Origin: Candidatus Kurthia intestinigallinarum
GTDB taxonomy: Bacteria > Bacillota > Bacilli > Bacillales_A > Planococcaceae
DNA length: 62,608 nt
NCBI RefSeq assembly: GCF_003991225.1
Contig: NZ_JTFC01000010.1
Coordinates: 1-62,608 of the forward strand
Direction of reading: 5' to 3'
Shown: positions 1-62,608 of the stretch, in pieces
Numbering within the stretch: position 1 is the stretch's first letter
Layout of the letters: each line of letters begins with the position of its first letter
Notes under the pieces: generated by a model
The model's input: only the letters and a program-made list of their open reading frames with translations
What the model was told of the DNA's origin: nothing
Database searches by the model: none
Translations under genes and position numbers: made by a program

Positions 1-313
1 GCCGATCACCCTCTCAGGTCGGCTATGCATCGTTGCCTTGGTAGGCCGTTACCCCACCAACTAGCTAATGCACCGCGGGCCCATCCTGTAGTGACGCCGA
101 AGCGCCTTTTAGCTTAAAGCCATGAGGCTAAAAGAATTATCCGGTATTAGCTCCGGTTTCCCGAAGTTATCCCAGTCTACAGGGCAGGTTGCCCACGTGT
201 TACTCACCCGTCCGCCGCTAAATCAGAGAAGCAAGCTTCTCATCATTCGCTCGACTTGCATGTATTAGGCACGCCGCCAGCGTTCGTCCTGAGCCAGGAT
301 CAAACTCTCCATA
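1..313 (-). rRNA. 16S ribosomal RNA, 5' part (gene continues left of the window)
   Basis: Read on the minus strand, the segment begins with GAGAGTTTGATCCTGGCTCA, the standard 16S 5' end, and runs through GAACGCTGGCGGCGTGCC and the V1-V2 region to the window edge. The exact mature 5' end is estimated. The sequence looks like a Planococcaceae 16S gene; a database comparison would fix the genus. Confidence 0.97.
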
Positions 314-463
314 AAAAGTGTTTGAAAGCTCATTTGCTTTGCTAGCGTTATCTTGCTTGATAACATTTTTTTCGATTCAATTGAACCGAATTTATTGTGA
401 TTACATCTTGCTTGTTCAGTTTTCAAGGTTCATTTCGTTTGCCGTTATCTTAACGACTTACTT

Positions 464-493
464 ATTATATCATTATATCTTTTTGTTTGTCAA
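464..493 (-). promoter_or_regulatory. rrn promoter P2 (proximal)
   Basis: On the minus strand a perfect -35 (TTGACA, 488-493) and a perfect -10 (TATAAT, 464-469) are 18 bp apart, about 150 bp before the 16S 5' end. This is the expected place and strength for a ribosomal RNA promoter. Confidence 0.8.
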
Positions 494-549
494 CAACTTT
501 TTTAAAAAGTTTTTAATGTTTTTTTTAGAAGTTGTTAAGCAACTATTAG

Positions 550-579
550 ATAATAACAAATCTGATTAACGTGTGTCAA
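550..579 (-). promoter_or_regulatory. rrn promoter P1 (distal)
   Basis: A second perfect -35 (TTGACA, 574-579) with -10 TATTAT (550-555), 18 bp apart, lies 86 bp before P2. Tandem promoters at about this spacing are usual for Bacillus rrn operons. The rest of 314-725 is AT-rich leader and spacer with no gene. Confidence 0.65.
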
Positions 580-725
580 TCATTTTTTTATGTCTTATGT
601 TTTTCAAGACAAGAAATATTATATGTCATAAAAAACAATTATGCAATAGTTTTTTATGATTTTTTTATTTTTTTCTTCACCAATGAAAAAAACATTGTTA
701 TATGATAGATAAAGAGGTGATTTCA

Positions 726-1721
726 TTGGGTTTTAACGTTAAAACAACTCCCTTTTCATACGAAAATTCTATCATTTCATTACCACAGCAACATACTATA
801 GAAGAAAGTGCCTGCGCTACTCTATTAACAATTGATGGCAATGCGACAAAGATGACGGGATTTTTAACTACACTTATAGAAGGAATTGCGCAGTGCTGTG
901 TATTTCCTTTTACAAAAGCGACAATTGCCATTCAGTTATTTGATACATTGATTCCTGTTATTACACTGCTACCTGGACGTGCAAATAAGTTGCTTCTACA
1001 AATTGATCAGCAAACACTCTATACAATTGGACGTACTTCATTTGTCATTCGGGATGCACAACATAATCACGATGCTGCATTTTCTACTGAAGTCGAGCAT
1101 GCTGCATGCGCTTTAAAGCAGCAACAAAAAAACGAAGCTCCAAAAGATATGCCCACCATACTACAACAATATTATGATTTTTCACGGTTAACACCGTTTA
1201 TTACTACATGGTCTATTGCTTATATGCCACGTGAAAAAGCATTGAATTTCTTAACAATTATTGAGGACTGCTGTATATTTTTATCAGCATCCTTCAAAAC
1301 CTTCGTCAAGATTCCATCATTAACCCTTCATTCTGGGCTAAAAGGTGCGAATGGCTTCTTTGATACTGCGACGCAAACGATTGGGCTTTACTATAAATAT
1401 GACCGGCCCGCGCAAATGAAGCTTGCCTTTTTCCATGAATACGGTCATCTCATTGATTTACATCAAAAACATGATGAGGTCTATGCATATAAAAGACAGC
1501 AGCTTTATGAACAGCTACAAGCATCGGAAACATTACAGCAAATTTCATCTAATACACAGCTTCCAGAGGATTATCGAAAGTATTTACTTTCTATAGAAGA
1601 AGTTTTAGCACGATTATTTGAAGGCTATGCATTTTATAAAATGACTGGCAATGTTAGCACTAAAGAATTTGCATTCACATTACCGGAGTTCCTTCTATAT
1701 GAAGAATTTTTCACAAATTAA
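726..1721 (+). CDS. Uncharacterised protein with a HExxH metallopeptidase-like motif
   Basis: I do not recognise the family. The 331-residue protein has HEYGH at about residues 237-241 (the zincin pattern HExxH) and acidic residues E291/E292 in a later helix (IEEVLARLFEGYA) that could be the third zinc ligand. No signal peptide or membrane segment is visible, so it is probably cytoplasmic. The TTG start at 726 is chosen because AAAGAGGTGA ends 5 bp before it; an in-frame ATG at 702 has no ribosome site. It stands alone between an rrn promoter and a convergent gene. Protease activity is inferred only from the motif; an inactive relative is possible. Confidence 0.7.
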   Translation: MGFNVKTTPFSYENSIISLPQQHTIEESACATLLTIDGNATKMTGFLTTLIEGIAQCCVFPFTKATIAIQLFDTLIPVITLLPGRANKLLLQIDQQTLYTIGRTSFVIRDAQHNHDAAFSTEVEHAACALKQQQKNEAPKDMPTILQQYYDFSRLTPFITTWSIAYMPREKALNFLTIIEDCCIFLSASFKTFVKIPSLTLHSGLKGANGFFDTATQTIGLYYKYDRPAQMKLAFFHEYGHLIDLHQKHDEVYAYKRQQLYEQLQASETLQQISSNTQLPEDYRKYLLSIEEVLARLFEGYAFYKMTGNVSTKEFAFTLPEFLLYEEFFTN

Positions 1722-1859
1722 AAGAGGCTGGGACATACGTATAAAAACAACCGTTTATATGAGCATAAGAAAAACCGGAATCGTACTGTAGCACGGTTCC
1801 GGTTTTTCGTTGCGAACGCTAAAAAAGAAAAATGACGTGTTTTATCCAAGCTTCTTTTC
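1721..1859 (+). repeat. Convergent-junction repeat, copy A
   Basis: First of six related elements. It has outer arms related to GAGGCTGGGACA / TGTCCCAGCCTC and a central hairpin (1770-1806, AAAAACCGGAA ... TTCCGGTTTTT). It fills the gap between two convergent genes and probably terminates transcription from both sides. Copies B and F share its orientation; C, D and E are reversed. Confidence 0.85.
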
Positions 1860-1875
1860 TTATAGTTGCTGGTGC

Positions 1876-2925
1876 TTACATGTCACCGCTTAATTTCACT
1901 AAAATTTTAGCCTGAGATTTATCGTTCGTTAATGCCTCAAAGCCTTTTTCAACAATATCATCTAATTCAATTTGTGAGGTAATAATGCCTTGCGGTTGTA
2001 ATTGGCCTGTTCCCATTAAATCAACCGTTTGCTGGAATGAAGTTGGCGTATAGGCAATCGTTGATGTCACTTTTACACCTGTATTCGTTAATTGCATTGG
2101 ATTCCATTCAATTGGACGTGCAAAAATGGAGACAATAACAACCGTTCCGCGAGGGCGTGTCACGTCAATCGATGATTTGAATGTTGGTGCAACGCCGGCC
2201 ACTTCAAAGGTCACATCTACACCAGCAGGCGCATATTGTTTTACCGCTTCAACTGGATCGACTTCGGCAGAATTAAAGATAGCCGTAGCACCTAAATCCT
2301 TCGCCATTTGTAGACGTGTTTCTGATAAGTCAAAGACGATAATATTACTTGCACCCGCTGCTTTTGCTGCAATTACGGTTAATAAACCGATTGGGCCTGC
2401 GCCAAATATAGCCACATTATCACCAAATAGTAGATTTCCTTCCTTCACTGCTTGCACAGCCACTGCAGTTGGCTCCACAAGTGCTGCATCTTGCAATGAT
2501 AGTGTATCGGGTAACTTATAAATATTATGCTCAGGTGCATTCGCAAATGCCGCAAAGCCACCATCACCGTGTAATCCAATAAAACTAAAGCCATCATAGC
2601 AATCTACATCTTCTGGTTTATTACCATATGTGATTGTTGGATTCACAACAACACGGTCGCCCACTTGATAGTTCGTAACGTCTTTCCCTACCTTTTCAAT
2701 AACACCTGAAAATTCATGCCCCATAATGATCGGCGCTACTTCACCTGTTAGTTCATCTGGCTCGTTCACAGGAATGAATACAGGCCCTTCCTGATATTCA
2801 TGTAAATCAGAGCCACAAATCCCCGCCCATGCGACACGTACGGTTACTTCATTATCCTTTAATGCTTTTAATTCCTTTTCTTCAACGCGAATATCTTTCT
2901 CACCATGCCATACTGCTGCTTTCAT
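1876..2925 (-). CDS. bdhA: (R,R)-butanediol dehydrogenase / zinc-type alcohol dehydrogenase
   Basis: This is a 349-residue medium-chain dehydrogenase expected to interconvert acetoin and 2,3-butanediol with NAD(H) in the cytosol. Catalytic zinc ligands are seen as C37 (GICGSDLHEY) and H70-E71 (GHEFSG). The Rossmann motif GAGPIGLL follows in the middle. N-terminal order and motifs match Bacillus BdhA. The structural-zinc lobe (CxxCxxC) of many relatives is missing, as I recall for Bacillus BdhA too. GGAGG sits 9 bp before the ATG. It is a single gene, ending in repeat A. The exact substrate is inferred; threonine or sorbitol dehydrogenases are related. Confidence 0.85.
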   Translation of the reverse strand: MKAAVWHGEKDIRVEEKELKALKDNEVTVRVAWAGICGSDLHEYQEGPVFIPVNEPDELTGEVAPIIMGHEFSGVIEKVGKDVTNYQVGDRVVVNPTITYGNKPEDVDCYDGFSFIGLHGDGGFAAFANAPEHNIYKLPDTLSLQDAALVEPTAVAVQAVKEGNLLFGDNVAIFGAGPIGLLTVIAAKAAGASNIIVFDLSETRLQMAKDLGATAIFNSAEVDPVEAVKQYAPAGVDVTFEVAGVAPTFKSSIDVTRPRGTVVIVSIFARPIEWNPMQLTNTGVKVTSTIAYTPTSFQQTVDLMGTGQLQPQGIITSQIELDDIVEKGFEALTNDKSQAKILVKLSGDM

Positions 2926-2949
2926 ATTCCTACGCCTCCAAGCGAATTG

Positions 2950-2978
2950 ATTTTATTATGCATTAACCGGTTATACAA
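2950..2978 (-). promoter_or_regulatory. Candidate bdhA promoter
   Basis: On the minus strand TTGTAT (2973-2978) and TAAAAT (2950-2955) are 17 bp apart, about 25 bp before bdhA. The spacer contains the palindrome AACCGGTT, a possible operator. Based on consensus match only. Confidence 0.4.
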
Positions 2979-3144
2979 CTGTATTGTCGTTCAATGCACA
3001 TAAAATTTCAATGCTCAGCCACTTTTTCGCTATATCAATATGGCATACAGTATATGCCTTTTTTGAATGAAAATGATTGTTGTCGATTGCATTCGTTTTT
3101 CTCGCTATTACACTGTGATATGCTTATTTAAACGAGGTGAAAAT

Positions 3145-3735
3145 ATGGCGATTAAACGATTAGCTGTCACAGGATACAAACCACAGGAGCTAGGTATTTT
3201 CAATGATTCACATCCTGGATTGGCTGTGATTAAAAAAGCTTTAAAGGACCGATTGCTGCCATTAATAGAAGATGGGCTTGAATGGGTGCTTGTTAGCGGC
3301 CAACTTGGTGTTGAAACATGGGTCGTCGAGGTTGTATGGGAACTTCAAGAAGTGTTTCCCAACTTACAATATGGTGTGATGATTCCGTTTTTAGACCAAG
3401 AAAAAAATTGGAACGAGCAAAAAAAGCTTCATTATAATGACATAATGGCAAAGGCTGATTTCACAACAGCAATTACCAATCGTCCTTATGAAGCACCATG
3501 GCAATTTGTTGAGAAAAATAAATTTTTCGTCCTGCATTCAGATGCATTTTTAATTTTATATGATGAGGAGCAGGATGGTTCACCAAAATATGTGAAGCAG
3601 CTTGTAAAAACTTATATCGATAAACATAACGCGGACTACGAGCTGTTGACGATTGATGCCTATGACTTGCAAGTTGTGGCTGAAGAAGAACAGCAACGTA
3701 TGTGGGAGCAGCAGGAAAAAGATTCTTTTGAATAA
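3145..3735 (+). CDS. ypsA: YpsA family protein (DUF1273, SLOG superfamily)
   Basis: The 196-residue product follows Bacillus YpsA closely from the start (LAVTGYKPxELGIF) through the glycine-containing VLVSGQLGVE nucleotide-site segment to DEEQDGSPKYV. SLOG proteins are thought to bind nucleotide-type ligands, and YpsA has been linked to cell division in Bacillus and Staphylococcus, with an unclear biochemical role. The ATG at 3145 is chosen because AACGAGGTGA precedes it; the longer in-frame start at 3067 lacks a site and adds residues absent from the family. The gpsB neighbour seen in Bacillus is not present. Confidence 0.9.
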   Translation: MAIKRLAVTGYKPQELGIFNDSHPGLAVIKKALKDRLLPLIEDGLEWVLVSGQLGVETWVVEVVWELQEVFPNLQYGVMIPFLDQEKNWNEQKKLHYNDIMAKADFTTAITNRPYEAPWQFVEKNKFFVLHSDAFLILYDEEQDGSPKYVKQLVKTYIDKHNADYELLTIDAYDLQVVAEEEQQRMWEQQEKDSFE

Positions 3736-3871
3736 AAAAGAGACGGAACATACGTATAAAAACAACCGTTCCTAGAAGCATAAAAAACCGGAATCGCGCT
3801 GTGGCGTGATTCCGGTTTTTCGTTACGAACGCTAGAAAAGGAACATGACGTGTTTTGTCCCAGTCTCTTTC
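3736..3871 (+). repeat. Convergent-junction repeat, copy B
   Basis: Same element and orientation as copy A, with central hairpin at about 3783-3820 and outer arms GAGACGGAACA / TGTCCCAGTCTC. It lies between ypsA and glucose dehydrogenase, which converge. Confidence 0.85.
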
Positions 3872-3874
3872 TAT

Positions 3875-4678
<804 letters not shown>

Positions 4679-4796
4679 TTATGAAAATAAATTTCGTGTT
4701 CATATACTATATTCCCGGAAACTAGCGACAAACAACATGTTCATTAATAAAAGGTTAAAATTGTAAAAAGAAAATATTTTTCATCATCATACCATA

Positions 4797-4833
4797 AAAA
4801 AAGAGACGAAGGAATTCTTTCCCTCGTCTCTTT
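4797..4833. terminator. Terminator after pbuX
   Basis: The stem AAAGAGACGAAGG / CCCTCGTCTCTTT is followed by T-rich sequence. It lies directly downstream of the minus-strand pbuX stop and could work in both directions. Confidence 0.7.
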
Positions 4834-4844
4834 CTTCTATACTG

Positions 4845-6194
4845 TTAAGCCTCTTTTTCAGAGAACTTTGTTGATTGTTTACGTGGATTCACTGCATCTA
4901 ACTCCTGCTGCGCCTCCATAGACAATGATTCTCTTTTCCAAGGAATCATATTGAATACAATATTTAAAATGATAGCCGTTAAACTACCTGCTACAATGCC
5001 GTTACTTGTAATCAGTTGAAGCACACTCGGTAAGACTTTGAATATTTCTGGTAAAACCGTTACGCCTAAACCCATACCTAATGAGCAAGCGACGATCATC
5101 GCATTTCCTTCATTTTTACCGATAGCAACTGCTAGCATTTTAACACCTTGTGACATTACCGTCCCGAACATGACAATCATTGCCCCGCCAAGAACAGCCG
5201 TTGGAATGATTGTTGCGAGTGCAGCGATTTTTGGTAAGAAGCCAAGTGCCACAAGCATAACGCCTGTCACAACGATAACCGCGCGATTTTTCACGCCTGT
5301 CATTTGCATCAGACCAACATTTTGAGAAAACGCTGTGTATGGGAACGAGTTGAAGATACCACCAATAATTGATGCTAACCCTTCAGAGCGATACCCGCGT
5401 GCTAATGCTTTTGAGTCGATTGGCGTTTTTGTCATATTGCTAAGCGCAAAGTAAGAACCTGTAGATTCGACTAATGACACGATAGCAACGAGCGTCATCG
5501 TTAAGATTGGTACAAGATTAAATTCTGGTGTCGCGAAGTAGAACGGTTTCACCATATGTAGCCATGAAGCATTTGCTACATTCGTAAAGTCAACTTTGCC
5601 CATAAATGAGGCAATGACTGTTCCAACGACTAAGCCAATTAAGATGGCAATTGAACGTACAAAACCTGTAGAGAAGCGATAAATTAACACAATCAGAAGC
5701 ATTGTTGTAAATGCTAAAATAACATTTTCAGCTGATGCAAAGTCTTTCGCACCTTGACCACCGGCAGCATTATTAAATGCTACTGGAATCAATGTTAACC
5801 CAATAATCGTTACAACAGAGCCCGTTACGATTGGTGGGAAAAATTTTACTAACTTTCCGAAGAAACCTGAAATCAATACAACGATTAAACCAGATGCGAT
5901 AACAGCACCGTAAATTGAGCCTAAGCCAAATTCATTGCCGATACCGATGATCGGTGTAACGGCTGTAAACGTACAACCCAAAACGAGTGGTAACCCAATT
6001 CCGAATACTTTACCGCGCATTACTTGAAGTAATGTCGCAACGCCGCACATCAGAATATCAATTGAAATTAAATACGTCATTTGCGTGGCGTTAAAGCCTA
6101 GTGCGCCCCCGATAATCATCGGTACTAAAATCGCACCCGCATACATTGCAAGTAAATGTTGAATCCCTAATGTCGCAAGTTTTGCCTTGTTCAT
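4845..6194 (-). CDS. pbuX: Xanthine permease (NCS2 family)
   Basis: The 449-residue protein has about 12-14 hydrophobic segments and the NCS2 signature region around VSLVESTGSYFALS, with PLVLGCTFTAVTP earlier. It should import xanthine by proton symport through the cytoplasmic membrane. It starts 15 bp after xpt with GGAGG before the ATG, so the two form the xpt-pbuX salvage operon found in Bacillus, controlled by the guanine riboswitch upstream of xpt. Confidence 0.92.
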   Translation of the reverse strand: MNKAKLATLGIQHLLAMYAGAILVPMIIGGALGFNATQMTYLISIDILMCGVATLLQVMRGKVFGIGLPLVLGCTFTAVTPIIGIGNEFGLGSIYGAVIASGLIVVLISGFFGKLVKFFPPIVTGSVVTIIGLTLIPVAFNNAAGGQGAKDFASAENVILAFTTMLLIVLIYRFSTGFVRSIAILIGLVVGTVIASFMGKVDFTNVANASWLHMVKPFYFATPEFNLVPILTMTLVAIVSLVESTGSYFALSNMTKTPIDSKALARGYRSEGLASIIGGIFNSFPYTAFSQNVGLMQMTGVKNRAVIVVTGVMLVALGFLPKIAALATIIPTAVLGGAMIVMFGTVMSQGVKMLAVAIGKNEGNAMIVACSLGMGLGVTVLPEIFKVLPSVLQLITSNGIVAGSLTAIILNIVFNMIPWKRESLSMEAQQELDAVNPRKQSTKFSEKEA

Positions 6195-6209
6195 TGTCCT
6201 AATTGCCTC

Positions 6210-6809
<600 letters not shown>

Positions 6810-6822
6810 TTAAAATAAAAAA

Positions 6823-6879
6823 ACTCGACGCACACTACCCTAATCGTAATTCTACGAGTAGGGCAATATACATCGAGTA
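6823..6879 (-). terminator. Riboswitch expression-platform terminator of xpt
   Basis: On the minus strand ACTCGATG... pairs with ...GTCGAGT and an inner GCCCTA pairs with TAGGGT, followed by seven or more T. It sits between the purine aptamer and xpt, the arrangement for premature termination when guanine is bound. Confidence 0.8.
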
Positions 6880-6920
6880 TTAAGTCGAATATAAAACGAA
6901 ATAAACGTTTTGGATAATTG

Positions 6921-6993
6921 CCTCTCATAGTCAATTCATTTACGGCGAATTGGTAGAAACTCGTGGGCCATATCCCCACTATTATATGAGTAA
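6921..6993 (-). promoter_or_regulatory. Purine (guanine-type) riboswitch aptamer
   Basis: The minus strand shows the purine aptamer core: CATATAAT, GGATATGG, GTTTCTACC, CCGTAAAT and GACTATGAG. The specificity base in GACTATG is C, which marks guanine/hypoxanthine rather than adenine binding. It precedes a terminator and xpt-pbuX, so high guanine should switch the operon off. Confidence 0.95.
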
Positions 6994-7025
6994 GTTGTTT
7001 ATTATTTAAAAGAAATAATGTACAA

Positions 7026-7053
7026 AGTATATCACTCTACTTCTTAAAATCAA
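7026..7053 (-). promoter_or_regulatory. Promoter of the xpt-pbuX operon
   Basis: TTGATT (7048-7053) and TATACT (7026-7031) are 16 bp apart on the minus strand, with an extended -10 (TGATATACT). They lie just before the guanine aptamer. The remaining spacer to 7225 is AT-rich with no gene. Confidence 0.6.
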
Positions 7054-7224
7054 TACACGTTTAAGAATTTTATTTATTTCGAATATTATGAAAATAAACT
7101 AATTTCTTAACATTCTTTTACTCATGCACGTTTTTTTAGCTGTTTCACGAACATTTTTCTCATTTTTGTATATAACGTCAATTTTATGATATGAAAAGTT
7201 TTTCGTTTTATATCGTTTTACGAA

Positions 7225-7257
7225 CAAAAAAAGAGCCGCAATGCGACTCTTTTTTTA
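7225..7257 (-). terminator. Terminator after the lysine permease gene
   Basis: The stem AAAGAGCCGC / GCGACTCTTT with a T run lies immediately after the permease stop codon. Confidence 0.75.
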
Positions 7258-7258
7258 G

Positions 7259-8710
7259 CTACTGACGATGATCCGTTTCTAAATCAACATCTTGTAGTTT
7301 GTATACTTTTGTTTTGTGTTTCACTTTATAGCCAATCCATAATAGTAAGAAAATCGGTACACTAATGTATGAAACCGTCATTCCTACCCAGTCGATGTCG
7401 CCACCCATAAAATCTTGAACTTGGCCGACTAAAATAATCGCACATAAAATAAAGGCGAAAATCGGACCAAATGGGTACCAGCCAGAACGATATGGTAAAT
7501 CATTTAAATCTTTTCCTTGTGCGATATATGCGCGACGGAAGCGGTAATGACTTGCGGCCATCCCAATCCAAGCGATAAAGCCACACATACCAGATGAAGA
7601 TAATAACCACATATATACTTCACCTGTTCCGAAGAATGATGTTAGGAACGCTAGGCAGGCTACTAATACCGTTAATACTAATGCAGCTACTGGCACGCCT
7701 TTACGGTTTAATTTTAAGAAGATTTTTGGCGCTAAGCCGTCTTTTGCTAACTGCCATAATGTACGTGATGATGCGTATAAGCCAGAGTTACCTGCTGATA
7801 AAATCGCTGTTAACACAACCGCATTCATTAATGTTGCCGCAAACGCAATACCCGCATTTTCAAATACTAATGTGAATGGGCTAATCGCTACATTGTCATC
7901 AGCATTCACTAAGCGAGGGTCTGTGTAAGGTAATAATAAACCAATCGCGAATAACGCTAAGATATAGAATAATAAAATACGCCAAAAAATAGATTTCACA
8001 GCTTTTGGAATTGTTTTTTCAGGATCTTTTGCTTCACCAGCAGTCGCACCAAGTAATTCTGTCCCTTGGAATGAGAACCCTGCTGCTAGGAAAATACCTA
8101 GTATTGCGAAGAAACCACCGTGGAATGGACCGTCACCTTCAAAGAAGTTTGTGAAGCCAACCGGCGCTTTCCCACCGATAATACCAAAGATCATTAAGAA
8201 TGATACGATTAAGAAAATAATGATCGTTGCGACTTTAATAAACGCAAACCAATATTCACTTTCACCAAATGTGTTTACTGATAAATAGTTCAGTAAGAAA
8301 ATAATAATTAGGAATGCAGCACTCCAAATATATGAAGGTGTATCTGGGAACCAATATTTCATAACAAGTGCTACGGCCGCTACTTCTGCCGCGATTGTTA
8401 CTGCCCAGTTATACCAATAGTTCCAACCCAATGCGAATCCAAGTGATGGATCAATAAAACGTGTTGCGTATGTGCTCGTAGATGATACTGGCATGTAAGC
8501 CGACATTTCACCAAGGCCGGTCATTAAGAAGTACACCATCACACCAATTAAGGCATAAGCTAAAAGTGCGCCACCAGGACCTGCCTGTGCAATCGAGTTC
8601 CCACTTGCTAGTAATAACCCTGTTCCAATCGTACCACCAAGCGAAATCATCGTGATATGGCGTGATTTAAGACCACGGCTCAACTCGAGCTGTTCTGTAT
8701 TGTTGCTCAT
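7259..8710 (-). CDS. lysP: Lysine-specific permease (amino acid-polyamine-organocation family)
   Basis: The 483-residue protein has about 12 membrane segments, the APC N-terminal motif SLGGTIGTGLLLASG, and AGFSFQGTELLGATAGE in the middle, as in LysP-type amino acid/proton symporters. Sequence alone would leave the substrate open, but the gene is preceded by a lysine riboswitch with its terminator, which makes lysine import the best assignment. GAGGAAA precedes the ATG. It is a single-gene unit expected to be repressed by lysine. Confidence 0.9.
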   Translation of the reverse strand: MSNNTEQLELSRGLKSRHITMISLGGTIGTGLLLASGNSIAQAGPGGALLAYALIGVMVYFLMTGLGEMSAYMPVSSTSTYATRFIDPSLGFALGWNYWYNWAVTIAAEVAAVALVMKYWFPDTPSYIWSAAFLIIIFLLNYLSVNTFGESEYWFAFIKVATIIIFLIVSFLMIFGIIGGKAPVGFTNFFEGDGPFHGGFFAILGIFLAAGFSFQGTELLGATAGEAKDPEKTIPKAVKSIFWRILLFYILALFAIGLLLPYTDPRLVNADDNVAISPFTLVFENAGIAFAATLMNAVVLTAILSAGNSGLYASSRTLWQLAKDGLAPKIFLKLNRKGVPVAALVLTVLVACLAFLTSFFGTGEVYMWLLSSSGMCGFIAWIGMAASHYRFRRAYIAQGKDLNDLPYRSGWYPFGPIFAFILCAIILVGQVQDFMGGDIDWVGMTVSYISVPIFLLLWIGYKVKHKTKVYKLQDVDLETDHRQ

Positions 8711-8766
8711 AAAAAATTTCCTCTTTTCCTATTGCGTATCAAGGTCTAACAGTGGTTTTTCTGAAT

Positions 8767-8803
8767 AAAAAAACCCATTCTAGAACTTTCTCTAAAATGG
8801 GTT
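8767..8803 (-). terminator. Riboswitch terminator of lysP
   Basis: On the minus strand AACCCATTTTAGA pairs with TCTAGAATGGGTT, followed by seven T. It stands between the lysine aptamer and lysP. Confidence 0.85.
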
Positions 8804-8837
8804 GTATGTATACAGTAGTCCCACCAAACTTAGATTA

Positions 8838-9004
8838 AAGATAGCTCAACACGTTGTTACGTGACAGTTCTGCACCTATTAAGCGACAGCCCCAGCATTC
8901 AAATGATAAAAGCATTTGAAATACTTCGGCAAACGTTCCTTTCTCATTTTGTCAGTAATGCTTTCTCATCTCGAAAATGATACTAATAACGTTCGCGACC
9001 TCTA
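8838..9004 (-). promoter_or_regulatory. Lysine riboswitch aptamer (L box)
   Basis: The minus strand carries the L-box landmarks in order: AGAGGTCGCGAACG, TTAGTA, GAAAGGAACG, GCCGAAGTATT, AATGCTGGGGCTGTCGCTT, GAACTGTCACG and GAGCTATCTTT. With the terminator that follows, it is a transcription-off switch responding to lysine. Confidence 0.95.
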
Positions 9005-9059
9005 CCTCACCTTTTTTTGCTGGATGAGGCATTGCAATATTCTTTTTAATACTCGTTTC

Positions 9060-9088
9060 ATTCTAATATAAAACACAATTCACTTCAA
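9060..9088 (-). promoter_or_regulatory. Candidate promoter for the lysine riboswitch-lysP unit
   Basis: TTGAAG (9083-9088) and TAGAAT (9060-9065) are 17 bp apart on the minus strand, about 55 bp before the aptamer. Confidence 0.5.
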
Positions 9089-9095
9089 GACTTAA

Positions 9096-9125
9096 TTGAC
9101 ATTAAAACTTATGTAATCCTCTAAT
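9096..9125 (+). promoter_or_regulatory. Candidate promoter of the CynX-like MFS gene
   Basis: TTGACA (9096-9101) and TCTAAT (9120-9125) are 18 bp apart, 68 bp before the ATG at 9194. It is nearly back to back with the lysP promoter. Confidence 0.5.
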
Positions 9126-9193
9126 AATTTGTTTCTATACTTTACTTGTCGAACCTGTTACGCTTAGTTCAATTCAGGAATAGGAGGAGGAAT

Positions 9194-10399
9194 ATGGAAC
9201 AATCACATTTTGAAACTTCACGCAAATGGACGAAGGCGACCTGGTTATTCGTACTAGGCATCGTTTGTATTTCCTTTACGATGCGCTCCCCGATAACATC
9301 AGTCGGCCCAATTGTCGAAATTTTACGTGATAACCTACATATTTCAAATGTTATAGCAGGCTTCATTACGACGATTCCGCTTCTAGCATTTGCCGTCGTC
9401 TCACCAATCGTTCCAAAGGTATCTCGCCGAATTGGCATCGAGCGCACTTTATTTATTGCGATGTTCATTTTAGCAATCGGTGTTATTTTACGCTCGCTTG
9501 GCAGTAGCACGATGCTCTACATCGGCACAGTGCTAATCGGTATCGGTATTGCATTTAGTAATGTATTGATGCCAAGCATCATTAAGCTTCGCTTCCCGCT
9601 TCAAATCGGGCTACTGACAGCCATTTTTACCGTTTCGATGAATGTAACAGCAAGTCTAGCAGCCGGTGTAAGCTATCCAATCGCAACCACAGCACTTGGC
9701 TGGCAAGGCACGCTATCCATTTGGCTTGTTTTTATCATTATTGCGATTATCGTGTGGCTACCACAAACGAAAAAGACGGATCATGTAAATGCAGCCAATC
9801 TTTCAGGTAAGCCACCGAAAAAGAAAATTTGGCAATATCCACTGACATGGGCTTTGACCTTTGCGATGGGCTTTCAGTCATTTTTATTTTATACGACCGT
9901 CGCATGGGTTCCGGCAATGCTTACCGAGCAAGGAATGAGCGCGAGTGCATCGGGTGCAATGTTCTCTGTACTACAATTTTCACAAATTCCGATGACCTTT
10001 ATCATTCCCATTTTAGCAGGCCGTACACGCGACCAGCGCCCACTTGTTGCGATGTTTTCACTGTTTTATTTAATCGGTTTTGGTGGTCTCTTACTTGAAT
10101 GGACGAGCCTCACATGGTTGTGGATGATTTTTCTAGGGCTTGCGGGTGGTGCATCGTTTGGTATTTGTATGATGTTCTTCTCTGTTCGGGCACGTAACGC
10201 CTACGAGGCAGCGGAGCTATCTGGCTTCGGGCAATCCATCGGTTATTTATTAGCCGCAACCGGTCCGGTATTATACGGCTTCGTACATGATTACGCTGGT
10301 GGCTTCCATAGCGCGAACTTTGTTTACTTAGCCGTTGCGATTATTTTATTCTTCTTCTCCTATGCGAGCGCGAAAGATCGGTATGTAACAAATGATTAA
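9194..10399 (+). CDS. MFS transporter, CynX/NimT (cyanate permease-like) family
   Basis: The 401-residue protein has 12 predicted membrane segments. The motif FTMRSPITSVGP in the first helix and PKVSRRIGIERTL in the loop after helix 2 fit the CynX/NimT group (E. coli CynX, Bacillus YycB). The substrate cannot be read; members are linked to cyanate, nitroimidazoles and other small compounds. The ATG at 9194 follows AGGAGGAGG; an upstream in-frame start at 9146 has no site. No cyanase gene is nearby, so cyanate transport is not supported by context. Confidence 0.8.
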   Translation: MEQSHFETSRKWTKATWLFVLGIVCISFTMRSPITSVGPIVEILRDNLHISNVIAGFITTIPLLAFAVVSPIVPKVSRRIGIERTLFIAMFILAIGVILRSLGSSTMLYIGTVLIGIGIAFSNVLMPSIIKLRFPLQIGLLTAIFTVSMNVTASLAAGVSYPIATTALGWQGTLSIWLVFIIIAIIVWLPQTKKTDHVNAANLSGKPPKKKIWQYPLTWALTFAMGFQSFLFYTTVAWVPAMLTEQGMSASASGAMFSVLQFSQIPMTFIIPILAGRTRDQRPLVAMFSLFYLIGFGGLLLEWTSLTWLWMIFLGLAGGASFGICMMFFSVRARNAYEAAELSGFGQSIGYLLAATGPVLYGFVHDYAGGFHSANFVYLAVAIILFFFSYASAKDRYVTND

Positions 10400-10406
10400 T
10401 ACATGC

Positions 10407-10437
10407 GGTGTGACGTTTAAATGTCACACCATTTTTT
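10407..10437 (+). terminator. Terminator after the CynX-like gene
   Basis: A perfect stem GGTGTGAC / GTCACACC with a short loop, followed by ATTTTTTATT, eight bases after the stop codon. Confidence 0.85.
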
Positions 10438-10439
10438 AT

Positions 10440-11050
10440 TTCGAATCATTTATTTAAAAAGCCACATCCTGCTAGAAAGCGTCTTTTGCATACGACTTAT
10501 TTTTTAATAAGTGTCAGCGCTATGTCTATGAACCTAGTGAAACGCTAATCATTTGTCCAAATAGCATTTCATATCAAATAATTATGTTTTTTTCGGTTGA
10601 TACGTACCATAACTTTGTACAGCATCTTGTCAAAACCGGACAAAACAGGGACGTTTTCAGCCCATTTTTCACGATTTCGGGTCTATTTTCGGCCTCTAAC
10701 GGCTCTCTTTCACTTAGAAAAAGCGTGCTGCATGGCGCATTTTTGATTCATTTCAATAAATGACATACTAGACTGACCAAATCCGATTTTTCGTGCAAAA
10801 ACAACCCTCGGAGAGCCTGAAAGCACCTGTTTTTGCCGAAAACAACTGAAAACGGGCCTTTTTCATATCTTAAAAATAATAAATATCTATGAAAAAATCG
10901 CAAATAAAAATTTTCGTTGACAGCTTTCTGCATGATGCTTATTAAAACTCTCTTTTTACGTACGAAAATAGACGTAGTTTGGCACTTATTTAGAAATATG
11001 TCGTAGCCAAAACTCGCTCCTTGAGGCAATCAATGATTTCTGACAGTGCA
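10440..11050. other. Gene-poor spacer, no supported gene
   Basis: About 610 bp without a convincing gene. A 93-codon minus-strand frame (10748-11029) starts at TTG without a ribosome site and resembles no family. Weak inverted similarity exists between 10650-10720 and 10780-10860 (CGTTTTCAG, TTTTCGGC, GGCTCTC), which may be a decayed repeat. A plus-strand promoter-like pair, TTGACA (10917-10922) and TATTAA (10940-10945) with 17 bp spacing, faces repeat C. Confidence 0.5.
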
Positions 11051-11051
11051 T

Positions 11052-11194
11052 AAAAAAATGAGGCTGGGGCAAAACATGTCATGTTCTTTTTTTAGCGTTC
11101 GCAATGAAAAACCGGAACCGCGCCACCGCGCGATTCCGGTTTTTCTTATGCTCATATGAGAGCTGATTTCTACACGTATGTCAAAGCCTCATTT
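11052..11194 (-). repeat. Convergent-junction repeat, copy C
   Basis: Same family as copy A but reversed: outer arms GAGGCTGGGGCA / TGTCAAAGCCTC and central hairpin at about 11106-11145. It lies directly after the 3' end of the glycosidase-like gene and should terminate that operon. Confidence 0.85.
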
Positions 11195-11196
11195 CG

Positions 11197-14100
11197 TTAT
11201 TTCACAAAGGCTTGTTCATTTTTCATAAAGGCATCCTGTACCATGTAGTAGGATGGTTTCAGACGATAAATCGAGTTCGGCTGCTCCCAGTTTGCCCATG
11301 TATATTGTTTGAACGGACGGGTAGTATTGCCTTTTTTTGCTGGCAACGTTTGAACAACTTTGTCCTCATCATTCATAAAGGCAACACCTACGTGAATGCC
11401 GTCTACCTTTTCACGTGCCATATAATCCGGCTTATCAATATCGCCAATTACTTCCTTCAAACTTGGGTCTGAGAAGCTCATGAGCATCCACGGCACACGT
11501 AGCTCAATAAAATGCTCTTCTTCATTTATATTAAAATCAACAAGAGAATTATAGTCTTCTGCTTCAGGGTTCGCATTGCCTTCAAGTAATTTACCCGTTT
11601 CATACCCAACGAATGGGATTTTTTCTTTCGTTGTTGGGATGTTTAGTTCATTGCTTAGTACATAATTAATTTTCGTAAAATTTCCTGTATTTTTTTCAGG
11701 ATGATACGTAATATTTTCTGGATCGTATTTGCCGTAATACAGTGCATAAATATCATACTGTGTATCGACAAGTAGACGAGCATTTTTCGCTGATTTTAAC
11801 GGCGCGATAAACTCGAGTCCATTTTCAGTTTTCAACTTATAGTTATTAATCTTTGTATTACCTTGCGTCTGCTTCGTATCAAGCATGAGCATCGGATACC
11901 CCTTCGCATCAGCACTCATTTGAATTTTATAATACACATAGCGCTCATCATGCTGCATCATGAGTGACTCGATTGGCCCACTTGACTCATACATGGTCTT
12001 TGCGCCTTCCCAGTCACGATCATCCCCATCGACCTTCACCTTTAATACATCAAAGCTCAATAAGCCAAATTGCTGCTCACTCGTCTGTGCATTTGACCAA
12101 AATGGACGACGATCTGGGTCATCTAAATCCATCGTATTCCACGTCCGCTTAAACCATTCATCCTGCCAGGTAAAGATTAAGCCACCCATCATATCCTCAT
12201 GTAAAATATCCTCAAATAAATGAACGAGTGTCTCGCCTTGTTGTGTTTCAGACATATGCCCCTGATTCCAACCATTGACGTTATTATGCGTTTTCCCTCG
12301 TGATGATGGAATCCCAAACTCTGCGATTAACACCGGCATATCATGTGCTGCATGTAAATCCTTTAAATACGCTGCGTAGTTATTTTTCTTGCCACGAAAA
12401 TCGATATAATCATTGTATTGGTAATTCAGCGATTCAGGATAATACGGATACACATGATAGCTTGCGAATTGCTGTGTTTTCGTTACGTCCCCTTTTAAAT
12501 GAATAACATTCGGATTGACGGATACTAAGTCCTCCTCTGGATCAGGCTCCTCAGGATGCTCCAGTAGATCTGTCGTCACCCAGTTTGTAAAGCTTAGTGG
12601 ACGAACCCAGTTATACTTATCTTTTTCATATTTTGCGACGTAATCTAGATTTTCAGCAATCCAATGTTCAAATGGCGATGCACCCTTTGTATATACATAT
12701 GTGCCTTTATAGTCGCCAACTGCTTTGTTTTTCTTATTCGTTGACTTCACCATCACTGGGTCCCACTCAATGCCAAGCACCCAACCGATGACATACTCTG
12801 ACACATCGGCTGTATAGGCCCCTGTTGCATGCCCCTTTTTATAAGCAATCATTTCATTGCCATGAAGAATATCGACGATGTGGCGAATTTCATCACGGAA
12901 TTCCGTTGTCGCCTGCTTGTCAAAGACATTACCCTTATGAACAATTCGTTCCTCATCAATCCACGTACCATGCAACAAATAAAGCTTTTGTTCGTGTGCT
13001 TCGTTATAACGCTTCAATGCATTATAAAACCCAGGTGGTTGCACCGTATAAACACGCATCGTATTGGAGCCAAGCTTACCAATATCTTGGAACCATTTAT
13101 AATATTCATTTTCCGTAATCGCTGCCTGTCCAGGGAACGTACCGAGTTTTCCCATCCCTACATTGACGCCTTGAATTTTCATTGACTGCCATTTTCCATT
13201 CACTTGCACCTGCATATCATTGTCATGAATGCGCGACACATATTGAACTTCCTTTGGTTTTTTGAGGGCCGCTACCTTTTTATTTTTTTGTGCGGTCGTT
13301 TGGGCGAGTACCTTTTTCATCATCGGTACATATGCATCCCAGTAGAAGCCCGTTTCCTTACTAAAATGACTAATCCAACTATTCAATATCTCCACACCAA
13401 GGAATTGATAGTAATTCGGCACAGACGGTGTTACATTGAATTGCCCCGCAAAGTAATACGCTGTCGCATTGTTCATCGTCATTTTATTAACAGCGACAAA
13501 TTTTGTTGGCACACCATGTTCTTTCATTAACTGCTTCCCTGAATCCGTTAAATCCCAGTGGAAGTTTGCGAGTGTCGCTTCTGCTGATTCACTTTCAACA
13601 ATATCAAACCAGCCATTAAATGCGACGGACTCTGTTAAATCAAATGCTTTTTGACCCGCTTCGGTGTACTTCACCGTAAGTTTACTAGCCACATCCTTGT
13701 CATCCTTGAGAATAAAGTATTTCTCTTGTTCCTCATTCACAAGCACAAAGCCAGCGCCACTATACGGCCAATTTTTTTCGTTCTTTAACCAGCTCGGCAT
13801 ATCCGGATTGTCGAGTGATAACTCATTAAAATGACGGCCAATCCAGCCAGACGAATGAATGCCAAGTACACTGCTCATATGCTCACGTACCTCGGTCGTT
13901 GTTGGCGATGCGAGTGTATTAAATTCCGTTACAAGCGTAACCGCCTTATCATCTTCAAGACGTTTAAAAACCGCATTCCATTCATCCATCGTCAGCCCAC
14001 CATCGAGCTTTTTCGGCTTAGCCTGTCCTTGCTTCTCCTCATAGACACCATATGTATCTGCAATATAAATCAAATTCGTATCGTCATATGATGTCGGGAG

Positions 14101-14355
14101 TTTCCCTACAGGCTGGTCCTGCTCAGGATGATAGCCAAAGTAATCTGTTAGGGCATACGGTTCTCCCTTGTCATTTACATATTTCTCTGCTTTTAATAGC
14201 CAGTTTAACCCCTGATGCTCTTGATACTCCGTCGTTGCAACTGTTTTATCGATAATCGCAATCGAGAGTTTTTGGTCACTTTTCAATTGCCAGCCCCCAA
14301 AAATCACAAGTAAAAGCGCTATGGCCGCACCAAAAATAATCAGTAATTTTTTCAT
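11197..14355 (-). CDS. Membrane-anchored glycoside hydrolase-like protein of an exopolysaccharide operon
   Basis: This 1052-residue protein has one N-terminal membrane segment (about 5-22), then a large extracellular part. Residues about 390-740 look like a (beta/alpha)8 glycosidase of clan GH-A: GVNVGMGKLG, RVYTVQPPGFY, a possible acid/base Glu530 in GWVLGIEWDP, a possible nucleophile Glu679 in VLIAEFGIPSS, and FTWQDEWF near the barrel end. From about 770 on, VDGDDRDWEGA and DERYVYYKI resemble a family-9-like carbohydrate-binding fold. Residues 40-350 are unassigned. It is the last gene of the operon, 12 bp after the glycosyltransferase, with AAGGGGAT before the ATG. It may trim or remodel the polymer; substrate unknown. 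Confidence 0.75.
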   Translation of the reverse strand: MKKLLIIFGAAIALLLVIFGGWQLKSDQKLSIAIIDKTVATTEYQEHQGLNWLLKAEKYVNDKGEPYALTDYFGYHPEQDQPVGKLPTSYDDTNLIYIADTYGVYEEKQGQAKPKKLDGGLTMDEWNAVFKRLEDDKAVTLVTEFNTLASPTTTEVREHMSSVLGIHSSGWIGRHFNELSLDNPDMPSWLKNEKNWPYSGAGFVLVNEEQEKYFILKDDKDVASKLTVKYTEAGQKAFDLTESVAFNGWFDIVESESAEATLANFHWDLTDSGKQLMKEHGVPTKFVAVNKMTMNNATAYYFAGQFNVTPSVPNYYQFLGVEILNSWISHFSKETGFYWDAYVPMMKKVLAQTTAQKNKKVAALKKPKEVQYVSRIHDNDMQVQVNGKWQSMKIQGVNVGMGKLGTFPGQAAITENEYYKWFQDIGKLGSNTMRVYTVQPPGFYNALKRYNEAHEQKLYLLHGTWIDEERIVHKGNVFDKQATTEFRDEIRHIVDILHGNEMIAYKKGHATGAYTADVSEYVIGWVLGIEWDPVMVKSTNKKNKAVGDYKGTYVYTKGASPFEHWIAENLDYVAKYEKDKYNWVRPLSFTNWVTTDLLEHPEEPDPEEDLVSVNPNVIHLKGDVTKTQQFASYHVYPYYPESLNYQYNDYIDFRGKKNNYAAYLKDLHAAHDMPVLIAEFGIPSSRGKTHNNVNGWNQGHMSETQQGETLVHLFEDILHEDMMGGLIFTWQDEWFKRTWNTMDLDDPDRRPFWSNAQTSEQQFGLLSFDVLKVKVDGDDRDWEGAKTMYESSGPIESLMMQHDERYVYYKIQMSADAKGYPMLMLDTKQTQGNTKINNYKLKTENGLEFIAPLKSAKNARLLVDTQYDIYALYYGKYDPENITYHPEKNTGNFTKINYVLSNELNIPTTKEKIPFVGYETGKLLEGNANPEAEDYNSLVDFNINEEEHFIELRVPWMLMSFSDPSLKEVIGDIDKPDYMAREKVDGIHVGVAFMNDEDKVVQTLPAKKGNTTRPFKQYTWANWEQPNSIYRLKPSYYMVQDAFMKNEQAFVK

Positions 14356-14367
14356 CGTCGCATCCCC

Positions 14368-15759
14368 TTATAAGCCTTTTCGAACCATTTCGCCCCAGCT
14401 ACTTTTACCGCGAGCATAATTCCACAAGCCGAGTAGACGGAACCATAATGTACATGGTTTATACCAAAAGATTTCAGTGATGGCTAAGACGAATAAGCGC
14501 CAAATATCTTTTACTGATATGTAACGCTTCATTAGCCATGACTCCATAATGACAGATACCATCGAAAATAGTGCGCCATTGATAACGAACAATAAGAGTA
14601 ATAACAACGCAAACTCTAAATACACACCACCTGTGAAAAAGGCGAAAATTACATATAAGTAGCCCGCAAATTCGATAATCGGTCCTAAGCATTCGATAAA
14701 TAAGAAATACGGAAAGGCGATAAAGCCTAGCTTACCGTATTTGGGATTTGCGAAAATTTGTTTATTACGCCATAAGCTTTCCATTAACCCTTGATGCCAG
14801 CGACTACGCTGACGCTTCAGCTGCTGATACGTTTCAGGAGCCTCTGTCCAGCATACTGGATACGGTAAAAACTTAATTTTTTTAGACTTTTGTTTTTTGC
14901 GAATCAAGCGATGTAGACGCACGACAAGCTCCATATCCTCACCGATTGTATCCCGCAAGTAACCCCCTACTTCGACGACTTCCTTTTTCGAGAAAATACT
15001 AAAGGCGCCAGAAATAATAAACACCATATTGAAGCGACTAAATGTAATGCGCCCCATAAGAAAAGCACGGAAATATTCGATAACTTGCATCATCACAAGC
15101 GGCTTATCTGACATACCATAACGCATTAATGTCCCCATTTGAATATCTGAGCCATTCGCAATTTTGACATTACCACCTGCCGCAATGACATTCGGGTCCT
15201 TCACAAACGCCTCCATCACTTGTACAAGCGATGTTTCCCCTAAAATACAATCGCCATCAATCGAGCAGAAGTACGGATACTTTGATAAATTAATACCACT
15301 ATTTAATGAATCTGCTTTTCCGCCGTTTTCCTTATCAATCATTAAAATACGTGGATCAATCGTTGACTGATAAATACCGCGCACATCCTTCGACGGCAAG
15401 GTTGTCTGAATGACACGATGTACTTTTTTCATTTTAAAATGCGTTATCGCTACTTCTAACGTATCGTCCTTTGAACCATCATTTATAATGATGATTTCAT
15501 ACTCGGGGTAACGACTACTCAGCAGTGATTGGACCGTATTGATAATATTAATGCTTTCATTATAAGCTGGCACGAGTATCGACAATGGATAAACATAGTC
15601 AACATCCTGTAGCTCCTCATCTACCGACTCACGTGAAATATTGCGCCCGCGATAAAGTTCAATCAACGAGAAAATCAGCATAATCACATAGACACCAATA
15701 ACGATAAACATATAAATTAAAATAAGCGTTTGGAAAAAAAGATTAATCCAATGCCACAT
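14368..15759 (-). CDS. Processive family-2 glycosyltransferase (cellulose/hyaluronan synthase-like)
   Basis: The 463-residue membrane enzyme has two N-terminal segments, a cytoplasmic GT2 domain and several C-terminal segments. Catalytic motifs are complete: D94 (NDGS), D168xD170 (SIDGD), E274-D275 (GED) and QxxRW (QRSRW, 317-321), the set for processive synthases that extend and export a polysaccharide. No PilZ domain is attached. The ATG at 15759 is 8 bp from GGAGG; an ATG two codons upstream is too close to it. It overlaps the end of the HEAT gene, so the products are probably made together. The sugar is unknown. Confidence 0.88.
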   Translation of the reverse strand: MWHWINLFFQTLILIYMFIVIGVYVIMLIFSLIELYRGRNISRESVDEELQDVDYVYPLSILVPAYNESINIINTVQSLLSSRYPEYEIIIINDGSKDDTLEVAITHFKMKKVHRVIQTTLPSKDVRGIYQSTIDPRILMIDKENGGKADSLNSGINLSKYPYFCSIDGDCILGETSLVQVMEAFVKDPNVIAAGGNVKIANGSDIQMGTLMRYGMSDKPLVMMQVIEYFRAFLMGRITFSRFNMVFIISGAFSIFSKKEVVEVGGYLRDTIGEDMELVVRLHRLIRKKQKSKKIKFLPYPVCWTEAPETYQQLKRQRSRWHQGLMESLWRNKQIFANPKYGKLGFIAFPYFLFIECLGPIIEFAGYLYVIFAFFTGGVYLEFALLLLLLFVINGALFSMVSVIMESWLMKRYISVKDIWRLFVLAITEIFWYKPCTLWFRLLGLWNYARGKSSWGEMVRKGL

Positions 15760-16789
15760 GCTCATGTCCTCCTTTCAGATAAGTATGAATGGAATCATGC
15801 ATATACGCATCATCAATCGTCTCAAGCATTCGCTCAAACATCTCTTGTCCCTTTGGATATTGTGCAATCGCATGAATCGCAGCCTGACGTACAAGAAACG
15901 ACTTATCCTGCGCTAGCACAACTAAATAAGCAGACACATCTTCGAGCTTATACTGGGATGCAAGTTTCGCAAACAGCATCCGGCTCTCTACATCTTCTGA
16001 GTAAAAATACTCTTCAAAATCCATCAATGATTTCTCGGTTCCAATGGCACTAAGCACCTGTAATGCTTCGTCTCGCACAATCTGCACATCATGATGGAGT
16101 AGCTCGTGCACAACAAGACTTGAATACGCCAATTGGCGCTTCGCCATCACCTTTAATGCTGCCACCAGCCATTCGATATCCGTATGCTCATGGTCGACAA
16201 TATCGTAAATTCTATCATCGGTCATACAATTCACAATCATCGTTACTTGATTTGCGGCAAGTTTTGATTTATGGTGCACGTAAAATTTGTACGTGCTCTC
16301 TTCCTCTAATGTCGCAACGATTTTTAGACCAATAAAGCATTCCTTCAGCGTAATATGCTTTTTCAGCAGCATTTCTTTTACCTCTGGCAAGAGTGAAATA
16401 ATATGAAAATCCATAATTTGATACAGCGCATTAATACGCTTTGTCGTATCATTACCGCGTAACTGTCGTCGATATGTTGCGCTATAATACGTATCCATAT
16501 ACTGATAAATACGCGTTAAAATGGCCTCATCTTCGACATAAGCAATATAGCTTTCTACAATTTCTTCAATTGCTTCAAATTCTTCATTCGTATTAGCAAT
16601 CACGCAACTGTCATCGTCTCCTTCAATAAAATAGCGATAGCACGCGGCCGTATGTTCCTGCACATCCCTTTTAATTTGTTGCTGTCTTTTTTGATAATTT
16701 TTCGTATCAATTGATACATAAAGCATAATCAAAACTAGCACAATAAATGCCGCCACTACGCCATAAGAAAGCCATACAACACCTGTCAT
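15743..16789 (-). CDS. Membrane-anchored HEAT-repeat protein
   Basis: The 348-residue protein has one N-terminal membrane helix (about 4-26), then an all-helical cytoplasmic region. Its C-terminal half shows HEAT-like repeats, e.g. VRDEALQVLSAIG and VRQAAIHAIAQYP. Such repeats serve as protein docking surfaces. Its start overlaps the regulator stop (ATGA), and its end overlaps the glycosyltransferase start by 17 bp, which suggests translational coupling. A scaffold joining the regulator to the synthase is inferred from position only. Confidence 0.8.
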   Translation of the reverse strand: MTGVVWLSYGVVAAFIVLVLIMLYVSIDTKNYQKRQQQIKRDVQEHTAACYRYFIEGDDDSCVIANTNEEFEAIEEIVESYIAYVEDEAILTRIYQYMDTYYSATYRRQLRGNDTTKRINALYQIMDFHIISLLPEVKEMLLKKHITLKECFIGLKIVATLEEESTYKFYVHHKSKLAANQVTMIVNCMTDDRIYDIVDHEHTDIEWLVAALKVMAKRQLAYSSLVVHELLHHDVQIVRDEALQVLSAIGTEKSLMDFEEYFYSEDVESRMLFAKLASQYKLEDVSAYLVVLAQDKSFLVRQAAIHAIAQYPKGQEMFERMLETIDDAYMHDSIHTYLKGGHEHVALD

Positions 16790-17613
16790 TTATGTGCCCT
16801 CTTCATTAATTTTTGTTTAACTTGCGCGCTTAACACGCCGAGATTAAACGGGCGTATTATGTAGGCATCTACGCCATGCTCATACGCTGAAATTTGATCC
16901 TCAGCTGCAGGTAACCGAGACATTAAGAAAATCGAAAACTTCCGGTCATTCGGTAAATCACGTAGTTCACTGACGACTTGCAGACCATTTTTTCGTGGCA
17001 ATTTTGCGTTAAGTAGCACGATATGTTCGTGCTCTGATTGATACCAATCAGACGCCAAAAAAGCTTCTCCATCTGAAAATGTCTGAAGCGCAATTTCCAC
17101 ATTCGGAAGCTTAATCGTATGAATGGCATTTTCAAGCAAATGACGAGCTACATCATTTGCTTCAACAATGCTAACTTTTTTCTTCATTTTTTTGCGCTGA
17201 CTAAAACGCGTACTAATATTTTTTTCAAAGATAGTTGTAGTTGTCGGTAGCTGTTCTATTAGCTCCTCTTTAATGAATTGAAAATCTGCTACTTTCTGGC
17301 GCAATTCACAAATGGATGCTTGCCACGTTAGTTGTGGAAAATCTCGTTCTAAACGCTTCAAATAAAATTGCGCATCTTTTTGCGTTGCTTCATATAATAC
17401 AATGCCTATTACATCCTTTGATAGTAAAAAATATAAGTTACTTGAGCGTGCAGTTTCAAGAAGTATTTGTTGTAGCTTCTCAAATGGCGTCTCGCCAACT
17501 GGACGCAAAGCAATAACTGATACAACAATAGCTTGTCGATCAATCTGATTTTGAAAAAATTGAAAAATCCTTTTTACTTCAGATTCAGATATGAGTTTCG
17601 GTAATTCTCCCAT
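16786..17613 (-). CDS. Regulator with degenerate GGDEF-like domain and pseudo-receiver domain
   Basis: The 275-residue soluble protein has two parts. Residues about 15-125 look like a GGDEF fold in which the signature is SKDVI (65-69) and the position of the RxxD inhibitory site reads RSSN (56-59), so cyclase activity is unlikely. Residues about 145-270 form a receiver domain whose phosphoacceptor Asp is Asn202 (LLNAKLPRKNG) and whose conserved Lys is Arg254 (YIIRPF), while Ser232 is kept. Both domains therefore look like non-catalytic sensors or docking modules. The ATG at 17613 follows GTGAGG by 8 bp; the upstream TTG at 17646 has no site. First gene of the exopolysaccharide-type operon. 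Confidence 0.8.
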   Translation of the reverse strand: MGELPKLISESEVKRIFQFFQNQIDRQAIVVSVIALRPVGETPFEKLQQILLETARSSNLYFLLSKDVIGIVLYEATQKDAQFYLKRLERDFPQLTWQASICELRQKVADFQFIKEELIEQLPTTTTIFEKNISTRFSQRKKMKKKVSIVEANDVARHLLENAIHTIKLPNVEIALQTFSDGEAFLASDWYQSEHEHIVLLNAKLPRKNGLQVVSELRDLPNDRKFSIFLMSRLPAAEDQISAYEHGVDAYIIRPFNLGVLSAQVKQKLMKRAHK

Positions 17614-17713
17614 CTTCCTAACCTCACTTTCACTAATAATATGCAAAAAATACTATACCCATTTTTTCACATTTTTAAATATTTTCGGTCCTTTTTCCTA
17701 AAAATGAATCTTT

Positions 17714-18766
17714 TTACCTATTTTGATAAGGTGCTTGTTGATAACGATAAAACGGCTTATGTTTTGTATTGTCCATCGGGCGATGATAAATCGCCGCTGT
17801 CGCTGGGGACATCGGTGGTAAAAGCCACGCCCAGTTGCCTGTCACCTCACGCCCTGCCTGTTGCTCCTGTTTTTCAAATAGAAGAAACTGTTCAACCGCC
17901 GTATGATGGTCGACAATCGATACGCCGTCTTCCTTATATGAATACAATACCGCACGATTTAATTCGACAAGTGCGTAGTCCTGCCAAAGCGTCATATTTT
18001 TAGACGTATCAAGGCCCATCTTCTCTGCAATAATCGGTAGCATATTGTAGCGTTCTGAATCGGCCAGATTTCGAGCACCAATTTCTGTGCCCATATACCA
18101 GCCATTAAACGGAACGGATACAAAATCTAATCCGCCAATTTCAACCTTCATATCTGAAATCATCGGTACAGCATACCATTTCAAGCCAAGCTCACGGAAC
18201 CATTCAAGCGTCGGGTGACGTAGCTCTACTTCTAAAATATGCGTCTTTGGAATATCAAAAACGACGGGTGCCGCATCCCCTACTTGTATAACAAGTGGTA
18301 AAACATCAAAACGACCACCCGCACCTTGCCAACCAAGCTCTTGGCATTTCTGCGTGAATTCAACAGAGGCTGGATCTCCAATAATCTCATTTGCTGTTTT
18401 ATAACCAGCATAACGAATAAGCTGATGATTCCAAATGCGCACACTTGGATCAAAGACTGAAATCGTCGAACGAATTTTCCCACCATTTGTCGCGTAGTCA
18501 ATATGCGCCAGTAACGCCTCATAGATTTCTTGTACTGTCTTTAAATGTCGTCGGTCAAATGTATGCAATGATTTCCAGAAAAGACGACCAATGCATTTGT
18601 TACTATTACGCCATGCAAGCTTTAGCGCGTAATCCATTTCTTCTATTGTGTAATCGACAGCTCCTGCAGCTGTGAATTGCTGTAAACGCTCTTCAACATA
18701 CGACTGTGCTAGTTTATTTTCCGCTGTGTATTGTTCTAAAAAGATTCGTACTTGTTCTAACAACAT
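17714..18766 (-). CDS. nos: Bacterial nitric oxide synthase, oxygenase domain
   Basis: The 350-residue protein is the heme oxygenase part of NOS, as in Bacillus, and lacks a fused reductase. It converts arginine to citrulline and NO using redox partners of the cell. The heme Cys is C58 in WRNSNKCIGR, and NGWYMGTEIG contains the substrate-binding Glu. The ATG at 18766 with AGGGAAGTG upstream gives a family-typical length; a start at 18841 would add 25 unrelated residues. No terminator is visible in the 100 bp before the exopolysaccharide operon, so read-through is possible. Confidence 0.95.
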   Translation of the reverse strand: MLLEQVRIFLEQYTAENKLAQSYVEERLQQFTAAGAVDYTIEEMDYALKLAWRNSNKCIGRLFWKSLHTFDRRHLKTVQEIYEALLAHIDYATNGGKIRSTISVFDPSVRIWNHQLIRYAGYKTANEIIGDPASVEFTQKCQELGWQGAGGRFDVLPLVIQVGDAAPVVFDIPKTHILEVELRHPTLEWFRELGLKWYAVPMISDMKVEIGGLDFVSVPFNGWYMGTEIGARNLADSERYNMLPIIAEKMGLDTSKNMTLWQDYALVELNRAVLYSYKEDGVSIVDHHTAVEQFLLFEKQEQQAGREVTGNWAWLLPPMSPATAAIYHRPMDNTKHKPFYRYQQAPYQNR

Positions 18767-19130
18767 CTTCACTTCCCTAAAATAAGTCTGTCTTAATAAT
18801 GTGCACTCTGTTGTTGATTGTACAATCTTTCTTCCTCGCAAAAAATATGTATTTTATATCCATGTAAAGAAGTTGTCACAAATGGACATTTGCCTTTCGC
18901 ATACTTCTAGATTTTTAACTTTAAAAAAACAATAATTATCAATTAGAGCACTTATTATCACTATTTTTATGATGTTAATGAGAAAATCACTTAATTTATT
19001 TTAAAAGAAAAATAGCGATTTTTAATCATTTCAAATGTTTTTTTGCACATTAAAAGGGTATAAATTAATGTTGACCTATTATAATAAGGAGAAATGTCGA
19101 TTTGCACATTTTTCACTTAACTATCATAAT
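18767..19130. other. Spacer between nos and catalase
   Basis: AT-rich divergent control region without a gene. Partial inverted repeats such as ATAATTATCAATTA (about 18931-18945) resemble half of a Fur-family box but are too weak to call. The catalase promoter lies in its right end. Confidence 0.4.
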
Positions 19131-19137
19131 TTCTAAA

Positions 19138-19152
19138 CAATAATAATTATTA
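19138..19152 (+). promoter_or_regulatory. PerR-box-like operator upstream of catalase
   Basis: CAATAAT-A-ATTATTA matches 11 of 14 positions of the PerR 7-1-7 box (TTATAAT-N-ATTATAA). It lies just before the putative catalase promoter, where PerR represses katA in Bacillus. Confidence 0.5.
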
Positions 19153-19157
19153 TTTAC

Positions 19158-19186
19158 TTTTCATTCTAAATAACTTCTGTTATAGT
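19158..19186 (+). promoter_or_regulatory. Candidate catalase promoter
   Basis: A good -10 (TATAGT, 19181-19186) with a poor -35 (TTTTCA) 17 bp upstream, 41 bp before the ATG. A weak -35 overlapped by an operator is common for regulated genes. Confidence 0.45.
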
Positions 19187-19227
19187 AATGATTGAAGAGA
19201 TGATTAAACATATGGGAGGCAATATGA

Positions 19228-20715
19228 ATGACGAACAATAACAATGAAAAGTTAACGACCATCACTGGTGCTCCAGTCGTATCACATGATAATACACAAA
19301 CAGCTGGCCGTCGTGGACCAGTTTTATTACAAGACGTATTCTTAATTGAAAAATTAGCAAACTTTAACCGTGAAGTAATTCCAGAACGTCGTATGCATGC
19401 AAAAGGTTCAGGTGCATTCGGTACATTTACTGTTACAAATGATATTACAAAATATACAAAAGCAAAAATCTTCTCTGAAGTAGGTAAACAAACAGAGATG
19501 TTCGCGCGTTTCTCTACAGTAGCTGGTGAACGTGGTGCTGCTGATGCTGAACGTGATATCCGCGGTTTCGCATTGAAATTCTACACTGAAGAAGGTAACT
19601 GGGATATGGTTGGTAACAACACACCTGTATTTTTCTTCCGTGACCCATTACACTTCCCAGACTTAAACCACGTTGTAAAACGTGACCCTAAAACGAATAT
19701 GCATAATGCAAATTCTAACTGGGATTTCTGGACAATGTTACCTGAAGCATTACACCAAGTAACAATCGTTATGTCTGACCGTGGTATTCCAAATGGTTAC
19801 CGCCATATGCATGGATTCGGTTCTCACACCTATTCATTCATCAACGCTGAAAACGAACGCGTATATGTGAAATTCCACTTCCGTACACAACAAGGTATCG
19901 AAAACCTTACAAACGAAGAAGCTGGTGCAATCATCGCTTCTGACCGTGAATCTTCACAACGTGACTTATTCGATTCAATCGAAAAAGGTGACTTCCCTAA
20001 ATGGAAAATGTTCATCCAAGTTATGACAGAAGAACAAGCGCGCAACCATAAAGATAACCCATTCGATTTAACAAAAGTTTGGTACAAATCTGAGTACCCA
20101 CTAATCGAAGTTGGTGAATTCGAATTAAACCGTAACCCTGAAAACTACTTCGCTGATGTTGAGCAAGCTGCTTTCGCGCCATCAAACGTTGTACCAGGTA
20201 TCTCATTCTCACCTGACCGTATGCTACAAGCTCGTTTATTCGGCTACCAAGATGCAACACGTTACCGTTTAGGCGTGAACCATCACCAAATTCCTGTAAA
20301 CGCACCAAAATGTCCATTCATGGTATACCACCGCGATGGTCAAGGTCGTGCAGATGGTAACCGTGGTTCTGCAATCACTTACTATCCAAACAGCTACGGT
20401 GCATTACATGGTCAACCAGAATACAAAGACCCTGCATTACAACTTGATGGACCTGCTGATATCTATGACTTCCGCGAAGATGATAATAACTACTTCGAGC
20501 AACCAGGTAAATTATTCAACTTAATGAATGACGACCAAAAACAACAATTATTCAACAACACTGCTGCAGAAATGAATGGCGTAGAAGACTTCATTAAAGA
20601 ACGCCACATCATCCACTGCCATAAAGCGGATCCAGCTTATGGTGAAGGTGTTGCAAAAGCTTTAGGCATCGATATCAATTCAATCGACCTAAATAAAGAA
20701 ATCAAATACTTCTAG
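19228..20715 (+). CDS. katA: Monofunctional heme catalase
   Basis: The 495-residue enzyme breaks down hydrogen peroxide. It contains the catalytic His57 region ([14 protein letters not shown]), Asn131 ([13 protein letters not shown]), the [10 protein letters not shown] segment and the proximal heme Tyr motif [14 protein letters not shown]. Length fits the small-subunit catalases of Bacillus. GGGAGG precedes the ATG by 10 bp. Codon choice is strongly biased (for example GGT, CGT, AAC) compared with neighbours, which suggests high expression. A PerR-like box upstream suggests peroxide induction. Confidence 0.97.
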
Positions 20716-20746
20716 ACACTAGATAATCCGACAATTATCCGTCTAT

Positions 20747-20782
20747 AAAAGAGAAGTGGCTTTGGCTACTTCTCTTTTTTTT
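20747..20782 (+). terminator. Terminator after catalase
   Basis: The stem AAGAGAAGTGGCT / CTACTTCTCTTTT is followed by a run of T, about 30 bp after the stop. It replaces the left arm of repeat copy D. Confidence 0.85.
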
Positions 20783-20880
20783 ACGTTCATAACGAAAAAC
20801 CGGAACCGCGCTACAGCACGATTCCGGTTTTTCTTCTATTCATAGGAGCGGTGATTTTAACACATATGTCCCAGCCCCAT
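20783..20880 (-). repeat. Convergent-junction repeat, copy D (partial)
   Basis: Reversed copy with central hairpin at about 20795-20833 and the right arm ending TGTCCCAGCCCC. The left arm is replaced by the catalase terminator, so this copy is shorter. Confidence 0.8.
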
Positions 20881-20893
20881 CTATTATAAAAAA

Positions 20894-21034
20894 TTATAAG
20901 CTGTCGTTGTCATTTACAGTTGTTGATGCGTAATAATTACGGTCTCGGTCATCATTCGATTCGTTATCGTTTGGACCACATGCTGTGAGTACAAGAATGC
21001 ACGCCGTCAACACGAATACTAGTTTTTTCTTCAT
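20894..21034 (-). CDS. Very small lipoprotein (46 residues)
   Basis: A 46-codon gene with AAAGGAGG before the ATG. The product starts MKKKLVFVLTACILVLTACG: a basic n-region, hydrophobic core and lipobox LTAC-G with Cys at 19. The 27-residue mature part is polar and rich in Asn, Asp and Arg. It should be a lipid-anchored surface peptide of unknown role. It resembles no family I can name. It may be co-regulated with the nearby AEC transporter, which lies upstream on the same strand. Confidence 0.75.
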   Translation of the reverse strand: MKKKLVFVLTACILVLTACGPNDNESNDDRDRNYYASTTVNDNDSL

Positions 21035-21097
21035 CGAATAACGGCCTCCTTTCATTATTTAGCCATATTTTACTACACAATAACCAATTAGACAAAT

Positions 21098-22030
21098 TTA
21101 AACTGGATACAATAAACGAGCCATATAAATCACAATTGTAACGGTCAAGCAGCTGACAATCGTTGTCACAAGCACTGTTTGCGCTGCTAAATCCGGCTCC
21201 ACATCATATTCAAGTGCAAGAGAGGAGCTATTTCGTGATGTCGGGAATGAACTCGCAATGAGCAGTGACTGCGCCACAATGCCGTCAAACCGGAATAAAT
21301 AAATGAGCACCATTGCCACAGAAGGTCCTAAAATCAGACGACCAAAGCAGCTTAAATACAGCATCTTATTAAACAATGTTTTCATTTTAATTTTCGCGAG
21401 CTGTGCCCCTAAGGTAATAAGTGCAATCGCAATAAAGGAATCTGCTACATGATTCAGTGGAATACTAACGAACTGTGGTAGCGGAATATCAAAATAATTC
21501 ATAATCGAGCCTAAAATAAGTGCATGAACAATCGGTAATTTAATAATATCACGTAAAATATCAAGCCCTTTTTTTGAAGTTGCAATCAAATTGTATAAAC
21601 CATACGTATAGGTCGTTAAGTTTTGAACGACAATCGTAATAATTTGAATCGCCGTCCCAAGAGGTTGTGTACTAAAAACCATCTGACTTACGGGCAAGCC
21701 GTAGTTTCCGGAGTTCATAAGGACGATGCTATTTTTAAATACTGCCGCCTTCGCTCCTTCTAAGCGCAGGATTTTCACGAGTAAATTACTAATTAGCATG
21801 AGTGAGAAAATAAACGTGAATAAATAAAGAAGAATTTTTCCGAGTACCGCCGCATCAACTTCTGTTTCATAAATATTTAAAAAAATCGCAGCGGGCATTA
21901 AACAAAATGTCACCAAATTTGATAATGCTTTTAAATTAAATTGAAATCGTTTTTGAATAACGCCACCTAATACAAGTAATAGCAAAATGGGCGCAACGAC
22001 TTGAAAGAAAATCATGCTTAAATAGTACAT
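21098..22030 (-). CDS. AEC (auxin efflux carrier) family transporter
   Basis: The 310-residue protein has about 10 membrane segments with the AEC N-terminal pattern (FQVVAPILLLLVLGG) and the NSGNYGLPVSQ motif in the middle, which is typical of the family. Bacterial members export or import small carboxylates such as malate, but the substrate here is unknown. GAGGTGA lies 5 bp before the ATG. Confidence 0.85.
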   Translation of the reverse strand: MYYLSMIFFQVVAPILLLLVLGGVIQKRFQFNLKALSNLVTFCLMPAAIFLNIYETEVDAAVLGKILLYLFTFIFSLMLISNLLVKILRLEGAKAAVFKNSIVLMNSGNYGLPVSQMVFSTQPLGTAIQIITIVVQNLTTYTYGLYNLIATSKKGLDILRDIIKLPIVHALILGSIMNYFDIPLPQFVSIPLNHVADSFIAIALITLGAQLAKIKMKTLFNKMLYLSCFGRLILGPSVAMVLIYLFRFDGIVAQSLLIASSFPTSRNSSSLALEYDVEPDLAAQTVLVTTIVSCLTVTIVIYMARLLYPV

Positions 22031-22188
22031 TCTGTCACCTCAAATTGTTATTTCATTTTCATTATGCCCCTTTTTAGCAAAAAGAAAAAGAGGGCCAGAT
22101 GATTCATCCCAATCACCTAACGCTCTTTTCTAATATTTCCTTTTTGCTATTTGCTCTTAAATTGAATCGTTCAATCAATGATGCAAGA

Positions 22189-22638
22189 CTACTGAATTTT
22201 TGCGTAATGGTCACGCGTCAGTGGTTCATCGAAGCTTGTGAAGATGCGGAATCCTTCTGTATCTACAATACGATAATGATGACTTAAAAGATTTTGCTGT
22301 AAACGATACGCAGTCGTTTCTTCAAGCGTTTTCCACCATACATTCGTATTTGGTGTTGTTTTCATTGGTCGAGTAATGCAATCATGCGCAGTTAGTTCAA
22401 TTACTTCGAGTGGATCGCCACCCATTACGTTTTGTAAAATTGTGCTGTCTCTAAATAACGCACAGATCGTTACAGCCACATTCCACCCACAGGCAATTCG
22501 TTGTTTTTCGATTTGCACGAGTGTCTTTTTTGAAATACCCACAATATCCGCCATTTGGTCTTGTGTGTAACTGTTTTCTGTACGTATAAGCTTGATCTTT
22601 TCCGAAACAATTTGAATAATTTCTTCGCGATTCATCAT
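22189..22638 (-). CDS. XRE-type helix-turn-helix regulator
   Basis: The 149-residue protein has a Cro/C1-type HTH at about 10-55 (YTQDQMADIVGISKKTLVQIEKQR), then a C-terminal part of unknown fold containing WWKTLEETTAYRLQQN. It should bind DNA; its target is unknown, though the AEC gene next to it is a natural candidate. AGAGG lies 5 bp before the first ATG (22638) and 8 bp before a second (22635), so either could be used. Confidence 0.75.
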   Translation of the reverse strand: MMNREEIIQIVSEKIKLIRTENSYTQDQMADIVGISKKTLVQIEKQRIACGWNVAVTICALFRDSTILQNVMGGDPLEVIELTAHDCITRPMKTTPNTNVWWKTLEETTAYRLQQNLLSHHYRIVDTEGFRIFTSFDEPLTRDHYAKIQ

Positions 22639-22783
22639 TTCCACCTCTCTTTCACATGTTACACATTTTCAAATGAAATGGATATTTAAAAAAGAGATGA
22701 TCGTTAAAATAATCCGAAAAAATTGTCTATTTTGTTACCATTATTATGCCAGTTAATCAATTAACGTATTTTGTGAGATATGA

Positions 22784-24358
22784 CTATTTAGCTAGGATAA
22801 CTTGGTTCCTGCCATGTTCTTTTGCATAATAGAGCGCATCATCTGCCTTTTCAAGTAATTGTTTCGGATGATGTGCATCCACTGGAAATGTCGCTACACC
22901 TGCTGACAATGTCACCTGAATGGCATGCGGTGCAGCCGTTGATTCTACATCCTGACGCAGTAGCTCCGCCATTGTCATCGCAATATCACTCGGTGTATTC
23001 GGTAGTAAAATCACGAACTCTTCTCCGCCATAGCGGCAGCATACATCTTCACTACGTGCGACATTCTCCATTTTGCGTGCTAAAAACTGTAGTACCTCAT
23101 CCCCCACGCCATGCCCATAGGTGTCATTAATTGATTTAAATTTATCAATATCAATTAAAATAAGCGAATACATACGCTGCTCAATATGCCAGCTATTCAT
23201 TAACTCATCAATGGTACGACGATTCGTCAGTCCTGTTAGCGCATCAGTTGCCGATTGGTCTCGGAAAAAATGCACTTGGTTGTGTAAATGTGAGAAGCTC
23301 GACATCAGCGATTGCTTTAATTGAATTGCCTCATAATACCAAGCCGTGACACTTTGGAAGTTTTTCTGCGCAGCATCCGCCTCATCGCGGTCTACCACTG
23401 TAATATCCGCAAGTTCCTGCAGTGGCTTTGCGATTTTACGTGCAAGCATAATGACAATTACTAAAGCTAACAATAATAAAGGCAATCCAACAAGCATCAT
23501 ATGATTGACCATTTCACCTGCTGGTGCTAATGCTAGTTCCGTTGGGCGCTGTGTAATAACACCCCAGCCGCTAATTTCCATCTTCGCATAGCCTACGAGC
23601 ATATCTGTATTTTTCGTATTTACAACGCGTTCGGCCCCTGTCTCTGAATCGGTCGTTAGCATTTTTTTAACGACCGTATTTTTCATCACATTATCGCCAA
23701 TACGTGTCTTATCTTCATGATAAATAATTTGACCGTCCGCATCGACAACATACGCATACGAGCCATCCTCATACGGATGCTTGCCAAGCAATTGGTTTAA
23801 GACATTATTTTCTTTTAGATAAATCGTGCCACCTAACACACCTAAAAAGCGATTATTGGCATCATAAATTGGTGTCGAAATAAAGATGATTTCACGCCCG
23901 GAAGTCGTTGTTTTATACGGCTTTGAAATCATTGGTTTTCGTTCTTCAAGCGCTTTTTTCGACGCCCTAGATGTCACCTTAATTCCTTTTAAATTTAGTG
24001 ACTGCGGCGAAGTAGCAATGATTTTTCCTTTTGCATTCATTACAATAATGGAATTAAAAGCGGTCGAGCCGCGGCGTAATAAATCCGCCTTGCGTTCTAA
24101 TCGTTCTCCGTCATCCATATAAGCACTCATCTCAGTCGCATTTACATTTAATAACTTAAATGTTTCCTCTAAATAACCATTTGCACTTGATGCAAGCTTC
24201 TCAGCATATACTCGATGGGTTTCAAGTGTATTTTCTGTGAGTGTCTTTTCGTTCATACGATAACCACTCCAAATACTTACCAACGACGTTAAAAACACCG
24301 CTAAAAAGGCAACACCCATAATTAAATATTGCAATTTAAACGTTGTATATTTTTTCAT
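22784..24358 (-). CDS. Membrane diguanylate cyclase with extracellular dCache sensor
   Basis: The 524-residue protein has a membrane helix at about 12-32, an extracellular dCache-like sensor (about 35-285), a second helix (about 288-306) and a C-terminal GGDEF domain. The active site is intact (GGEEF, 444-448, after DIDKFKSINDTYGHGVGD), and an RxxD inhibitory site (R435-D438) lies five residues before it. It should make c-di-GMP under feedback control. The ATG at 24358 follows TTGAGGTC; an earlier start at 24391 has no site. It is the only active-looking cyclase in the window and could feed the exopolysaccharide operon. Confidence 0.92.
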   Translation of the reverse strand: MKKYTTFKLQYLIMGVAFLAVFLTSLVSIWSGYRMNEKTLTENTLETHRVYAEKLASSANGYLEETFKLLNVNATEMSAYMDDGERLERKADLLRRGSTAFNSIIVMNAKGKIIATSPQSLNLKGIKVTSRASKKALEERKPMISKPYKTTTSGREIIFISTPIYDANNRFLGVLGGTIYLKENNVLNQLLGKHPYEDGSYAYVVDADGQIIYHEDKTRIGDNVMKNTVVKKMLTTDSETGAERVVNTKNTDMLVGYAKMEISGWGVITQRPTELALAPAGEMVNHMMLVGLPLLLLALVIVIMLARKIAKPLQELADITVVDRDEADAAQKNFQSVTAWYYEAIQLKQSLMSSFSHLHNQVHFFRDQSATDALTGLTNRRTIDELMNSWHIEQRMYSLILIDIDKFKSINDTYGHGVGDEVLQFLARKMENVARSEDVCCRYGGEEFVILLPNTPSDIAMTMAELLRQDVESTAAPHAIQVTLSAGVATFPVDAHHPKQLLEKADDALYYAKEHGRNQVILAK

Positions 24359-24504
24359 TGTAGACCTCAATTTTTTGTGACTTATACGCATTTTAACATA
24401 CCCTTTTTACCTAATGTAAGCAATATAGCAAGTACTTAATTATTTAATTAACTGTCATTTTTTAGACTTTCATCGTATCTTTTCCTATAAATATCCAATT
24501 TGTA

Positions 24505-24533
24505 TTGATGGAAATCCTTACCTGTTTTATAAT
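24505..24533 (+). promoter_or_regulatory. Promoter of the candidate small RNA
   Basis: TTGATG (24505-24510) and a perfect TATAAT (24528-24533) are 17 bp apart. No open reading frame with a ribosome site follows before the terminator at 24703. Confidence 0.65.
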
Positions 24534-24539
24534 TGAGAT

Positions 24540-24745
24540 AGATTAGAATATTAGGAATTAGTCCCCCTGTATTCTTATCGCCTTGCTAGTATCGCTCATA
24601 CTAGTACCGTGCATGGTTCTACATTATGTTGAAGGTCGTTCCCCAAATGACTTTATATTTTACACATAACGCACACCCAAAAGTAGAACTCTCCTTAATT
24701 GTAAAAAGCGCCATTCTTCCCCCAAAAAGAATGGCGCTTTTTCAT
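24540..24745 (+). ncRNA. Candidate small regulatory RNA (~205 nt) with C-rich motifs
   Basis: A strong promoter and a strong terminator bracket about 205 nt with no supported gene. Hairpins are visible: CTAGTAT/ATACTAG (24586-24604) and GTTCTAC/GTAGAAC (24616-24689). Three T-C-rich stretches, TCCCCC (24562), TTCCCC (24639) and TTCCCCC in the terminator loop (24717), lie in regions likely to be unpaired, like the UCCC seed motifs of Staphylococcus small RNAs. It does not match any RNA family I can recall, and its targets are unknown. It could also be a leader of the heme monooxygenase gene at 24816. Confidence 0.5.
24703..24744 (+). terminator. Terminator of the candidate small RNA
   Basis: The perfect stem AAAAAGCGCCATTCTT / AAGAATGGCGCTTTTT has a C-rich loop. 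It lies 70 bp before a gene on the same strand, so it must end an upstream transcript. Confidence 0.85.
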
Positions 24746-24815
24746 TGCAACAATATCGAAAATAATATAGGATTTTTACTGTATAGTATATTTATAACTA
24801 AAGGAGTGGCAATTT

Positions 24816-25163
24816 ATGTTTATCGTAACAAACCGCATTCAAGTTAAAAAAGGTTTTGCAGAAAAAATGGCGCCACGTTTCACAGCAAATGAAGGCTTAA
24901 AAGATTTTAAAGGATTCGTGAAAACAGAGGTAGCTGTTGCACGCGACTTTGAAGACTATGATGAAATGAGCGTTAATATGTTCTGGGAATCATTAGAAGA
25001 CTTTAAAGTATGGCGTGAAAGTGATGCTTTCAAAGCTGCACACAAACGTCCAGAACCAAAAGAAGGCGAAGCAGCTCCAAAACATGGTGGCCCAGAAGCT
25101 GGTTCACCAATGCTAGGCAGCCAAATCGTTATTTCAGAAATCGTTTCTTCAACAGAAGCATAA
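24816..25163 (+). CDS. IsdG/HmoA-type heme-degrading monooxygenase
   Basis: The 115-residue protein has the ferredoxin-like ABM fold of IsdG/IsdI. The catalytic triad of Staphylococcus IsdG (Asn7, Trp67, His77) is matched at Asn6, Trp66 and His76, with DAFKAAHK around the His ligand. It should open heme to release iron in the cytosol. AAAGGAGTGG precedes the ATG. A glycine- and proline-rich insert (about 77-100) before the last strand is longer than in IsdG. The heme uptake operon at 57.6-60.7 kb could supply its substrate. Confidence 0.85.
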   Translation: MFIVTNRIQVKKGFAEKMAPRFTANEGLKDFKGFVKTEVAVARDFEDYDEMSVNMFWESLEDFKVWRESDAFKAAHKRPEPKEGEAAPKHGGPEAGSPMLGSQIVISEIVSSTEA

Positions 25164-25173
25164 CATTATATAG

Positions 25174-25204
25174 AAAAGGAACTGCTTAGGTAGTTCCTTT
25201 TTTT
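25174..25204 (+). terminator. Terminator after the heme monooxygenase gene
   Basis: Stem AAAGGAACT / AGTTCCTTT with a T run, 11 bp after the stop. Confidence 0.85.
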
Positions 25205-25306
25205 ATGTTCTTAATTAGCTGATGGATTTTTCTGACTATTATCTGTATGATGAAAGTATTCAATTTAATTCTTACTAACAAACTATGTTTTAAGGAGATG
25301 CTTTAT

Positions 25307-26467
25307 ATGGCTGCACTTAATGCTTTTATTAAAAATGACAATCAGCAAGCGATGATTACACAATTACATACACTAAAAAGAAACATCGAGGAACGCGGTG
25401 CAAAGGCCGATTTAGAAAATAGTTTCCCCGCTGAAAACTTCGAAGATTTATTAAACATTGGCTATAACAAAGTCACGCTACCAGCAGCATACGGTGGACT
25501 TGGCTTTGGTATTTACGATATGATTTTATTCCAAGAAACACTCGCAAGCTTTGATGCGGCAACGGCTTTATCGATCGGCTGGCATCTTGGTATTGTTGGT
25601 GATTTATATGATAAAAAACTGTGGGATGATGCGCATTTAGAAGATTTCGCAAAAAAAATCGTGAATGAGCGCGCTCTAACAAATCGTATTTTAAGCGAGG
25701 TCATTACAGGGAGCCCCACACGTGGTGGACGCCCTGGCACAAATGCGATATTTAGTGACGGGCAGTGGCATGTAAATGGCCATAAAAGTTTCGCATCTCT
25801 ATCTTATGCAACGACACATTATATTACTTCTGCATGGATTCCTGAAAAAGAATCAATCGGCTTTTTCTTAATTCCACAACAAAGTAATGGGTTAACGATT
25901 AAAGAAACATGGGATATGATGGGCATGCGCGGTACAGCAAGCCATGATTTAATTTTTGATGATGTCGTCTTACCAGAAGATGCGCTCGTTGAACTGAACA
26001 ATAAACCGCGCGGCGCAAAGGGAAATGGCTGGGCACTGCATATTCCAGCTGTTTATTTAGGCATTGCGCAAGCGGCTCGCGATCATGCGCTTGAATTTGC
26101 GCGTACGTATAAACCAAATAGCTTAGATTTCCCGATTGGTCAGCTCCCTCATATTCAGGAAAAAATTGGTCAGATGGAATTGAAGCTTACAACATCTCGC
26201 CATTTCTTATATGATGTGGCACAAAAATTTGAGGACCCGAAAACACATGACTATGCGGCAGGCCTGTTAGGTGCAGCGAAACATGTTGTTGTGAATAATG
26301 CACTTGATATTGTCGATATTGCGATGCGTATTGTTGGCGCTCAGAGCTTAAAGACAAGCAATCCACTTAATCGCTATTATCGCGATGTGCGTGCTGGACT
26401 TCATAATCCACCAATGGACGATATGACGATTACAAAATTAGCGACAGCGGCTTTAGAAGAAAACTAA
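25307..26467 (+). CDS. Acyl-CoA dehydrogenase family protein
   Basis: The 386-residue flavoenzyme shows the family order: N-terminal helices, a middle domain with WHVNGHKSFASLS and WDMMGMRGTASHDLIFDDVVLPED, and a C-terminal helical domain with KHVVVNNALDIVDIAMRIVGAQ. It should oxidise an acyl-CoA or a related substrate with FAD. It resembles Bacillus YdbM-like members; the true substrate is unknown. No ETF or beta-oxidation genes are near. The ATG at 25307 follows TAAGGAG; a start at 25247 lacks a site. Confidence 0.88.
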   Translation: MAALNAFIKNDNQQAMITQLHTLKRNIEERGAKADLENSFPAENFEDLLNIGYNKVTLPAAYGGLGFGIYDMILFQETLASFDAATALSIGWHLGIVGDLYDKKLWDDAHLEDFAKKIVNERALTNRILSEVITGSPTRGGRPGTNAIFSDGQWHVNGHKSFASLSYATTHYITSAWIPEKESIGFFLIPQQSNGLTIKETWDMMGMRGTASHDLIFDDVVLPEDALVELNNKPRGAKGNGWALHIPAVYLGIAQAARDHALEFARTYKPNSLDFPIGQLPHIQEKIGQMELKLTTSRHFLYDVAQKFEDPKTHDYAAGLLGAAKHVVVNNALDIVDIAMRIVGAQSLKTSNPLNRYYRDVRAGLHNPPMDDMTITKLATAALEEN

Positions 26468-26511
26468 AAAAAAGAAGACATCGCGAGTTTGCGCGATGCC
26501 TTCTTTTTTTT
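26467..26511. terminator. Bidirectional terminator, short GATGCC-type hairpin
   Basis: AAAGAAGACATCGCG / CGCGATGCCTTCTTT flanked by A and T runs, between convergent genes. A similar hairpin appears at 31515 and 55468. Confidence 0.85.
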
Positions 26512-26533
26512 AAACTATATCTTATTTTTACAA

Positions 26534-27430
26534 TTAACGGAATGTACCATAACCAACGATACGTTTATCCCAGTAACCATCATAAAGGTTTGAATATTTT
26601 ACACTGTTTCCTGCCGCATGAAGTAGTTTATTATTCCCTGCGTAGATTGAAACATGTGATACACCGCCACCTGATGTGTTGAAGAATACTAAATCACCTT
26701 TTTTAAGCTGTGATTTTGAAATCTTTTTTGAAGCTGTGTATTGTGCTGCTGACGTGCGTGGAATCGTTTTGCCTAACACTTTTTTATACACATAGCTTGT
26801 GAAGCCAGAGCAGTCAAAGCCATTTGGAGTCGATCCACCCCATACATAAGGAACACCTAAGAACTGTGCACCGTATGATGTTAATTTATCATATGATGAT
26901 GAGTTTGATGTTTGTGATACATATGATTTTAAATTTGATTTTGGTGTCCAGCCGTAGCCATTCACTTTTACCCAGCCAGCACCATTTACTGTGCGGTAAT
27001 AAGAAGTAGTAATCTTTTTACCTGATGCAAGTGTACCTAAGCGTTTATTATGTCCACCTGCTAAGTTATAGTAGTTTTTCGCTTTTTTCGTTACGAATGT
27101 TTTCTTATATGTTGATGCACTAGAGACTGTTAAGCGTTTAATATTAGCTCCAACAATCCAGCCTCGTTTCCCACCATTGTAAGAAATTTTGTACCATGTT
27201 TTACCATTTACAGTACGTTTATGTGTAAGTTTAATTTTTTTACTCTTTGAAACTGTGCCGACTTTTTTAGATGCTGCGCGGTAGTAAACATTTTTCGTAG
27301 CTGTCGTCACATATGTACCTGACACCTTCGTTGCTTGTGATGTTGCTGCGCTTGCTTGCGTTAAATCGATGCTCGTGACTGTCCCTAAACCTACTGCTGC
27401 TGCCATTGTTGTTGCTAGAATTTTCTTCAA
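26534..27430 (-). CDS. Secreted NlpC/P60 peptidoglycan endopeptidase with two SH3-type domains
   Basis: The 298-residue protein has a signal peptide (cleavage probably after ASA, about 28), two bacterial SH3-like wall-binding repeats (about 38-100 and 108-168) and a C-terminal NlpC/P60 domain. Catalytic residues are Cys207 (DCSGF), His259 (SHVSIYAG) and His271 (LHAA). It should cut peptide cross-links in cell-wall turnover. The start is TTG at 27430, supported by GGAG 7 bp upstream; no ATG fits. Confidence 0.93.
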   Translation of the reverse strand: MKKILATTMAAAVGLGTVTSIDLTQASAATSQATKVSGTYVTTATKNVYYRAASKKVGTVSKSKKIKLTHKRTVNGKTWYKISYNGGKRGWIVGANIKRLTVSSASTYKKTFVTKKAKNYYNLAGGHNKRLGTLASGKKITTSYYRTVNGAGWVKVNGYGWTPKSNLKSYVSQTSNSSSYDKLTSYGAQFLGVPYVWGGSTPNGFDCSGFTSYVYKKVLGKTIPRTSAAQYTASKKISKSQLKKGDLVFFNTSGGGVSHVSIYAGNNKLLHAAGNSVKYSNLYDGYWDKRIVGYGTFR

Positions 27431-27508
27431 AGTTAATCTCCATATTCTTTAGTATATTTTTGATATTTAAAATGTTTTTTATTATTTTCTTATTATTAAC
27501 TAATACTA

Positions 27509-27537
27509 ATTCTAGGATAATAACCCTTGTCATACAA
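27509..27537 (-). promoter_or_regulatory. Candidate promoter of the NlpC/P60 gene
   Basis: TTGTAT (27532-27537) and TAGAAT (27509-27514) are 17 bp apart on the minus strand, giving a leader of about 70 nt. Confidence 0.5.
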
Positions 27538-27654
27538 CGACAGTATGTTTACAAATCAATTAAGAAATATGACACGAGAATACTTTTCTGTAACATCGCT
27601 TTATTATTTGAAACATGAGATAATAGAAGAAACTTAAAAATGAAGGATGACATT

Positions 27655-28854
27655 ATGCGAGAAACTATTACATTAACGATTGACCCCGAGTACGCTGGAG
27701 ATTTAAAGAAAGGCTATCCACTTGTTCTACGTAAAGCAGTAACAGATGCGGATATGGCCCGTTTAGAAGAAGGCGATATTATCGAAGTAGTCGACCACCA
27801 CAAGCGCTTTATTGGTAAAGGCTATCACGGCAATCAAAATAAAGGAATTGGCTGGGTACTATCGACAAAAGAAGACCAAGAATTAGACCAAGCATTCTTT
27901 ACAAAAAAAATTAACAAGGCACTTGCACTACGTAAAGACTTCTTCAACAATGACGATACAAATGCCTTCCGCGTTTTTAATGGCGAAGGCGATGGCATCG
28001 GTGGTTTAACAATTGACTACTTTGATGGCTATTACATGATGAGCTGGTATAGCGCAGGTATTTATTCATTCCGTGAATTTGTTATCGAAGCATTAACAGA
28101 GCTTACACAATTCCATGCATTATATGAGAAAAAACGTTTCGATACGAAAGGCATGTATATGGAACAAGATGATTTTGTAGCAGGTACACCTGGCGATTTC
28201 CCAATCATCATTAAAGAAAATGGCATCAACTACGCAGTCGATTTAAATGACGGTGCAATGACAGGTATTTTCTTAGACCAACGCGATGTACGTCGTACGA
28301 TTCGTGATAAATATGCGGCTGGCACAAATATGTTAAATACATTCTCATACACAGGTGCTTTCTCTGTTGCAGCTGCAATCGGCGGCGCAAACAAAACAAC
28401 AAGCGTAGACTTAGCTTCTCGTAGTCTAGGCAAAACAATCGAACAGTTTTCAATCAATGGTATCGATTTTGAAGAGCAAGATATTAAAGTAATGGACGTG
28501 TTCCACTACTTCAAATATGCAGCGCGCCATGAAATGAAATTCGATTTAGTTGTATTAGATCCACCAAGCTTCGCACGTACGAAAAAAATGACATTCTCTA
28601 CCGCAAAAGACTATCCAAAATTATTAAAAGATGCGATTGCGATTACAGAGAAAAAAGGCTTCATCGTCGCTTCAACAAACAATGCAAGCTTTGGTATGAA
28701 GAAATTCAAATCATTCGTAGACCAAGCATTTAAAGACACAAATACTAAATATAAAATCGTTGAACAATTTGGCTTACCAAAAGATTTCCGTGCAACACGT
28801 GAATTCCCTGAGTTCAACTATTTAAAAGTTGTCTTCATTCAAAAACTTTCATAA
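27655..28854 (+). CDS. Class I SAM-dependent rRNA methyltransferase (RlmI-like)
   Basis: The 399-residue protein has an N-terminal PUA-like domain (about 1-75), a central region with FRVFNGEGDGIGGLTIDYF, and a Rossmann methyltransferase domain with LNTFSYTGAFSVAAA (SAM site) and VVLDPPSFAR (DPPSF motif). This architecture is that of RlmI, which makes m5C1962 in 23S rRNA; the Bacillus relative is YwbD. The ATG at 27655 follows GAAGGATG. Target base is inferred. Confidence 0.88.
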   Translation: MRETITLTIDPEYAGDLKKGYPLVLRKAVTDADMARLEEGDIIEVVDHHKRFIGKGYHGNQNKGIGWVLSTKEDQELDQAFFTKKINKALALRKDFFNNDDTNAFRVFNGEGDGIGGLTIDYFDGYYMMSWYSAGIYSFREFVIEALTELTQFHALYEKKRFDTKGMYMEQDDFVAGTPGDFPIIIKENGINYAVDLNDGAMTGIFLDQRDVRRTIRDKYAAGTNMLNTFSYTGAFSVAAAIGGANKTTSVDLASRSLGKTIEQFSINGIDFEEQDIKVMDVFHYFKYAARHEMKFDLVVLDPPSFARTKKMTFSTAKDYPKLLKDAIAITEKKGFIVASTNNASFGMKKFKSFVDQAFKDTNTKYKIVEQFGLPKDFRATREFPEFNYLKVVFIQKLS

Positions 28855-28880
28855 GTTAAATACGAGGCCAATATAAACGA

Positions 28881-28920
28881 AAAAACACGTTCAAAGTATC
28901 ATTTTTGAACGTGTTTTTTT
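28881..28920. terminator. Bidirectional terminator
   Basis: AAAAACACGTTCAAA / TTTGAACGTGTTTTTTT, between the convergent methyltransferase and subtilase genes. Confidence 0.88.
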
Positions 28921-28977
28921 AATAAAAATAAATAAATGCGCCTGCGCTGTTTCTAGAAGAATATTAAGGGATGTATT

Positions 28978-30807
28978 TTAAAGTTCAAAATAAATGATGA
29001 TATGCTTATCAATCATTTTGTTTTTCGTCGTTTTTACGTTATTACGTTCGAGCACGAAGGCATAGCGCCCGGGCTTCGCATTCGCTGGTAGCTTTAAGCG
29101 AAGTATCTTACTATCAACTTTACTGACCTTATAGCCAGATACGGTTGCCCCGCTTCGTTTCAATCGATAGCTCGATGATTTAACCGATTTTAATGCCGTC
29201 GAAAATTTAATATCGCTATATCCCTTTGCAGGCATTTTATTCAAATTACTCACTTTCACAAACGATGCCGTCGTTTTATCCTTTGATAAAACAACGGCAT
29301 GTTTTTTTGTAGCGGCAGTACGCATTTTTTTACGCTTCGACTGACTTAATTCATCGCTTAAACTATATAGCTTTGAATAATCATCGCGCATATCTGCTTT
29401 TGCTAAATTCGAAAATAAGGACTGCATCGATTTTTTATGACGATCAAGGTATTCTTTAGAAGCCGTCTTTTTTGCGGTACGCACAACAATGCCCTTTGCC
29501 TTTTTCGCTTTCTTGCCTGCCGTACTCACCGGTATCACTTCGATTTTATGCTTAGAATTCGTTTTAAGCTTCGTAATTCTATACGTCGTATTTGTTGTTG
29601 TTTTCACACGTTTCCCATCAACATATAGCTCATATTTAGCAATCGGCACCGTGACATTTTTCGGCATACTGTACTGAATACGCACCTCATTTTTTCCGAT
29701 ATAATCTGTCTTTAATGTACTAAGGGGTTGAGGTGCTTGTAATGTATACGAGATAAGTCCGTAGCCATATAGATTATCTCGCCCGGCACTCCCTAAATCC
29801 TCGGTATAATTACGTAAATAGCTACGAAGCTTTGCTGTCGACCATGTAGGATACTGCTGCTTGAGTGTTGCGATTCTCGCCGTGACATGTGGTACCGCAA
29901 AAGATGTACCACTATACAATTTATTTGTTAGGCTCGGTATTTTTTCACCTGGTGCAACAAATTCGAGTTCCTTACCCCCATTTGAAAAATCAGCATGTTC
30001 TTTTTCCTTATTAATTGCGCCTACTGCGATAACTTCCTTATAGGCTGCGGGATAATTAATGGGTTTTTTCGAATAGTCATTCCCAGCCGCAGCGACCATC
30101 GTGATGCCTGCTTTTTCAGCAGCTTGTACCGCATTATGTAGCAATTGATAATCCTTTTTTGTGCCAAGCGACATATTTAATACGTCTAAGTCATTATCAA
30201 TCGCCCAATCAATACCTGCTAAAAAGTCAGATACAGAGGCTTCATTGTCATCATCAAAAATTTTAATACTATATAAATCCATATTCGGCGCAATGCCTGG
30301 TAAATATTCATTCGTTGAGGCTAAAATATTTGCGACCATCGTTCCGTGATTTCGAATATCTCGGTATGCATCACTATCAACGAGGGTGATACGATGTACT
30401 TTTTCTAAGCCTGATTGCCAGTTAACACCTGTATCGAGCATCCCTACTTTCATATTTCCCGCCGTTAAATCATGACTCCATGCATACGTAGTATTTAATA
30501 ATGCTAAATTCCAAGGGATATCCTCACTAAGCGTGTTGAGCTCGATATCACGTGTTTCAACGAGCGCAATATGTGGATCTTTCTTCAATTGTTTCAGCTG
30601 TGTTGCTGTAAAATCACCTTCAACTGTCTTTAAGTTTTCATAATGATTCTCTATCCCTCTATGGTTCTGTTGAATGTTCGCTAATCCTGTTGCATCATTA
30701 TATATCACAATGGCCGTCTGTTCCTTTGCGCTTGCTTGTGATGTCATAAAGAACACACTACAAACCGCTAAAAAACAAATGACACTCCATTGATAAAAGC
30801 TTTTCAT
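28978..30807 (-). CDS. Secreted subtilisin-like serine protease (S8 family)
   Basis: The 609-residue protein has a signal peptide (to about ASA, residue 27), an inhibitor-like propeptide region (about 30-90), and an S8 domain with Asp125 (MLDTGVN), His154 (NHGTMVA), oxyanion Asn243 (AAGND) and Ser302 (SGTSFAVPH). It is followed by a fibronectin-like domain (about 365-440) and a Lys/Ser-rich C-terminal region of about 150 residues. It has no LPxTG or membrane anchor. GGTGGAGAAT precedes the ATG at 30807. It probably degrades extracellular protein or matures surface proteins. Confidence 0.92.
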   Translation of the reverse strand: MKSFYQWSVICFLAVCSVFFMTSQASAKEQTAIVIYNDATGLANIQQNHRGIENHYENLKTVEGDFTATQLKQLKKDPHIALVETRDIELNTLSEDIPWNLALLNTTYAWSHDLTAGNMKVGMLDTGVNWQSGLEKVHRITLVDSDAYRDIRNHGTMVANILASTNEYLPGIAPNMDLYSIKIFDDDNEASVSDFLAGIDWAIDNDLDVLNMSLGTKKDYQLLHNAVQAAEKAGITMVAAAGNDYSKKPINYPAAYKEVIAVGAINKEKEHADFSNGGKELEFVAPGEKIPSLTNKLYSGTSFAVPHVTARIATLKQQYPTWSTAKLRSYLRNYTEDLGSAGRDNLYGYGLISYTLQAPQPLSTLKTDYIGKNEVRIQYSMPKNVTVPIAKYELYVDGKRVKTTTNTTYRITKLKTNSKHKIEVIPVSTAGKKAKKAKGIVVRTAKKTASKEYLDRHKKSMQSLFSNLAKADMRDDYSKLYSLSDELSQSKRKKMRTAATKKHAVVLSKDKTTASFVKVSNLNKMPAKGYSDIKFSTALKSVKSSSYRLKRSGATVSGYKVSKVDSKILRLKLPANAKPGRYAFVLERNNVKTTKNKMIDKHIIIYFEL

Positions 30808-31043
30808 ATTCTCCACCATTTCATTTTAGTTGTTCTAACTATAACGTATTTCACCCCAATTGTTGAATGGTTCATTGTTCGCTCAAATTTTTATACGTTG
30901 AGATAGCTTAATTTTAGGTATTCTCAGCTAAAGACAAAACATGCTAAGCTAAATCTCAAATGTGCAATGTTTTGAAGTCTGTTCTATAATAGAAATTATT
31001 GCACTAACAACTGGGACATTTACATATGAGAAGGGATTTTACA

Positions 31044-31517
31044 TTGAAGAACAAAAATTTCAAAATTCGTCTAAATGGTTGGTCGGCACTAGTCATTATT
31101 TTACTAGGGCTCGTATTATTTGTTGGCGCGATCGTATTCATTCCGTTATTCGTAATGTTCGGTCTCTACAACATTCTTGCAAAATTTGATTTTGCCCATA
31201 TCGATTTATTCGAATCTTTTTGGCATGATATAACGTATTTTGGCGGATTTATTTTATTACTTGTAATTTTAGTATTTGCACTCGATTTTTTAACGTTATT
31301 TATTCTTGCAGCATTTAAGATTCAAATTACGACACTTGTGGATCTTTTAAGTATTATCGTACAAATGGTCATTTCAATTGGCCTTTTCCATCGGTTTGTT
31401 TTGCCCTACTTTGATCGCATTTCGATTGAATGGCCGGGTCTCATCATTTTATTTATCTTGCTTTATGGCATCATCGCCATCTTTAGTTACGAGAAAAAAA
31501 CACCGATAGAATCATAA
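31044..31517 (+). CDS. Small integral membrane protein, unknown function
   Basis: The 157-residue protein has four strongly hydrophobic segments (about 15-45, 65-92, 96-118 and 132-148). I do not recognise a family. The TTG at 31044 is chosen because AGAAGGGA lies 7 bp upstream; an ATG six codons earlier (31026) overlaps that site. A -10-like TATAAT (30985-30990) lies upstream, with no good -35. Confidence 0.6.
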   Translation: MKNKNFKIRLNGWSALVIILLGLVLFVGAIVFIPLFVMFGLYNILAKFDFAHIDLFESFWHDITYFGGFILLLVILVFALDFLTLFILAAFKIQITTLVDLLSIIVQMVISIGLFHRFVLPYFDRISIEWPGLIILFILLYGIIAIFSYEKKTPIES

Positions 31518-31559
31518 AAAAAGAAGGCACCGCGCTTTGGCACGATGCCTTCTTTTTTA
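31515..31559. terminator. Bidirectional terminator, short GATGCC-type hairpin
   Basis: AAAGAAGGCACCGCGC / GCACGATGCCTTCTTT flanked by A and T runs, between convergent genes. Related to the hairpin at 26467. Confidence 0.85.
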
Positions 31560-31561
31560 GG

Positions 31562-32179
31562 TTATTGATTAATGTACAACTCAAACACATCGCCGTAGTC
31601 CACGCGTTTGTATTCCTTTTTATGCTCGACTAACCAGCTATTTGAAAAGCGTGTAATTTGCTCAAATGACTGCGAAGGCGTCACCGTACCCGCAGAGCTG
31701 TTACGCCCTACCGCAGAAGCCGCTAAATTTAAACTCTGCTGTGCGTATTCCATTTTAATCGTGTTATTATACATGATTGTTGAAATCTCATGTAATGCTT
31801 TATATAAATCTTTAATTTCTGTATCGAATTTTTTATGAATGTCGATCGACACCGGCACACCCGCTACGGTAAATTTAATTTCTACATCTAAATCAATTGT
31901 ACCGGCTGTTTCAAGTGTCACATCTGTAAAGGTTGTTGTCTCATAGTCATAGCGACGAAGGGTACGCTTTTTACTCATCGCACTCGTACCATCAACGTGA
32001 ATTAATGCTAGGTTTGTGAAGCAGTACTCATCGGATTTTGTTTTAATTAGAAAATAGATTTTTTCCTGTTTTTCATGTTTTACAAAATCATCTGATTCCG
32101 TTTTATCGAAATCCTCTCTTGGTACGACAATCCCAATATCTGATAAACCTAACGCATCTGAAGCCATTTTCTTAAACAT
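31562..32179 (-). CDS. yvbH: YvbH-like protein with bacterial PH domain
   Basis: The 205-residue product starts MFKKMASDALGLSDIG and continues with IYFLIKTKSDEYCFTNLALIHVDG, very close to Bacillus YvbH. The N-terminal ~130 residues are a bacterial pleckstrin-homology domain; the C-terminal helix region belongs to the YvbH family. Function is unknown and probably cytoplasmic. GGGGGAATTAG precedes the ATG. Confidence 0.85.
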   Translation of the reverse strand: MFKKMASDALGLSDIGIVVPREDFDKTESDDFVKHEKQEKIYFLIKTKSDEYCFTNLALIHVDGTSAMSKKRTLRRYDYETTTFTDVTLETAGTIDLDVEIKFTVAGVPVSIDIHKKFDTEIKDLYKALHEISTIMYNNTIKMEYAQQSLNLAASAVGRNSSAGTVTPSQSFEQITRFSNSWLVEHKKEYKRVDYGDVFELYINQ

Positions 32180-32284
32180 CTAATTCCCCCATTCATGTTG
32201 TTATTATTCTTTACCCCGAAATCTATCAAAAGGTTTCATTTTTTTTGGCGCTTTCTCTATACTGAAGAAAAAGGTGGGATTACG

Positions 32285-32977
32285 ATGACAGAGCATACGA
32301 TTTTAATTGTTGATGATGAACCTGAAATTGCATCATTACTTGAACGTGTTTTACATAAAGAAGGCATGCCTCATACCGTCACAGCAAGCTCGGTAGCAGA
32401 GGGCTATACTCAATTTAAGCAGGCAGGTCCCTCTCTCATGCTGCTCGATATTATGTTACCAGACGGCGAAGGGTATGAGCTATGCAAAAAAGTACGCGAA
32501 GAATCCAATATTCCGATTTTATTCATGTCTGCAAAAGATGAGGAAGTTGATAAATTACTCGGACTTGCAATTGGCGGCGATGATTATATTACAAAGCCTT
32601 TTAGCCCAAAAGAGGTCGCTTACCGTGTGAAGGCACATCTACGCCGTCTCGGCTATCGTGAGCAAGAGCCACAAGTCATTCAGGTAGGGCCCTTCACGAT
32701 GGATGCCGCTGAAACGAGTGTGACGAAAAATAATCGTGCACTCGATTTAACCGCTAAAGAAATGGGCTTGATGGCATTATTTATGCATCACCCAAATCAA
32801 ATTTTAAGTAAGGAAACCTTATTTGAACGTGTGTGGGGTGAAAATTTTTTTGGCTCTGACAATACAATGATGGTCCATATTCGTCGTCTGCGTGAAAAAA
32901 TCGAGGATGAGCCCTCAAAGCCACAGCATATTATTACTGTAAAAGGACTTGGCTATAAATTCGTACAAGGGAGCTGA
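32285..32977 (+). CDS. OmpR/PhoB-family response regulator
   Basis: The 230-residue protein has a complete receiver domain (acid pocket VDDEP, phosphoacceptor Asp55 in LLDIMLPDG, Lys104 in YITKPF) and a C-terminal winged helix (about 130-228, with IRRLREKIEDEP and GLGYKF). It should activate or repress genes when phosphorylated by the histidine kinase that begins 4 bp after its stop. The ATG at 32285 follows AAGGTGGGA. Regulon unknown. Confidence 0.93.
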   Translation: MTEHTILIVDDEPEIASLLERVLHKEGMPHTVTASSVAEGYTQFKQAGPSLMLLDIMLPDGEGYELCKKVREESNIPILFMSAKDEEVDKLLGLAIGGDDYITKPFSPKEVAYRVKAHLRRLGYREQEPQVIQVGPFTMDAAETSVTKNNRALDLTAKEMGLMALFMHHPNQILSKETLFERVWGENFFGSDNTMMVHIRRLREKIEDEPSKPQHIITVKGLGYKFVQGS

Positions 32978-32981
32978 TACG

Positions 32982-34394
32982 ATGCGCTGGAAAATTGCGA
33001 GTCGCTTTTTATTATCGACCATTATCATCGTCATTATCGTCCTTGTTGTAAATACGATTATTGGCATTAGTCTTATTTGGTATCAGGCCACACAAGAACA
33101 ATTCAAAAATACACCAGAGCAATTTACGCGCCAGCTAGCGAATGAAATTTCTGGTAGCAATGAAACCATTTTTCTCTCACCAGCAGGGAAAAAACGTCTT
33201 GATGAACGAAACGCCTGGCTACAAGTACTTGATGATAATGGTAATGAAATTTATCGCTACCGGGTTGCCAAGGAATTTCCAAAGCATTACAGTCCAAATG
33301 CATTAATTAATAACTATAAAAACCGCATTGTCGCAGATACGACACTTTATATTAGTGAAACAAAAAAGGGGCAAAGCTATTTTGTTGGTATTAAAAATTC
33401 AAACGTTCAGCGTAGCGTTTTTACGTTTGATATTCAAACCGCCGCGCTCATAATTGGGCGTTACTTACTCATGTTTTTATTTGTCGATATTTTAATTGCA
33501 CTCTTGATTGGCGTCTTTTTCGGTCAAAAGCTCACAAAACCACTGCATCAATTAATCGAGGGTATTAGTACTTTACGCAAACGTAACTTCACACAAATGC
33601 CAGTGAAAAGCAGTGTTTATAAGGAAGTTTTTGATAATATGAATGAGCTATCAAATACGCTAGATATGTATGAAAAAGCACAGCAGCAGCACGAGAAAAT
33701 GCGTGATGAATGGATTAGTAATATTTCACATGACCTAAAAACGCCACTTGCATCCATTCAAGGTTATGCAGAGCTACTTGAATATGCCAATACACCTGAA
33801 GAGGTCGCTGAATACAGCCAGATTATTACGCAAAAATCGCATTATATGAAAGAGCTACTCGACGATTTGAATTTAACAATGAAGCTACGTAATAATGCCC
33901 TGCCGCTTCAATTAAAGGAAACGAATCTCGTACCCTTTAGTCGTGAAATCGTCATTGATGTATTAAATGATGAGGCATTTGTGGCGCGCTCACTTGACTA
34001 TCAAGTAGCGGATGACGTGATTATGACAACGATTGACCAAAAGCTAATGAAACGCGCATTATTAAACTTTATTGATAATGCATTTATCCACAATGATAAA
34101 GCGGTCAATGTAACTGTTAGTGTTTCAAAAAGTTATCCACAGGAAATTTTAGACGATGAAAAGTTATCCACAATGCGTGCCTGCATAATGATTCAAGATA
34201 CAGGTAAAGGCATCCCTGAAGATGAGCTGAATAATATTTTCGAACGCTATTACCGTGGTACGAATACGACAAATACACGTGGTACCGGACTTGGGACGGC
34301 GATTGCGCGTGATATTGTCGAGGCACATGGTGGTCGCGTTGTACTCCGCAGTGAACGAGGTAAAGGGACGACCATTTTTGTGTTACTTCCTTAA
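32982..34394 (+). CDS. Sensor histidine kinase
   Basis: The 470-residue kinase has a membrane helix (about 9-34), an extracellular sensor (about 35-150), a second helix (about 155-180), HAMP (about 182-235), HisKA with His250 (SHDLKTPLASIQGYAELL) and an HATPase domain with N-, G1- and G2-type boxes (DTGKGIPEDE, GTGLGTA). It works with the response regulator just upstream. The large sensor loop and HAMP set it apart from the short Bce-type kinases, so it is probably not the partner of the ABC module at 35.3-38.3 kb. The ATG at 32982 follows AGGGAGCTG. Confidence 0.92.
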   Translation: MRWKIASRFLLSTIIIVIIVLVVNTIIGISLIWYQATQEQFKNTPEQFTRQLANEISGSNETIFLSPAGKKRLDERNAWLQVLDDNGNEIYRYRVAKEFPKHYSPNALINNYKNRIVADTTLYISETKKGQSYFVGIKNSNVQRSVFTFDIQTAALIIGRYLLMFLFVDILIALLIGVFFGQKLTKPLHQLIEGISTLRKRNFTQMPVKSSVYKEVFDNMNELSNTLDMYEKAQQQHEKMRDEWISNISHDLKTPLASIQGYAELLEYANTPEEVAEYSQIITQKSHYMKELLDDLNLTMKLRNNALPLQLKETNLVPFSREIVIDVLNDEAFVARSLDYQVADDVIMTTIDQKLMKRALLNFIDNAFIHNDKAVNVTVSVSKSYPQEILDDEKLSTMRACIMIQDTGKGIPEDELNNIFERYYRGTNTTNTRGTGLGTAIARDIVEAHGGRVVLRSERGKGTTIFVLLP

Positions 34395-34530
34395 AAAATA
34401 GGCTGGGACAAAACATGTCATTTTTTTTAGCGTTCGCAACGAAAAACCGGAACCGCACCACAGCGCGATTCCGGTTTTTCTTATGCTCATAGGAGAGGTT
34501 TTTTTATACGTATGTCATAGCCTCTTTTTC
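34395..34530 (-). repeat. Convergent-junction repeat, copy E
   Basis: Reversed copy with arms AGGCTGGGACA / TGTCATAGCCT and central hairpin at about 34442-34479. It exactly fills the gap between the convergent kinase and DedA genes. Confidence 0.85.
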
Positions 34531-35163
34531 TTAATTACGCTCTTTTACTTGAATTAAATTCGCATCTTTTTGACGTTTCTTTTGATACAATTTAATACCT
34601 GCATAAATCACAATGCCGATAACAATGACAATAATGACAGGCGTCATATATTCAGAGAATAATGCACTCGCCTCTTCCCAGTTTTCACCGAGCTTCATGC
34701 CTAAATAAATATAGAGCGCTGTAATTGGTAGCATCGCAGAAAACGTATAAATCGAAAATTTCCAAACACTCATTTTTGTCATGCCACACGGTACGGAAAT
34801 CGCTGTACGCACGATTGGTAAAAAGCGCGCAAAGAATGCCACACCGGCACCGTATTTATCAAAGAAGCGGTCTGCTGCATCTACTTGTCGTTCATTAATT
34901 AAAAAATATTTGCCGTACTTCACAACGAGCGGGCGACCACCGTAGCGTCCAAGCGCATACAGTGTCAGCGGTCCAAGCGTCCCCCCGACTGTCCCTGCTA
35001 GTACCATGCCGATATAATTAAACTCGCCATTTGCGACCCAAAAGCCTGCAAGTGGTAGCACAATTTCTGCTGGAATAAATTCAAAGCATAATGCTAATAG
35101 CACGCCAAAATAGCCGAGACTTTTAAACATCATGATTAACGATAAAATCAACTCTTCAATCAC
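34531..35163 (-). CDS. DedA/SNARE-associated family membrane protein
   Basis: The 210-residue membrane protein shows DedA features: FEFIPAEIVLPLAGFW near the first helix, GGTLGPLTLYALGRYGG, and the FFARFLPIVRTAISVPCG motif with its Arg and Pro. Family members (UptA, PetA) flip undecaprenyl phosphate or phosphatidylethanolamine across the membrane. The start is GTG at 35163 with GGAG 7 bp upstream. Confidence 0.9.
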   Translation of the reverse strand: MIEELILSLIMMFKSLGYFGVLLALCFEFIPAEIVLPLAGFWVANGEFNYIGMVLAGTVGGTLGPLTLYALGRYGGRPLVVKYGKYFLINERQVDAADRFFDKYGAGVAFFARFLPIVRTAISVPCGMTKMSVWKFSIYTFSAMLPITALYIYLGMKLGENWEEASALFSEYMTPVIIVIVIGIVIYAGIKLYQKKRQKDANLIQVKERN

Positions 35164-35297
35164 TAGAATACTCCAATCTTATTTTGTCGTTTCTTCGATT
35201 TTTACATACATTCATTTAGCAATGCAACTATGAACAACAAAGCACATCATGTAAATTTGATTTTTGCCATAGCGCCGCCATATATTCCTATTAAATT

Positions 35298-35328
35298 TAA
35301 AAAAGAGGCTGCATTTTCGCAACCTCCT
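35298..35328 (-). terminator. Terminator of the Yxd-like operon
   Basis: GGAGGTTGC / GCAGCCTCTTTTTT on the minus strand, immediately after the yxeA-like stop. Confidence 0.75.
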
Positions 35329-35332
35329 TCCA

Positions 35333-35689
35333 TTACTTCAATTTAGCCTGTGCTTTTTCAGGAATTTCCTCAAACTTCACTTCATCATACGACGATACGC
35401 CATCTTTTTTCACATACATTTTTAAATACGCATCTTTGCGTAAATCTTTCTGTGCCATAAACTCAAGCTCACGTTCTTTGCCATCTTCATTGTAGGCTGG
35501 TAGTTTGTAATTATAATCCTTATACACTTTACCGTCTGAGGCACGAGATTCCGATACTTCCCCGTCCTGCGTAATTTGTAAATAGTAATGATCTGCATTC
35601 ATACGATTAAAGTCAATTGTCATAAGTGCATAGAGCGCACCAAGGCAAACGACAAATAAAATCGCGATTGTTAGTAGAAATTTTTTCAT
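35333..35689 (-). CDS. YxeA family protein (DUF1093)
   Basis: The 118-residue protein has an N-terminal membrane or signal segment (about 5-22) and a small extracellular domain with DHYYLQITQDG and YNYKLPAYNEDGKERELEF, as in YxeA. The Bacillus yxdJKLM-yxeA operon pairs the same type of protein with a peptide-responsive ABC transporter; here it follows such a permease directly. ATG at 35689 is 8 bp from GGAGGG; an upstream GTG is less likely. Function is unknown. Confidence 0.8.
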   Translation of the reverse strand: MKKFLLTIAILFVVCLGALYALMTIDFNRMNADHYYLQITQDGEVSESRASDGKVYKDYNYKLPAYNEDGKERELEFMAQKDLRKDAYLKMYVKKDGVSSYDEVKFEEIPEKAQAKLK

Positions 35690-35690
35690 A

Positions 35691-37583
35691 TTATACACCC
35701 TCCGTTTGAATTGTTTGTTTTATCATTTTTGTATACGACCATACTGTTAATACATAGAATAACGCATAAATCATTGTGTACGCGAGCATCCACATGCATA
35801 CTGGGATAATTAAATTCATACTTAGTAAACTCGAAAATGCCTTTAGTGCGACTGCACTGTGAAGGATACCGATAAGTAATGGTACGAAGAAAATCACAAC
35901 ATTTTGTCCTGCAATCGAGCGACGCATGGCCTTCATTGATACCCCCATTTTATGAAGCATCACATATTTTGCTTTGTCCTCTTCTGCCTCTGTCAACATT
36001 TTAAAGTAAATGATGCTGCCCGTTGCAGCGAGGAATACAAGCCCTAAGAAGCTACCGATAAATAGTAGCACCCCCATGCTTTCAACATTTGCCTGCATAT
36101 CTGCCGGCTGACTGCTTAACTGTGCATCTTCTGGAAGTATTGTCGCCACTTTTTTCGCATCAGCCTTTGTCGCATCTGGGTCGATGACGACACGGAAATG
36201 TTGAAGTTTTGCTGATTTTTTTGCAGCAAATGTATCGTATACGTCATCAGACACAACCATTGTTGAGTACGCAAGCGCTGAGTTCAACAAATTATACGGT
36301 TTGTAATCGATGACTTTAAAATCTTCTTGCTTCGTTTGTAGCGTCATATTCGTATAGCTCGGTGAAAAACGTTCATCATATGCCGCATCAAGCGCATAAA
36401 GTTGATGCCCCTTCACATGAATTTCATCACGCTGTTGTACATTCGCTAAACGATTGTACTCACTTTCTGATAGTAATGTATACGCCATCTTCTCGTCGTT
36501 ATACGTGAAGTTTTGTTCAATTGTTTCGACAACACGGTTATAATCCGTATCCCCAACGATACGATTGATTTTTTTCGTTGTCGCCTCGTCCTGCTCGACA
36601 AACATATACGTGTTTGGATCCATTTGTTTAACAGTCGATGAAATATTGTAATACAAGCCGAAGACCGCACCGCCCGCTGTAATCGTAGTTGCGCTTAAAA
36701 TCGCAATGAGCGTAAGTGTCGTCGCATGTGCCTTCACACGATGTAATAGCTGTGAAATGGTTAGCACACGCAGATCGCGCCATAGCCATTTTTCGGATTT
36801 TTTCAGCCATTTTAACATCGTTCCTGTAAAGCTATGAAACAATAAATACGTTCCAATAATCGTTGCGAATAAAATAACCATTGGGGTTACTAAGAAGCCG
36901 AGCACCTGCCAAATTTTACTAGTCATATCTTGTAGCGCAAGGAAGTAACCAAGTCCAACTAAAAAGACGCCAATAGCTGCGATGACTGGATTGGGCTTTG
37001 TAACAGCCTCTCCTTTTGCAGAAGCATGGAATAGATCAATCAATTTAAATTGGTAAATGACGCGGTAGCCTTGCAGTGACGTCACAAGAAAAATAATCAT
37101 AAAGATGATGACTGTATTCATTACTGCCTGCCATGAAAAGGCAAACGGTGCCGCGACATCATAGCCCATTAATCGAATTAAAATCGACAACAGTCCTTTT
37201 GATGCCAGAAAGCCGATAATGATACCCGCAAGCAATGATACAGCGCCAAGTAATAAGTTTTCAAAAAATAGCATAAAGCCGATTTGGCGTTTTCGAACAC
37301 CGAGTAATGCATAGAGTGCCACTTCTTTTTTTCGCTTCTTCATAAAAAAGGCATTGCAGTAAAAAATGAAAATCGCGACAAAAAAGATTAATACGAACGC
37401 TGCGCCACTCATAAGTGAGCCGATTTTTTGTGAACTTTCAATTTCGCGTTCAATGGTGTCGCTATATTTCAATGTCACAAACGTGAAGTAAATAACAATC
37501 GAAAAAACCATCGATGCGATATAGAGAAAGTACTGCGAGAAGTTACGCGCAACATTCTTTTTAGCGATGCTAAATAACGTCAT
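35691..37583 (-). CDS. ABC transporter permease, BceB/YxdM type (FtsX fold)
   Basis: The 630-residue membrane protein has about ten segments and a large extracellular loop between about residues 310 and 510, the mark of BceB-type permeases that sense or free cell-wall-targeting peptides. The cytoplasmic KKRKKEVALYALLGVRKRQIG segment is typical of the FtsX domain. GGAGGTG precedes ATG 37583, and the gene overlaps the ATPase by 14 bp. Bacitracin-like or cationic peptide resistance is the family role; the ligand is unknown. Confidence 0.88.
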   Translation of the reverse strand: MTLFSIAKKNVARNFSQYFLYIASMVFSIVIYFTFVTLKYSDTIEREIESSQKIGSLMSGAAFVLIFFVAIFIFYCNAFFMKKRKKEVALYALLGVRKRQIGFMLFFENLLLGAVSLLAGIIIGFLASKGLLSILIRLMGYDVAAPFAFSWQAVMNTVIIFMIIFLVTSLQGYRVIYQFKLIDLFHASAKGEAVTKPNPVIAAIGVFLVGLGYFLALQDMTSKIWQVLGFLVTPMVILFATIIGTYLLFHSFTGTMLKWLKKSEKWLWRDLRVLTISQLLHRVKAHATTLTLIAILSATTITAGGAVFGLYYNISSTVKQMDPNTYMFVEQDEATTKKINRIVGDTDYNRVVETIEQNFTYNDEKMAYTLLSESEYNRLANVQQRDEIHVKGHQLYALDAAYDERFSPSYTNMTLQTKQEDFKVIDYKPYNLLNSALAYSTMVVSDDVYDTFAAKKSAKLQHFRVVIDPDATKADAKKVATILPEDAQLSSQPADMQANVESMGVLLFIGSFLGLVFLAATGSIIYFKMLTEAEEDKAKYVMLHKMGVSMKAMRRSIAGQNVVIFFVPLLIGILHSAVALKAFSSLLSMNLIIPVCMWMLAYTMIYALFYVLTVWSYTKMIKQTIQTEGV

Positions 37584-38334
37584 GCGCGCCACCTCCAAAT
37601 GTTGCGACTGTGCTTAAAATCTCTTGGAAAAATTCTTTTCGTGGTTTCCCCGCCTTATGAAGTTCTGTTGATAACGCCCCGTCTTGAATAAATAAAATAC
37701 GCTCACAAAAGCTAGCCGCAAAGGCATCATGTGTCACCATCATAATCGTTGATTGTTTTGCTTCATTTAGATGCTGCAGACTTTCGAGTAAATCGGTCGC
37801 TGATTTTGAATCCAGTGCGCCGGTTGGTTCATCCGCTAAAATCATCGAAGGCTCTGTCACAAGTGCACGTGCCGCTGCCGTACGTTGCTTCTGTCCACCT
37901 GAAATTTGCACGGGATATTTTTCGAGTAGATTTGCGATACCAAATAAATTCGCGATGTCCTGGACGCGCTGATTAATTTCACTCGCCTTCACTTTCGCTA
38001 TAGCGAGTGGTAGTAAAATATTTTCTTTCACCGTCAGTGAATCAAGTAAGTTATAGTCCTGAAAAATAAAGCCGAGATGATCACGACGAAAATCCGCCAA
38101 CTCATTTTCACTCATCGCATGTAAATTTAAATTATTCATAATAATCGAGCCCTCAGTTGGTGTATCAATCGTTGCTAATAAATTAAGCAGTGTTGATTTT
38201 CCTGCTCCACTTGGCCCCATAATACCAACAAATTCACCCTTGTCGATTGAAAATGTAACGTCGTTCAGCGCAGTAACTTCATTTTGTCCTTTACCAAACT
38301 TTTTTTGTATATGTGCTACATCTAATAATGTCAT
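37570..38334 (-). CDS. ABC transporter ATP-binding protein, BceA/YxdL type
   Basis: The 254-residue ATPase has Walker A (GPSGAGKST), Q-loop (FIFQDYNLLDSLTVKENILLP trimmed to FQDYNLL), signature (ISGGQKQR), Walker B (ILADEPTGALD) and the switch His (MVTHD). The GALDS extension after Walker B is usual in the MacB/BceA/LolD group. It pairs with the overlapping permease. The ATG at 38334 aligns with the family start. Confidence 0.92.
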   Translation of the reverse strand: MTLLDVAHIQKKFGKGQNEVTALNDVTFSIDKGEFVGIMGPSGAGKSTLLNLLATIDTPTEGSIIMNNLNLHAMSENELADFRRDHLGFIFQDYNLLDSLTVKENILLPLAIAKVKASEINQRVQDIANLFGIANLLEKYPVQISGGQKQRTAAARALVTEPSMILADEPTGALDSKSATDLLESLQHLNEAKQSTIMMVTHDAFAASFCERILFIQDGALSTELHKAGKPRKEFFQEILSTVATFGGGAHDVI

Positions 38335-38427
38335 ATGCCATCCCTCTTTCATCGTTGTTCATACCCTTACTATAAACGAGGCTCCTTACAGCTGGTTTAT
38401 GCCAACCTTACAACAACCTTAATTCCA

Positions 38428-38462
38428 CAAAAAAAGACGCCCCTTTTTGTGAGGAACGTCTT
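38428..38462 (-). terminator. Terminator after the VanZ-RDD gene
   Basis: AAGACGTTCC / GGGGCGTCTTTTTTT on the minus strand, six bases after the stop. Confidence 0.8.
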
Positions 38463-38467
38463 AATCA

Positions 38468-39616
38468 TTATTTTTTACGTGTTGTATACAGATCTGCAGA
38501 TTCGTCAAAGAAGAAGCGACGTTTTCCTTTACCAAATACGACAAGCATAATGTGGATAAAGAGTACAACCATTAAAATCGCCGTTAATACCGCAGAGCCG
38601 AATGCTAAAAAGACAGATGCTTTGTAGTAAGGTGAAGCCATCGTTACTTCGACATTATTTAATACACCTACTATCGCAAGCGTAAAGTACGCCATATAAA
38701 AAGCGGCATACCGTTTAATTAAACGTGAAATCGTCGTTTTCTTCGATAACTTACTATCGTAGCGGAAGCGCATAATGGCGGTACCAACTGTGCGACCATT
38801 CCAAAGAATTGGTACGACGCACATCCAAAGGAATGATACGACCGAGAACACGATAAACGATGTTACTTCATTTTGATTCGTGAAGTGTAAAATAATTTGA
38901 CGAATAATATCTACTAAGAAAATATCAATCGCAATCGCAAGCAATACGGACATGGCTTTCACTTCATCGCGCTCTAATAAATATTTCGCACGCGCATCAA
39001 TGCGTTCTTTTGATGGGAAAATCGCAAGAGCCGCTGGTGCTAAGAAGAAGCCTAAAATGCCGCCCATTGTATTTAACATTAAATCATCAACATCAAAAAT
39101 ACGGTATGCGCAGTTGTAAATACCATAAATGCCGGTAATTTGTGTTACTTCATAGAATAATGTCACGAAGAAAGCAATGATCGCCGCTTTCCACCATAAT
39201 TTTTTATGCGTTAAGAAATAACGTAAGTAAACGCCAAGTGGCATTAATAAAATGAAGTTAAAGAATGCTTGATAAAATGCCGGTTGTTTAAAGACGAGCA
39301 TATACGTTGCGGGCCGTTTAATATCAAACCAGCCCCCACTTAATGTATCCGCAATAAAACGGAATGGCATCAGCGAATAATGCTGGGTATTGGGATTTTG
39401 CATCGCACACGTATTGCGCGTGTCAGGCAGTGGTAGTAGTACTAAAAATAACGCTGATATCATATAAAAAACAAATGAAAATGATAATAACGTTTGGGAT
39501 AATGAGAAAAAGCCGTGTTTGCGATACATATGTATCATCCAAGGAATCCATAATACGAAGCCTAATAACACAAAGGCAATCGAAGCAGAATAAAGCGGCT
39601 GCATATAAGCCGACAT
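38468..39616 (-). CDS. VanZ-RDD membrane protein
   Basis: The 382-residue protein has about eight membrane segments. The first half is a VanZ-like domain (FNFILLMPLGVYLR, FYEVTQITGIYG, DVDDLMLNTMGGILGF). The second half resembles an RDD domain (VDIIRQIIL, WNGRTVGTAIMRFRY). VanZ relatives are tied to glycopeptide resistance and envelope functions, but most have no proven role. GGGGGA precedes ATG 39616. Confidence 0.85.
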   Translation of the reverse strand: MSAYMQPLYSASIAFVLLGFVLWIPWMIHMYRKHGFFSLSQTLLSFSFVFYMISALFLVLLPLPDTRNTCAMQNPNTQHYSLMPFRFIADTLSGGWFDIKRPATYMLVFKQPAFYQAFFNFILLMPLGVYLRYFLTHKKLWWKAAIIAFFVTLFYEVTQITGIYGIYNCAYRIFDVDDLMLNTMGGILGFFLAPAALAIFPSKERIDARAKYLLERDEVKAMSVLLAIAIDIFLVDIIRQIILHFTNQNEVTSFIVFSVVSFLWMCVVPILWNGRTVGTAIMRFRYDSKLSKKTTISRLIKRYAAFYMAYFTLAIVGVLNNVEVTMASPYYKASVFLAFGSAVLTAILMVVLFIHIMLVVFGKGKRRFFFDESADLYTTRKK

Positions 39617-39634
39617 ATTTATTCCCCCTTTCAT

Positions 39635-39674
39635 TAAAAAAGAGGAGGCTTGACGATTGTCATAGCCCCTCCCT
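39635..39674 (-). terminator. Hairpin resembling the outer arms of the convergent-junction repeat
   Basis: AAGAGGAGGCTTGAC / GTCATAGCCCCTCC. The GGCTTGAC...GTCATAGCC arms look like repeat ends with the centre deleted. It lies after the DUF6509-like gene and probably ends it. Confidence 0.6.
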
Positions 39675-39679
39675 CGTGA

Positions 39680-39970
39680 TTACTCTCCAGCTAGAATATG
39701 TTGCTTAACAAATGCCAACACTTCTGCTTCTTCATCGTCTTCTAAACCAAATTCAAGTACTTTTTGGTCTGATTTTTGAATGAAGAAATAATTTTCGATT
39801 TTAATGTCATCGTCATTTTTTGAAACGATAACACGTAGGTCGATGCCACCTTCAGTATAAAGTTCATCTTCTTCGTCTACTTCGATATCTAATAAAAATT
39901 CGAAGCGTTGACCTTCCAAAATGTTTGTTGGGTCTTTAATTTCTTCCATCATATATGCGAGAATGTTCAT
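39680..39970 (-). CDS. Small acidic protein, DUF6509-like
   Basis: The 96-residue protein is strongly acidic and probably cytoplasmic: MEEIKDPTNILEGQRFEF, a central EVDEEDELYTEGGIDLRV and a C-terminal helix EEAEVLAFVKQH. It looks like the short Bacillales family I recall as DUF6509; that label is from memory. Function unknown. AAAGGAG precedes the ATG by 9 bp. Confidence 0.65.
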   Translation of the reverse strand: MNILAYMMEEIKDPTNILEGQRFEFLLDIEVDEEDELYTEGGIDLRVIVSKNDDDIKIENYFFIQKSDQKVLEFGLEDDEEAEVLAFVKQHILAGE

Positions 39971-40102
39971 TCTTTAAGCTCCTTTAATACTAGTTCACTC
40001 TTTATGATAACGAATATTTTCAATTAGTAAAGTTTTGACCACTATTTTTCTTTCGATAAAATTCGGTACAATAGAAATAACACGAAAAGGAGGCGTTTTT
40101 TC

Positions 40103-41281
40103 ATGCACGATTTATTTTATTACAAAGATGCGTACATACAAGCATTTGACGCAAACATTCTTCACACAGGGACAGACGACCAAGGCTTCTATGTCGTCTT
40201 AGACAATACAGCCTTTTATCCAGAAGGTGGCGGTCAGCCGGCAGATATCGGGACACTCAATGATGTACGTGTCACAGATGTTCAAAAAATTGACGGCGAA
40301 ATCCGTCATTATGTAGACGCCGAACTTAGCGGTATGGTTCATGGTCAACTCGACTGGGCGGTACGCTTTGATCATATGCAACAGCATGCGGGACAGCATA
40401 TTTTAACGGCCGCATTCGTTGAGTTATTTGATTATCAAACGGTGTCATTTCATTTAGGCTCTGGCACGATTACGATTGATTTAGACACAGAACATGTGAC
40501 GCCTGCACAACTACAACAGGCAGAGGACCGCGCAAATGAAATTGTGCTTGAAAACCGTCCAATCGAAACGAAATGGGTAACGGCAGAAGAGGCTGCAAGT
40601 TATCCGCTCCGTAAGCAATTAAAATTCACTGACGATGTACGTCTTGTCATCATCCCAGACTTTGACTATAACGGCTGCGGTGGTACGCATCCACGCACAA
40701 CTGGCGAGGTCGCAATGATTAAAATTTTATCAACTGAGCGTCAGAAAAAACAAACGCGTGTGCACTTTATGTGTGGCGAACGCCTACGTGAAAATATGAC
40801 AATGCGTAAAGACGTTATGGCACAAGCAGCGAAGCTCGTAAGTCGTCCAGAAAGCGAGATTGCGATTGGTATCGAGGGCTTACTTGAAACGAATAAAAAG
40901 CTTGAAAAGCAATTGGCACAAGCACGCGAGCAATTACTCGACATTGAAATCGCTCAATTAGCAGCAACAGACAACATTGTCATTGCGACAACATTTGATG
41001 ATTACTCAATGCAGCAACTCCAAAAAATTGCGCGTACACTAACAAACGAGCATACTGACAAAACAGTAGCACTCGTATCCGCTGATGGTACGAAAACACA
41101 AATCGTTATTGCAAAAGGAAAAGAAACAGCCGTAGCAAAAAGTGCCAATGATGTCCTAAAACAAGTACTTACAGCCATTAACGGCAAGGGTGGCGGTAAC
41201 GATAGCTTCGCACAAGGTGGCGGTGATACAACGGTTTCAACGACTGAACTGCTGGCGAATATATGTGCACAGCTACATTAA
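40103..41281 (+). CDS. AlaX-type trans-editing protein with DHHA1 domain
   Basis: The 392-residue protein resembles the editing and C-terminal parts of alanyl-tRNA synthetase without the catalytic core. Zinc ligands of the editing site are visible: His91 and His95 (HMQQHAGQH) and Cys192/His196 (CGGTH). FYPEGGGQPAD is the usual N-terminal motif. A coiled coil (about 258-285) and a DHHA1 domain with GKGGGNDSFAQGGG end it. It should remove Ser or Gly from mischarged tRNA(Ala). AAAAGGAGGCG precedes the ATG. Confidence 0.9.
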   Translation: MHDLFYYKDAYIQAFDANILHTGTDDQGFYVVLDNTAFYPEGGGQPADIGTLNDVRVTDVQKIDGEIRHYVDAELSGMVHGQLDWAVRFDHMQQHAGQHILTAAFVELFDYQTVSFHLGSGTITIDLDTEHVTPAQLQQAEDRANEIVLENRPIETKWVTAEEAASYPLRKQLKFTDDVRLVIIPDFDYNGCGGTHPRTTGEVAMIKILSTERQKKQTRVHFMCGERLRENMTMRKDVMAQAAKLVSRPESEIAIGIEGLLETNKKLEKQLAQAREQLLDIEIAQLAATDNIVIATTFDDYSMQQLQKIARTLTNEHTDKTVALVSADGTKTQIVIAKGKETAVAKSANDVLKQVLTAINGKGGGNDSFAQGGGDTTVSTTELLANICAQLH

Positions 41282-41297
41282 TTAAAGAATCGTAATA

Positions 41298-41315
41298 AAA
41301 AAGGCATCGCGCTAA
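41298..41315 (+). other. Half of a short GATGCC-type terminator hairpin
   Basis: AAAAAAGGCATCGCGC matches the left arm of the hairpins at 26467 and 31515, but no right arm follows. The alaX terminator may have been broken by rearrangement near the palindromic element at 41369. Confidence 0.45.
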
Positions 41316-41368
41316 AGGGAACTGACCTACGAAAGTAAGACAAAGAAAAAGACACATTTTTTCAATTA

Positions 41369-41472
41369 AATTTGACGGACGCTTTCCTGGGGCATGGCGG
41401 AAGCCGCCTCGCTCGCAAGCTCACTGCGGGGTCTTCCACTCATGCTATTCCCCTAGGAGTCGCCGTCAAATT
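41369..41472. repeat. 104-bp palindromic MITE-like element
   Basis: The ends AATTTGACGG and CCGTCAAATT are perfect inverted repeats, continued by CCTGGGGCATG and CATGCTATTCCCCTAGG with some mismatches. The centre holds GAAGCC...GGTCTTC. It resembles palindromic repeats I recall from many Bacillaceae genomes. No coding capacity; only one copy is in this window. Confidence 0.75.
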
Positions 41473-41562
41473 CTTATTTTGCCATCTTTTTTTCGGTACG
41501 TAACTGAGATTTAGCTTTGCTAAAATGCGCGTATAATTGTCATAGTTAACTATTTTAATGCA

Positions 41563-41616
41563 GGCGTTATCAGCTAGTATGTCTTTCCTAGGCATGCTCA
41601 TGATAACGCCTTTTTT
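41563..41616 (+). terminator. Terminator-like hairpin
   Basis: Perfect stem GGCGTTATCA / TGATAACGCC with six T and a 28-base loop. A TATAAT at 41532-41537 lies just upstream without a good -35, so a very short transcript is possible but not shown. Confidence 0.55.
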
Positions 41617-41905
41617 GATTGCTGATAAGCATGCACTGTACTTTTTAAAAGTGCTAGCTAGACTTCACTTTGTACCGCTAGCAATGTTTCTTCCGTTGGT
41701 CCTTTCTCCTAACTGCATTACTTTGTGTAAATGATGTCCCTCACCATCTTCATTTCAGTCACTAGTGCATTTGCTAACTTCATCTCTAATCGTTTTCAAT
41801 TTTGTTTTGCATGCATACGCTTGTTTTTTTCATCAAAAAAACACTTCCAAAGATTATCCCCTTTGAAAGTGCCCTCTTTTATTTCGAAGCTATTAAGACA
41901 AATTT
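41617..41905. other. Spacer without a supported gene
   Basis: No frame with a ribosome site or a recognisable product. A hairpin AACACTTCCAAAG / CTTTGAAAGTG with a T run (about 41839-41880) may be a terminator. Short minus-strand frames of about 20 codons are not convincing. Confidence 0.4.
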
Positions 41906-41911
41906 TGTCGC

Positions 41912-42220
41912 AAAAAAAAAACTCATCAACATCGATGAGTCAAAAAAGAATATGAAAAGGGAGATTACATACCACCTGCAAAGCAAGTGGTTATGTATAG
42001 ACGTTAGCCCCTGCTCATCATTATGGACACGCCCGACGGTTAATCGGTAAAAGGAAGAGCGAACGCCTATTTGACAAATCTAGACTATGGGAGATTCTAG
42101 CTGTCTAATTACGTTCCTTAATAGAAAGCATTAGGTGTAAGTGATATTCGCTTATCCAAGCGAAATGGATAAGCCAACAATGTGGTCATTAACTATTTCG
42201 CATTTTCTATTAAGGATTAC
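41912..42220 (-). ncRNA. Multi-hairpin segment, candidate structured RNA
   Basis: About 300 bp between convergent genes is dense in inverted repeats: a 12-bp perfect stem (CCTTAATAGAAA 42116-42127 / TTTCTATTAAGG 42204-42215) enclosing an 8-bp stem (GCTTATCC 42150 / GGATAAGC 42167), CTAGA/TCTAG with GACA/TGTC (42073-42105), CCGA/TCGG (42033-42046) and ACATACCAC/GTGGTTATGT (41967-41996). On the minus strand it ends in ACTCATC/GATGAGT followed by nine T (terminator). No gene fits. It could be a structured RNA, a long 3' region of the unknown gene at 42270, or remains of a mobile element. No clear promoter was found. Confidence 0.35.
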
Positions 42221-42269
42221 TTATTATTTACCCACTTCTTTTTATATAAAACACAATTCAGTTAATAAT

Positions 42270-43526
42270 TTAATATTTTATCTCGAAAAACCAAAATTCT
42301 TCTGCTTTAATGATTTTCAAAAATTTATTCCAGTCAGCAATACGAAGCTGTAACGTAAAAGCATCTGCCTCTGGACTGATCATATCATCTTGCTGATTGA
42401 AGCGGTACCATTCATTTGAATCTTGATAGCGCTCTAGTGTACTACCAAGGCGAACCTTTTCATCAAAGATTTCAAACGCTTCATGTACGACATTCGTGAA
42501 AATCGGCTCGATAGCATGTGCAATAGCAAGCTTATGCAATTTATTCGTCCAAAGCGCCACAGCCTCGCGGTCAATTGGTCCATATAAACGCTTATCTGGC
42601 TCATACGGATTCATAGCTTCTTCGTGCTGACGCTTGTCTAAATCATTCACCTTATAGTTATAAAATGAGTTGTAAGCAATTTGGAATTTTTTACGTAGGC
42701 CTGGTGTGATTTGTGGATGCTCAATTAACACCTGTGTCTTCATCGCGAAAATCCCTAGTTCAATCCCTAACTGCTCCTCACTAACAGCTGTGGATTTTTG
42801 CATAATGAGCCATTTACGTGCAGACTGATAGAACGCTGCTACCGCAATCAGCTCCTGTTCACTATAAAGGCGCTCAGGAAGCTCTGTACCGTTCTTTAAT
42901 GTTACAAGACGTAAAATATCGCCCATGAAATAAGAATCGCGTAATAGCCATTCCTCCGCTGTACCAACTACTTGTGCAAAATCCTCATGCAAGCGTACAT
43001 ATTCTGCATACTGATAAATTTTACGGCGGTATAATTCTTGGATTGATTCAAATAATAACGGGCCTTCATCTGGTAATTCATTCCGCGCAAGAAAGTCGCC
43101 AATGTCTTCAACAAATACACTCGCCATTCGCTCAAAGCTACGATTGAAAATTTCACGCAAATTGTTTAGCTCTACTTCACGCTCATCTTGTTCAAAATCA
43201 CGATGAATCCGTGCATGATACGTTACATATTGCGATGCTAAATAATCAATATGCTCGACGATTGTACACATTCGTTTCGTTGAAATTCCATTTTTAGCGC
43301 TCAAGTTATACTCGACCATTTTCCATAAAATCTCACGTGGCAAACCCTTTTCGTAAATTTCAGTACGCGACATATTTTGTAGCATCACTTGCTTATCCGG
43401 CGAATAATAATGTGGCAGACGCTTCTCTGCCTGCTCAATATAAACTCGTTTCAGTTCAGATAAATCTGCTAAATCAACATCCCCCTCGATGTGATCTGTT
43501 CGTTTCCCATCATTTGAAATCGTCAT
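42270..43526 (-). CDS. Uncharacterised helical protein (418 residues)
   Basis: I do not recognise this protein. It is soluble, rich in charged residues and predicted mostly helical, with no signal peptide or membrane segment. Landmarks include RLPHYYSPDKQVMLQNMSR near residue 40, RKWLIMQKSTAVSEEQLGIE in the middle and NPYEPDKRLYGPIDREAVALW near 310. ATG 43526 follows GTGGGAT; the upstream start at 43571 is weaker. It is a single gene flanked by the structured segment and the cold-shock gene. Reading frame and codon use look like a normal resident gene. Confidence 0.65.
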   Translation of the reverse strand: MTISNDGKRTDHIEGDVDLADLSELKRVYIEQAEKRLPHYYSPDKQVMLQNMSRTEIYEKGLPREILWKMVEYNLSAKNGISTKRMCTIVEHIDYLASQYVTYHARIHRDFEQDEREVELNNLREIFNRSFERMASVFVEDIGDFLARNELPDEGPLLFESIQELYRRKIYQYAEYVRLHEDFAQVVGTAEEWLLRDSYFMGDILRLVTLKNGTELPERLYSEQELIAVAAFYQSARKWLIMQKSTAVSEEQLGIELGIFAMKTQVLIEHPQITPGLRKKFQIAYNSFYNYKVNDLDKRQHEEAMNPYEPDKRLYGPIDREAVALWTNKLHKLAIAHAIEPIFTNVVHEAFEIFDEKVRLGSTLERYQDSNEWYRFNQQDDMISPEADAFTLQLRIADWNKFLKIIKAEEFWFFEIKY

Positions 43527-43653
43527 ACTTATCCCACACTCCCCTCGTATGTATACGCATACAGTTTTCAATAGTTAAATTATTCATATTAGCTCTATTA
43601 TAAAAGATTCCATAGGTTTTTGAAATTATCCACTATAGGACTACATTTAGGTA

Positions 43654-43691
43654 CAAAAAAAACGAAGCTGGGAAATCCCAACTCCGTTTTA
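43654..43691 (-). terminator. Terminator after the cold-shock gene
   Basis: AACGGAGTTGGGA / TCCCAGCTTCGTTTTTTTT on the minus strand, just after the csp stop. Confidence 0.88.
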
Positions 43692-43699
43692 ATCAGCTA

Positions 43700-43900
43700 C
43701 TAGATTTTTTCTACGTTAGCTGCTTGTGGTCCGCGGTTGCCTTCTTCGATTGTGAATTCAACTTTTTGACCTTCTTCTAAAGTTTTGAAACCTTCAGATT
43801 GGATTGCTGAGAAGTGTACGAATACATCTTCGCCGCCGTCTACTGCGATGAAGCCGAAGCCTTTTTCTGCGTTAAACCATTTAACTGTACCTTGTGTCAT
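43700..43900 (-). CDS. Cold-shock protein (CspA/B family)
   Basis: The 66-residue protein has the OB-fold cold-shock domain with RNP1 KGFGFI and RNP2 VFVHF and ends PQAANVEKI, as in Bacillus Csp proteins. It binds single-stranded RNA/DNA and acts as an RNA chaperone. The ATG at 43900 follows TAGGAGG; a longer frame is ruled out by family length. It is preceded by a leader of about 140 nt, typical for csp genes with temperature-controlled translation. Confidence 0.96.
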
Positions 43901-44046
43901 GTGTAATGACCTCCTAAAAAAAATTAATAATAGAGATCCTTCAATTGGTAAAAAAATACACTTACTAGAGAGTGAATCGCAAAACACGATCCCCTTCCAA
44001 TAAGTGAATGTATTAATTACGATGAACCGATTTCTTTATTACAATC

Positions 44047-44076
44047 ATTATATAACGATATAGGCCTAAATGTCGA
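44047..44076 (-). promoter_or_regulatory. Promoter of the cold-shock gene
   Basis: TCGACA (44071-44076) and TATAAT (44047-44052) are 18 bp apart on the minus strand. Transcription from here gives a leader of about 140 nt before the csp ATG. Confidence 0.6.
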
Positions 44077-44132
44077 ACAAAAAATTTACAAAACATCGGA
44101 ATTATCAGCCTTTTACATAGTAAATTTCGTTT

Positions 44133-44804
44133 TTACAGCAGATTTTGCTGATGTACAAGCAGAGAAGCAATATCAGTGTATCCACGCTTTTCTGCATGCT
44201 CAAGTGGTGTAACACCGTCTTTATCCGCAATATTGGCATTCGCCCCTGCGTCAAGTAATAATTTTATGATTTGCTGGTAATTTCCGCTGCCATCTCCTAA
44301 AATAATAGCTTCAAGTAGCGCCGTCCAGCCGAGATTATTAATATGGTCTACATCACTTGCTGTATGTTTTAAAATCCATTCAACTGCATCCACAGATCCT
44401 CGCTCACAGGCTGAAATTAATCCACTAGCACCATAACGATTTGTAATGTATGGATTCACTTTTCCATTCATCAGCTCTAAAAGCTCGGTATAGCCCTCTG
44501 CTGCCGCATATAAGTAGGGTGTATTTTTTAAATCATCTTGCTGATTCACATCGGCGCCTGCTTCAATTAAAAGCTGCACAAGCTCTATATGATGATTGTA
44601 TGTAGCCATCATTAATGCAGAGCGGCCTCGGCGATTTGTCACATGTACATTTTGGCCATGTGTTATATATCGTTTTATTTCTTTAAGTTCTTGGTCTTGA
44701 ATAGCTCGAAACCATGTAGGTTCCTGGCCATCTTTTTTCTTTTTATAGCCCAGCGCCACACCCACTGAGAGCGCGAGCATCGCTAATTTATTGCGATTTT
44801 TCAT
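44133..44804 (-). CDS. Ankyrin-repeat protein
   Basis: The protein has a hydrophobic N-terminus (about 5-20, possible membrane or signal anchor), then four to five ankyrin repeats, e.g. RGRSALMMATYNHHIELVQLL, LGWTALLEAIILG and DGVTPLEHAEKRGYTDIASLL. It should mediate protein contacts; partner unknown. Length is 223 residues from ATG 44804; a GTG at 44816 is also possible because AGGA lies nearer to it. It begins 14-26 bp after the NAD(P)-binding gene, so the two are probably cotranscribed. Confidence 0.8.
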   Translation of the reverse strand: MKNRNKLAMLALSVGVALGYKKKKDGQEPTWFRAIQDQELKEIKRYITHGQNVHVTNRRGRSALMMATYNHHIELVQLLIEAGADVNQQDDLKNTPYLYAAAEGYTELLELMNGKVNPYITNRYGASGLISACERGSVDAVEWILKHTASDVDHINNLGWTALLEAIILGDGSGNYQQIIKLLLDAGANANIADKDGVTPLEHAEKRGYTDIASLLVHQQNLL

Positions 44805-44829
44805 AAAAGCAAACACATCCTATAGTCGA

Positions 44830-45447
44830 TTAATACGCAATGCCGACACGTTTTTTTGAAAATAAATGCTCGGTCATTACTTTGTACGTAAAGTCTGCGG
44901 TGTCATAAACGGATATGCGTTTTCCTTCCTCAGGCAGTAAGTCGGCTTCTACACGGTAGTTGCCAAGACGTTCGCCCATTGGCAAGGCTGTTGGGCAAAC
45001 AAGTGTCCAATCAAGCGTCGTTTGCTGCAACATATAAAATGTTTTTGCGTGTTCCTCCGCCGCAAATTTTTTCGAGCGACGAGATTCCACAGAGTCATAG
45101 CGAAGTTTGCCTGGCTCTAAACGACTATCTAAAATACCCGCTGTGCCAATAGAGACGATTCGATTGATTTGAAGTTTCAAACAAACGGCAATCATATGTT
45201 TCATCGAATCCGTCAGCGTCGTCGTTTGATCTGTGCTAAGTGACGATAGGATAATATCGGCTTTTGTTGCCGTTTTTTCAATATCCTCATATACTTTCGC
45301 ATCTCCAACAATAAGCGTTAAATTTGGATGTGTAGCTAATTTTGTCGCATCACGCACAAGTGCTGTTACATGATGCCCCTCTTCTAATGCCTTATGTAAA
45401 AAAACAGTTCCGACGCGCCCGGTTGCGCCAAATAAAGCGATGTGCAC
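44830..45447 (-). CDS. NAD(P)-binding NmrA/atypical SDR family protein
   Basis: The 205-residue protein starts with a Rossmann motif GATGRVG and continues as an atypical short-chain dehydrogenase (LVRDATKL, IVSIGTAGI, WTLVCPTALPMGE), similar to Bacillus YwnB-type proteins. The classical YxxxK active site is not evident, so it may sense redox cofactors or act as a flavin/quinone reductase. First gene of a probable two-gene unit with the ankyrin gene. Confidence 0.8.
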   Translation of the reverse strand: MHIALFGATGRVGTVFLHKALEEGHHVTALVRDATKLATHPNLTLIVGDAKVYEDIEKTATKADIILSSLSTDQTTTLTDSMKHMIAVCLKLQINRIVSIGTAGILDSRLEPGKLRYDSVESRRSKKFAAEEHAKTFYMLQQTTLDWTLVCPTALPMGERLGNYRVEADLLPEEGKRISVYDTADFTYKVMTEHLFSKKRVGIAY

Positions 45448-45540
45448 GACTTACTCCCCCTTTGTTTGAATGATATTGGTATCTTTATTGTAATTTATTT
45501 TTACGTAAAATAGTTAGAAAGTGCCTGCTTTGTAATCAAA

Positions 45541-45573
45541 AAGAAAAGGAAGCCCTATAAATTGGCTTCCCCA
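45541..45573 (-). terminator. Terminator of the mrp operon
   Basis: GGGAAGCC / GGGCTTCC followed by TTTTCTTTTT on the minus strand, after mrpG. Confidence 0.75.
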
Positions 45574-45575
45574 TC

Positions 45576-45953
45576 TCATTGTTCTATTCTTTTCTTCCCT
45601 TTTTCGTCAAATATTTGTTCATAGAGTGCATCATCACCTGATTGCTCGGATAGTGGTACACCCGAACGATAGGCTGCTCGCGTAATTAAATGACCCGCTA
45701 CTGGTGCTGTTAAGAACACAAAAATAATGCCTAATAGCAAACGAATACTGACGTAGTTTGTTGATGCAATTAGATAAATGAACGCGCCTGTCAGTGCGAG
45801 TAATACCGCAAGCGTCGAGCTTTTCGTTGCCGCATGAGAACGTGTATAAACATCAGGCATTCGAATAATTCCAAACGCACTAATGACACTCATGATACTC
45901 GCGAATAAAATAAGTAACGCTGCAATTAACTCAACGATTTGATTTGCGTTCAA
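45576..45953 (-). CDS. mrpG: Na+/H+ antiporter subunit G
   Basis: The 125-residue subunit has three membrane helices and the MrpG motif GIIRMPDVYTRSHAATK. It belongs to the seven-protein Mrp complex that exports sodium in exchange for protons. The TTG at 45953 is chosen because GCGAGGTG lies 6 bp upstream and the length matches the family; the long frame from 46016 overlaps mrpF too far. It overlaps mrpF by 23 bp. Last gene of the operon. Confidence 0.92.
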   Translation of the reverse strand: MNANQIVELIAALLILFASIMSVISAFGIIRMPDVYTRSHAATKSSTLAVLLALTGAFIYLIASTNYVSIRLLLGIIFVFLTAPVAGHLITRAAYRSGVPLSEQSGDDALYEQIFDEKGKKRIEQ

Positions 45954-46218
45954 TAATAACACCTCGCTCAATATATTTTGAGAATGCAATCGTCCCAATA
46001 AATGATAGAATGCCAAGAATCAAAATAACTTCTAAATAAGCTGTCGTATTTTGAAGCAGCGAGATAATCGCAATCATCGACAACATATTAACACCAATCA
46101 TATCAAGCGCCACAACACGGTCTGGTAGTGTTGGGCCCTTTATGACACGATACAAGCAAATGACTACTGTAATCGTAAAGAAAATGAGCGCAATGGTAAG
46201 GATTCCTTTAATCATCAT
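45931..46218 (-). CDS. mrpF: Na+/H+ antiporter subunit F
   Basis: The 95-residue subunit has three membrane helices and the characteristic RVIKGPTLPDRVVALDMIGVN. It overlaps mrpE by 11 bp and mrpG by 23 bp, as usual in tightly packed mrp operons. Two adjacent ATG codons are possible starts. Confidence 0.93.
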   Translation of the reverse strand: MMIKGILTIALIFFTITVVICLYRVIKGPTLPDRVVALDMIGVNMLSMIAIISLLQNTTAYLEVILILGILSFIGTIAFSKYIERGVIIERKSNR

Positions 46219-46702
46219 AGCGACGTGTCACCTCCTTGATGGCATCTTCAAATGACTGCATCGATTTTAAAATCGACAGGCGTGTATCGCCCATATCCGT
46301 TGCATGAATATAAAATACATTCCCAGATGGTGATACTTCCATTACGACTGAGCCTGGCGTTAATGTAAGAAGTAATGCCAGTGTCGTCACTTCTGTTTCA
46401 CTTTTTAAATCGGTTTTATACGTAAAAATTCCCGGTGTAATATCCATTTTCGGGCTTAAAATTTGCTTGAAAACGAGAATACTCGACATGATTAGTTCTC
46501 TTAAAAACAACAGAATTAATTTAATAATAGCTACGACACGACGCAAATAGAACGGTGTACCGAAGAAGCGATGCATTAAATAGAGCACGACGATGCCGAT
46601 TAAAAATCCACTAAAAAACGTCGTTAAATGGATTTTATTTTCATCCTTTAATAGCATCCATAGTACCGCGATAAATAAATTTAATAAAAACTGCGATGAC
46701 AT
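46208..46702 (-). CDS. mrpE: Na+/H+ antiporter subunit E
   Basis: The 164-residue subunit has N-terminal membrane helices and a cytoplasmic part with the family segment LALLLTLTPGSVVMEVS and FYIHATD. AGGAGGTG lies 9 bp before the ATG. Confidence 0.93.
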   Translation of the reverse strand: MSSQFLLNLFIAVLWMLLKDENKIHLTTFFSGFLIGIVVLYLMHRFFGTPFYLRRVVAIIKLILLFLRELIMSSILVFKQILSPKMDITPGIFTYKTDLKSETEVTTLALLLTLTPGSVVMEVSPSGNVFYIHATDMGDTRLSILKSMQSFEDAIKEVTRRYDD

Positions 46703-46716
46703 ATTTCGTACACCTC

Positions 46717-48195
46717 CTACTTTCCTAAAATCGCTTCTATATAAATCGATGGGTCTGCGAGTACCCGCGCCGCATCCGTCACATATGGTAATACCATTTC
46801 TGCACTTGTTCCTAAATAAAGCGATACAGCACCAAGGACAACGATGGATAAAAGCATTGGCTTTGGTAGCTTAACCTTATCTTCATCTGCAATCATCGTT
46901 TCACCGAAAATCGCATGTAGCATCACGCGCAGCAATGAATATAAGATAATGACACTTGCGCCAAATCCAATTGCAAGTGACACATAAGAACCTGAGGCAA
47001 CAAGCCCTTCACCCATCATAACTTTCCCAACGAAGCCGCTAAACGGTGGCATCCCAGTCAACGACACCATGACCACTAAAAACATCCAGCCGAATAACGG
47101 ATAATGACGAATCAGACCGCTCATATCGTCATAGCGCTCCTGCTTCGTTAAATAAATCATCGTGCCACAAATTAAGAACAGCATCGCCTTGCCGACCATA
47201 TCATGCATCATATAATAAATAGCCCCTGCATAAGCCGCTTCATTATTTGCGCCAAGTGCTAGTAATACAAAGCCGACACCAATGATGACATTAAACGCCG
47301 CAATTTGGCGAATATCTCGGTAAGCGAGTGCGCCAAGTGACCCCGCAATTAGCGTAATAATCGCCATAATGGTAATAAGCTGATGCGTGATTTCCGGTTG
47401 CGCCGTAAACATTAACGTAAATGTTCGAATAATCGCATACATCCCTACCTTCGTCAGCAGGGCCCCAAACATCGCCGCAATCGGCACAGGAGGCACGCTG
47501 TACGAACCAGGTAGCCAGAAGAACAGCAGTAAGCCACCCTTTAAAGCAAACACAATTAAGAAAAATAGTGCGATCGTCGTAATCAGTGGGTCTGACCCGA
47601 CCTCTTGGACACGCTGTGCAATATGTGCCATATTTAGCGTTCCGATTGTGCCGTATAAAAAGGCAATCGCTACAAGGAATAGCCATGACGCGATAATATT
47701 TGTGATAACGTATTTCAATGATTCGCGTAGCTGCTCTGTACGACCACCAAGTGCGATGAGCGCATAAGAGGCCAGTAGCATCACTTCAAAGCACACGAAT
47801 AAGTTAAAAATATCGCCTGTTAAAAACGAGCCATTTACCCCTGCAAGCATCAGCAACATTAAGGGATACGCAAACATGCGCTCATAGCGTGCTGAGAACG
47901 AGCTAAAAGCATATACCATACAAAATAGCGTCACAATCGTTGCAATTAATACGAGTAATACCGCAAATGGATCCGCTACAAATAAAATGCCAAATGGTGG
48001 TTGCCAGCCGCCGAAATCAAGGCGTAAAATCCCATCTGTATGCACATGTTGTAACAGCACAATGCTCATGCCAATCATTACAAGAAGTGTCACCACAACG
48101 AGTACGCGCTGTACATAGCGGTAGTTACGTAAGAAAATGAGTAGCACTGCCATAAGAATTGGGAGCACAAGTGGCATCGCCATCAAGTTAGTCAT
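46717..48195 (-). CDS. mrpD: Na+/H+ antiporter subunit D
   Basis: The 492-residue subunit has about 14 membrane helices and is related to NuoN/NuoM of complex I. It includes the LLASYALIALGG region, a Lys-containing ALKGGLLLFFWLPGSY helix and MPPFSGFVGK. It is one of two proton-channel-like subunits. ATG 48195 follows GCGAGGTG by 6 bp; it overlaps mrpC by 8 bp. Confidence 0.94.
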   Translation of the reverse strand: MTNLMAMPLVLPILMAVLLIFLRNYRYVQRVLVVVTLLVMIGMSIVLLQHVHTDGILRLDFGGWQPPFGILFVADPFAVLLVLIATIVTLFCMVYAFSSFSARYERMFAYPLMLLMLAGVNGSFLTGDIFNLFVCFEVMLLASYALIALGGRTEQLRESLKYVITNIIASWLFLVAIAFLYGTIGTLNMAHIAQRVQEVGSDPLITTIALFFLIVFALKGGLLLFFWLPGSYSVPPVPIAAMFGALLTKVGMYAIIRTFTLMFTAQPEITHQLITIMAIITLIAGSLGALAYRDIRQIAAFNVIIGVGFVLLALGANNEAAYAGAIYYMMHDMVGKAMLFLICGTMIYLTKQERYDDMSGLIRHYPLFGWMFLVVMVSLTGMPPFSGFVGKVMMGEGLVASGSYVSLAIGFGASVIILYSLLRVMLHAIFGETMIADEDKVKLPKPMLLSIVVLGAVSLYLGTSAEMVLPYVTDAARVLADPSIYIEAILGK

Positions 48196-48532
48196 ACTCA
48201 TCACCTCGCAACTTTTCTAAATCGTCGGTACCATTTGTTTTATAGGCACGAAATGCGAGCACAAGCACAAAAGCCGTCACCGCAAAGCTAATGACAATCG
48301 CCGTTAAAATCAAGGCTTGTGGTAGCGCATCTGTATACGGGCCATCTGCGGTTTGATTACCAAGCAGTGGTGCCTCCCCTTTTTTCACTTCACCAATTGT
48401 TAAAATTAATAAATGCACCGCATGAGATAATACGGCAGTCCCTAAAATCACGCGAATGACATTGCGTGATAATACTAAATAAGTGGCGACAGAGACGAGT
48501 ACGCCAATTAATAAAATCATTAACGTTTCCAT
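48188..48532 (-). CDS. mrpC: Na+/H+ antiporter subunit C
   Basis: The 114-residue subunit has three membrane helices and resembles NuoK, with LSHAVHLLILT and DALPQALILTAIVISFA as family marks. Its start overlaps the mrpB stop by one base (TAATG). Confidence 0.94.
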   Translation of the reverse strand: METLMILLIGVLVSVATYLVLSRNVIRVILGTAVLSHAVHLLILTIGEVKKGEAPLLGNQTADGPYTDALPQALILTAIVISFAVTAFVLVLAFRAYKTNGTDDLEKLRGDEYD

Positions 48533-48960
48533 TAGTCTCCGTCCCCCTCTGCAATACTTACGATGATTGTCATAACGACACCAACAACCGTTAGCGCTAC
48601 GCCAAGCTCAAATAGCATCACCGTACCAAGTTCCTTTTCACCAAGCAGTGGAATATGGAATTTCTTTGCTGCTTGCGTTAAAAAATCGACGCCGAATAAT
48701 ACCGAGCCAAAGCCTGTACCGACTGCTAAGAAGACGCCTAGCGCGGCCACTTTTTTAAAGTCGACAGGAATGCCTTTTTTCACTTTTTCAATGTCGAATG
48801 TGACATATAATAATACGAAAGCTGACGCGATGACTAAGCCACCGATAAAGCCGCCCCCTGGCGAATAATGCCCTGCGAAAAATAAATAAATCGCTAGCGT
48901 TAAAATAATAAATACGACAAAGCGTACGACCGTCCGTAAAATGACATCATTAATTCTCAT
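48532..48960 (-). CDS. mrpB: Na+/H+ antiporter subunit B
   Basis: The 142-residue subunit has four membrane helices, with FFAGHYSPGGGFIGGLVIASAF as the family motif region (GHYSPGGGFIGG). It overlaps mrpA by 11 bp. Confidence 0.94.
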   Translation of the reverse strand: MRINDVILRTVVRFVVFIILTLAIYLFFAGHYSPGGGFIGGLVIASAFVLLYVTFDIEKVKKGIPVDFKKVAALGVFLAVGTGFGSVLFGVDFLTQAAKKFHIPLLGEKELGTVMLFELGVALTVVGVVMTIIVSIAEGDGD

Positions 48961-51355
48961 GGCGGTCGTCCCCCTTCTTCGTTCTAAATTTAATCATCGT
49001 ATAGACGCCAATTCCCGCGATGCATAGAACAACAACTTCAAGCATTGTATCAAATGCACGGAAATCACCTAAAATCGTATTAACGATATTTTTACCACCC
49101 GCAAGCTCATAGGCATTTTCAAAGAATGACGAGATGGTTTTAAATTCATTGAAGTATAAAACGGATAACGATACCGCAACAACAAGCAAGCCAACTAAAA
49201 TCGAAATTGTCGCATTCGTCATTTTTTGGCGATGCGATGTTTTCTCCGGCTTCCATGTTGGTAAATACGTGAAGCATAGTAGGAACAGTACCGTTGTTAC
49301 CGACTCTACAATAAGCTGTGTCAGCGCTAAATCTGGTGCGCGGAAAATAACGAAGAAGAGCGAAATTCCAAAGCCGACAACACCATTTAAAACTGTCGCT
49401 GTGACACACGATTTCGCAAACAGCATCGCTACTGCCGCCACTGCCATTACAAGTACAAGTAATACCTCATACACATGAATCTCCGCATTATTTTCCATGC
49501 TAAAGCGGAAAGTATCACTAAAGGCAAAGTAGCTGCCAACGACTAAAATTAAAAAGCCATACATATACAATGAATAATGACGCAGCGACCCCGTCATATA
49601 TAATTTCGTAATAAAGGATGACACATTTTCACCCTCAGCCAATACACGATTAAATGCATTGTTTAATGTGAATTGTGCCGGAATCGTATTGTAGATATTG
49701 CGCCATTTTGATAATGTCGCATACAATACAAAACCAAAAACAACGACACCAATCGTCATCCATAGCTCTGTATTAAAGCCATGCCATGCATAGACATGCG
49801 GCGTCATATCCGTCATTGATGCAAGCCCTGGATAAACGCTCAGCATTGCCGGTGCCAAAATGTATTTTGCGAGCACATTTGGAAAGAAGAAAATCGCAAT
49901 GACGAAAAATACGAGCACGAATGGCGAAATCAGCATGCCAATTGGCGCCTCGTGAATATGACGATCTTGTGGTAGTTTTTCCGTCGTACCAAAGAATGTT
50001 TTAAAAATAATAATCATGCAATAAATAAACGTAAAGACACTCGCTACCCAGGCAATGACTGGTACAAGCGCTGTTGCACTTGAAAGCGTAAAGATATCAA
50101 ATTCAGCAACCTTTAGTGCCGATGTTAAAAACATTTCCTTACTCAAAAAGCCGTTAAAAGGTGGTAACCCCGCCATCGACATACTGCCAATCACAGCGAT
50201 TGTAAATGTCGCTGGCATAATCGTCATCAGGCCACCAAGTCGGCGAATATCACGCGTTCCCGCTTCATGGTCAATAATGCCGACCATCATAAATAGCGCC
50301 CCTTTAAAGGTCGAGTGATTCATTAAATGGAATAGCGCAGCAAACGCTGCCTGCGTATAAATAATCGTAGACGCATCAATATCTACATGAAACGCTAGAG
50401 AACCCATACCAAAAAGACTCATGATTAAACCAAGCTGACTGACCGTTGAAAATGCAAGTAGCGCCTTCAAATCGGTCTGCTTCACCGCATTAAATGAACC
50501 CCAAAACAGCGTAATCAGTCCGACAATCGTTACCGTCCAAAACCACGTCAAATCGTAGGCGAATACTGGCGTCAAACGAGCGACGACATAAATCCCCGCC
50601 TTTACCATTGTTGCGGAATGAAGATACGCACTCACTGGCGTTGGTGCCTCCATCGCATCCGGTAACCAAATATGGAACGGGAACTGCGCTGATTTTGTAA
50701 ATGCACCAAGTAATACACAAATCATTGCTGGAATGAAAAGTGACTCATTCGTAAGCGCTGGCATCTCAGCAATGATTTCACGGATGCTGAAGCTGTCCGT
50801 CATCGCGTGCAGCATAATAAAGCCTGCTAACATCGCGATACCACCCGATACGGTAATAAGCATTGATTTTCGTGCGCCTGCCTTCGAAGCACGTCGATGA
50901 TGCCAAAAAGCGATTAATAGGAATGACGACACACTCGTTAATTCCCAAAATGCATAAAGCACCATCAAGTTGTCTGAGAACACGACGCCGAGCATCGCAC
51001 CCATGAATAATAGTAAATAGCAATAAAAGTTATGAAGTGCCTCTTTTGTGGATAAATAAAAGATAGAGTATAACACGACGAGTGCCCCTACCCCCGAAAT
51101 TAATAACCCAAAAATCATACTTAGACCATCTAAGTAGGTTGTAAAATTAATGCCGAGCGATGGCATCCACTCATATGTATACGTTCGTGTTTCACCTGAG
51201 GAAATCAGTGGAATAAACCGAGCAAGTAGAATAAATACAGTCACTGGCACGAGCAATACGAGCCAGCCGATTTTTATTTTTGTGAAAAGTTTATAAATAA
51301 ATGGAATAAGTGCAGCCATTAGTAATGGTAAAATAATCGCTAAATGAATCGTCAC
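48950..51355 (-). CDS. mrpA: Na+/H+ antiporter subunit A
   Basis: The 801-residue subunit is the largest of the complex and resembles NuoL, with about 20 membrane helices. Marks include the LMVLYAFWELTSVSSFLLI segment, HIWLPDAMEAPTPVSAYLHS, and a C-terminal MrpB-like extension (FRAPDLALTQLIVESVTTVLF). The full A-G order indicates a complete complex for Na+ export and cytoplasmic pH control. The start is GTG at 51355 after AAGGGGGA. It is divergent from the Usp-like gene; the 280-bp spacer holds AT-rich control sequence without a gene. Confidence 0.94.
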   Translation of the reverse strand: MTIHLAIILPLLMAALIPFIYKLFTKIKIGWLVLLVPVTVFILLARFIPLISSGETRTYTYEWMPSLGINFTTYLDGLSMIFGLLISGVGALVVLYSIFYLSTKEALHNFYCYLLLFMGAMLGVVFSDNLMVLYAFWELTSVSSFLLIAFWHHRRASKAGARKSMLITVSGGIAMLAGFIMLHAMTDSFSIREIIAEMPALTNESLFIPAMICVLLGAFTKSAQFPFHIWLPDAMEAPTPVSAYLHSATMVKAGIYVVARLTPVFAYDLTWFWTVTIVGLITLFWGSFNAVKQTDLKALLAFSTVSQLGLIMSLFGMGSLAFHVDIDASTIIYTQAAFAALFHLMNHSTFKGALFMMVGIIDHEAGTRDIRRLGGLMTIMPATFTIAVIGSMSMAGLPPFNGFLSKEMFLTSALKVAEFDIFTLSSATALVPVIAWVASVFTFIYCMIIIFKTFFGTTEKLPQDRHIHEAPIGMLISPFVLVFFVIAIFFFPNVLAKYILAPAMLSVYPGLASMTDMTPHVYAWHGFNTELWMTIGVVVFGFVLYATLSKWRNIYNTIPAQFTLNNAFNRVLAEGENVSSFITKLYMTGSLRHYSLYMYGFLILVVGSYFAFSDTFRFSMENNAEIHVYEVLLVLVMAVAAVAMLFAKSCVTATVLNGVVGFGISLFFVIFRAPDLALTQLIVESVTTVLFLLCFTYLPTWKPEKTSHRQKMTNATISILVGLLVVAVSLSVLYFNEFKTISSFFENAYELAGGKNIVNTILGDFRAFDTMLEVVVLCIAGIGVYTMIKFRTKKGDDRHEN

Positions 51356-51638
51356 AAATCTTTTGTCCCCCTTTTGTAATTTACTTGACGTTACTGTGGT
51401 AACCCATCATAATAGAAAGCCATATAGAGAAAAAAGAACACCCTATTATTTTTCTTGCCTGAAACACCACATTAAAACACATAATAATAAGTACTATTTT
51501 GCACTTAAAAAATCTATTTTGTGTTATTTTTATACTAAAATTATACACAATCCTCTCGTGCTTTTCATTCAATGAGGGTTGCTTTTGCATGAAATTATAT
51601 TGAAAATACAAAAAATCGTTGAAAAGGTGGGAATTTCT

Positions 51639-52319
51639 GTGAAATATCTACGCGGACGTATGGATGAAAGCATTTTAGTATGTGTATACTACGGTCCAAA
51701 CGGAGAACGCTTAATTCGCAGAGGGCATGAAATCGCGCAAATGCTCGATTGCCCTTTATATGTACTAACAATCGATCGTCTACCATTAGATGAAATCGAC
51801 TCAACAAAACGTGATAGTATCGAGCATTGGCAAAAACTTTGTGACGAGCTTGAGGTTGAGGAATTTATTATTAAAGATGATGAGGACCGCCCGATTCAGC
51901 GTGTCGTTGCAGAAGTTTGCCATGACCTAAATATTACGCAGGCTATCATTGGTCAAACGGCACAAAGTCGCTGGGAGGAAATCACGAAAGGCTCATTCGT
52001 CAATTTATTATTGCGTGCGTTGCCATTCGTTGATTTACACGTCGTGTCCGTTGAACGAGAGGTTGTCAATTCAAATGATGCGATGTTTGAAAAGGGTGCA
52101 CGCGCTTATTTAGTAAATGAAGACGACCGCTACAAAGTTACATTCGTATGTAAGAAAAACGTCATTTGTGAGGGCATTTTCTTTAAAGAAATCGGGACGG
52201 ATTTTGAAAATGGTATCTTCAAATTTATGTACAAAGGTGCGCTGCATGAGGTACCAATTGATGAAGGCGCTGTCGACGAGCTAGACGCGAAAAAATTACC
52301 AGAATTTGAATCAGCATAA
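51639..52319 (+). CDS. Usp/KdpD-like universal stress domain protein
   Basis: The 226-residue protein has an N-terminal Usp-type Rossmann domain of the sort found in KdpD (ESILVCVYYGPNGERLIRRG, CPLYVLTIDR, AIIGQTAQSRWEEITKGSFVN with the phosphate-loop-like G-S). The last ~80 residues are a separate small domain (YLVNEDDRYKVTFVCKKN). The start is GTG at 51639, 7 bp after AAGGTGGG. Being divergent from the Mrp antiporter suggests a role in ion or pH stress, which is inference. Confidence 0.75.
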   Translation: MKYLRGRMDESILVCVYYGPNGERLIRRGHEIAQMLDCPLYVLTIDRLPLDEIDSTKRDSIEHWQKLCDELEVEEFIIKDDEDRPIQRVVAEVCHDLNITQAIIGQTAQSRWEEITKGSFVNLLLRALPFVDLHVVSVEREVVNSNDAMFEKGARAYLVNEDDRYKVTFVCKKNVICEGIFFKEIGTDFENGIFKFMYKGALHEVPIDEGAVDELDAKKLPEFESA

Positions 52320-52321
52320 AT

Positions 52322-52465
52322 AAGAAGAGATTGGAAAAGACGTGTAAAAACAACCGCTCCGATGAGCATAAAAAAACCGGAATTGCGCTGTGGCGCGGTT
52401 CCGGTTTTTCGTTGCGAACACGAAAAAAGAAAAAGGACGTATGTTGTCCTAACCGCTTCTTTTTC
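52322..52465 (+). repeat. Convergent-junction repeat, copy F
   Basis: Same orientation as A and B, with central hairpin at about 52370-52409 and more diverged outer arms (AAGAGATTGGAA / TTGTCCTAACCGCTTCTT). It fills the gap between the convergent Usp and MFS genes. Confidence 0.82.
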
Positions 52466-52466
52466 G

Positions 52467-53663
52467 TTATACTTTGCGGTCGTTTGGCATCCAAAAGCCA
52501 ACAATCCCGAGTAGGGGCAGGAAACTGACAATTTGCATCGTCGCCATAATGCCTATATGGTCCATCAGCATACCAATGACGACAGAGCCGAGTGCACCCA
52601 TCCCAAACGATAAGCCAACCGTTAAACCAGACATCATACCGATTTTATCTGGCATCAGCTCCTGTGCGTAAACAACCGTTACAGAAAAGCTAAGCATAAT
52701 GCTAAAACCGATAATAAAGGCAAGGATCCATGCGCCCCAAAGTGGCACATATGGCAACATAATCGCAAATGGCATCGGAATAATCATCGACGCCATAATA
52801 ACGGTCTTACTGCCAATGCGGTCTGCAAGTGGTCCGCCGAAGAACGTGCCGAGTGCGCCAAAGAATAAAAAGACAAATACGACAATTTGCGCTGATTTCA
52901 CATGTAAATCATAGTGATCCATCAAGTGGAAAACATAGAAGTTTGTGATGTTCGCCACGTAAAAGGACCGTATAAATAATAAAAATAATAAGAGGCCAAG
53001 TGCAACATATACTTGCTTCTTCGACAATGCCGTAAATTTAGAAATGAGCGTACGCTTTTTATTTGAACGTTTTTCTTCTTCTAATACACCACGGTACCAA
53101 AGGGCAATGCGCGATAACACAAAAATCCCAACGGCTGATACGATTAAAAACCATGCCGCACCGATTTGACCAAATGGTACAAGTACGAATGCGCTAATTA
53201 ATGGTGCGAGTGACTGACCAATATTGCCACCTACTTGGTAAATCGACTGCGCGAGTCCACGCTTTGAGCCCGCCGCCATAAACGACACCTTTGAGCCCTC
53301 TGGATGAAAAATCGCAGAGCCAAATCCTAAGAAAATCATCGACACAATAATCCATGTATAGCTTGGTGCAAGCGCAAGTCCGAGTATGCCGACAGACGAC
53401 GAAATCATCGCTAGCGGTAACCAAAATGGCTTCGGCTGCTTGTCACTGTAGTACCCAAATACCGGCTGCAGTACCGATGCAATCATCTGCAGTGTAAATG
53501 TAATAAAGCCAAGCTGTGTGAACGTTAAGCCGAGCTCCTTTTCAAGCACCGGAAACATCGCTGGCACAACGGCTTGTAATGTATCATTAAATAAATGGCA
53601 AAATCCAATCGCTAAAATAATTGGATAAATTGGATTTCCGGTCACCCCTGTTGTCTTATTCAT
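52467..53663 (-). CDS. MFS transporter, fosmidomycin-resistance (Fsr) type
   Basis: The 398-residue protein has 12 membrane segments. GFCHLFNDTLQAVVPAMFP in the first helix and GFGSAIFHPEGSKV in the fourth are marks of the Fsr group of MFS exporters. The natural substrate is unknown; drug or metabolite export is likely. A GAGGAGGGGGAG site precedes the ATG. Confidence 0.87.
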   Translation of the reverse strand: MNKTTGVTGNPIYPIILAIGFCHLFNDTLQAVVPAMFPVLEKELGLTFTQLGFITFTLQMIASVLQPVFGYYSDKQPKPFWLPLAMISSSVGILGLALAPSYTWIIVSMIFLGFGSAIFHPEGSKVSFMAAGSKRGLAQSIYQVGGNIGQSLAPLISAFVLVPFGQIGAAWFLIVSAVGIFVLSRIALWYRGVLEEEKRSNKKRTLISKFTALSKKQVYVALGLLLFLLFIRSFYVANITNFYVFHLMDHYDLHVKSAQIVVFVFLFFGALGTFFGGPLADRIGSKTVIMASMIIPMPFAIMLPYVPLWGAWILAFIIGFSIMLSFSVTVVYAQELMPDKIGMMSGLTVGLSFGMGALGSVVIGMLMDHIGIMATMQIVSFLPLLGIVGFWMPNDRKV

Positions 53664-53722
53664 GAAATCTCCCCCTCCTCAGTATACAGAAAAATCTGTC
53701 AATTGTTGTTCGTTTTTTACCA

Positions 53723-53759
53723 CAAAAAAAGAGCAGCTCATTTTTGAGCTACTCCTCTA
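53723..53759 (-). terminator. Terminator after the PfkB kinase gene
   Basis: AGGAGTAGCTC / GAGCTGCTCTTTTTTT on the minus strand, just after the stop. Confidence 0.87.
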
Positions 53760-53764
53760 TAAAA

Positions 53765-54715
53765 TTACGCTTTAATTAATTGCTGAATATCTTTTAAATG
53801 TGGCATCGCTGTAATCGCGCCAGATTTAGTTGCGGCCATTGCACCTAATTGATTCGCAAAATAAACGTAATCAAAAGCTTGGTCTAATGTTGTTGGCATG
53901 CCTTCTAAATGGATTTGACGTAAAATCCCCGACATAAAGGCATCCCCAGCACCAGTTGTATCCACACAAACGATTTTAATTGATGGGACGTGACGTGTTT
54001 CACCGTTCATCACTAAGTAAGTGCCATTTGCGCCGACTGTAACCATCACAAGGCTAATATTATAGGCTGCTAATTTTTTAATACCTTCTTCAATTGTTTC
54101 TGCTTCCATTAAGAACAGTAGCTCTTCATCAGCTAGCTTTAACACATCTGCTTTTGATAAGAACTCAGCAATCGTATCATGGCATTGTTTTGGACTTTCC
54201 CAACGAAGCGGGCGAATATTCGCATCCATTGCGATAATCGCATCATGCTTCACAGCTAAATCAACCGCTTTTTTCGTCGTTTCAAGTGCTACCGGGTGAA
54301 ACATCGTATTGGAACAGAAGCTAAAGACAGAAGCTTTTTCAAACGCTTCTTCCACTAAAGAATCCGCTTCTACTTGTAAATCAGGTGTTTCATCAATATA
54401 GTTTGTAAACATGCGTTCATTGCCTTCTAATAAATGAACATCCACACTCGTTACGCGTTTCTCTGGAACGATTTTTGCATAATCTAAACGAACACCTTCC
54501 GACGTAATCTCATTGCGTACGAAATCAGATACCTCGTCATCACCTGTAACTGTAATTAATGCGGCCGGTGCGCCAATACGTGCTACGCCGGCTGCCACAT
54601 TAACCGTTGTTCCCCCTAAAAACTTCGTAAATGTTGTATTTGTTCGGTCGTTTGAAATAAAATCAACAAATGCGTCCCCATATAATAAAACGAATTCTTT
54701 TTTGGACTGTGTCAT
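53765..54715 (-). CDS. PfkB-family carbohydrate kinase, probably fructokinase
   Basis: The 316-residue kinase has the ribokinase-fold order: GDAFVDFI, the GGTTVNVAAGVARIGAPA substrate lid, FTNYIDETPDLQ, and the C-terminal ATP/catalytic motif DTTGAGDAFMSG with the catalytic Asp. Fructokinases of Bacillales are the closest resemblance, but ribokinase-type substrates cannot be excluded. It is a single gene without sugar transporters nearby. GAAGGAG precedes the ATG. Confidence 0.85.
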   Translation of the reverse strand: MTQSKKEFVLLYGDAFVDFISNDRTNTTFTKFLGGTTVNVAAGVARIGAPAALITVTGDDEVSDFVRNEITSEGVRLDYAKIVPEKRVTSVDVHLLEGNERMFTNYIDETPDLQVEADSLVEEAFEKASVFSFCSNTMFHPVALETTKKAVDLAVKHDAIIAMDANIRPLRWESPKQCHDTIAEFLSKADVLKLADEELLFLMEAETIEEGIKKLAAYNISLVMVTVGANGTYLVMNGETRHVPSIKIVCVDTTGAGDAFMSGILRQIHLEGMPTTLDQAFDYVYFANQLGAMAATKSGAITAMPHLKDIQQLIKA

Positions 54716-54869
54716 TGCTCTGCTCCTTCAAATTAATATGTCTCCTTATCGTACCATAGAAGTCTGACGACAGGAAAGGTACATGAAAAAGAATTACATC
54801 AATTTTTTCGAAAATGTGAAAATTAGCCTGTATGCTCTATGTCTATTGAACGCTTTTTTATGTTCTGTC

Positions 54870-54878
54870 TGCTATACT
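54870..54878 (+). promoter_or_regulatory. Extended -10 promoter of the GNAT gene
   Basis: TGCTATACT is an extended -10 element 25 bp before the GNAT ATG. No -35 at the right distance was found. Confidence 0.4.
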
Positions 54879-54902
54879 GCTTTGTAGAGGAGATGATTTT
54901 TC

Positions 54903-55469
54903 ATGGTAGTAACCATTCGACCAGCGAAGCCGGAAGATGGCGTACTTGCTGCGCCGTTAATCGTGGATGCAATTGATGAAATCGCAAACCACTTAACAGG
55001 TGAAGAGGATTCTGAGAAAGTATTAGAAATGTTAAATGTTTTATTTAAAGGTACAAAAAATCGCCACTCATACTTAAACACATATGTAGCAGAACTCGAT
55101 GGTGAGCTAGCAGGCATCATGGTCGTTTACGGCGGTGATAAAGCCGAAACACTCGATCACAACTTAGAAAAATGGCTAGCAGATAAAGGTGCACCGGTTC
55201 CAAAAATCGAAATCGAAGCGCGCCCTGATGAATTTTATATTGATACGATCTGTTCTTCACGCGCACATCGCGGACAAGGTATTGGCACAGCGCTGCTAAA
55301 CTATGCCGATGTTGTAGCGAAGGAAAAAGGCTATAAAAAAGTATCGCTAAGCGTTGAAAAACAAAAGGTCCGTGCACGTCAGTTATACGAACGTGTCGGC
55401 TTTAAATTTTCTGAGCCATGGATGATTATTGGCGAAGAATTTGACCATTTAGTAAAAGAATTGCATTAA
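54903..55469 (+). CDS. GNAT-family N-acetyltransferase
   Basis: The 188-residue protein has the GNAT acetyl-CoA site AHRGQGIGTALL and a C-terminal VEKQKVRARQLYERVGF motif. It transfers an acetyl group to an unknown amine. GAGGAGATG lies before the ATG. An N-terminal helical stretch (IDEIANHLTGEEDSEKVLEML) is typical of a Bacillales subgroup without a known substrate. Confidence 0.87.
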   Translation: MVVTIRPAKPEDGVLAAPLIVDAIDEIANHLTGEEDSEKVLEMLNVLFKGTKNRHSYLNTYVAELDGELAGIMVVYGGDKAETLDHNLEKWLADKGAPVPKIEIEARPDEFYIDTICSSRAHRGQGIGTALLNYADVVAKEKGYKKVSLSVEKQKVRARQLYERVGFKFSEPWMIIGEEFDHLVKELH

Positions 55470-55506
55470 AAAAAGAGGCGCGCAATCATGCGATGCCTCT
55501 TTTTTA
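55468..55506. terminator. Bidirectional terminator, short GATGCC-type hairpin
   Basis: AAAAAGAGGCGCGC / GCGATGCCTCTTTTTT between convergent genes. It belongs with the hairpins at 26467 and 31515. Confidence 0.85.
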
Positions 55507-56193
55507 TTCATAGCGCGCGCCCTGGGATAAATCCTCTAGCGCCTCTTTATTTAAAATATGAATCGAACGTCGTTTCTTTTCAATAATCTTTTGTTCGACG
55601 AGTTGCTTAATAACACGATTTAAATGGCGATGTGTTGTACCAAGTAAGTCTGCAATCTCACTAATACTCGCATACTGCATTTCATAAGCGAAATGCTCAC
55701 TATCTGTGACCGATAGTAAATAACTCGCGAAACGTTGGTCAACGGATGATAATAAATTGACACGTGATGCGGTTGTATTCGTCTGTAATTTATACGTCAC
55801 TTGCTGTAAAAGTGATTTTAAAAATGCCGCGTTATTCATTTCAAAACGACGTAAATATTCAAAAGACACCGCAATACATAAGCAGTCGGTCACCGCTGTA
55901 ATTTGAGATTGCACCGGTACATGACGAATAAATTCAATATCCCCGATAACCGCAAATGGATGATTGAAACGTAGTAATAGCGACTTACCGTTCCCTACAC
56001 TTGCCGTCACTTTTATCGTTCCTTCCACTAAATAGAGCAGTGCCGTCATATCTACACCCTCATCAAGCATGATCTCGCCCGCTTCAAATGACTGTAAAAT
56101 GAATGGGTGCTTTTCTAGCTGAGGAAAAATGGTGTCAAAATGATACGCCATTAGTTTTTCATGCAATAACTGGTCATTCTTTACAATTTTCAT
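55504..56193 (-). CDS. Crp/Fnr-family transcription regulator
   Basis: The 229-residue protein has an N-terminal cyclic-nucleotide-binding-type beta barrel (FEAGEIMLDEGVDMTALLYLVEGTIKV) and a C-terminal winged helix (SISEIADLLGTTHRHLNRVIKQL). The arginine/serine ligand pattern of cAMP binders is not evident, so the effector is unknown. It is divergent from the EamA gene, and a palindrome lies between them. ATG 56193 follows GGGGAG. Confidence 0.88.
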   Translation of the reverse strand: MKIVKNDQLLHEKLMAYHFDTIFPQLEKHPFILQSFEAGEIMLDEGVDMTALLYLVEGTIKVTASVGNGKSLLLRFNHPFAVIGDIEFIRHVPVQSQITAVTDCLCIAVSFEYLRRFEMNNAAFLKSLLQQVTYKLQTNTTASRVNLLSSVDQRFASYLLSVTDSEHFAYEMQYASISEIADLLGTTHRHLNRVIKQLVEQKIIEKKRRSIHILNKEALEDLSQGARYE

Positions 56194-56211
56194 TAGAAGC
56201 TCCCCTTTTTT

Positions 56212-56223
56212 GGACATATGTCC
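56212..56223. promoter_or_regulatory. Perfect palindrome, candidate Crp/Fnr operator
   Basis: GGACATATGTCC is a perfect 12-bp inverted repeat between the divergent regulator (start 56193) and EamA gene (start 56287). Its position suggests it is bound by the regulator to control itself and the transporter. Confidence 0.45.
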
Positions 56224-56286
56224 TTTTTCATTATAAAAAGAATTGTTATGATGAGGAAAGTGAATTTACTTGAGGAGAAAAAAATT

Positions 56287-57201
56287 ATGAATAATAAATT
56301 ACTTTATCCGCTGTTAATCATTGTCGGCTCAAGCTGTTACGGGATTTTATCAACGATGATTAAAGTAGCCATGCAACATGGCTTTACTACTTCTGAAGCG
56401 GTCACAGCACAATATGCAATCGGCTTTTTATTAGCAGCCGTATTATTTATTTTGACACAACGCAAAATGCCTCGCATGTCAGGCAAAGGATTTTTGATTA
56501 TCATGTTTGCGGGTTTATTCACCGGAACGACTGGTATTGTTTACGGGCAATCTGTCCATTATTTACCCGCTTCATTAGCGGTAGTAATGCTTTTCCAATT
56601 TACATGGATTGGTGTATTACTAGATTGTCTTATCCATCGTCGCCTACCAAAGCGCATGGAAGTCATTTCAATCATCATTTTAATTGTCGGTACCATTTTA
56701 GCTGCCGGCGTACTTGATGCTGATTTAACAGGTCTTGATTGGCGCGGTTGGGTATTTGGTTTTGCTGCTGCCTTTAGCTTTGCTTGCTTTATGCAGTTCA
56801 ACTCAAAACCAGTCGAAGGTGTGACACCGATTAGCCGCATGCTGATTATGTCACTATTCGCTTTAATTATCGTATCCCTTTTCCAATCACCAGAAGTAAT
56901 GGTCAACGGAAAATTATTTACAACAGATCTTTTATACTTTGGTCTAGCACTTGGCTTCTTCGGGATTATTTTACCGATTATTTTATTCTCGATTGCCGTA
57001 CCAAAAGTTGGTGGCGCAACAGCGTCTATTCTGAGTGCGACAGAACTACCGGTAGCTATCATTGCATCAGTTATCGTACTAGGCGAAGTATTAACACCCC
57101 TACAAGTTTTCGGCATCATCCTTGTGTTAGGTGGTATGATTTTACCGACCTACCTAGAGCAACGAAAATTACAGCTACACACAAAAGGGACTGCACATTA
57201 G
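56287..57201 (+). CDS. EamA/DMT-family transporter
   Basis: The 304-residue protein has ten membrane helices in two EamA halves (about 8-135 and 155-290). Marks are SSCYGILSTMIKVAMQHGFT, VVMLFQFTWIGVLLD and ATELPVAIIASVIVLGE. It should export or import a metabolite; the substrate is unknown. ATG 56287 follows GAGGAG; an upstream frame start at 56218 lies inside the divergent promoter region. Confidence 0.87.
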   Translation: MNNKLLYPLLIIVGSSCYGILSTMIKVAMQHGFTTSEAVTAQYAIGFLLAAVLFILTQRKMPRMSGKGFLIIMFAGLFTGTTGIVYGQSVHYLPASLAVVMLFQFTWIGVLLDCLIHRRLPKRMEVISIIILIVGTILAAGVLDADLTGLDWRGWVFGFAAAFSFACFMQFNSKPVEGVTPISRMLIMSLFALIIVSLFQSPEVMVNGKLFTTDLLYFGLALGFFGIILPIILFSIAVPKVGGATASILSATELPVAIIASVIVLGEVLTPLQVFGIILVLGGMILPTYLEQRKLQLHTKGTAH

Positions 57202-57217
57202 TGCGGTTCCTTTTTTT
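57184..57217 (+). terminator. Terminator after the EamA gene
   Basis: AAGGGACTGCAC / GTGCGGTTCCTTTTTTT, overlapping the end of the coding region. Confidence 0.87.
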
Positions 57218-57257
57218 CATGTGTGGGTAAAGGATACTATAGGGAGGCGAAATATAA

Positions 57258-57521
57258 ATGACAATCACTTTTTTAATGCTCGCTGTTGGCATCGTCATGG
57301 GCGTCACTGAATACTGGGTAATTGGCAATTTCCTACAACAAGGTATGCCAAAACAAACGGCGATGATGATTGCTTTTTCCTTTTTATCAGCTGGCATTAT
57401 TTTTATCGTAATTGGTTCACTCGACCTCGGTCTAGCGTTCATTTTGTATCTTGGTATTCCAGTAGTCATCTGCGCCGTACTGTCACTTATTCGCATAGCA
57501 AGAATTGTCCCAAAGAGCTAA
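57258..57521 (+). CDS. Small membrane protein, unknown function
   Basis: The 87-residue protein has three hydrophobic segments (about 2-22, 35-54 and 58-80). The Shine-Dalgarno is GGGAGGCG, 8 bp before the ATG. It has its own terminator on both sides, so it is probably an independent gene. No family recognised. Confidence 0.65.
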   Translation: MTITFLMLAVGIVMGVTEYWVIGNFLQQGMPKQTAMMIAFSFLSAGIIFIVIGSLDLGLAFILYLGIPVVICAVLSLIRIARIVPKS

Positions 57522-57549
57522 GAGGCGTTTTTTTCTCTTAGCTTTTTTT
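57511..57549 (+). terminator. Terminator after the small membrane protein gene
   Basis: AAAGAGCTAAGAG / CTCTTAGCTTTTTTT, overlapping the stop codon. Confidence 0.85.
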
Positions 57550-57553
57550 GCAT

Positions 57554-57588
57554 TAAAAAAGGAACTGCGCTTGACGCAATTCCTTTTA
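57554..57588 (-). terminator. Terminator of the heme uptake operon
   Basis: AAAAGGAATTGCG / CGCAGTTCCTTTTTT on the minus strand, right after the ATPase stop. Confidence 0.87.
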
Positions 57589-58356
57589 ACGAGATACTGG
57601 CATCATCACTGTACCAAGCTCTTCGTCTTGATAAACACGTGATGTCACACCATATACATTATACACACGTTCCACCGTTACGACTTCTTCTGGTGCGCCC
57701 TCTGCGATAATATGACCATCCTTCATCATTAAAATATGATCGCTATAACGCAGTGCCTGATTCATATCATGCAGCACCATCACAATCGTCAGCTCATGCT
57801 CGAGATTTAATTGCTTCACTAAATCAAGCAGTTCCAGCTGATAATAAATATCCAAATACGTTGTTGGTTCATCCAAGCATAAAATCGATGTGCGCTGTGC
57901 TAGTGCCATCGCTATCCACACACGCTGACGTTCACCGCCAGAGAGTGCTGTGAGCGAACGGTCTCGTTTATCTAATAAGTTTGTAGCTGATAGCGCCCAG
58001 TCAATCGCCTCGTCGTCTTCAACCGTTTGACGCTTCAAAAAACGCTGATGCGGCACGCGACCAAATGCGACAAGCTTCTCAACCGTTAGCTCCTCTGGTG
58101 TTGTATTATGCTGATAAACGATTGCTAGCTTTCTAGCAAATTCTTTTGGCTTAAATGCTAAAATATCTTTCTGCTCAAGCGTCACAAGCCCGCTGCTCAC
58201 CTTATGATTACGTGAGATAACGTTTAAGAGCGTTGATTTACCGCTCCCATTTGGTCCAATAATCGTTGTGATTTTCCCTTTTGGAATAGCCGTCGATACA
58301 TCTTCTAAATGATTACGGCTTCCGTCATATGACAATGTTACATGTTCAATGTTCAT
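57586..58356 (-). CDS. Iron/heme ABC transporter ATP-binding protein (FecE/FhuC type)
   Basis: The 256-residue ATPase has Walker A (GPNGSGKST), Q-loop (YQHNTTPEELTVEKLV), signature (LSGGERQR), Walker B (ILCLDEPTTYLD) and switch His (VLHDMNQA), the set for iron-siderophore and heme importers. It overlaps the permease gene by 4 bp (ATGA). Last gene of the NEAT-lipoprotein-permease-ATPase operon. Confidence 0.92.
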   Translation of the reverse strand: MNIEHVTLSYDGSRNHLEDVSTAIPKGKITTIIGPNGSGKSTLLNVISRNHKVSSGLVTLEQKDILAFKPKEFARKLAIVYQHNTTPEELTVEKLVAFGRVPHQRFLKRQTVEDDEAIDWALSATNLLDKRDRSLTALSGGERQRVWIAMALAQRTSILCLDEPTTYLDIYYQLELLDLVKQLNLEHELTIVMVLHDMNQALRYSDHILMMKDGHIIAEGAPEEVVTVERVYNVYGVTSRVYQDEELGTVMMPVSR

Positions 58357-59330
58357 TTCGCTCGGTCACCTCTTCGCAGTAAGAAAATTAAGAATGGTCC
58401 ACCGATAATGGCCATCAATGTAGATGCCGGAATTTCTTGTGGCGCTACAAGTGTACGCCCTAAAGTATCCGCGATTAAAATCAGTAATGCACCCGCTAGC
58501 ATTGAAAATAGAATGACATATTTATAATCATTGCCGACAAGTCGACGTGCAATATGTGGAATCAATAGACCAACGAATGAAATAACACCAGCTACTGCTG
58601 TCGCAATTGCTGATAATAGCACCGCTACTGCCGCAATGACAATACGTGCCGTCATCAACGGAAAGCCTAGACTGCGTACGGTTTTATCATCTAATGTTAG
58701 TAGATTACACCATTTCACTAATAGCACCGCAAGCACTAAACCAACCGTGCCATACAGCACCATAATTTCTACCTCTGTCCACGTTTTCATCGTCATATTC
58801 GATGTAAACGAACCATCAATTGTGACGTTCATATAGCCACAAATCATAATAAATGCCTCGCGTAGACCTGTGAATACCGCACTGATGGCGATACCAACTA
58901 AGATCAAGCGCATCGGTTCTAACCCCGACTTCCACGATAGTGCAAAGACAAGGAAGCATGCAAGCGCTCCGCCGATAAATGCAAAGAGTGGTGTGAAGAA
59001 AAATAATGTCGGTAAAAATGTAATGATGAACATCGACATAAAGCCCGCACCTGCTGAAATACCGATGACACCCGCATCTGCAAGTGGATTACGCATAACT
59101 GCTTGTAGCAATGCACCCGCTACCGATAATGCTGCCCCTGCAAAAATAGCGATAATAATTCGAGGGAAGCGTAAATCTTTAATGACTGCAAAATCCGCAT
59201 TTTGTTCACCGAATAATGCACGAATAAATTCACCTAGCCCCATGCTGACACTACCTGTTGTCGCCGAGAAGAAAATCGCCACCAACAGTAAAACCGTAAC
59301 TACTGCAAAACTTATGATTCTTTTTGTCAT
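58353..59330 (-). CDS. Iron/heme ABC transporter permease (FecCD family)
   Basis: The 325-residue protein has about nine to ten membrane helices and FecCD marks: RIIIAIFAGAALSVAGALLQ trimmed to FAGAALSVAGALLQ, NPLADAGVIGISAGAG and GVISFVGLLIPHIARRLVG, where the ATPase docks. It carries heme or a siderophore complex across the membrane. AGGGGAT precedes the ATG, 9 bp after the lipoprotein gene. Confidence 0.93.
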   Translation of the reverse strand: MTKRIISFAVVTVLLLVAIFFSATTGSVSMGLGEFIRALFGEQNADFAVIKDLRFPRIIIAIFAGAALSVAGALLQAVMRNPLADAGVIGISAGAGFMSMFIITFLPTLFFFTPLFAFIGGALACFLVFALSWKSGLEPMRLILVGIAISAVFTGLREAFIMICGYMNVTIDGSFTSNMTMKTWTEVEIMVLYGTVGLVLAVLLVKWCNLLTLDDKTVRSLGFPLMTARIVIAAVAVLLSAIATAVAGVISFVGLLIPHIARRLVGNDYKYVILFSMLAGALLILIADTLGRTLVAPQEIPASTLMAIIGGPFLIFLLRRGDRAK

Positions 59331-59339
59331 CTTAATCCC

Positions 59340-60224
59340 CTATTGTTCTTCGTAAAAAATTCGATACAATTCTTCTAGCGCATCATCCACTTGTAGATTT
59401 GCTGTCGTTTGGAATAACGGTTCCTCTAAGTCATACACACGACCATTTTTCACCGCATCAAAATGCTTCCACACTGTATTTGTTTTAAATTCTTTATCAA
59501 ACATTTTCATTACTTCATCTGGCATACCATGTGCCATACGTAAAATAATATCTGGCTTACTTTGCTGCAAGTATTCTGTATTCGAGGCTAAGTACTCCTC
59601 TGATGGTCCCTGAATCGCATTTTCGCCTCCAGCACCTTCAATTAAACTTCCGATGTAAGAATTATCTGTCGCAACTAAATAGCTCCCTGGTACACCTAAA
59701 ACAGCCAATACTTTCGGTTTCTTTTTATCAGCTGTTTTTGTTTTTAATTCCTCGAGCTTTTTATCAAATGATTTTGCTAATTTTTCGGCTTGCGCCTCCC
59801 GATTAAACTCTTTCCCTAACGCTAAAATCGAATCCTGCATTTGCTTCACACCTTGTAAATCGATAAACTCACCATTTACATTAATGTTCTTCACAGCAGG
59901 CTTTAAATCATATTCTAATGTTGTTACAGAAATGAAAACATCTGGATTAAGTGATTTTACAACTTCCATATCCGGATTCATCGCATTCCCAATCTCCGTT
60001 GCCTTCGTATAGCGCTCAGGCATTTTAACCGTTGACGTTGGAACACCTACAACCGAATCAATTTCAAGCTTATCCAAAATATCTGCTACAACCATCGTGC
60101 CCGCAACAGCTGTTTTCGTTTCAGACGTTGTTTCTGCTGCAGCCTTTTCCTCTGTCTGTTTATTACTACAAGCAGCAAGTACGAAGAGACAGCTTATTAA
60201 AAGGAGTAACCAGCTTTTTTTCAC
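59340..60224 (-). CDS. Heme/iron substrate-binding lipoprotein (IsdE-like)
   Basis: The 294-residue protein has a lipoprotein signal (LFVLAAC-S, Cys at 19) and a periplasmic-binding-protein type III fold (VVADILDKLEIDSVVGVPTS, MNPDMEVVKSLNPDVFIS). It sits directly after a heme-binding NEAT gene, which favours heme as ligand, as for Staphylococcus IsdE. The start is GTG at 60224. The gap to the NEAT gene is one base. Confidence 0.88.
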   Translation of the reverse strand: MKKSWLLLLISCLFVLAACSNKQTEEKAAAETTSETKTAVAGTMVVADILDKLEIDSVVGVPTSTVKMPERYTKATEIGNAMNPDMEVVKSLNPDVFISVTTLEYDLKPAVKNINVNGEFIDLQGVKQMQDSILALGKEFNREAQAEKLAKSFDKKLEELKTKTADKKKPKVLAVLGVPGSYLVATDNSYIGSLIEGAGGENAIQGPSEEYLASNTEYLQQSKPDIILRMAHGMPDEVMKMFDKEFKTNTVWKHFDAVKNGRVYDLEEPLFQTTANLQVDDALEELYRIFYEEQ

Positions 60225-60225
60225 G

Positions 60226-60663
60226 TTACTTCACCTTTTTCGCAGTACCAAATTTCAATTTCATTGTGTAGGAGTGGTAATAATTTTGTGATGGAATCTC
60301 AACACGCGTTTTTACTTTTGTCATTTTCTTAGCACTTAAGCTTTTCACTTTAAATTGAACAACACGTGTATTTTTCTTTTTATTACGACTTACCACTTTA
60401 TTGCCACCTGTTGTCGCAGAGAATTTTTTGATCCAATTACTTTTCTTAATTGTAATACGAGCCGTCATTTTCCCATTTTTCACCGTTACGATAGCCGGCT
60501 TCACAAAATAGTCGTTACCATATGATGCAGAAGTTCCTTGTGCATTCATTACCGTATAATTTACTTTGTATTTCCCATCTTTTAGTTTCGCTTGACCTTC
60601 TTGTGCCGGTATTAATGACAACGCAAGAATAAACGCGAATGCAATCGCTAAGCATTTTTTCAT
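60226..60663 (-). CDS. Secreted heme-binding NEAT-domain protein (IsdC-like)
   Basis: The 145-residue protein has a signal peptide (cut near residue 25) followed by one NEAT domain: LKDGKYKVNYTV, NDYFVKPAIVTVKNGKM, TIKKSNWIKKFS and the heme-iron motif YxxxY (Tyr128-Tyr132 in NYYHSYTMKL). It lacks an LPxTG signal and a membrane tail, so it may act as a free hemophore. It begins the operon, behind a Fur box. GGAGGG lies 8 bp before the ATG. Confidence 0.88.
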   Translation of the reverse strand: MKKCLAIAFAFILALSLIPAQEGQAKLKDGKYKVNYTVMNAQGTSASYGNDYFVKPAIVTVKNGKMTARITIKKSNWIKKFSATTGGNKVVSRNKKKNTRVVQFKVKSLSAKKMTKVKTRVEIPSQNYYHSYTMKLKFGTAKKVK

Positions 60664-60681
60664 TTCCTAAACCCTCCAAAT

Positions 60682-60700
60682 ATAATTGATTATCATTCTC
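60682..60700 (-). promoter_or_regulatory. Fur box of the heme uptake operon
   Basis: ATAATTGATTATCATTCTC matches 14 of 19 positions of the Fur consensus (GATAATGATTATCATTATC) and lies 20 bp before the NEAT gene, over the likely promoter. Iron-dependent repression is expected. Confidence 0.8.
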
Positions 60701-60851
60701 ATTTAAATTTTAAACGATAATTACGGAACGTCAATGAAATACGCATTTTTTAGGCAAAAATCCATGTATATGCACCATTTCTATCTAAAAATCCATGTTT
60801 TTTCTATTTCAGAATAACAAACGCTGTCAAGCATTTTTTTTGGTGAAAACA

Positions 60852-60882
60852 TAAAAAAAGTGACCATAATTGATCACTTTTC
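60852..60882 (-). terminator. Terminator after the metallophosphoesterase gene
   Basis: AAAAGTGATCA / TGGTCACTTTTTTT on the minus strand, overlapping the stop codon. Confidence 0.85.
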
Positions 60883-61692
60883 CGAATGTAGCGTGGCTAC
60901 GACTATTTCAGGTGGATTAAAAAGACGAATATTGACGCGACTATTTCCAAGACCTCGACTAATGACTTGCGTCAATTGGTCCTGTCGCTCAATTCCTTCA
61001 ATATGTGTTGGGAATAAATTCATTTGATGATCTACAAGACCACCGATACCAGGAATTCTTATTTGACCACCATGTGCATGACCATTAAATGTTAAATCAA
61101 TACCCGCATTCACATAATCCTGATAATATTCAGGGCGATGCGCTAATAATAACCGAAATGTTTCTGTATCAGTGCCTACTAAAGCTTCATTCAGCATTTG
61201 CGCTGTCTCTTTGCCGTTTAGTGGGTCATCAATACCGATAATATCAATCGCAGCACCATTTCGATAATACGATACTGTTTGATTTTCTAATACATGTACG
61301 CCAATATCTTTTAATAATTTTGTGATTTGTGGTACATCATTTAAAGATACTTCATGATTGCCATTCACATAATAAACAGGGGCAATTTTTACAAAGCCTT
61401 CAACAGCCTCTAAACTCTGGTCTAAGTCATAATGGTAGCGATCAACTAAATCTCCCGTAATCACAATCATATCTGGCTTTTCATTTTTCACTTTTTCAAT
61501 AAGTTTACTCTGCTCATGCCCAAATTCTGCATGATGCAAATCCGAAATTTGCACAATCTTTAAACCATCCATTTCTTTTGGAAGCTTTTTTAACGTAATT
61601 GCGTATTTCGTTAGATGAAGCCATTGCTGATTAGCATATAAAAAACAACCCAATAAGCCTAGCGTTGCTATAATCGCTATCCATTTTTTCAT
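60874..61692 (-). CDS. Membrane-bound metallophosphoesterase (YkuE/YaeI type)
   Basis: The 272-residue protein has an N-terminal membrane anchor (about 4-22) and a calcineurin-like phosphoesterase domain: ISDLHHAEFG, VITGDLVDR, YVNGNHE, LLAHRPEY and FNGHAHGGQ, all metal-binding motifs present. Relatives such as YkuE and LpxH-like proteins act on phosphates or lipid phosphates at the membrane; the substrate is unknown. The ATG at 61692 is chosen because GAAGG lies 9 bp upstream; another ATG three codons earlier is too close. Confidence 0.87.
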   Translation of the reverse strand: MKKWIAIIATLGLLGCFLYANQQWLHLTKYAITLKKLPKEMDGLKIVQISDLHHAEFGHEQSKLIEKVKNEKPDMIVITGDLVDRYHYDLDQSLEAVEGFVKIAPVYYVNGNHEVSLNDVPQITKLLKDIGVHVLENQTVSYYRNGAAIDIIGIDDPLNGKETAQMLNEALVGTDTETFRLLLAHRPEYYQDYVNAGIDLTFNGHAHGGQIRIPGIGGLVDHQMNLFPTHIEGIERQDQLTQVISRGLGNSRVNIRLFNPPEIVVATLHSEK

Positions 61693-61766
61693 CCTAATCA
61701 TCCTTCACATATCCACTGTATCGTAAAAGAGTCATTGTTGGCAAATTTCCACAGTATTTTAGACAA

Positions 61767-61797
61767 TAAAAAAAGCACTGACTTCTGTCAGTACTTC
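61767..61797 (-). terminator. rrn operon terminator
   Basis: GAAGTACTGAC / GTCAGTGCTTTTTTT on the minus strand, just after the 5S gene. Confidence 0.9.
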
Positions 61798-61802
61798 GGT
61801 GT

Positions 61803-61918
<116 letters not shown>

Positions 61919-61974
61919 CTATAAGAAAGAATTGTTCTTTCAAAACTGGATAAACTGTGACATGAAAGTATATT

Positions 61975-62608
<634 letters not shown>

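Follow-up and report, generated by a model that had tools for sequence, protein, structure and literature searches.

A set of four genes in a 62,608-nucleotide stretch of Candidatus Kurthia intestinigallinarum DNA (contig NZ_JTFC01000010.1, hereafter the window) raises the question of what kind of polysaccharide system it encodes and which signal controls that system. The first-pass annotation had placed a soluble regulator, a HEAT-repeat protein, a family 2 glycosyltransferase (GT2) and a surface glycosidase-like protein at positions 11197–17613; all four open reading frames are found there on the minus strand, in the same order of product types (Table 1). The regulator and HEAT genes overlap by 4 bases, the HEAT and GT2 genes overlap by 23 bases, and 12 bases separate the GT2 gene from the surface protein gene. 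An alternative TTG start at 17646 would lengthen the regulator to 286 residues. The sequence GGGTAT at 17655–17660 was considered as a Sigma-B promoter, a tempting reading because the Yda exopolysaccharide operon of Bacillus subtilis is under SigB control, and was rejected because a comparison of four Kurthia showed no conservation of the hexamer. Sigma-70-like promoter matches were no commoner than in shuffled sequences (21 vs 26).

Table 1 Genes of the four-gene set and residues of the regulator discussed in the text
Feature	Position	Strand	Remark
Surface protein gene	11197..14355	-	1052 aa
GT2 synthase gene	14368..15765	-	465 aa
HEAT-repeat protein gene	15743..16789	-	348 aa
Regulator gene	16786..17613	-	275 aa from ATG; pseudo-GGDEF domain, then pseudo-receiver
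I-site remnant R56-S-S-N59 (relatives: RxxD)	17437..17448	-	pseudo-GGDEF domain
R87, third I-site-like residue	17353..17355	-	28 residues past N59
Asn202 at the receiver phospho-Asp position	17008..17010	-	ATG numbering

The synthase and the surface protein

The GT2 matches Glycos_transf_2 in Pfam (E 2.2e-21) and, judged from its sequence, has the full motif complement of a processive-type synthase (D96, D170xD172, E276-D277 and Q319xxRW323) together with membrane helices. The D, DxD, ED and QxxRW motifs are invariant, among the matches listed, across an alignment of 71 of 73 rows (A4; L021 and L067 (split) left out). The best named NCBIfam profile is that of the PNAG synthase PgaC/IcaA (TIGR03937), with 148.2 bits and thus far under its cut-off of 422. 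The score with the bacterial cellulose synthase profile CelA was 48.9 of 699 bits, and no PilZ domain was found in the GT2 with Pfam.

A Pfam search with the surface protein gave no match above cut-off; SIR2_2 (E 0.01, under cut-off) was taken as chance. The protein is composed of separable modules: an N-domain of ~350 residues (about 30–350), a clan GH-A barrel and a C-terminal beta-rich region. Assignment of the glycosidase domain to clan GH-A follows from a structure model (pLDDT 89.4) predicting a TIM barrel with glutamates on strands 4 and 7, for which Foldseek returned GH157 and GH2, with low TM over the whole chain. Both catalytic glutamates, E530 and E679, are kept in the window protein and are invariant in 80/80 aligned rows among the matches listed (A1, 80 of 81 rows; the split L067 left out). 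Two distant GH relatives (L159 and L246) have lost both, which counts against the model given below. A simple hydropathy count predicts a single N-terminal anchor, which was recorded in 80/80 rows among the matches listed. The surface proteins add an extracellular domain for which Pfam and PDB offer no relative, as well as a group of GH-A proteins that no Pfam family matches above cut-off.

GT2 families also make short or lipid-linked cell-wall glycans, and such a product, rather than a secreted exopolysaccharide, would fit a set in which neither an export protein nor an outer wall anchor is encoded. We nevertheless regard it as quite unlikely: all processive-type motifs are retained, PgaC/IcaA is the best named profile, albeit below its cut-off, and an extracellular glycosidase belongs to the set.

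The HEAT protein and the soluble regulator

The HEAT protein (HEAT_2, E 1.9e-8 in Pfam) is predicted by the same hydropathy count to have a single N-terminal anchor, with its bulk in the cytosol; Lys and Arg are richer after than before the anchor in 65/65 rows among the matches listed (65 of 73 proteins, those shorter than 330 aa left out). The full alignment (A3) holds 72 of 73 rows, without the cut L057.

In the regulator, where no hydrophobic segment was detected by hydropathy count, Pfam finds a Response_reg domain (E 1.3e-9) and a GGDEF match below cut-off (E 0.094; 12.9 bits vs 23.8). At the family level, the pseudo-GGDEF assignment is firm as judged by profiles: 45 regulator rows compared with nine real GGDEF domains from the same genome gave an hhalign probability of 96.8 (E 2.3e-10, 123 columns), and PleD is among the solved relatives retrieved with the regulator profile. 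Since the best 50 Foldseek matches are receiver matches only, this assignment rests on sequence profiles. The regulator alignment (A2) comprises 50 of 64 rows, without long and truncated regulators. For the ~270-aa regulators of the GH-HEAT-GT2-REC branch, a pseudo-GGDEF reading of the N-domain is tentative (probability only 51, E 1.5e-4).

The degeneracy first annotated for the regulator is a feature of one branch; in other branches the GGDEF motif is intact. Active-type GGDEF regulators account for 11/64 HEAT-adjacent cases among the matches listed, and Hpt-REC-GGDEF-REC cyclases are found among the related regulators. Regulators of the Lysinibacillus branch have lost the cyclase motif and, in nearly all cases, the phospho-Asp as well, while the I-site is kept: its R and D are invariant in 43/43 non-Kurthia rows, all of which combine RxxD and a second Arg with loss of the GGDEF motif, and the second R is invariant in 47/47 rows with PelD-like spacing from the Asp (counts among the matches listed). 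The 47 rows comprise L029 and those of the 64 regulators in which Asn or Ser occupies the phospho-site; because they were chosen by phospho-site residue, four Rossellomorea-type regulators in which the I-site is wholly lost, and which count against a c-di-GMP receptor, fall outside the count.

Kurthia departs from this pattern with RxxN. The I-site Asp is replaced by Asn in all four Kurthia species examined, and the receiver phospho-Asp and Lys are changed too, the latter to Arg254 (ATG numbering) in the window protein. Owing to the Asn, c-di-GMP control in the window strain is uncertain and less strongly indicated than in its relatives; the regulator may bind the nucleotide weakly or serve as a fixed scaffold. 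A working synthase with a regulator that senses nothing, control being transcriptional or absent, is a serious contender to which we give somewhat less than even weight. It would agree with these substitutions and with the faster divergence of regulator and HEAT protein than of GT2 among Kurthia species (48–52%, 43–45% and 81% identity, respectively, to L021/L022). Against it, both I-site arginines are present in all four species and the regulator gene is still in place with an open reading frame.

Distribution and conservation of the gene set

A contig scan for surface-protein relatives counted 503 matches, of which 80 loci were listed; these and the window make up 81 sources. The first-pass annotation pointed to Planococcaceae, and the set is indeed conserved beyond one strain and present in that family, but its range is far wider, across Bacillota and in a Deinococcus. 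Among the matches listed, a GT2 gene lies beside the surface protein gene in 74/81 sources and a HEAT gene in 73/81, and both accompany the glycosidase in 73/81, more than expected by chance. The set is conserved amid unlike flanking genes, which speaks for the model given below; seven of the 81 sources with neither GT2 nor HEAT gene in the stretch, and the patchy occurrence of the surface protein in the genus (4/8 Kurthia genomes, the window's own included), count against it. In a phylum-wide search, for which 20 of 31 matching genomes were examined, HEAT adjoins or is fused to GT2 in 18/20 loci. Fusions of HEAT-GT2-N-domain (L243), HEAT-GT2 (L245) and GH-HEAT (L237), each with an adjoining GGDEF gene, tie the parts of the system together. 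A Deinococcus plasmid carries GH-HEAT-GT2; plasmid-borne spread was rejected, with relatives in just 3/72,556 plasmid records.

A model of synthesis and control

We consider it likely that the set encodes a synthase-dependent exopolysaccharide system in which a soluble receptor and then a HEAT adaptor relay a c-di-GMP signal. The sequence itself shows the gene set, its conservation and fusions, the residue patterns and the identity of the domains; topology and folds are predictions. On the cytosolic face, the GT2 would polymerise a sugar nucleotide, threading the chain through its own membrane helices. The membrane-anchored HEAT protein would sit on the cytosolic side of the GT2 and couple it, as transmitter, to the GGDEF-REC regulator. 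Outside, the surface protein would handle the emerging chain, which its GH-A domain probably cuts. We infer that the input of the family is c-di-GMP: in some branches the regulator would be a cyclase, and in the Bacillus/Lysinibacillus branch the domain would have turned receptor, keeping the I-site and losing the enzyme. In favor of this model, the window's own genome has 18 GGDEF, 5 EAL and 3 PilZ matches over cut-off.

The nature of the polymer was addressed through neighboring genes. In 40 fetched stretches of the GH-HEAT-GT2-REC branch, an NDP-sugar dehydrogenase occurs in 36, GlmS in 19 and a GlmU-like gene in 17, and the dehydrogenase scores 251–278 bits with UDP-ManNAc dehydrogenase profiles, below their cut-offs, vs 146 with TuaD. 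A HexNAc/HexNAc-uronate chain across the whole family, Kurthia included, is nonetheless unlikely. These loci belong mostly to two families, and no NDP-sugar dehydrogenase, GlmS or GlmU-like gene occurs in the Kurthia operon. Both Kurthia NDP-sugar dehydrogenases are encoded on contigs other than the window's, with ~3.5 kb between one of them and a PilZ-GT2 gene. For Kurthia, this polymer was set aside, as its support comes from another branch only. The NDP-sugar dehydrogenase beside the Lysinibacillus operon was likewise set aside as substrate evidence because it is part of a neighboring PilZ-GT2/deacetylase cluster.

It is an even call whether these systems form a further class of synthase-dependent exopolysaccharide machine over Bacillota and also Deinococcota, in which a soluble GGDEF-REC protein and then a HEAT adaptor relay the c-di-GMP signal to a PilZ-less GT2. 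In such a class, the regulator input would have switched in evolution from a phosphorelay-driven cyclase either to phospho-reception alone, where the receiver is intact and the I-site lost, or to c-di-GMP reception alone, where the I-site is intact and the receiver dead.

Relationship to known systems

None of Yda/Pss, Pel, Pga and Bcs matches the Kurthia system. As far as the partial descriptions compared here go, Listeria PssA-E and B. subtilis YdaJKLMN are Gram-positive exopolysaccharide operons with a degenerate GGDEF I-site receptor, a kind of receptor that is proposed for the present family too. In the available part of its description, Yda consists of five genes including a glycosyl hydrolase and a membrane-bound c-di-GMP receptor (PMC13274460), and an excerpt on Listeria PssE places RxxD five residues ahead of the dead motif (PMC4125290). 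That the Kurthia set is a diverged member of this type is highly improbable: the shared logic of a receptor-like degenerate GGDEF domain (with RxxD in the relatives of Kurthia), a GT2 and a surface glycosidase is offset by an anchorless receptor-like protein with a receiver domain, the HEAT protein and the clan GH-A glycosidase. The earlier impression of a set that looks like a polysaccharide operon and is distinct from Yda/Pss is supported, and neither a matching polysaccharide locus nor a HEAT-adaptor synthase operon was found in the literature searched.

In Pel systems, the helper PelE is a TPR protein and PelF is a GT4 enzyme working with PelG. The Kurthia synthase is instead a GT2, the sole transferase in the operon, and there is no deacetylase. 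The pelDEADAFG operon of Bacillus cereus is similar in its repeat-type helper. It is also similar, in the part of the source consulted, in PelD, where a degenerate GGDEF domain carries R, D and, 29 residues further, a second R, needed for c-di-GMP binding (PMC7112168). Apart from the profile match, PgaC/IcaA systems differ in that the Kurthia set has no PgaD/IcaD or deacetylase gene. PleD-type response regulators also combine REC and GGDEF in one chain; in the window the order is GGDEF then REC, both degenerate.

If the model is true, one gene set would provide a candidate matrix sugar, plus a test handle, in numerous genera that have received little study, among them Lysinibacillus, Ureibacillus, Sporosarcina, Domibacillus and Paenibacillus. 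The intact cyclases, receptor-like remnants and phospho-receivers that occupy one and the same place in the operon would also form a natural series for studying directly how an enzyme turned into a receptor.

Gene order and distribution of the operon

The first-pass annotation had proposed four genes on one strand, encoding a regulator, a HEAT protein, a GT2 synthase and a surface protein, and all four open reading frames were confirmed at their positions on the window sequence. Neighbouring genes overlap by 4 and 23 bases, and the last one follows a 12-base gap. Because AGTGAGGT precedes the ATG at 17613, as judged by eye, this codon is favoured over the TTG at 17646 as the regulator start. 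The G+C content of the operon is 40.4%, compared with 39.8% for the window.

Coordinates of the operon genes and of side features (L-numbers, fetched loci with relatives)
Feature	Location	Strand	Remark
Operon	11197-17613	-	four genes
Regulator	16786-17613	-	pseudo-GGDEF, then pseudo-receiver (REC)
HEAT	15743-16789	-
GT2	14368-15765	-
Surface protein	11197-14355	-	N-domain, clan GH-A glycosidase domain (GH), C-terminal beta-rich region
Nitric oxide synthase oxygenase gene (Pfam NO_synthase)	17714-18841	-	100 bases upstream of operon, same strand; cluster in same place in L020, L021, L022 (Kurthia)
dCache-GGDEF protein	22784-24391	-	strong GGDEF match; ~5 kb upstream of operon
339-residue ORF	702-1721	+	no Pfam match
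Separate N-domain gene	L097:5585-6637		adjoins regulator-HEAT-GT2; full-length GH protein apart, other strand
Planococcus maritimus plasmid genes	L159:4940-12375		polyphosphate-polymerase domain, DUF4956, CotH, then GH-HEAT-GT2; GH without catalytic Glu
Lysinibacillus second polysaccharide cluster	L043:13357-19168		adjoins operon; also in L044, L048, L049, L053, L061

The operon is real and conserved. A scan of genome contigs gave 503 relatives of the surface protein, and the best 80 of these, together with the window, were used as 81 sources. GT2 is found in 74 of them and HEAT in 73, always adjoining GT2 (73/73). Seven of the eight sources without HEAT have neither gene in the stretch, and in the eighth (L034) the contig ends there. 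The surface gene and HEAT share a strand in 49 of the 73 sources and lie on opposite strands in 24. The flanks are not common to the 81 sources, since the next commonest neighbour cluster occurs in only 22. Comparison with K. huakuii (L020) shows 94% identity for GT2, 83% for the surface protein and 71-72% for the regulator and HEAT, so the window most likely comes from a Kurthia; the surface protein is present in four of eight Kurthia genomes searched.

The surface-protein profile matches 110 of 398 drawn Bacilli genomes, where the two halves of the protein are often encoded separately. In 81 further loci, five of six stand-alone N-domains and 50 of 51 stand-alone GH proteins are near both GT2 and HEAT, the remaining GH protein being near GT2 only. 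GT2 of the operon family occurs in 31 of 398 genomes drawn from the phylum (E <= 1e-60). Of the 20 examined among these 31, 18 (all but L247 and L248) have HEAT next to GT2 or fused with it, and 10 have the N-domain and/or GH in the stretch. A Deinococcus radiophilus plasmid carries GH-HEAT-GT2 consecutively.

Domain fusions, topology and the surface protein

Several loci encode these components as single chains: HEAT, GT2 and N-domain in 1378 residues behind a GGDEF-REC-DivIVA gene (L243), HEAT-GT2 behind a lactamase-GGDEF-REC gene (L245), and GH-HEAT behind a GGDEF gene (L237). Topology was assessed by our own simple count of hydropathy and charge rather than by a trained predictor. HEAT is predicted to lie inside because Lys/Arg are more numerous after its anchor than before it in 65/65 rows. 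An anchor is present in 80/80 surface-protein rows, and the bulk of this protein is predicted to lie outside because mean Lys/Arg is higher before the anchor (2.4) than after it (1.35). The order in L243 fits an inside, membrane, outside arrangement.

In the surface-protein model (pLDDT 89.4), an anchor is followed by an N-domain of alpha/beta type, a TIM barrel and, at the C-terminus, a beta region. Foldseek ranked GH157 first and mostly GH2 enzymes after it; agreement over the whole chain is poor (low TM-scores, high rmsd), so these matches indicate the clan and not the substrate. A profile of stand-alone GH proteins found only GH157 in the PDB (E 0.012), and in Pfam two of 19 members matched GH113 (best E 0.005). 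Residues E530, E679, R434, H634, Y636 and W730 are invariant (80/80). In a wider GH set that includes Deinococcus (n=19), 17 proteins have both catalytic Glu and two (L159, L246) have neither. Searches with the N-domain gave no meaningful match in Pfam or the PDB.

The regulator and c-di-GMP

The GGDEF Pfam match of the window regulator is below threshold, but the protein's predicted fold is confident (pLDDT 92.4), and nine real GGDEF domains can be placed in register with 45 related regulator rows. Among 64 HEAT-adjacent regulators, 11 combine a GGDEF-like motif (altered in L081, L094 and L099) with an intact phospho-Asp, and nine of these keep RxxD, the I-site c-di-GMP contact motif; L076, the sole one of the 11 scanned with Pfam, is Hpt-REC-GGDEF-REC. 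The other 53 are degenerate, and two are truncated at the I-site. The 51 readable ones divide into 43 with R..D, four with R..N, all from Kurthia, and four of Rossellomorea type, which have P..S or P..A and keep the receiver intact.

I-site invariance was scored in a branch of 47 rows, made up of those whose phospho-site is Asn or Ser, together with L029. All 43/43 non-Kurthia rows and 24/24 representatives below 60% identity have R and D, which are two of the five fully invariant columns among 145 scored. A further Arg, invariant in 47/47 rows, lies 29 residues after the Asp position in 42, 28 in four and 30 in one; it is also Arg in nine intact-motif rows and in 0/6 remaining readable rows. 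B. cereus PelD contacts c-di-GMP through R363, D366 and R395, and Ala at these positions abolished detectable binding (PMC7112168); D366 and R395 are 29 apart, as in most regulators of the 47-row branch. Control of the operon by c-di-GMP is likely across the family.

For the Kurthia strain itself this control is uncertain: the window regulator keeps R56 and R87, but Asn59 replaces the I-site Asp. The strain's genome has the c-di-GMP network, namely 18 GGDEF matches above cut-off, of which two have an internal stop, five EAL and three PilZ. In this genome only the operon GT2 matches its family profile over the full length; a partial match (E 1.4e-14) comes from one further GT2, which carries a PilZ domain.

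A quick maximum-likelihood tree built from 104 GT2 proteins, with SH-aLRT as the sole support measure, places the receptor-like group in a single 49-row branch (support 100), where Kurthia lies close to the base, and puts the 11 GGDEF-like cases into a separate branch of 23 (support 89). Given this grouping and the intact GGDEF motifs elsewhere, the simplest history for the receptor-like branch is an enzyme turned receptor, but the GGDEF motif was lost more than once, and regulator counts are not independent events. Twelve regulators from more distant loci include four with strict RxxD and GG[DE]EF (L154, L156, L179, L234), one with GGDEF without RxxD (L155), one with AGDEF (L230) and six with no such motif. 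In the ~270-aa regulators of L140-L199, the receiver phospho-Asp is Glu in 22/41 and Asp in 19/41, the Glu appearing as if to fix the receiver in an active-like state.

Relation to known systems and the polymer

The operon logic is like that of Pel or Pss, yet features that define Yda/Pss, Pel, Pga and Bcs were looked for in the operon and not found. No description of a HEAT-GT2 exopolysaccharide operon was found in the titles and abstract openings of the papers listed, which were mainly open-access literature and in two cases 20 of 1,118 and 20 of 39 matching papers. The operon most likely represents a so far undescribed variant of the c-di-GMP-linked, synthase-dependent exopolysaccharide systems.

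The four-gene Kurthia operon contains no NDP-sugar dehydrogenase gene. Such a gene occurs in 36/40 stretches of the GH-HEAT-GT2-REC branch, which consists mainly of two families; GlmS occurs in 19 and a GlmU-like gene in 17. The dehydrogenase exceeds the cut-off for NDP-sugar dehydrogenases in general, and it scores 251-278 bits with UDP-ManNAc dehydrogenase profiles vs 146 with TuaD, below the cut-offs of these specific profiles. Together, these genes and scores hint at a HexNAc-uronate chain in that branch.

The cluster adjoining the operon in Lysinibacillus is a predicted second c-di-GMP-type polysaccharide cluster, encoding an NDP-sugar dehydrogenase, a polysaccharide deacetylase, a PilZ-GT2 (NodC-like) and a PgaB-like protein, and in L048 also GH18.
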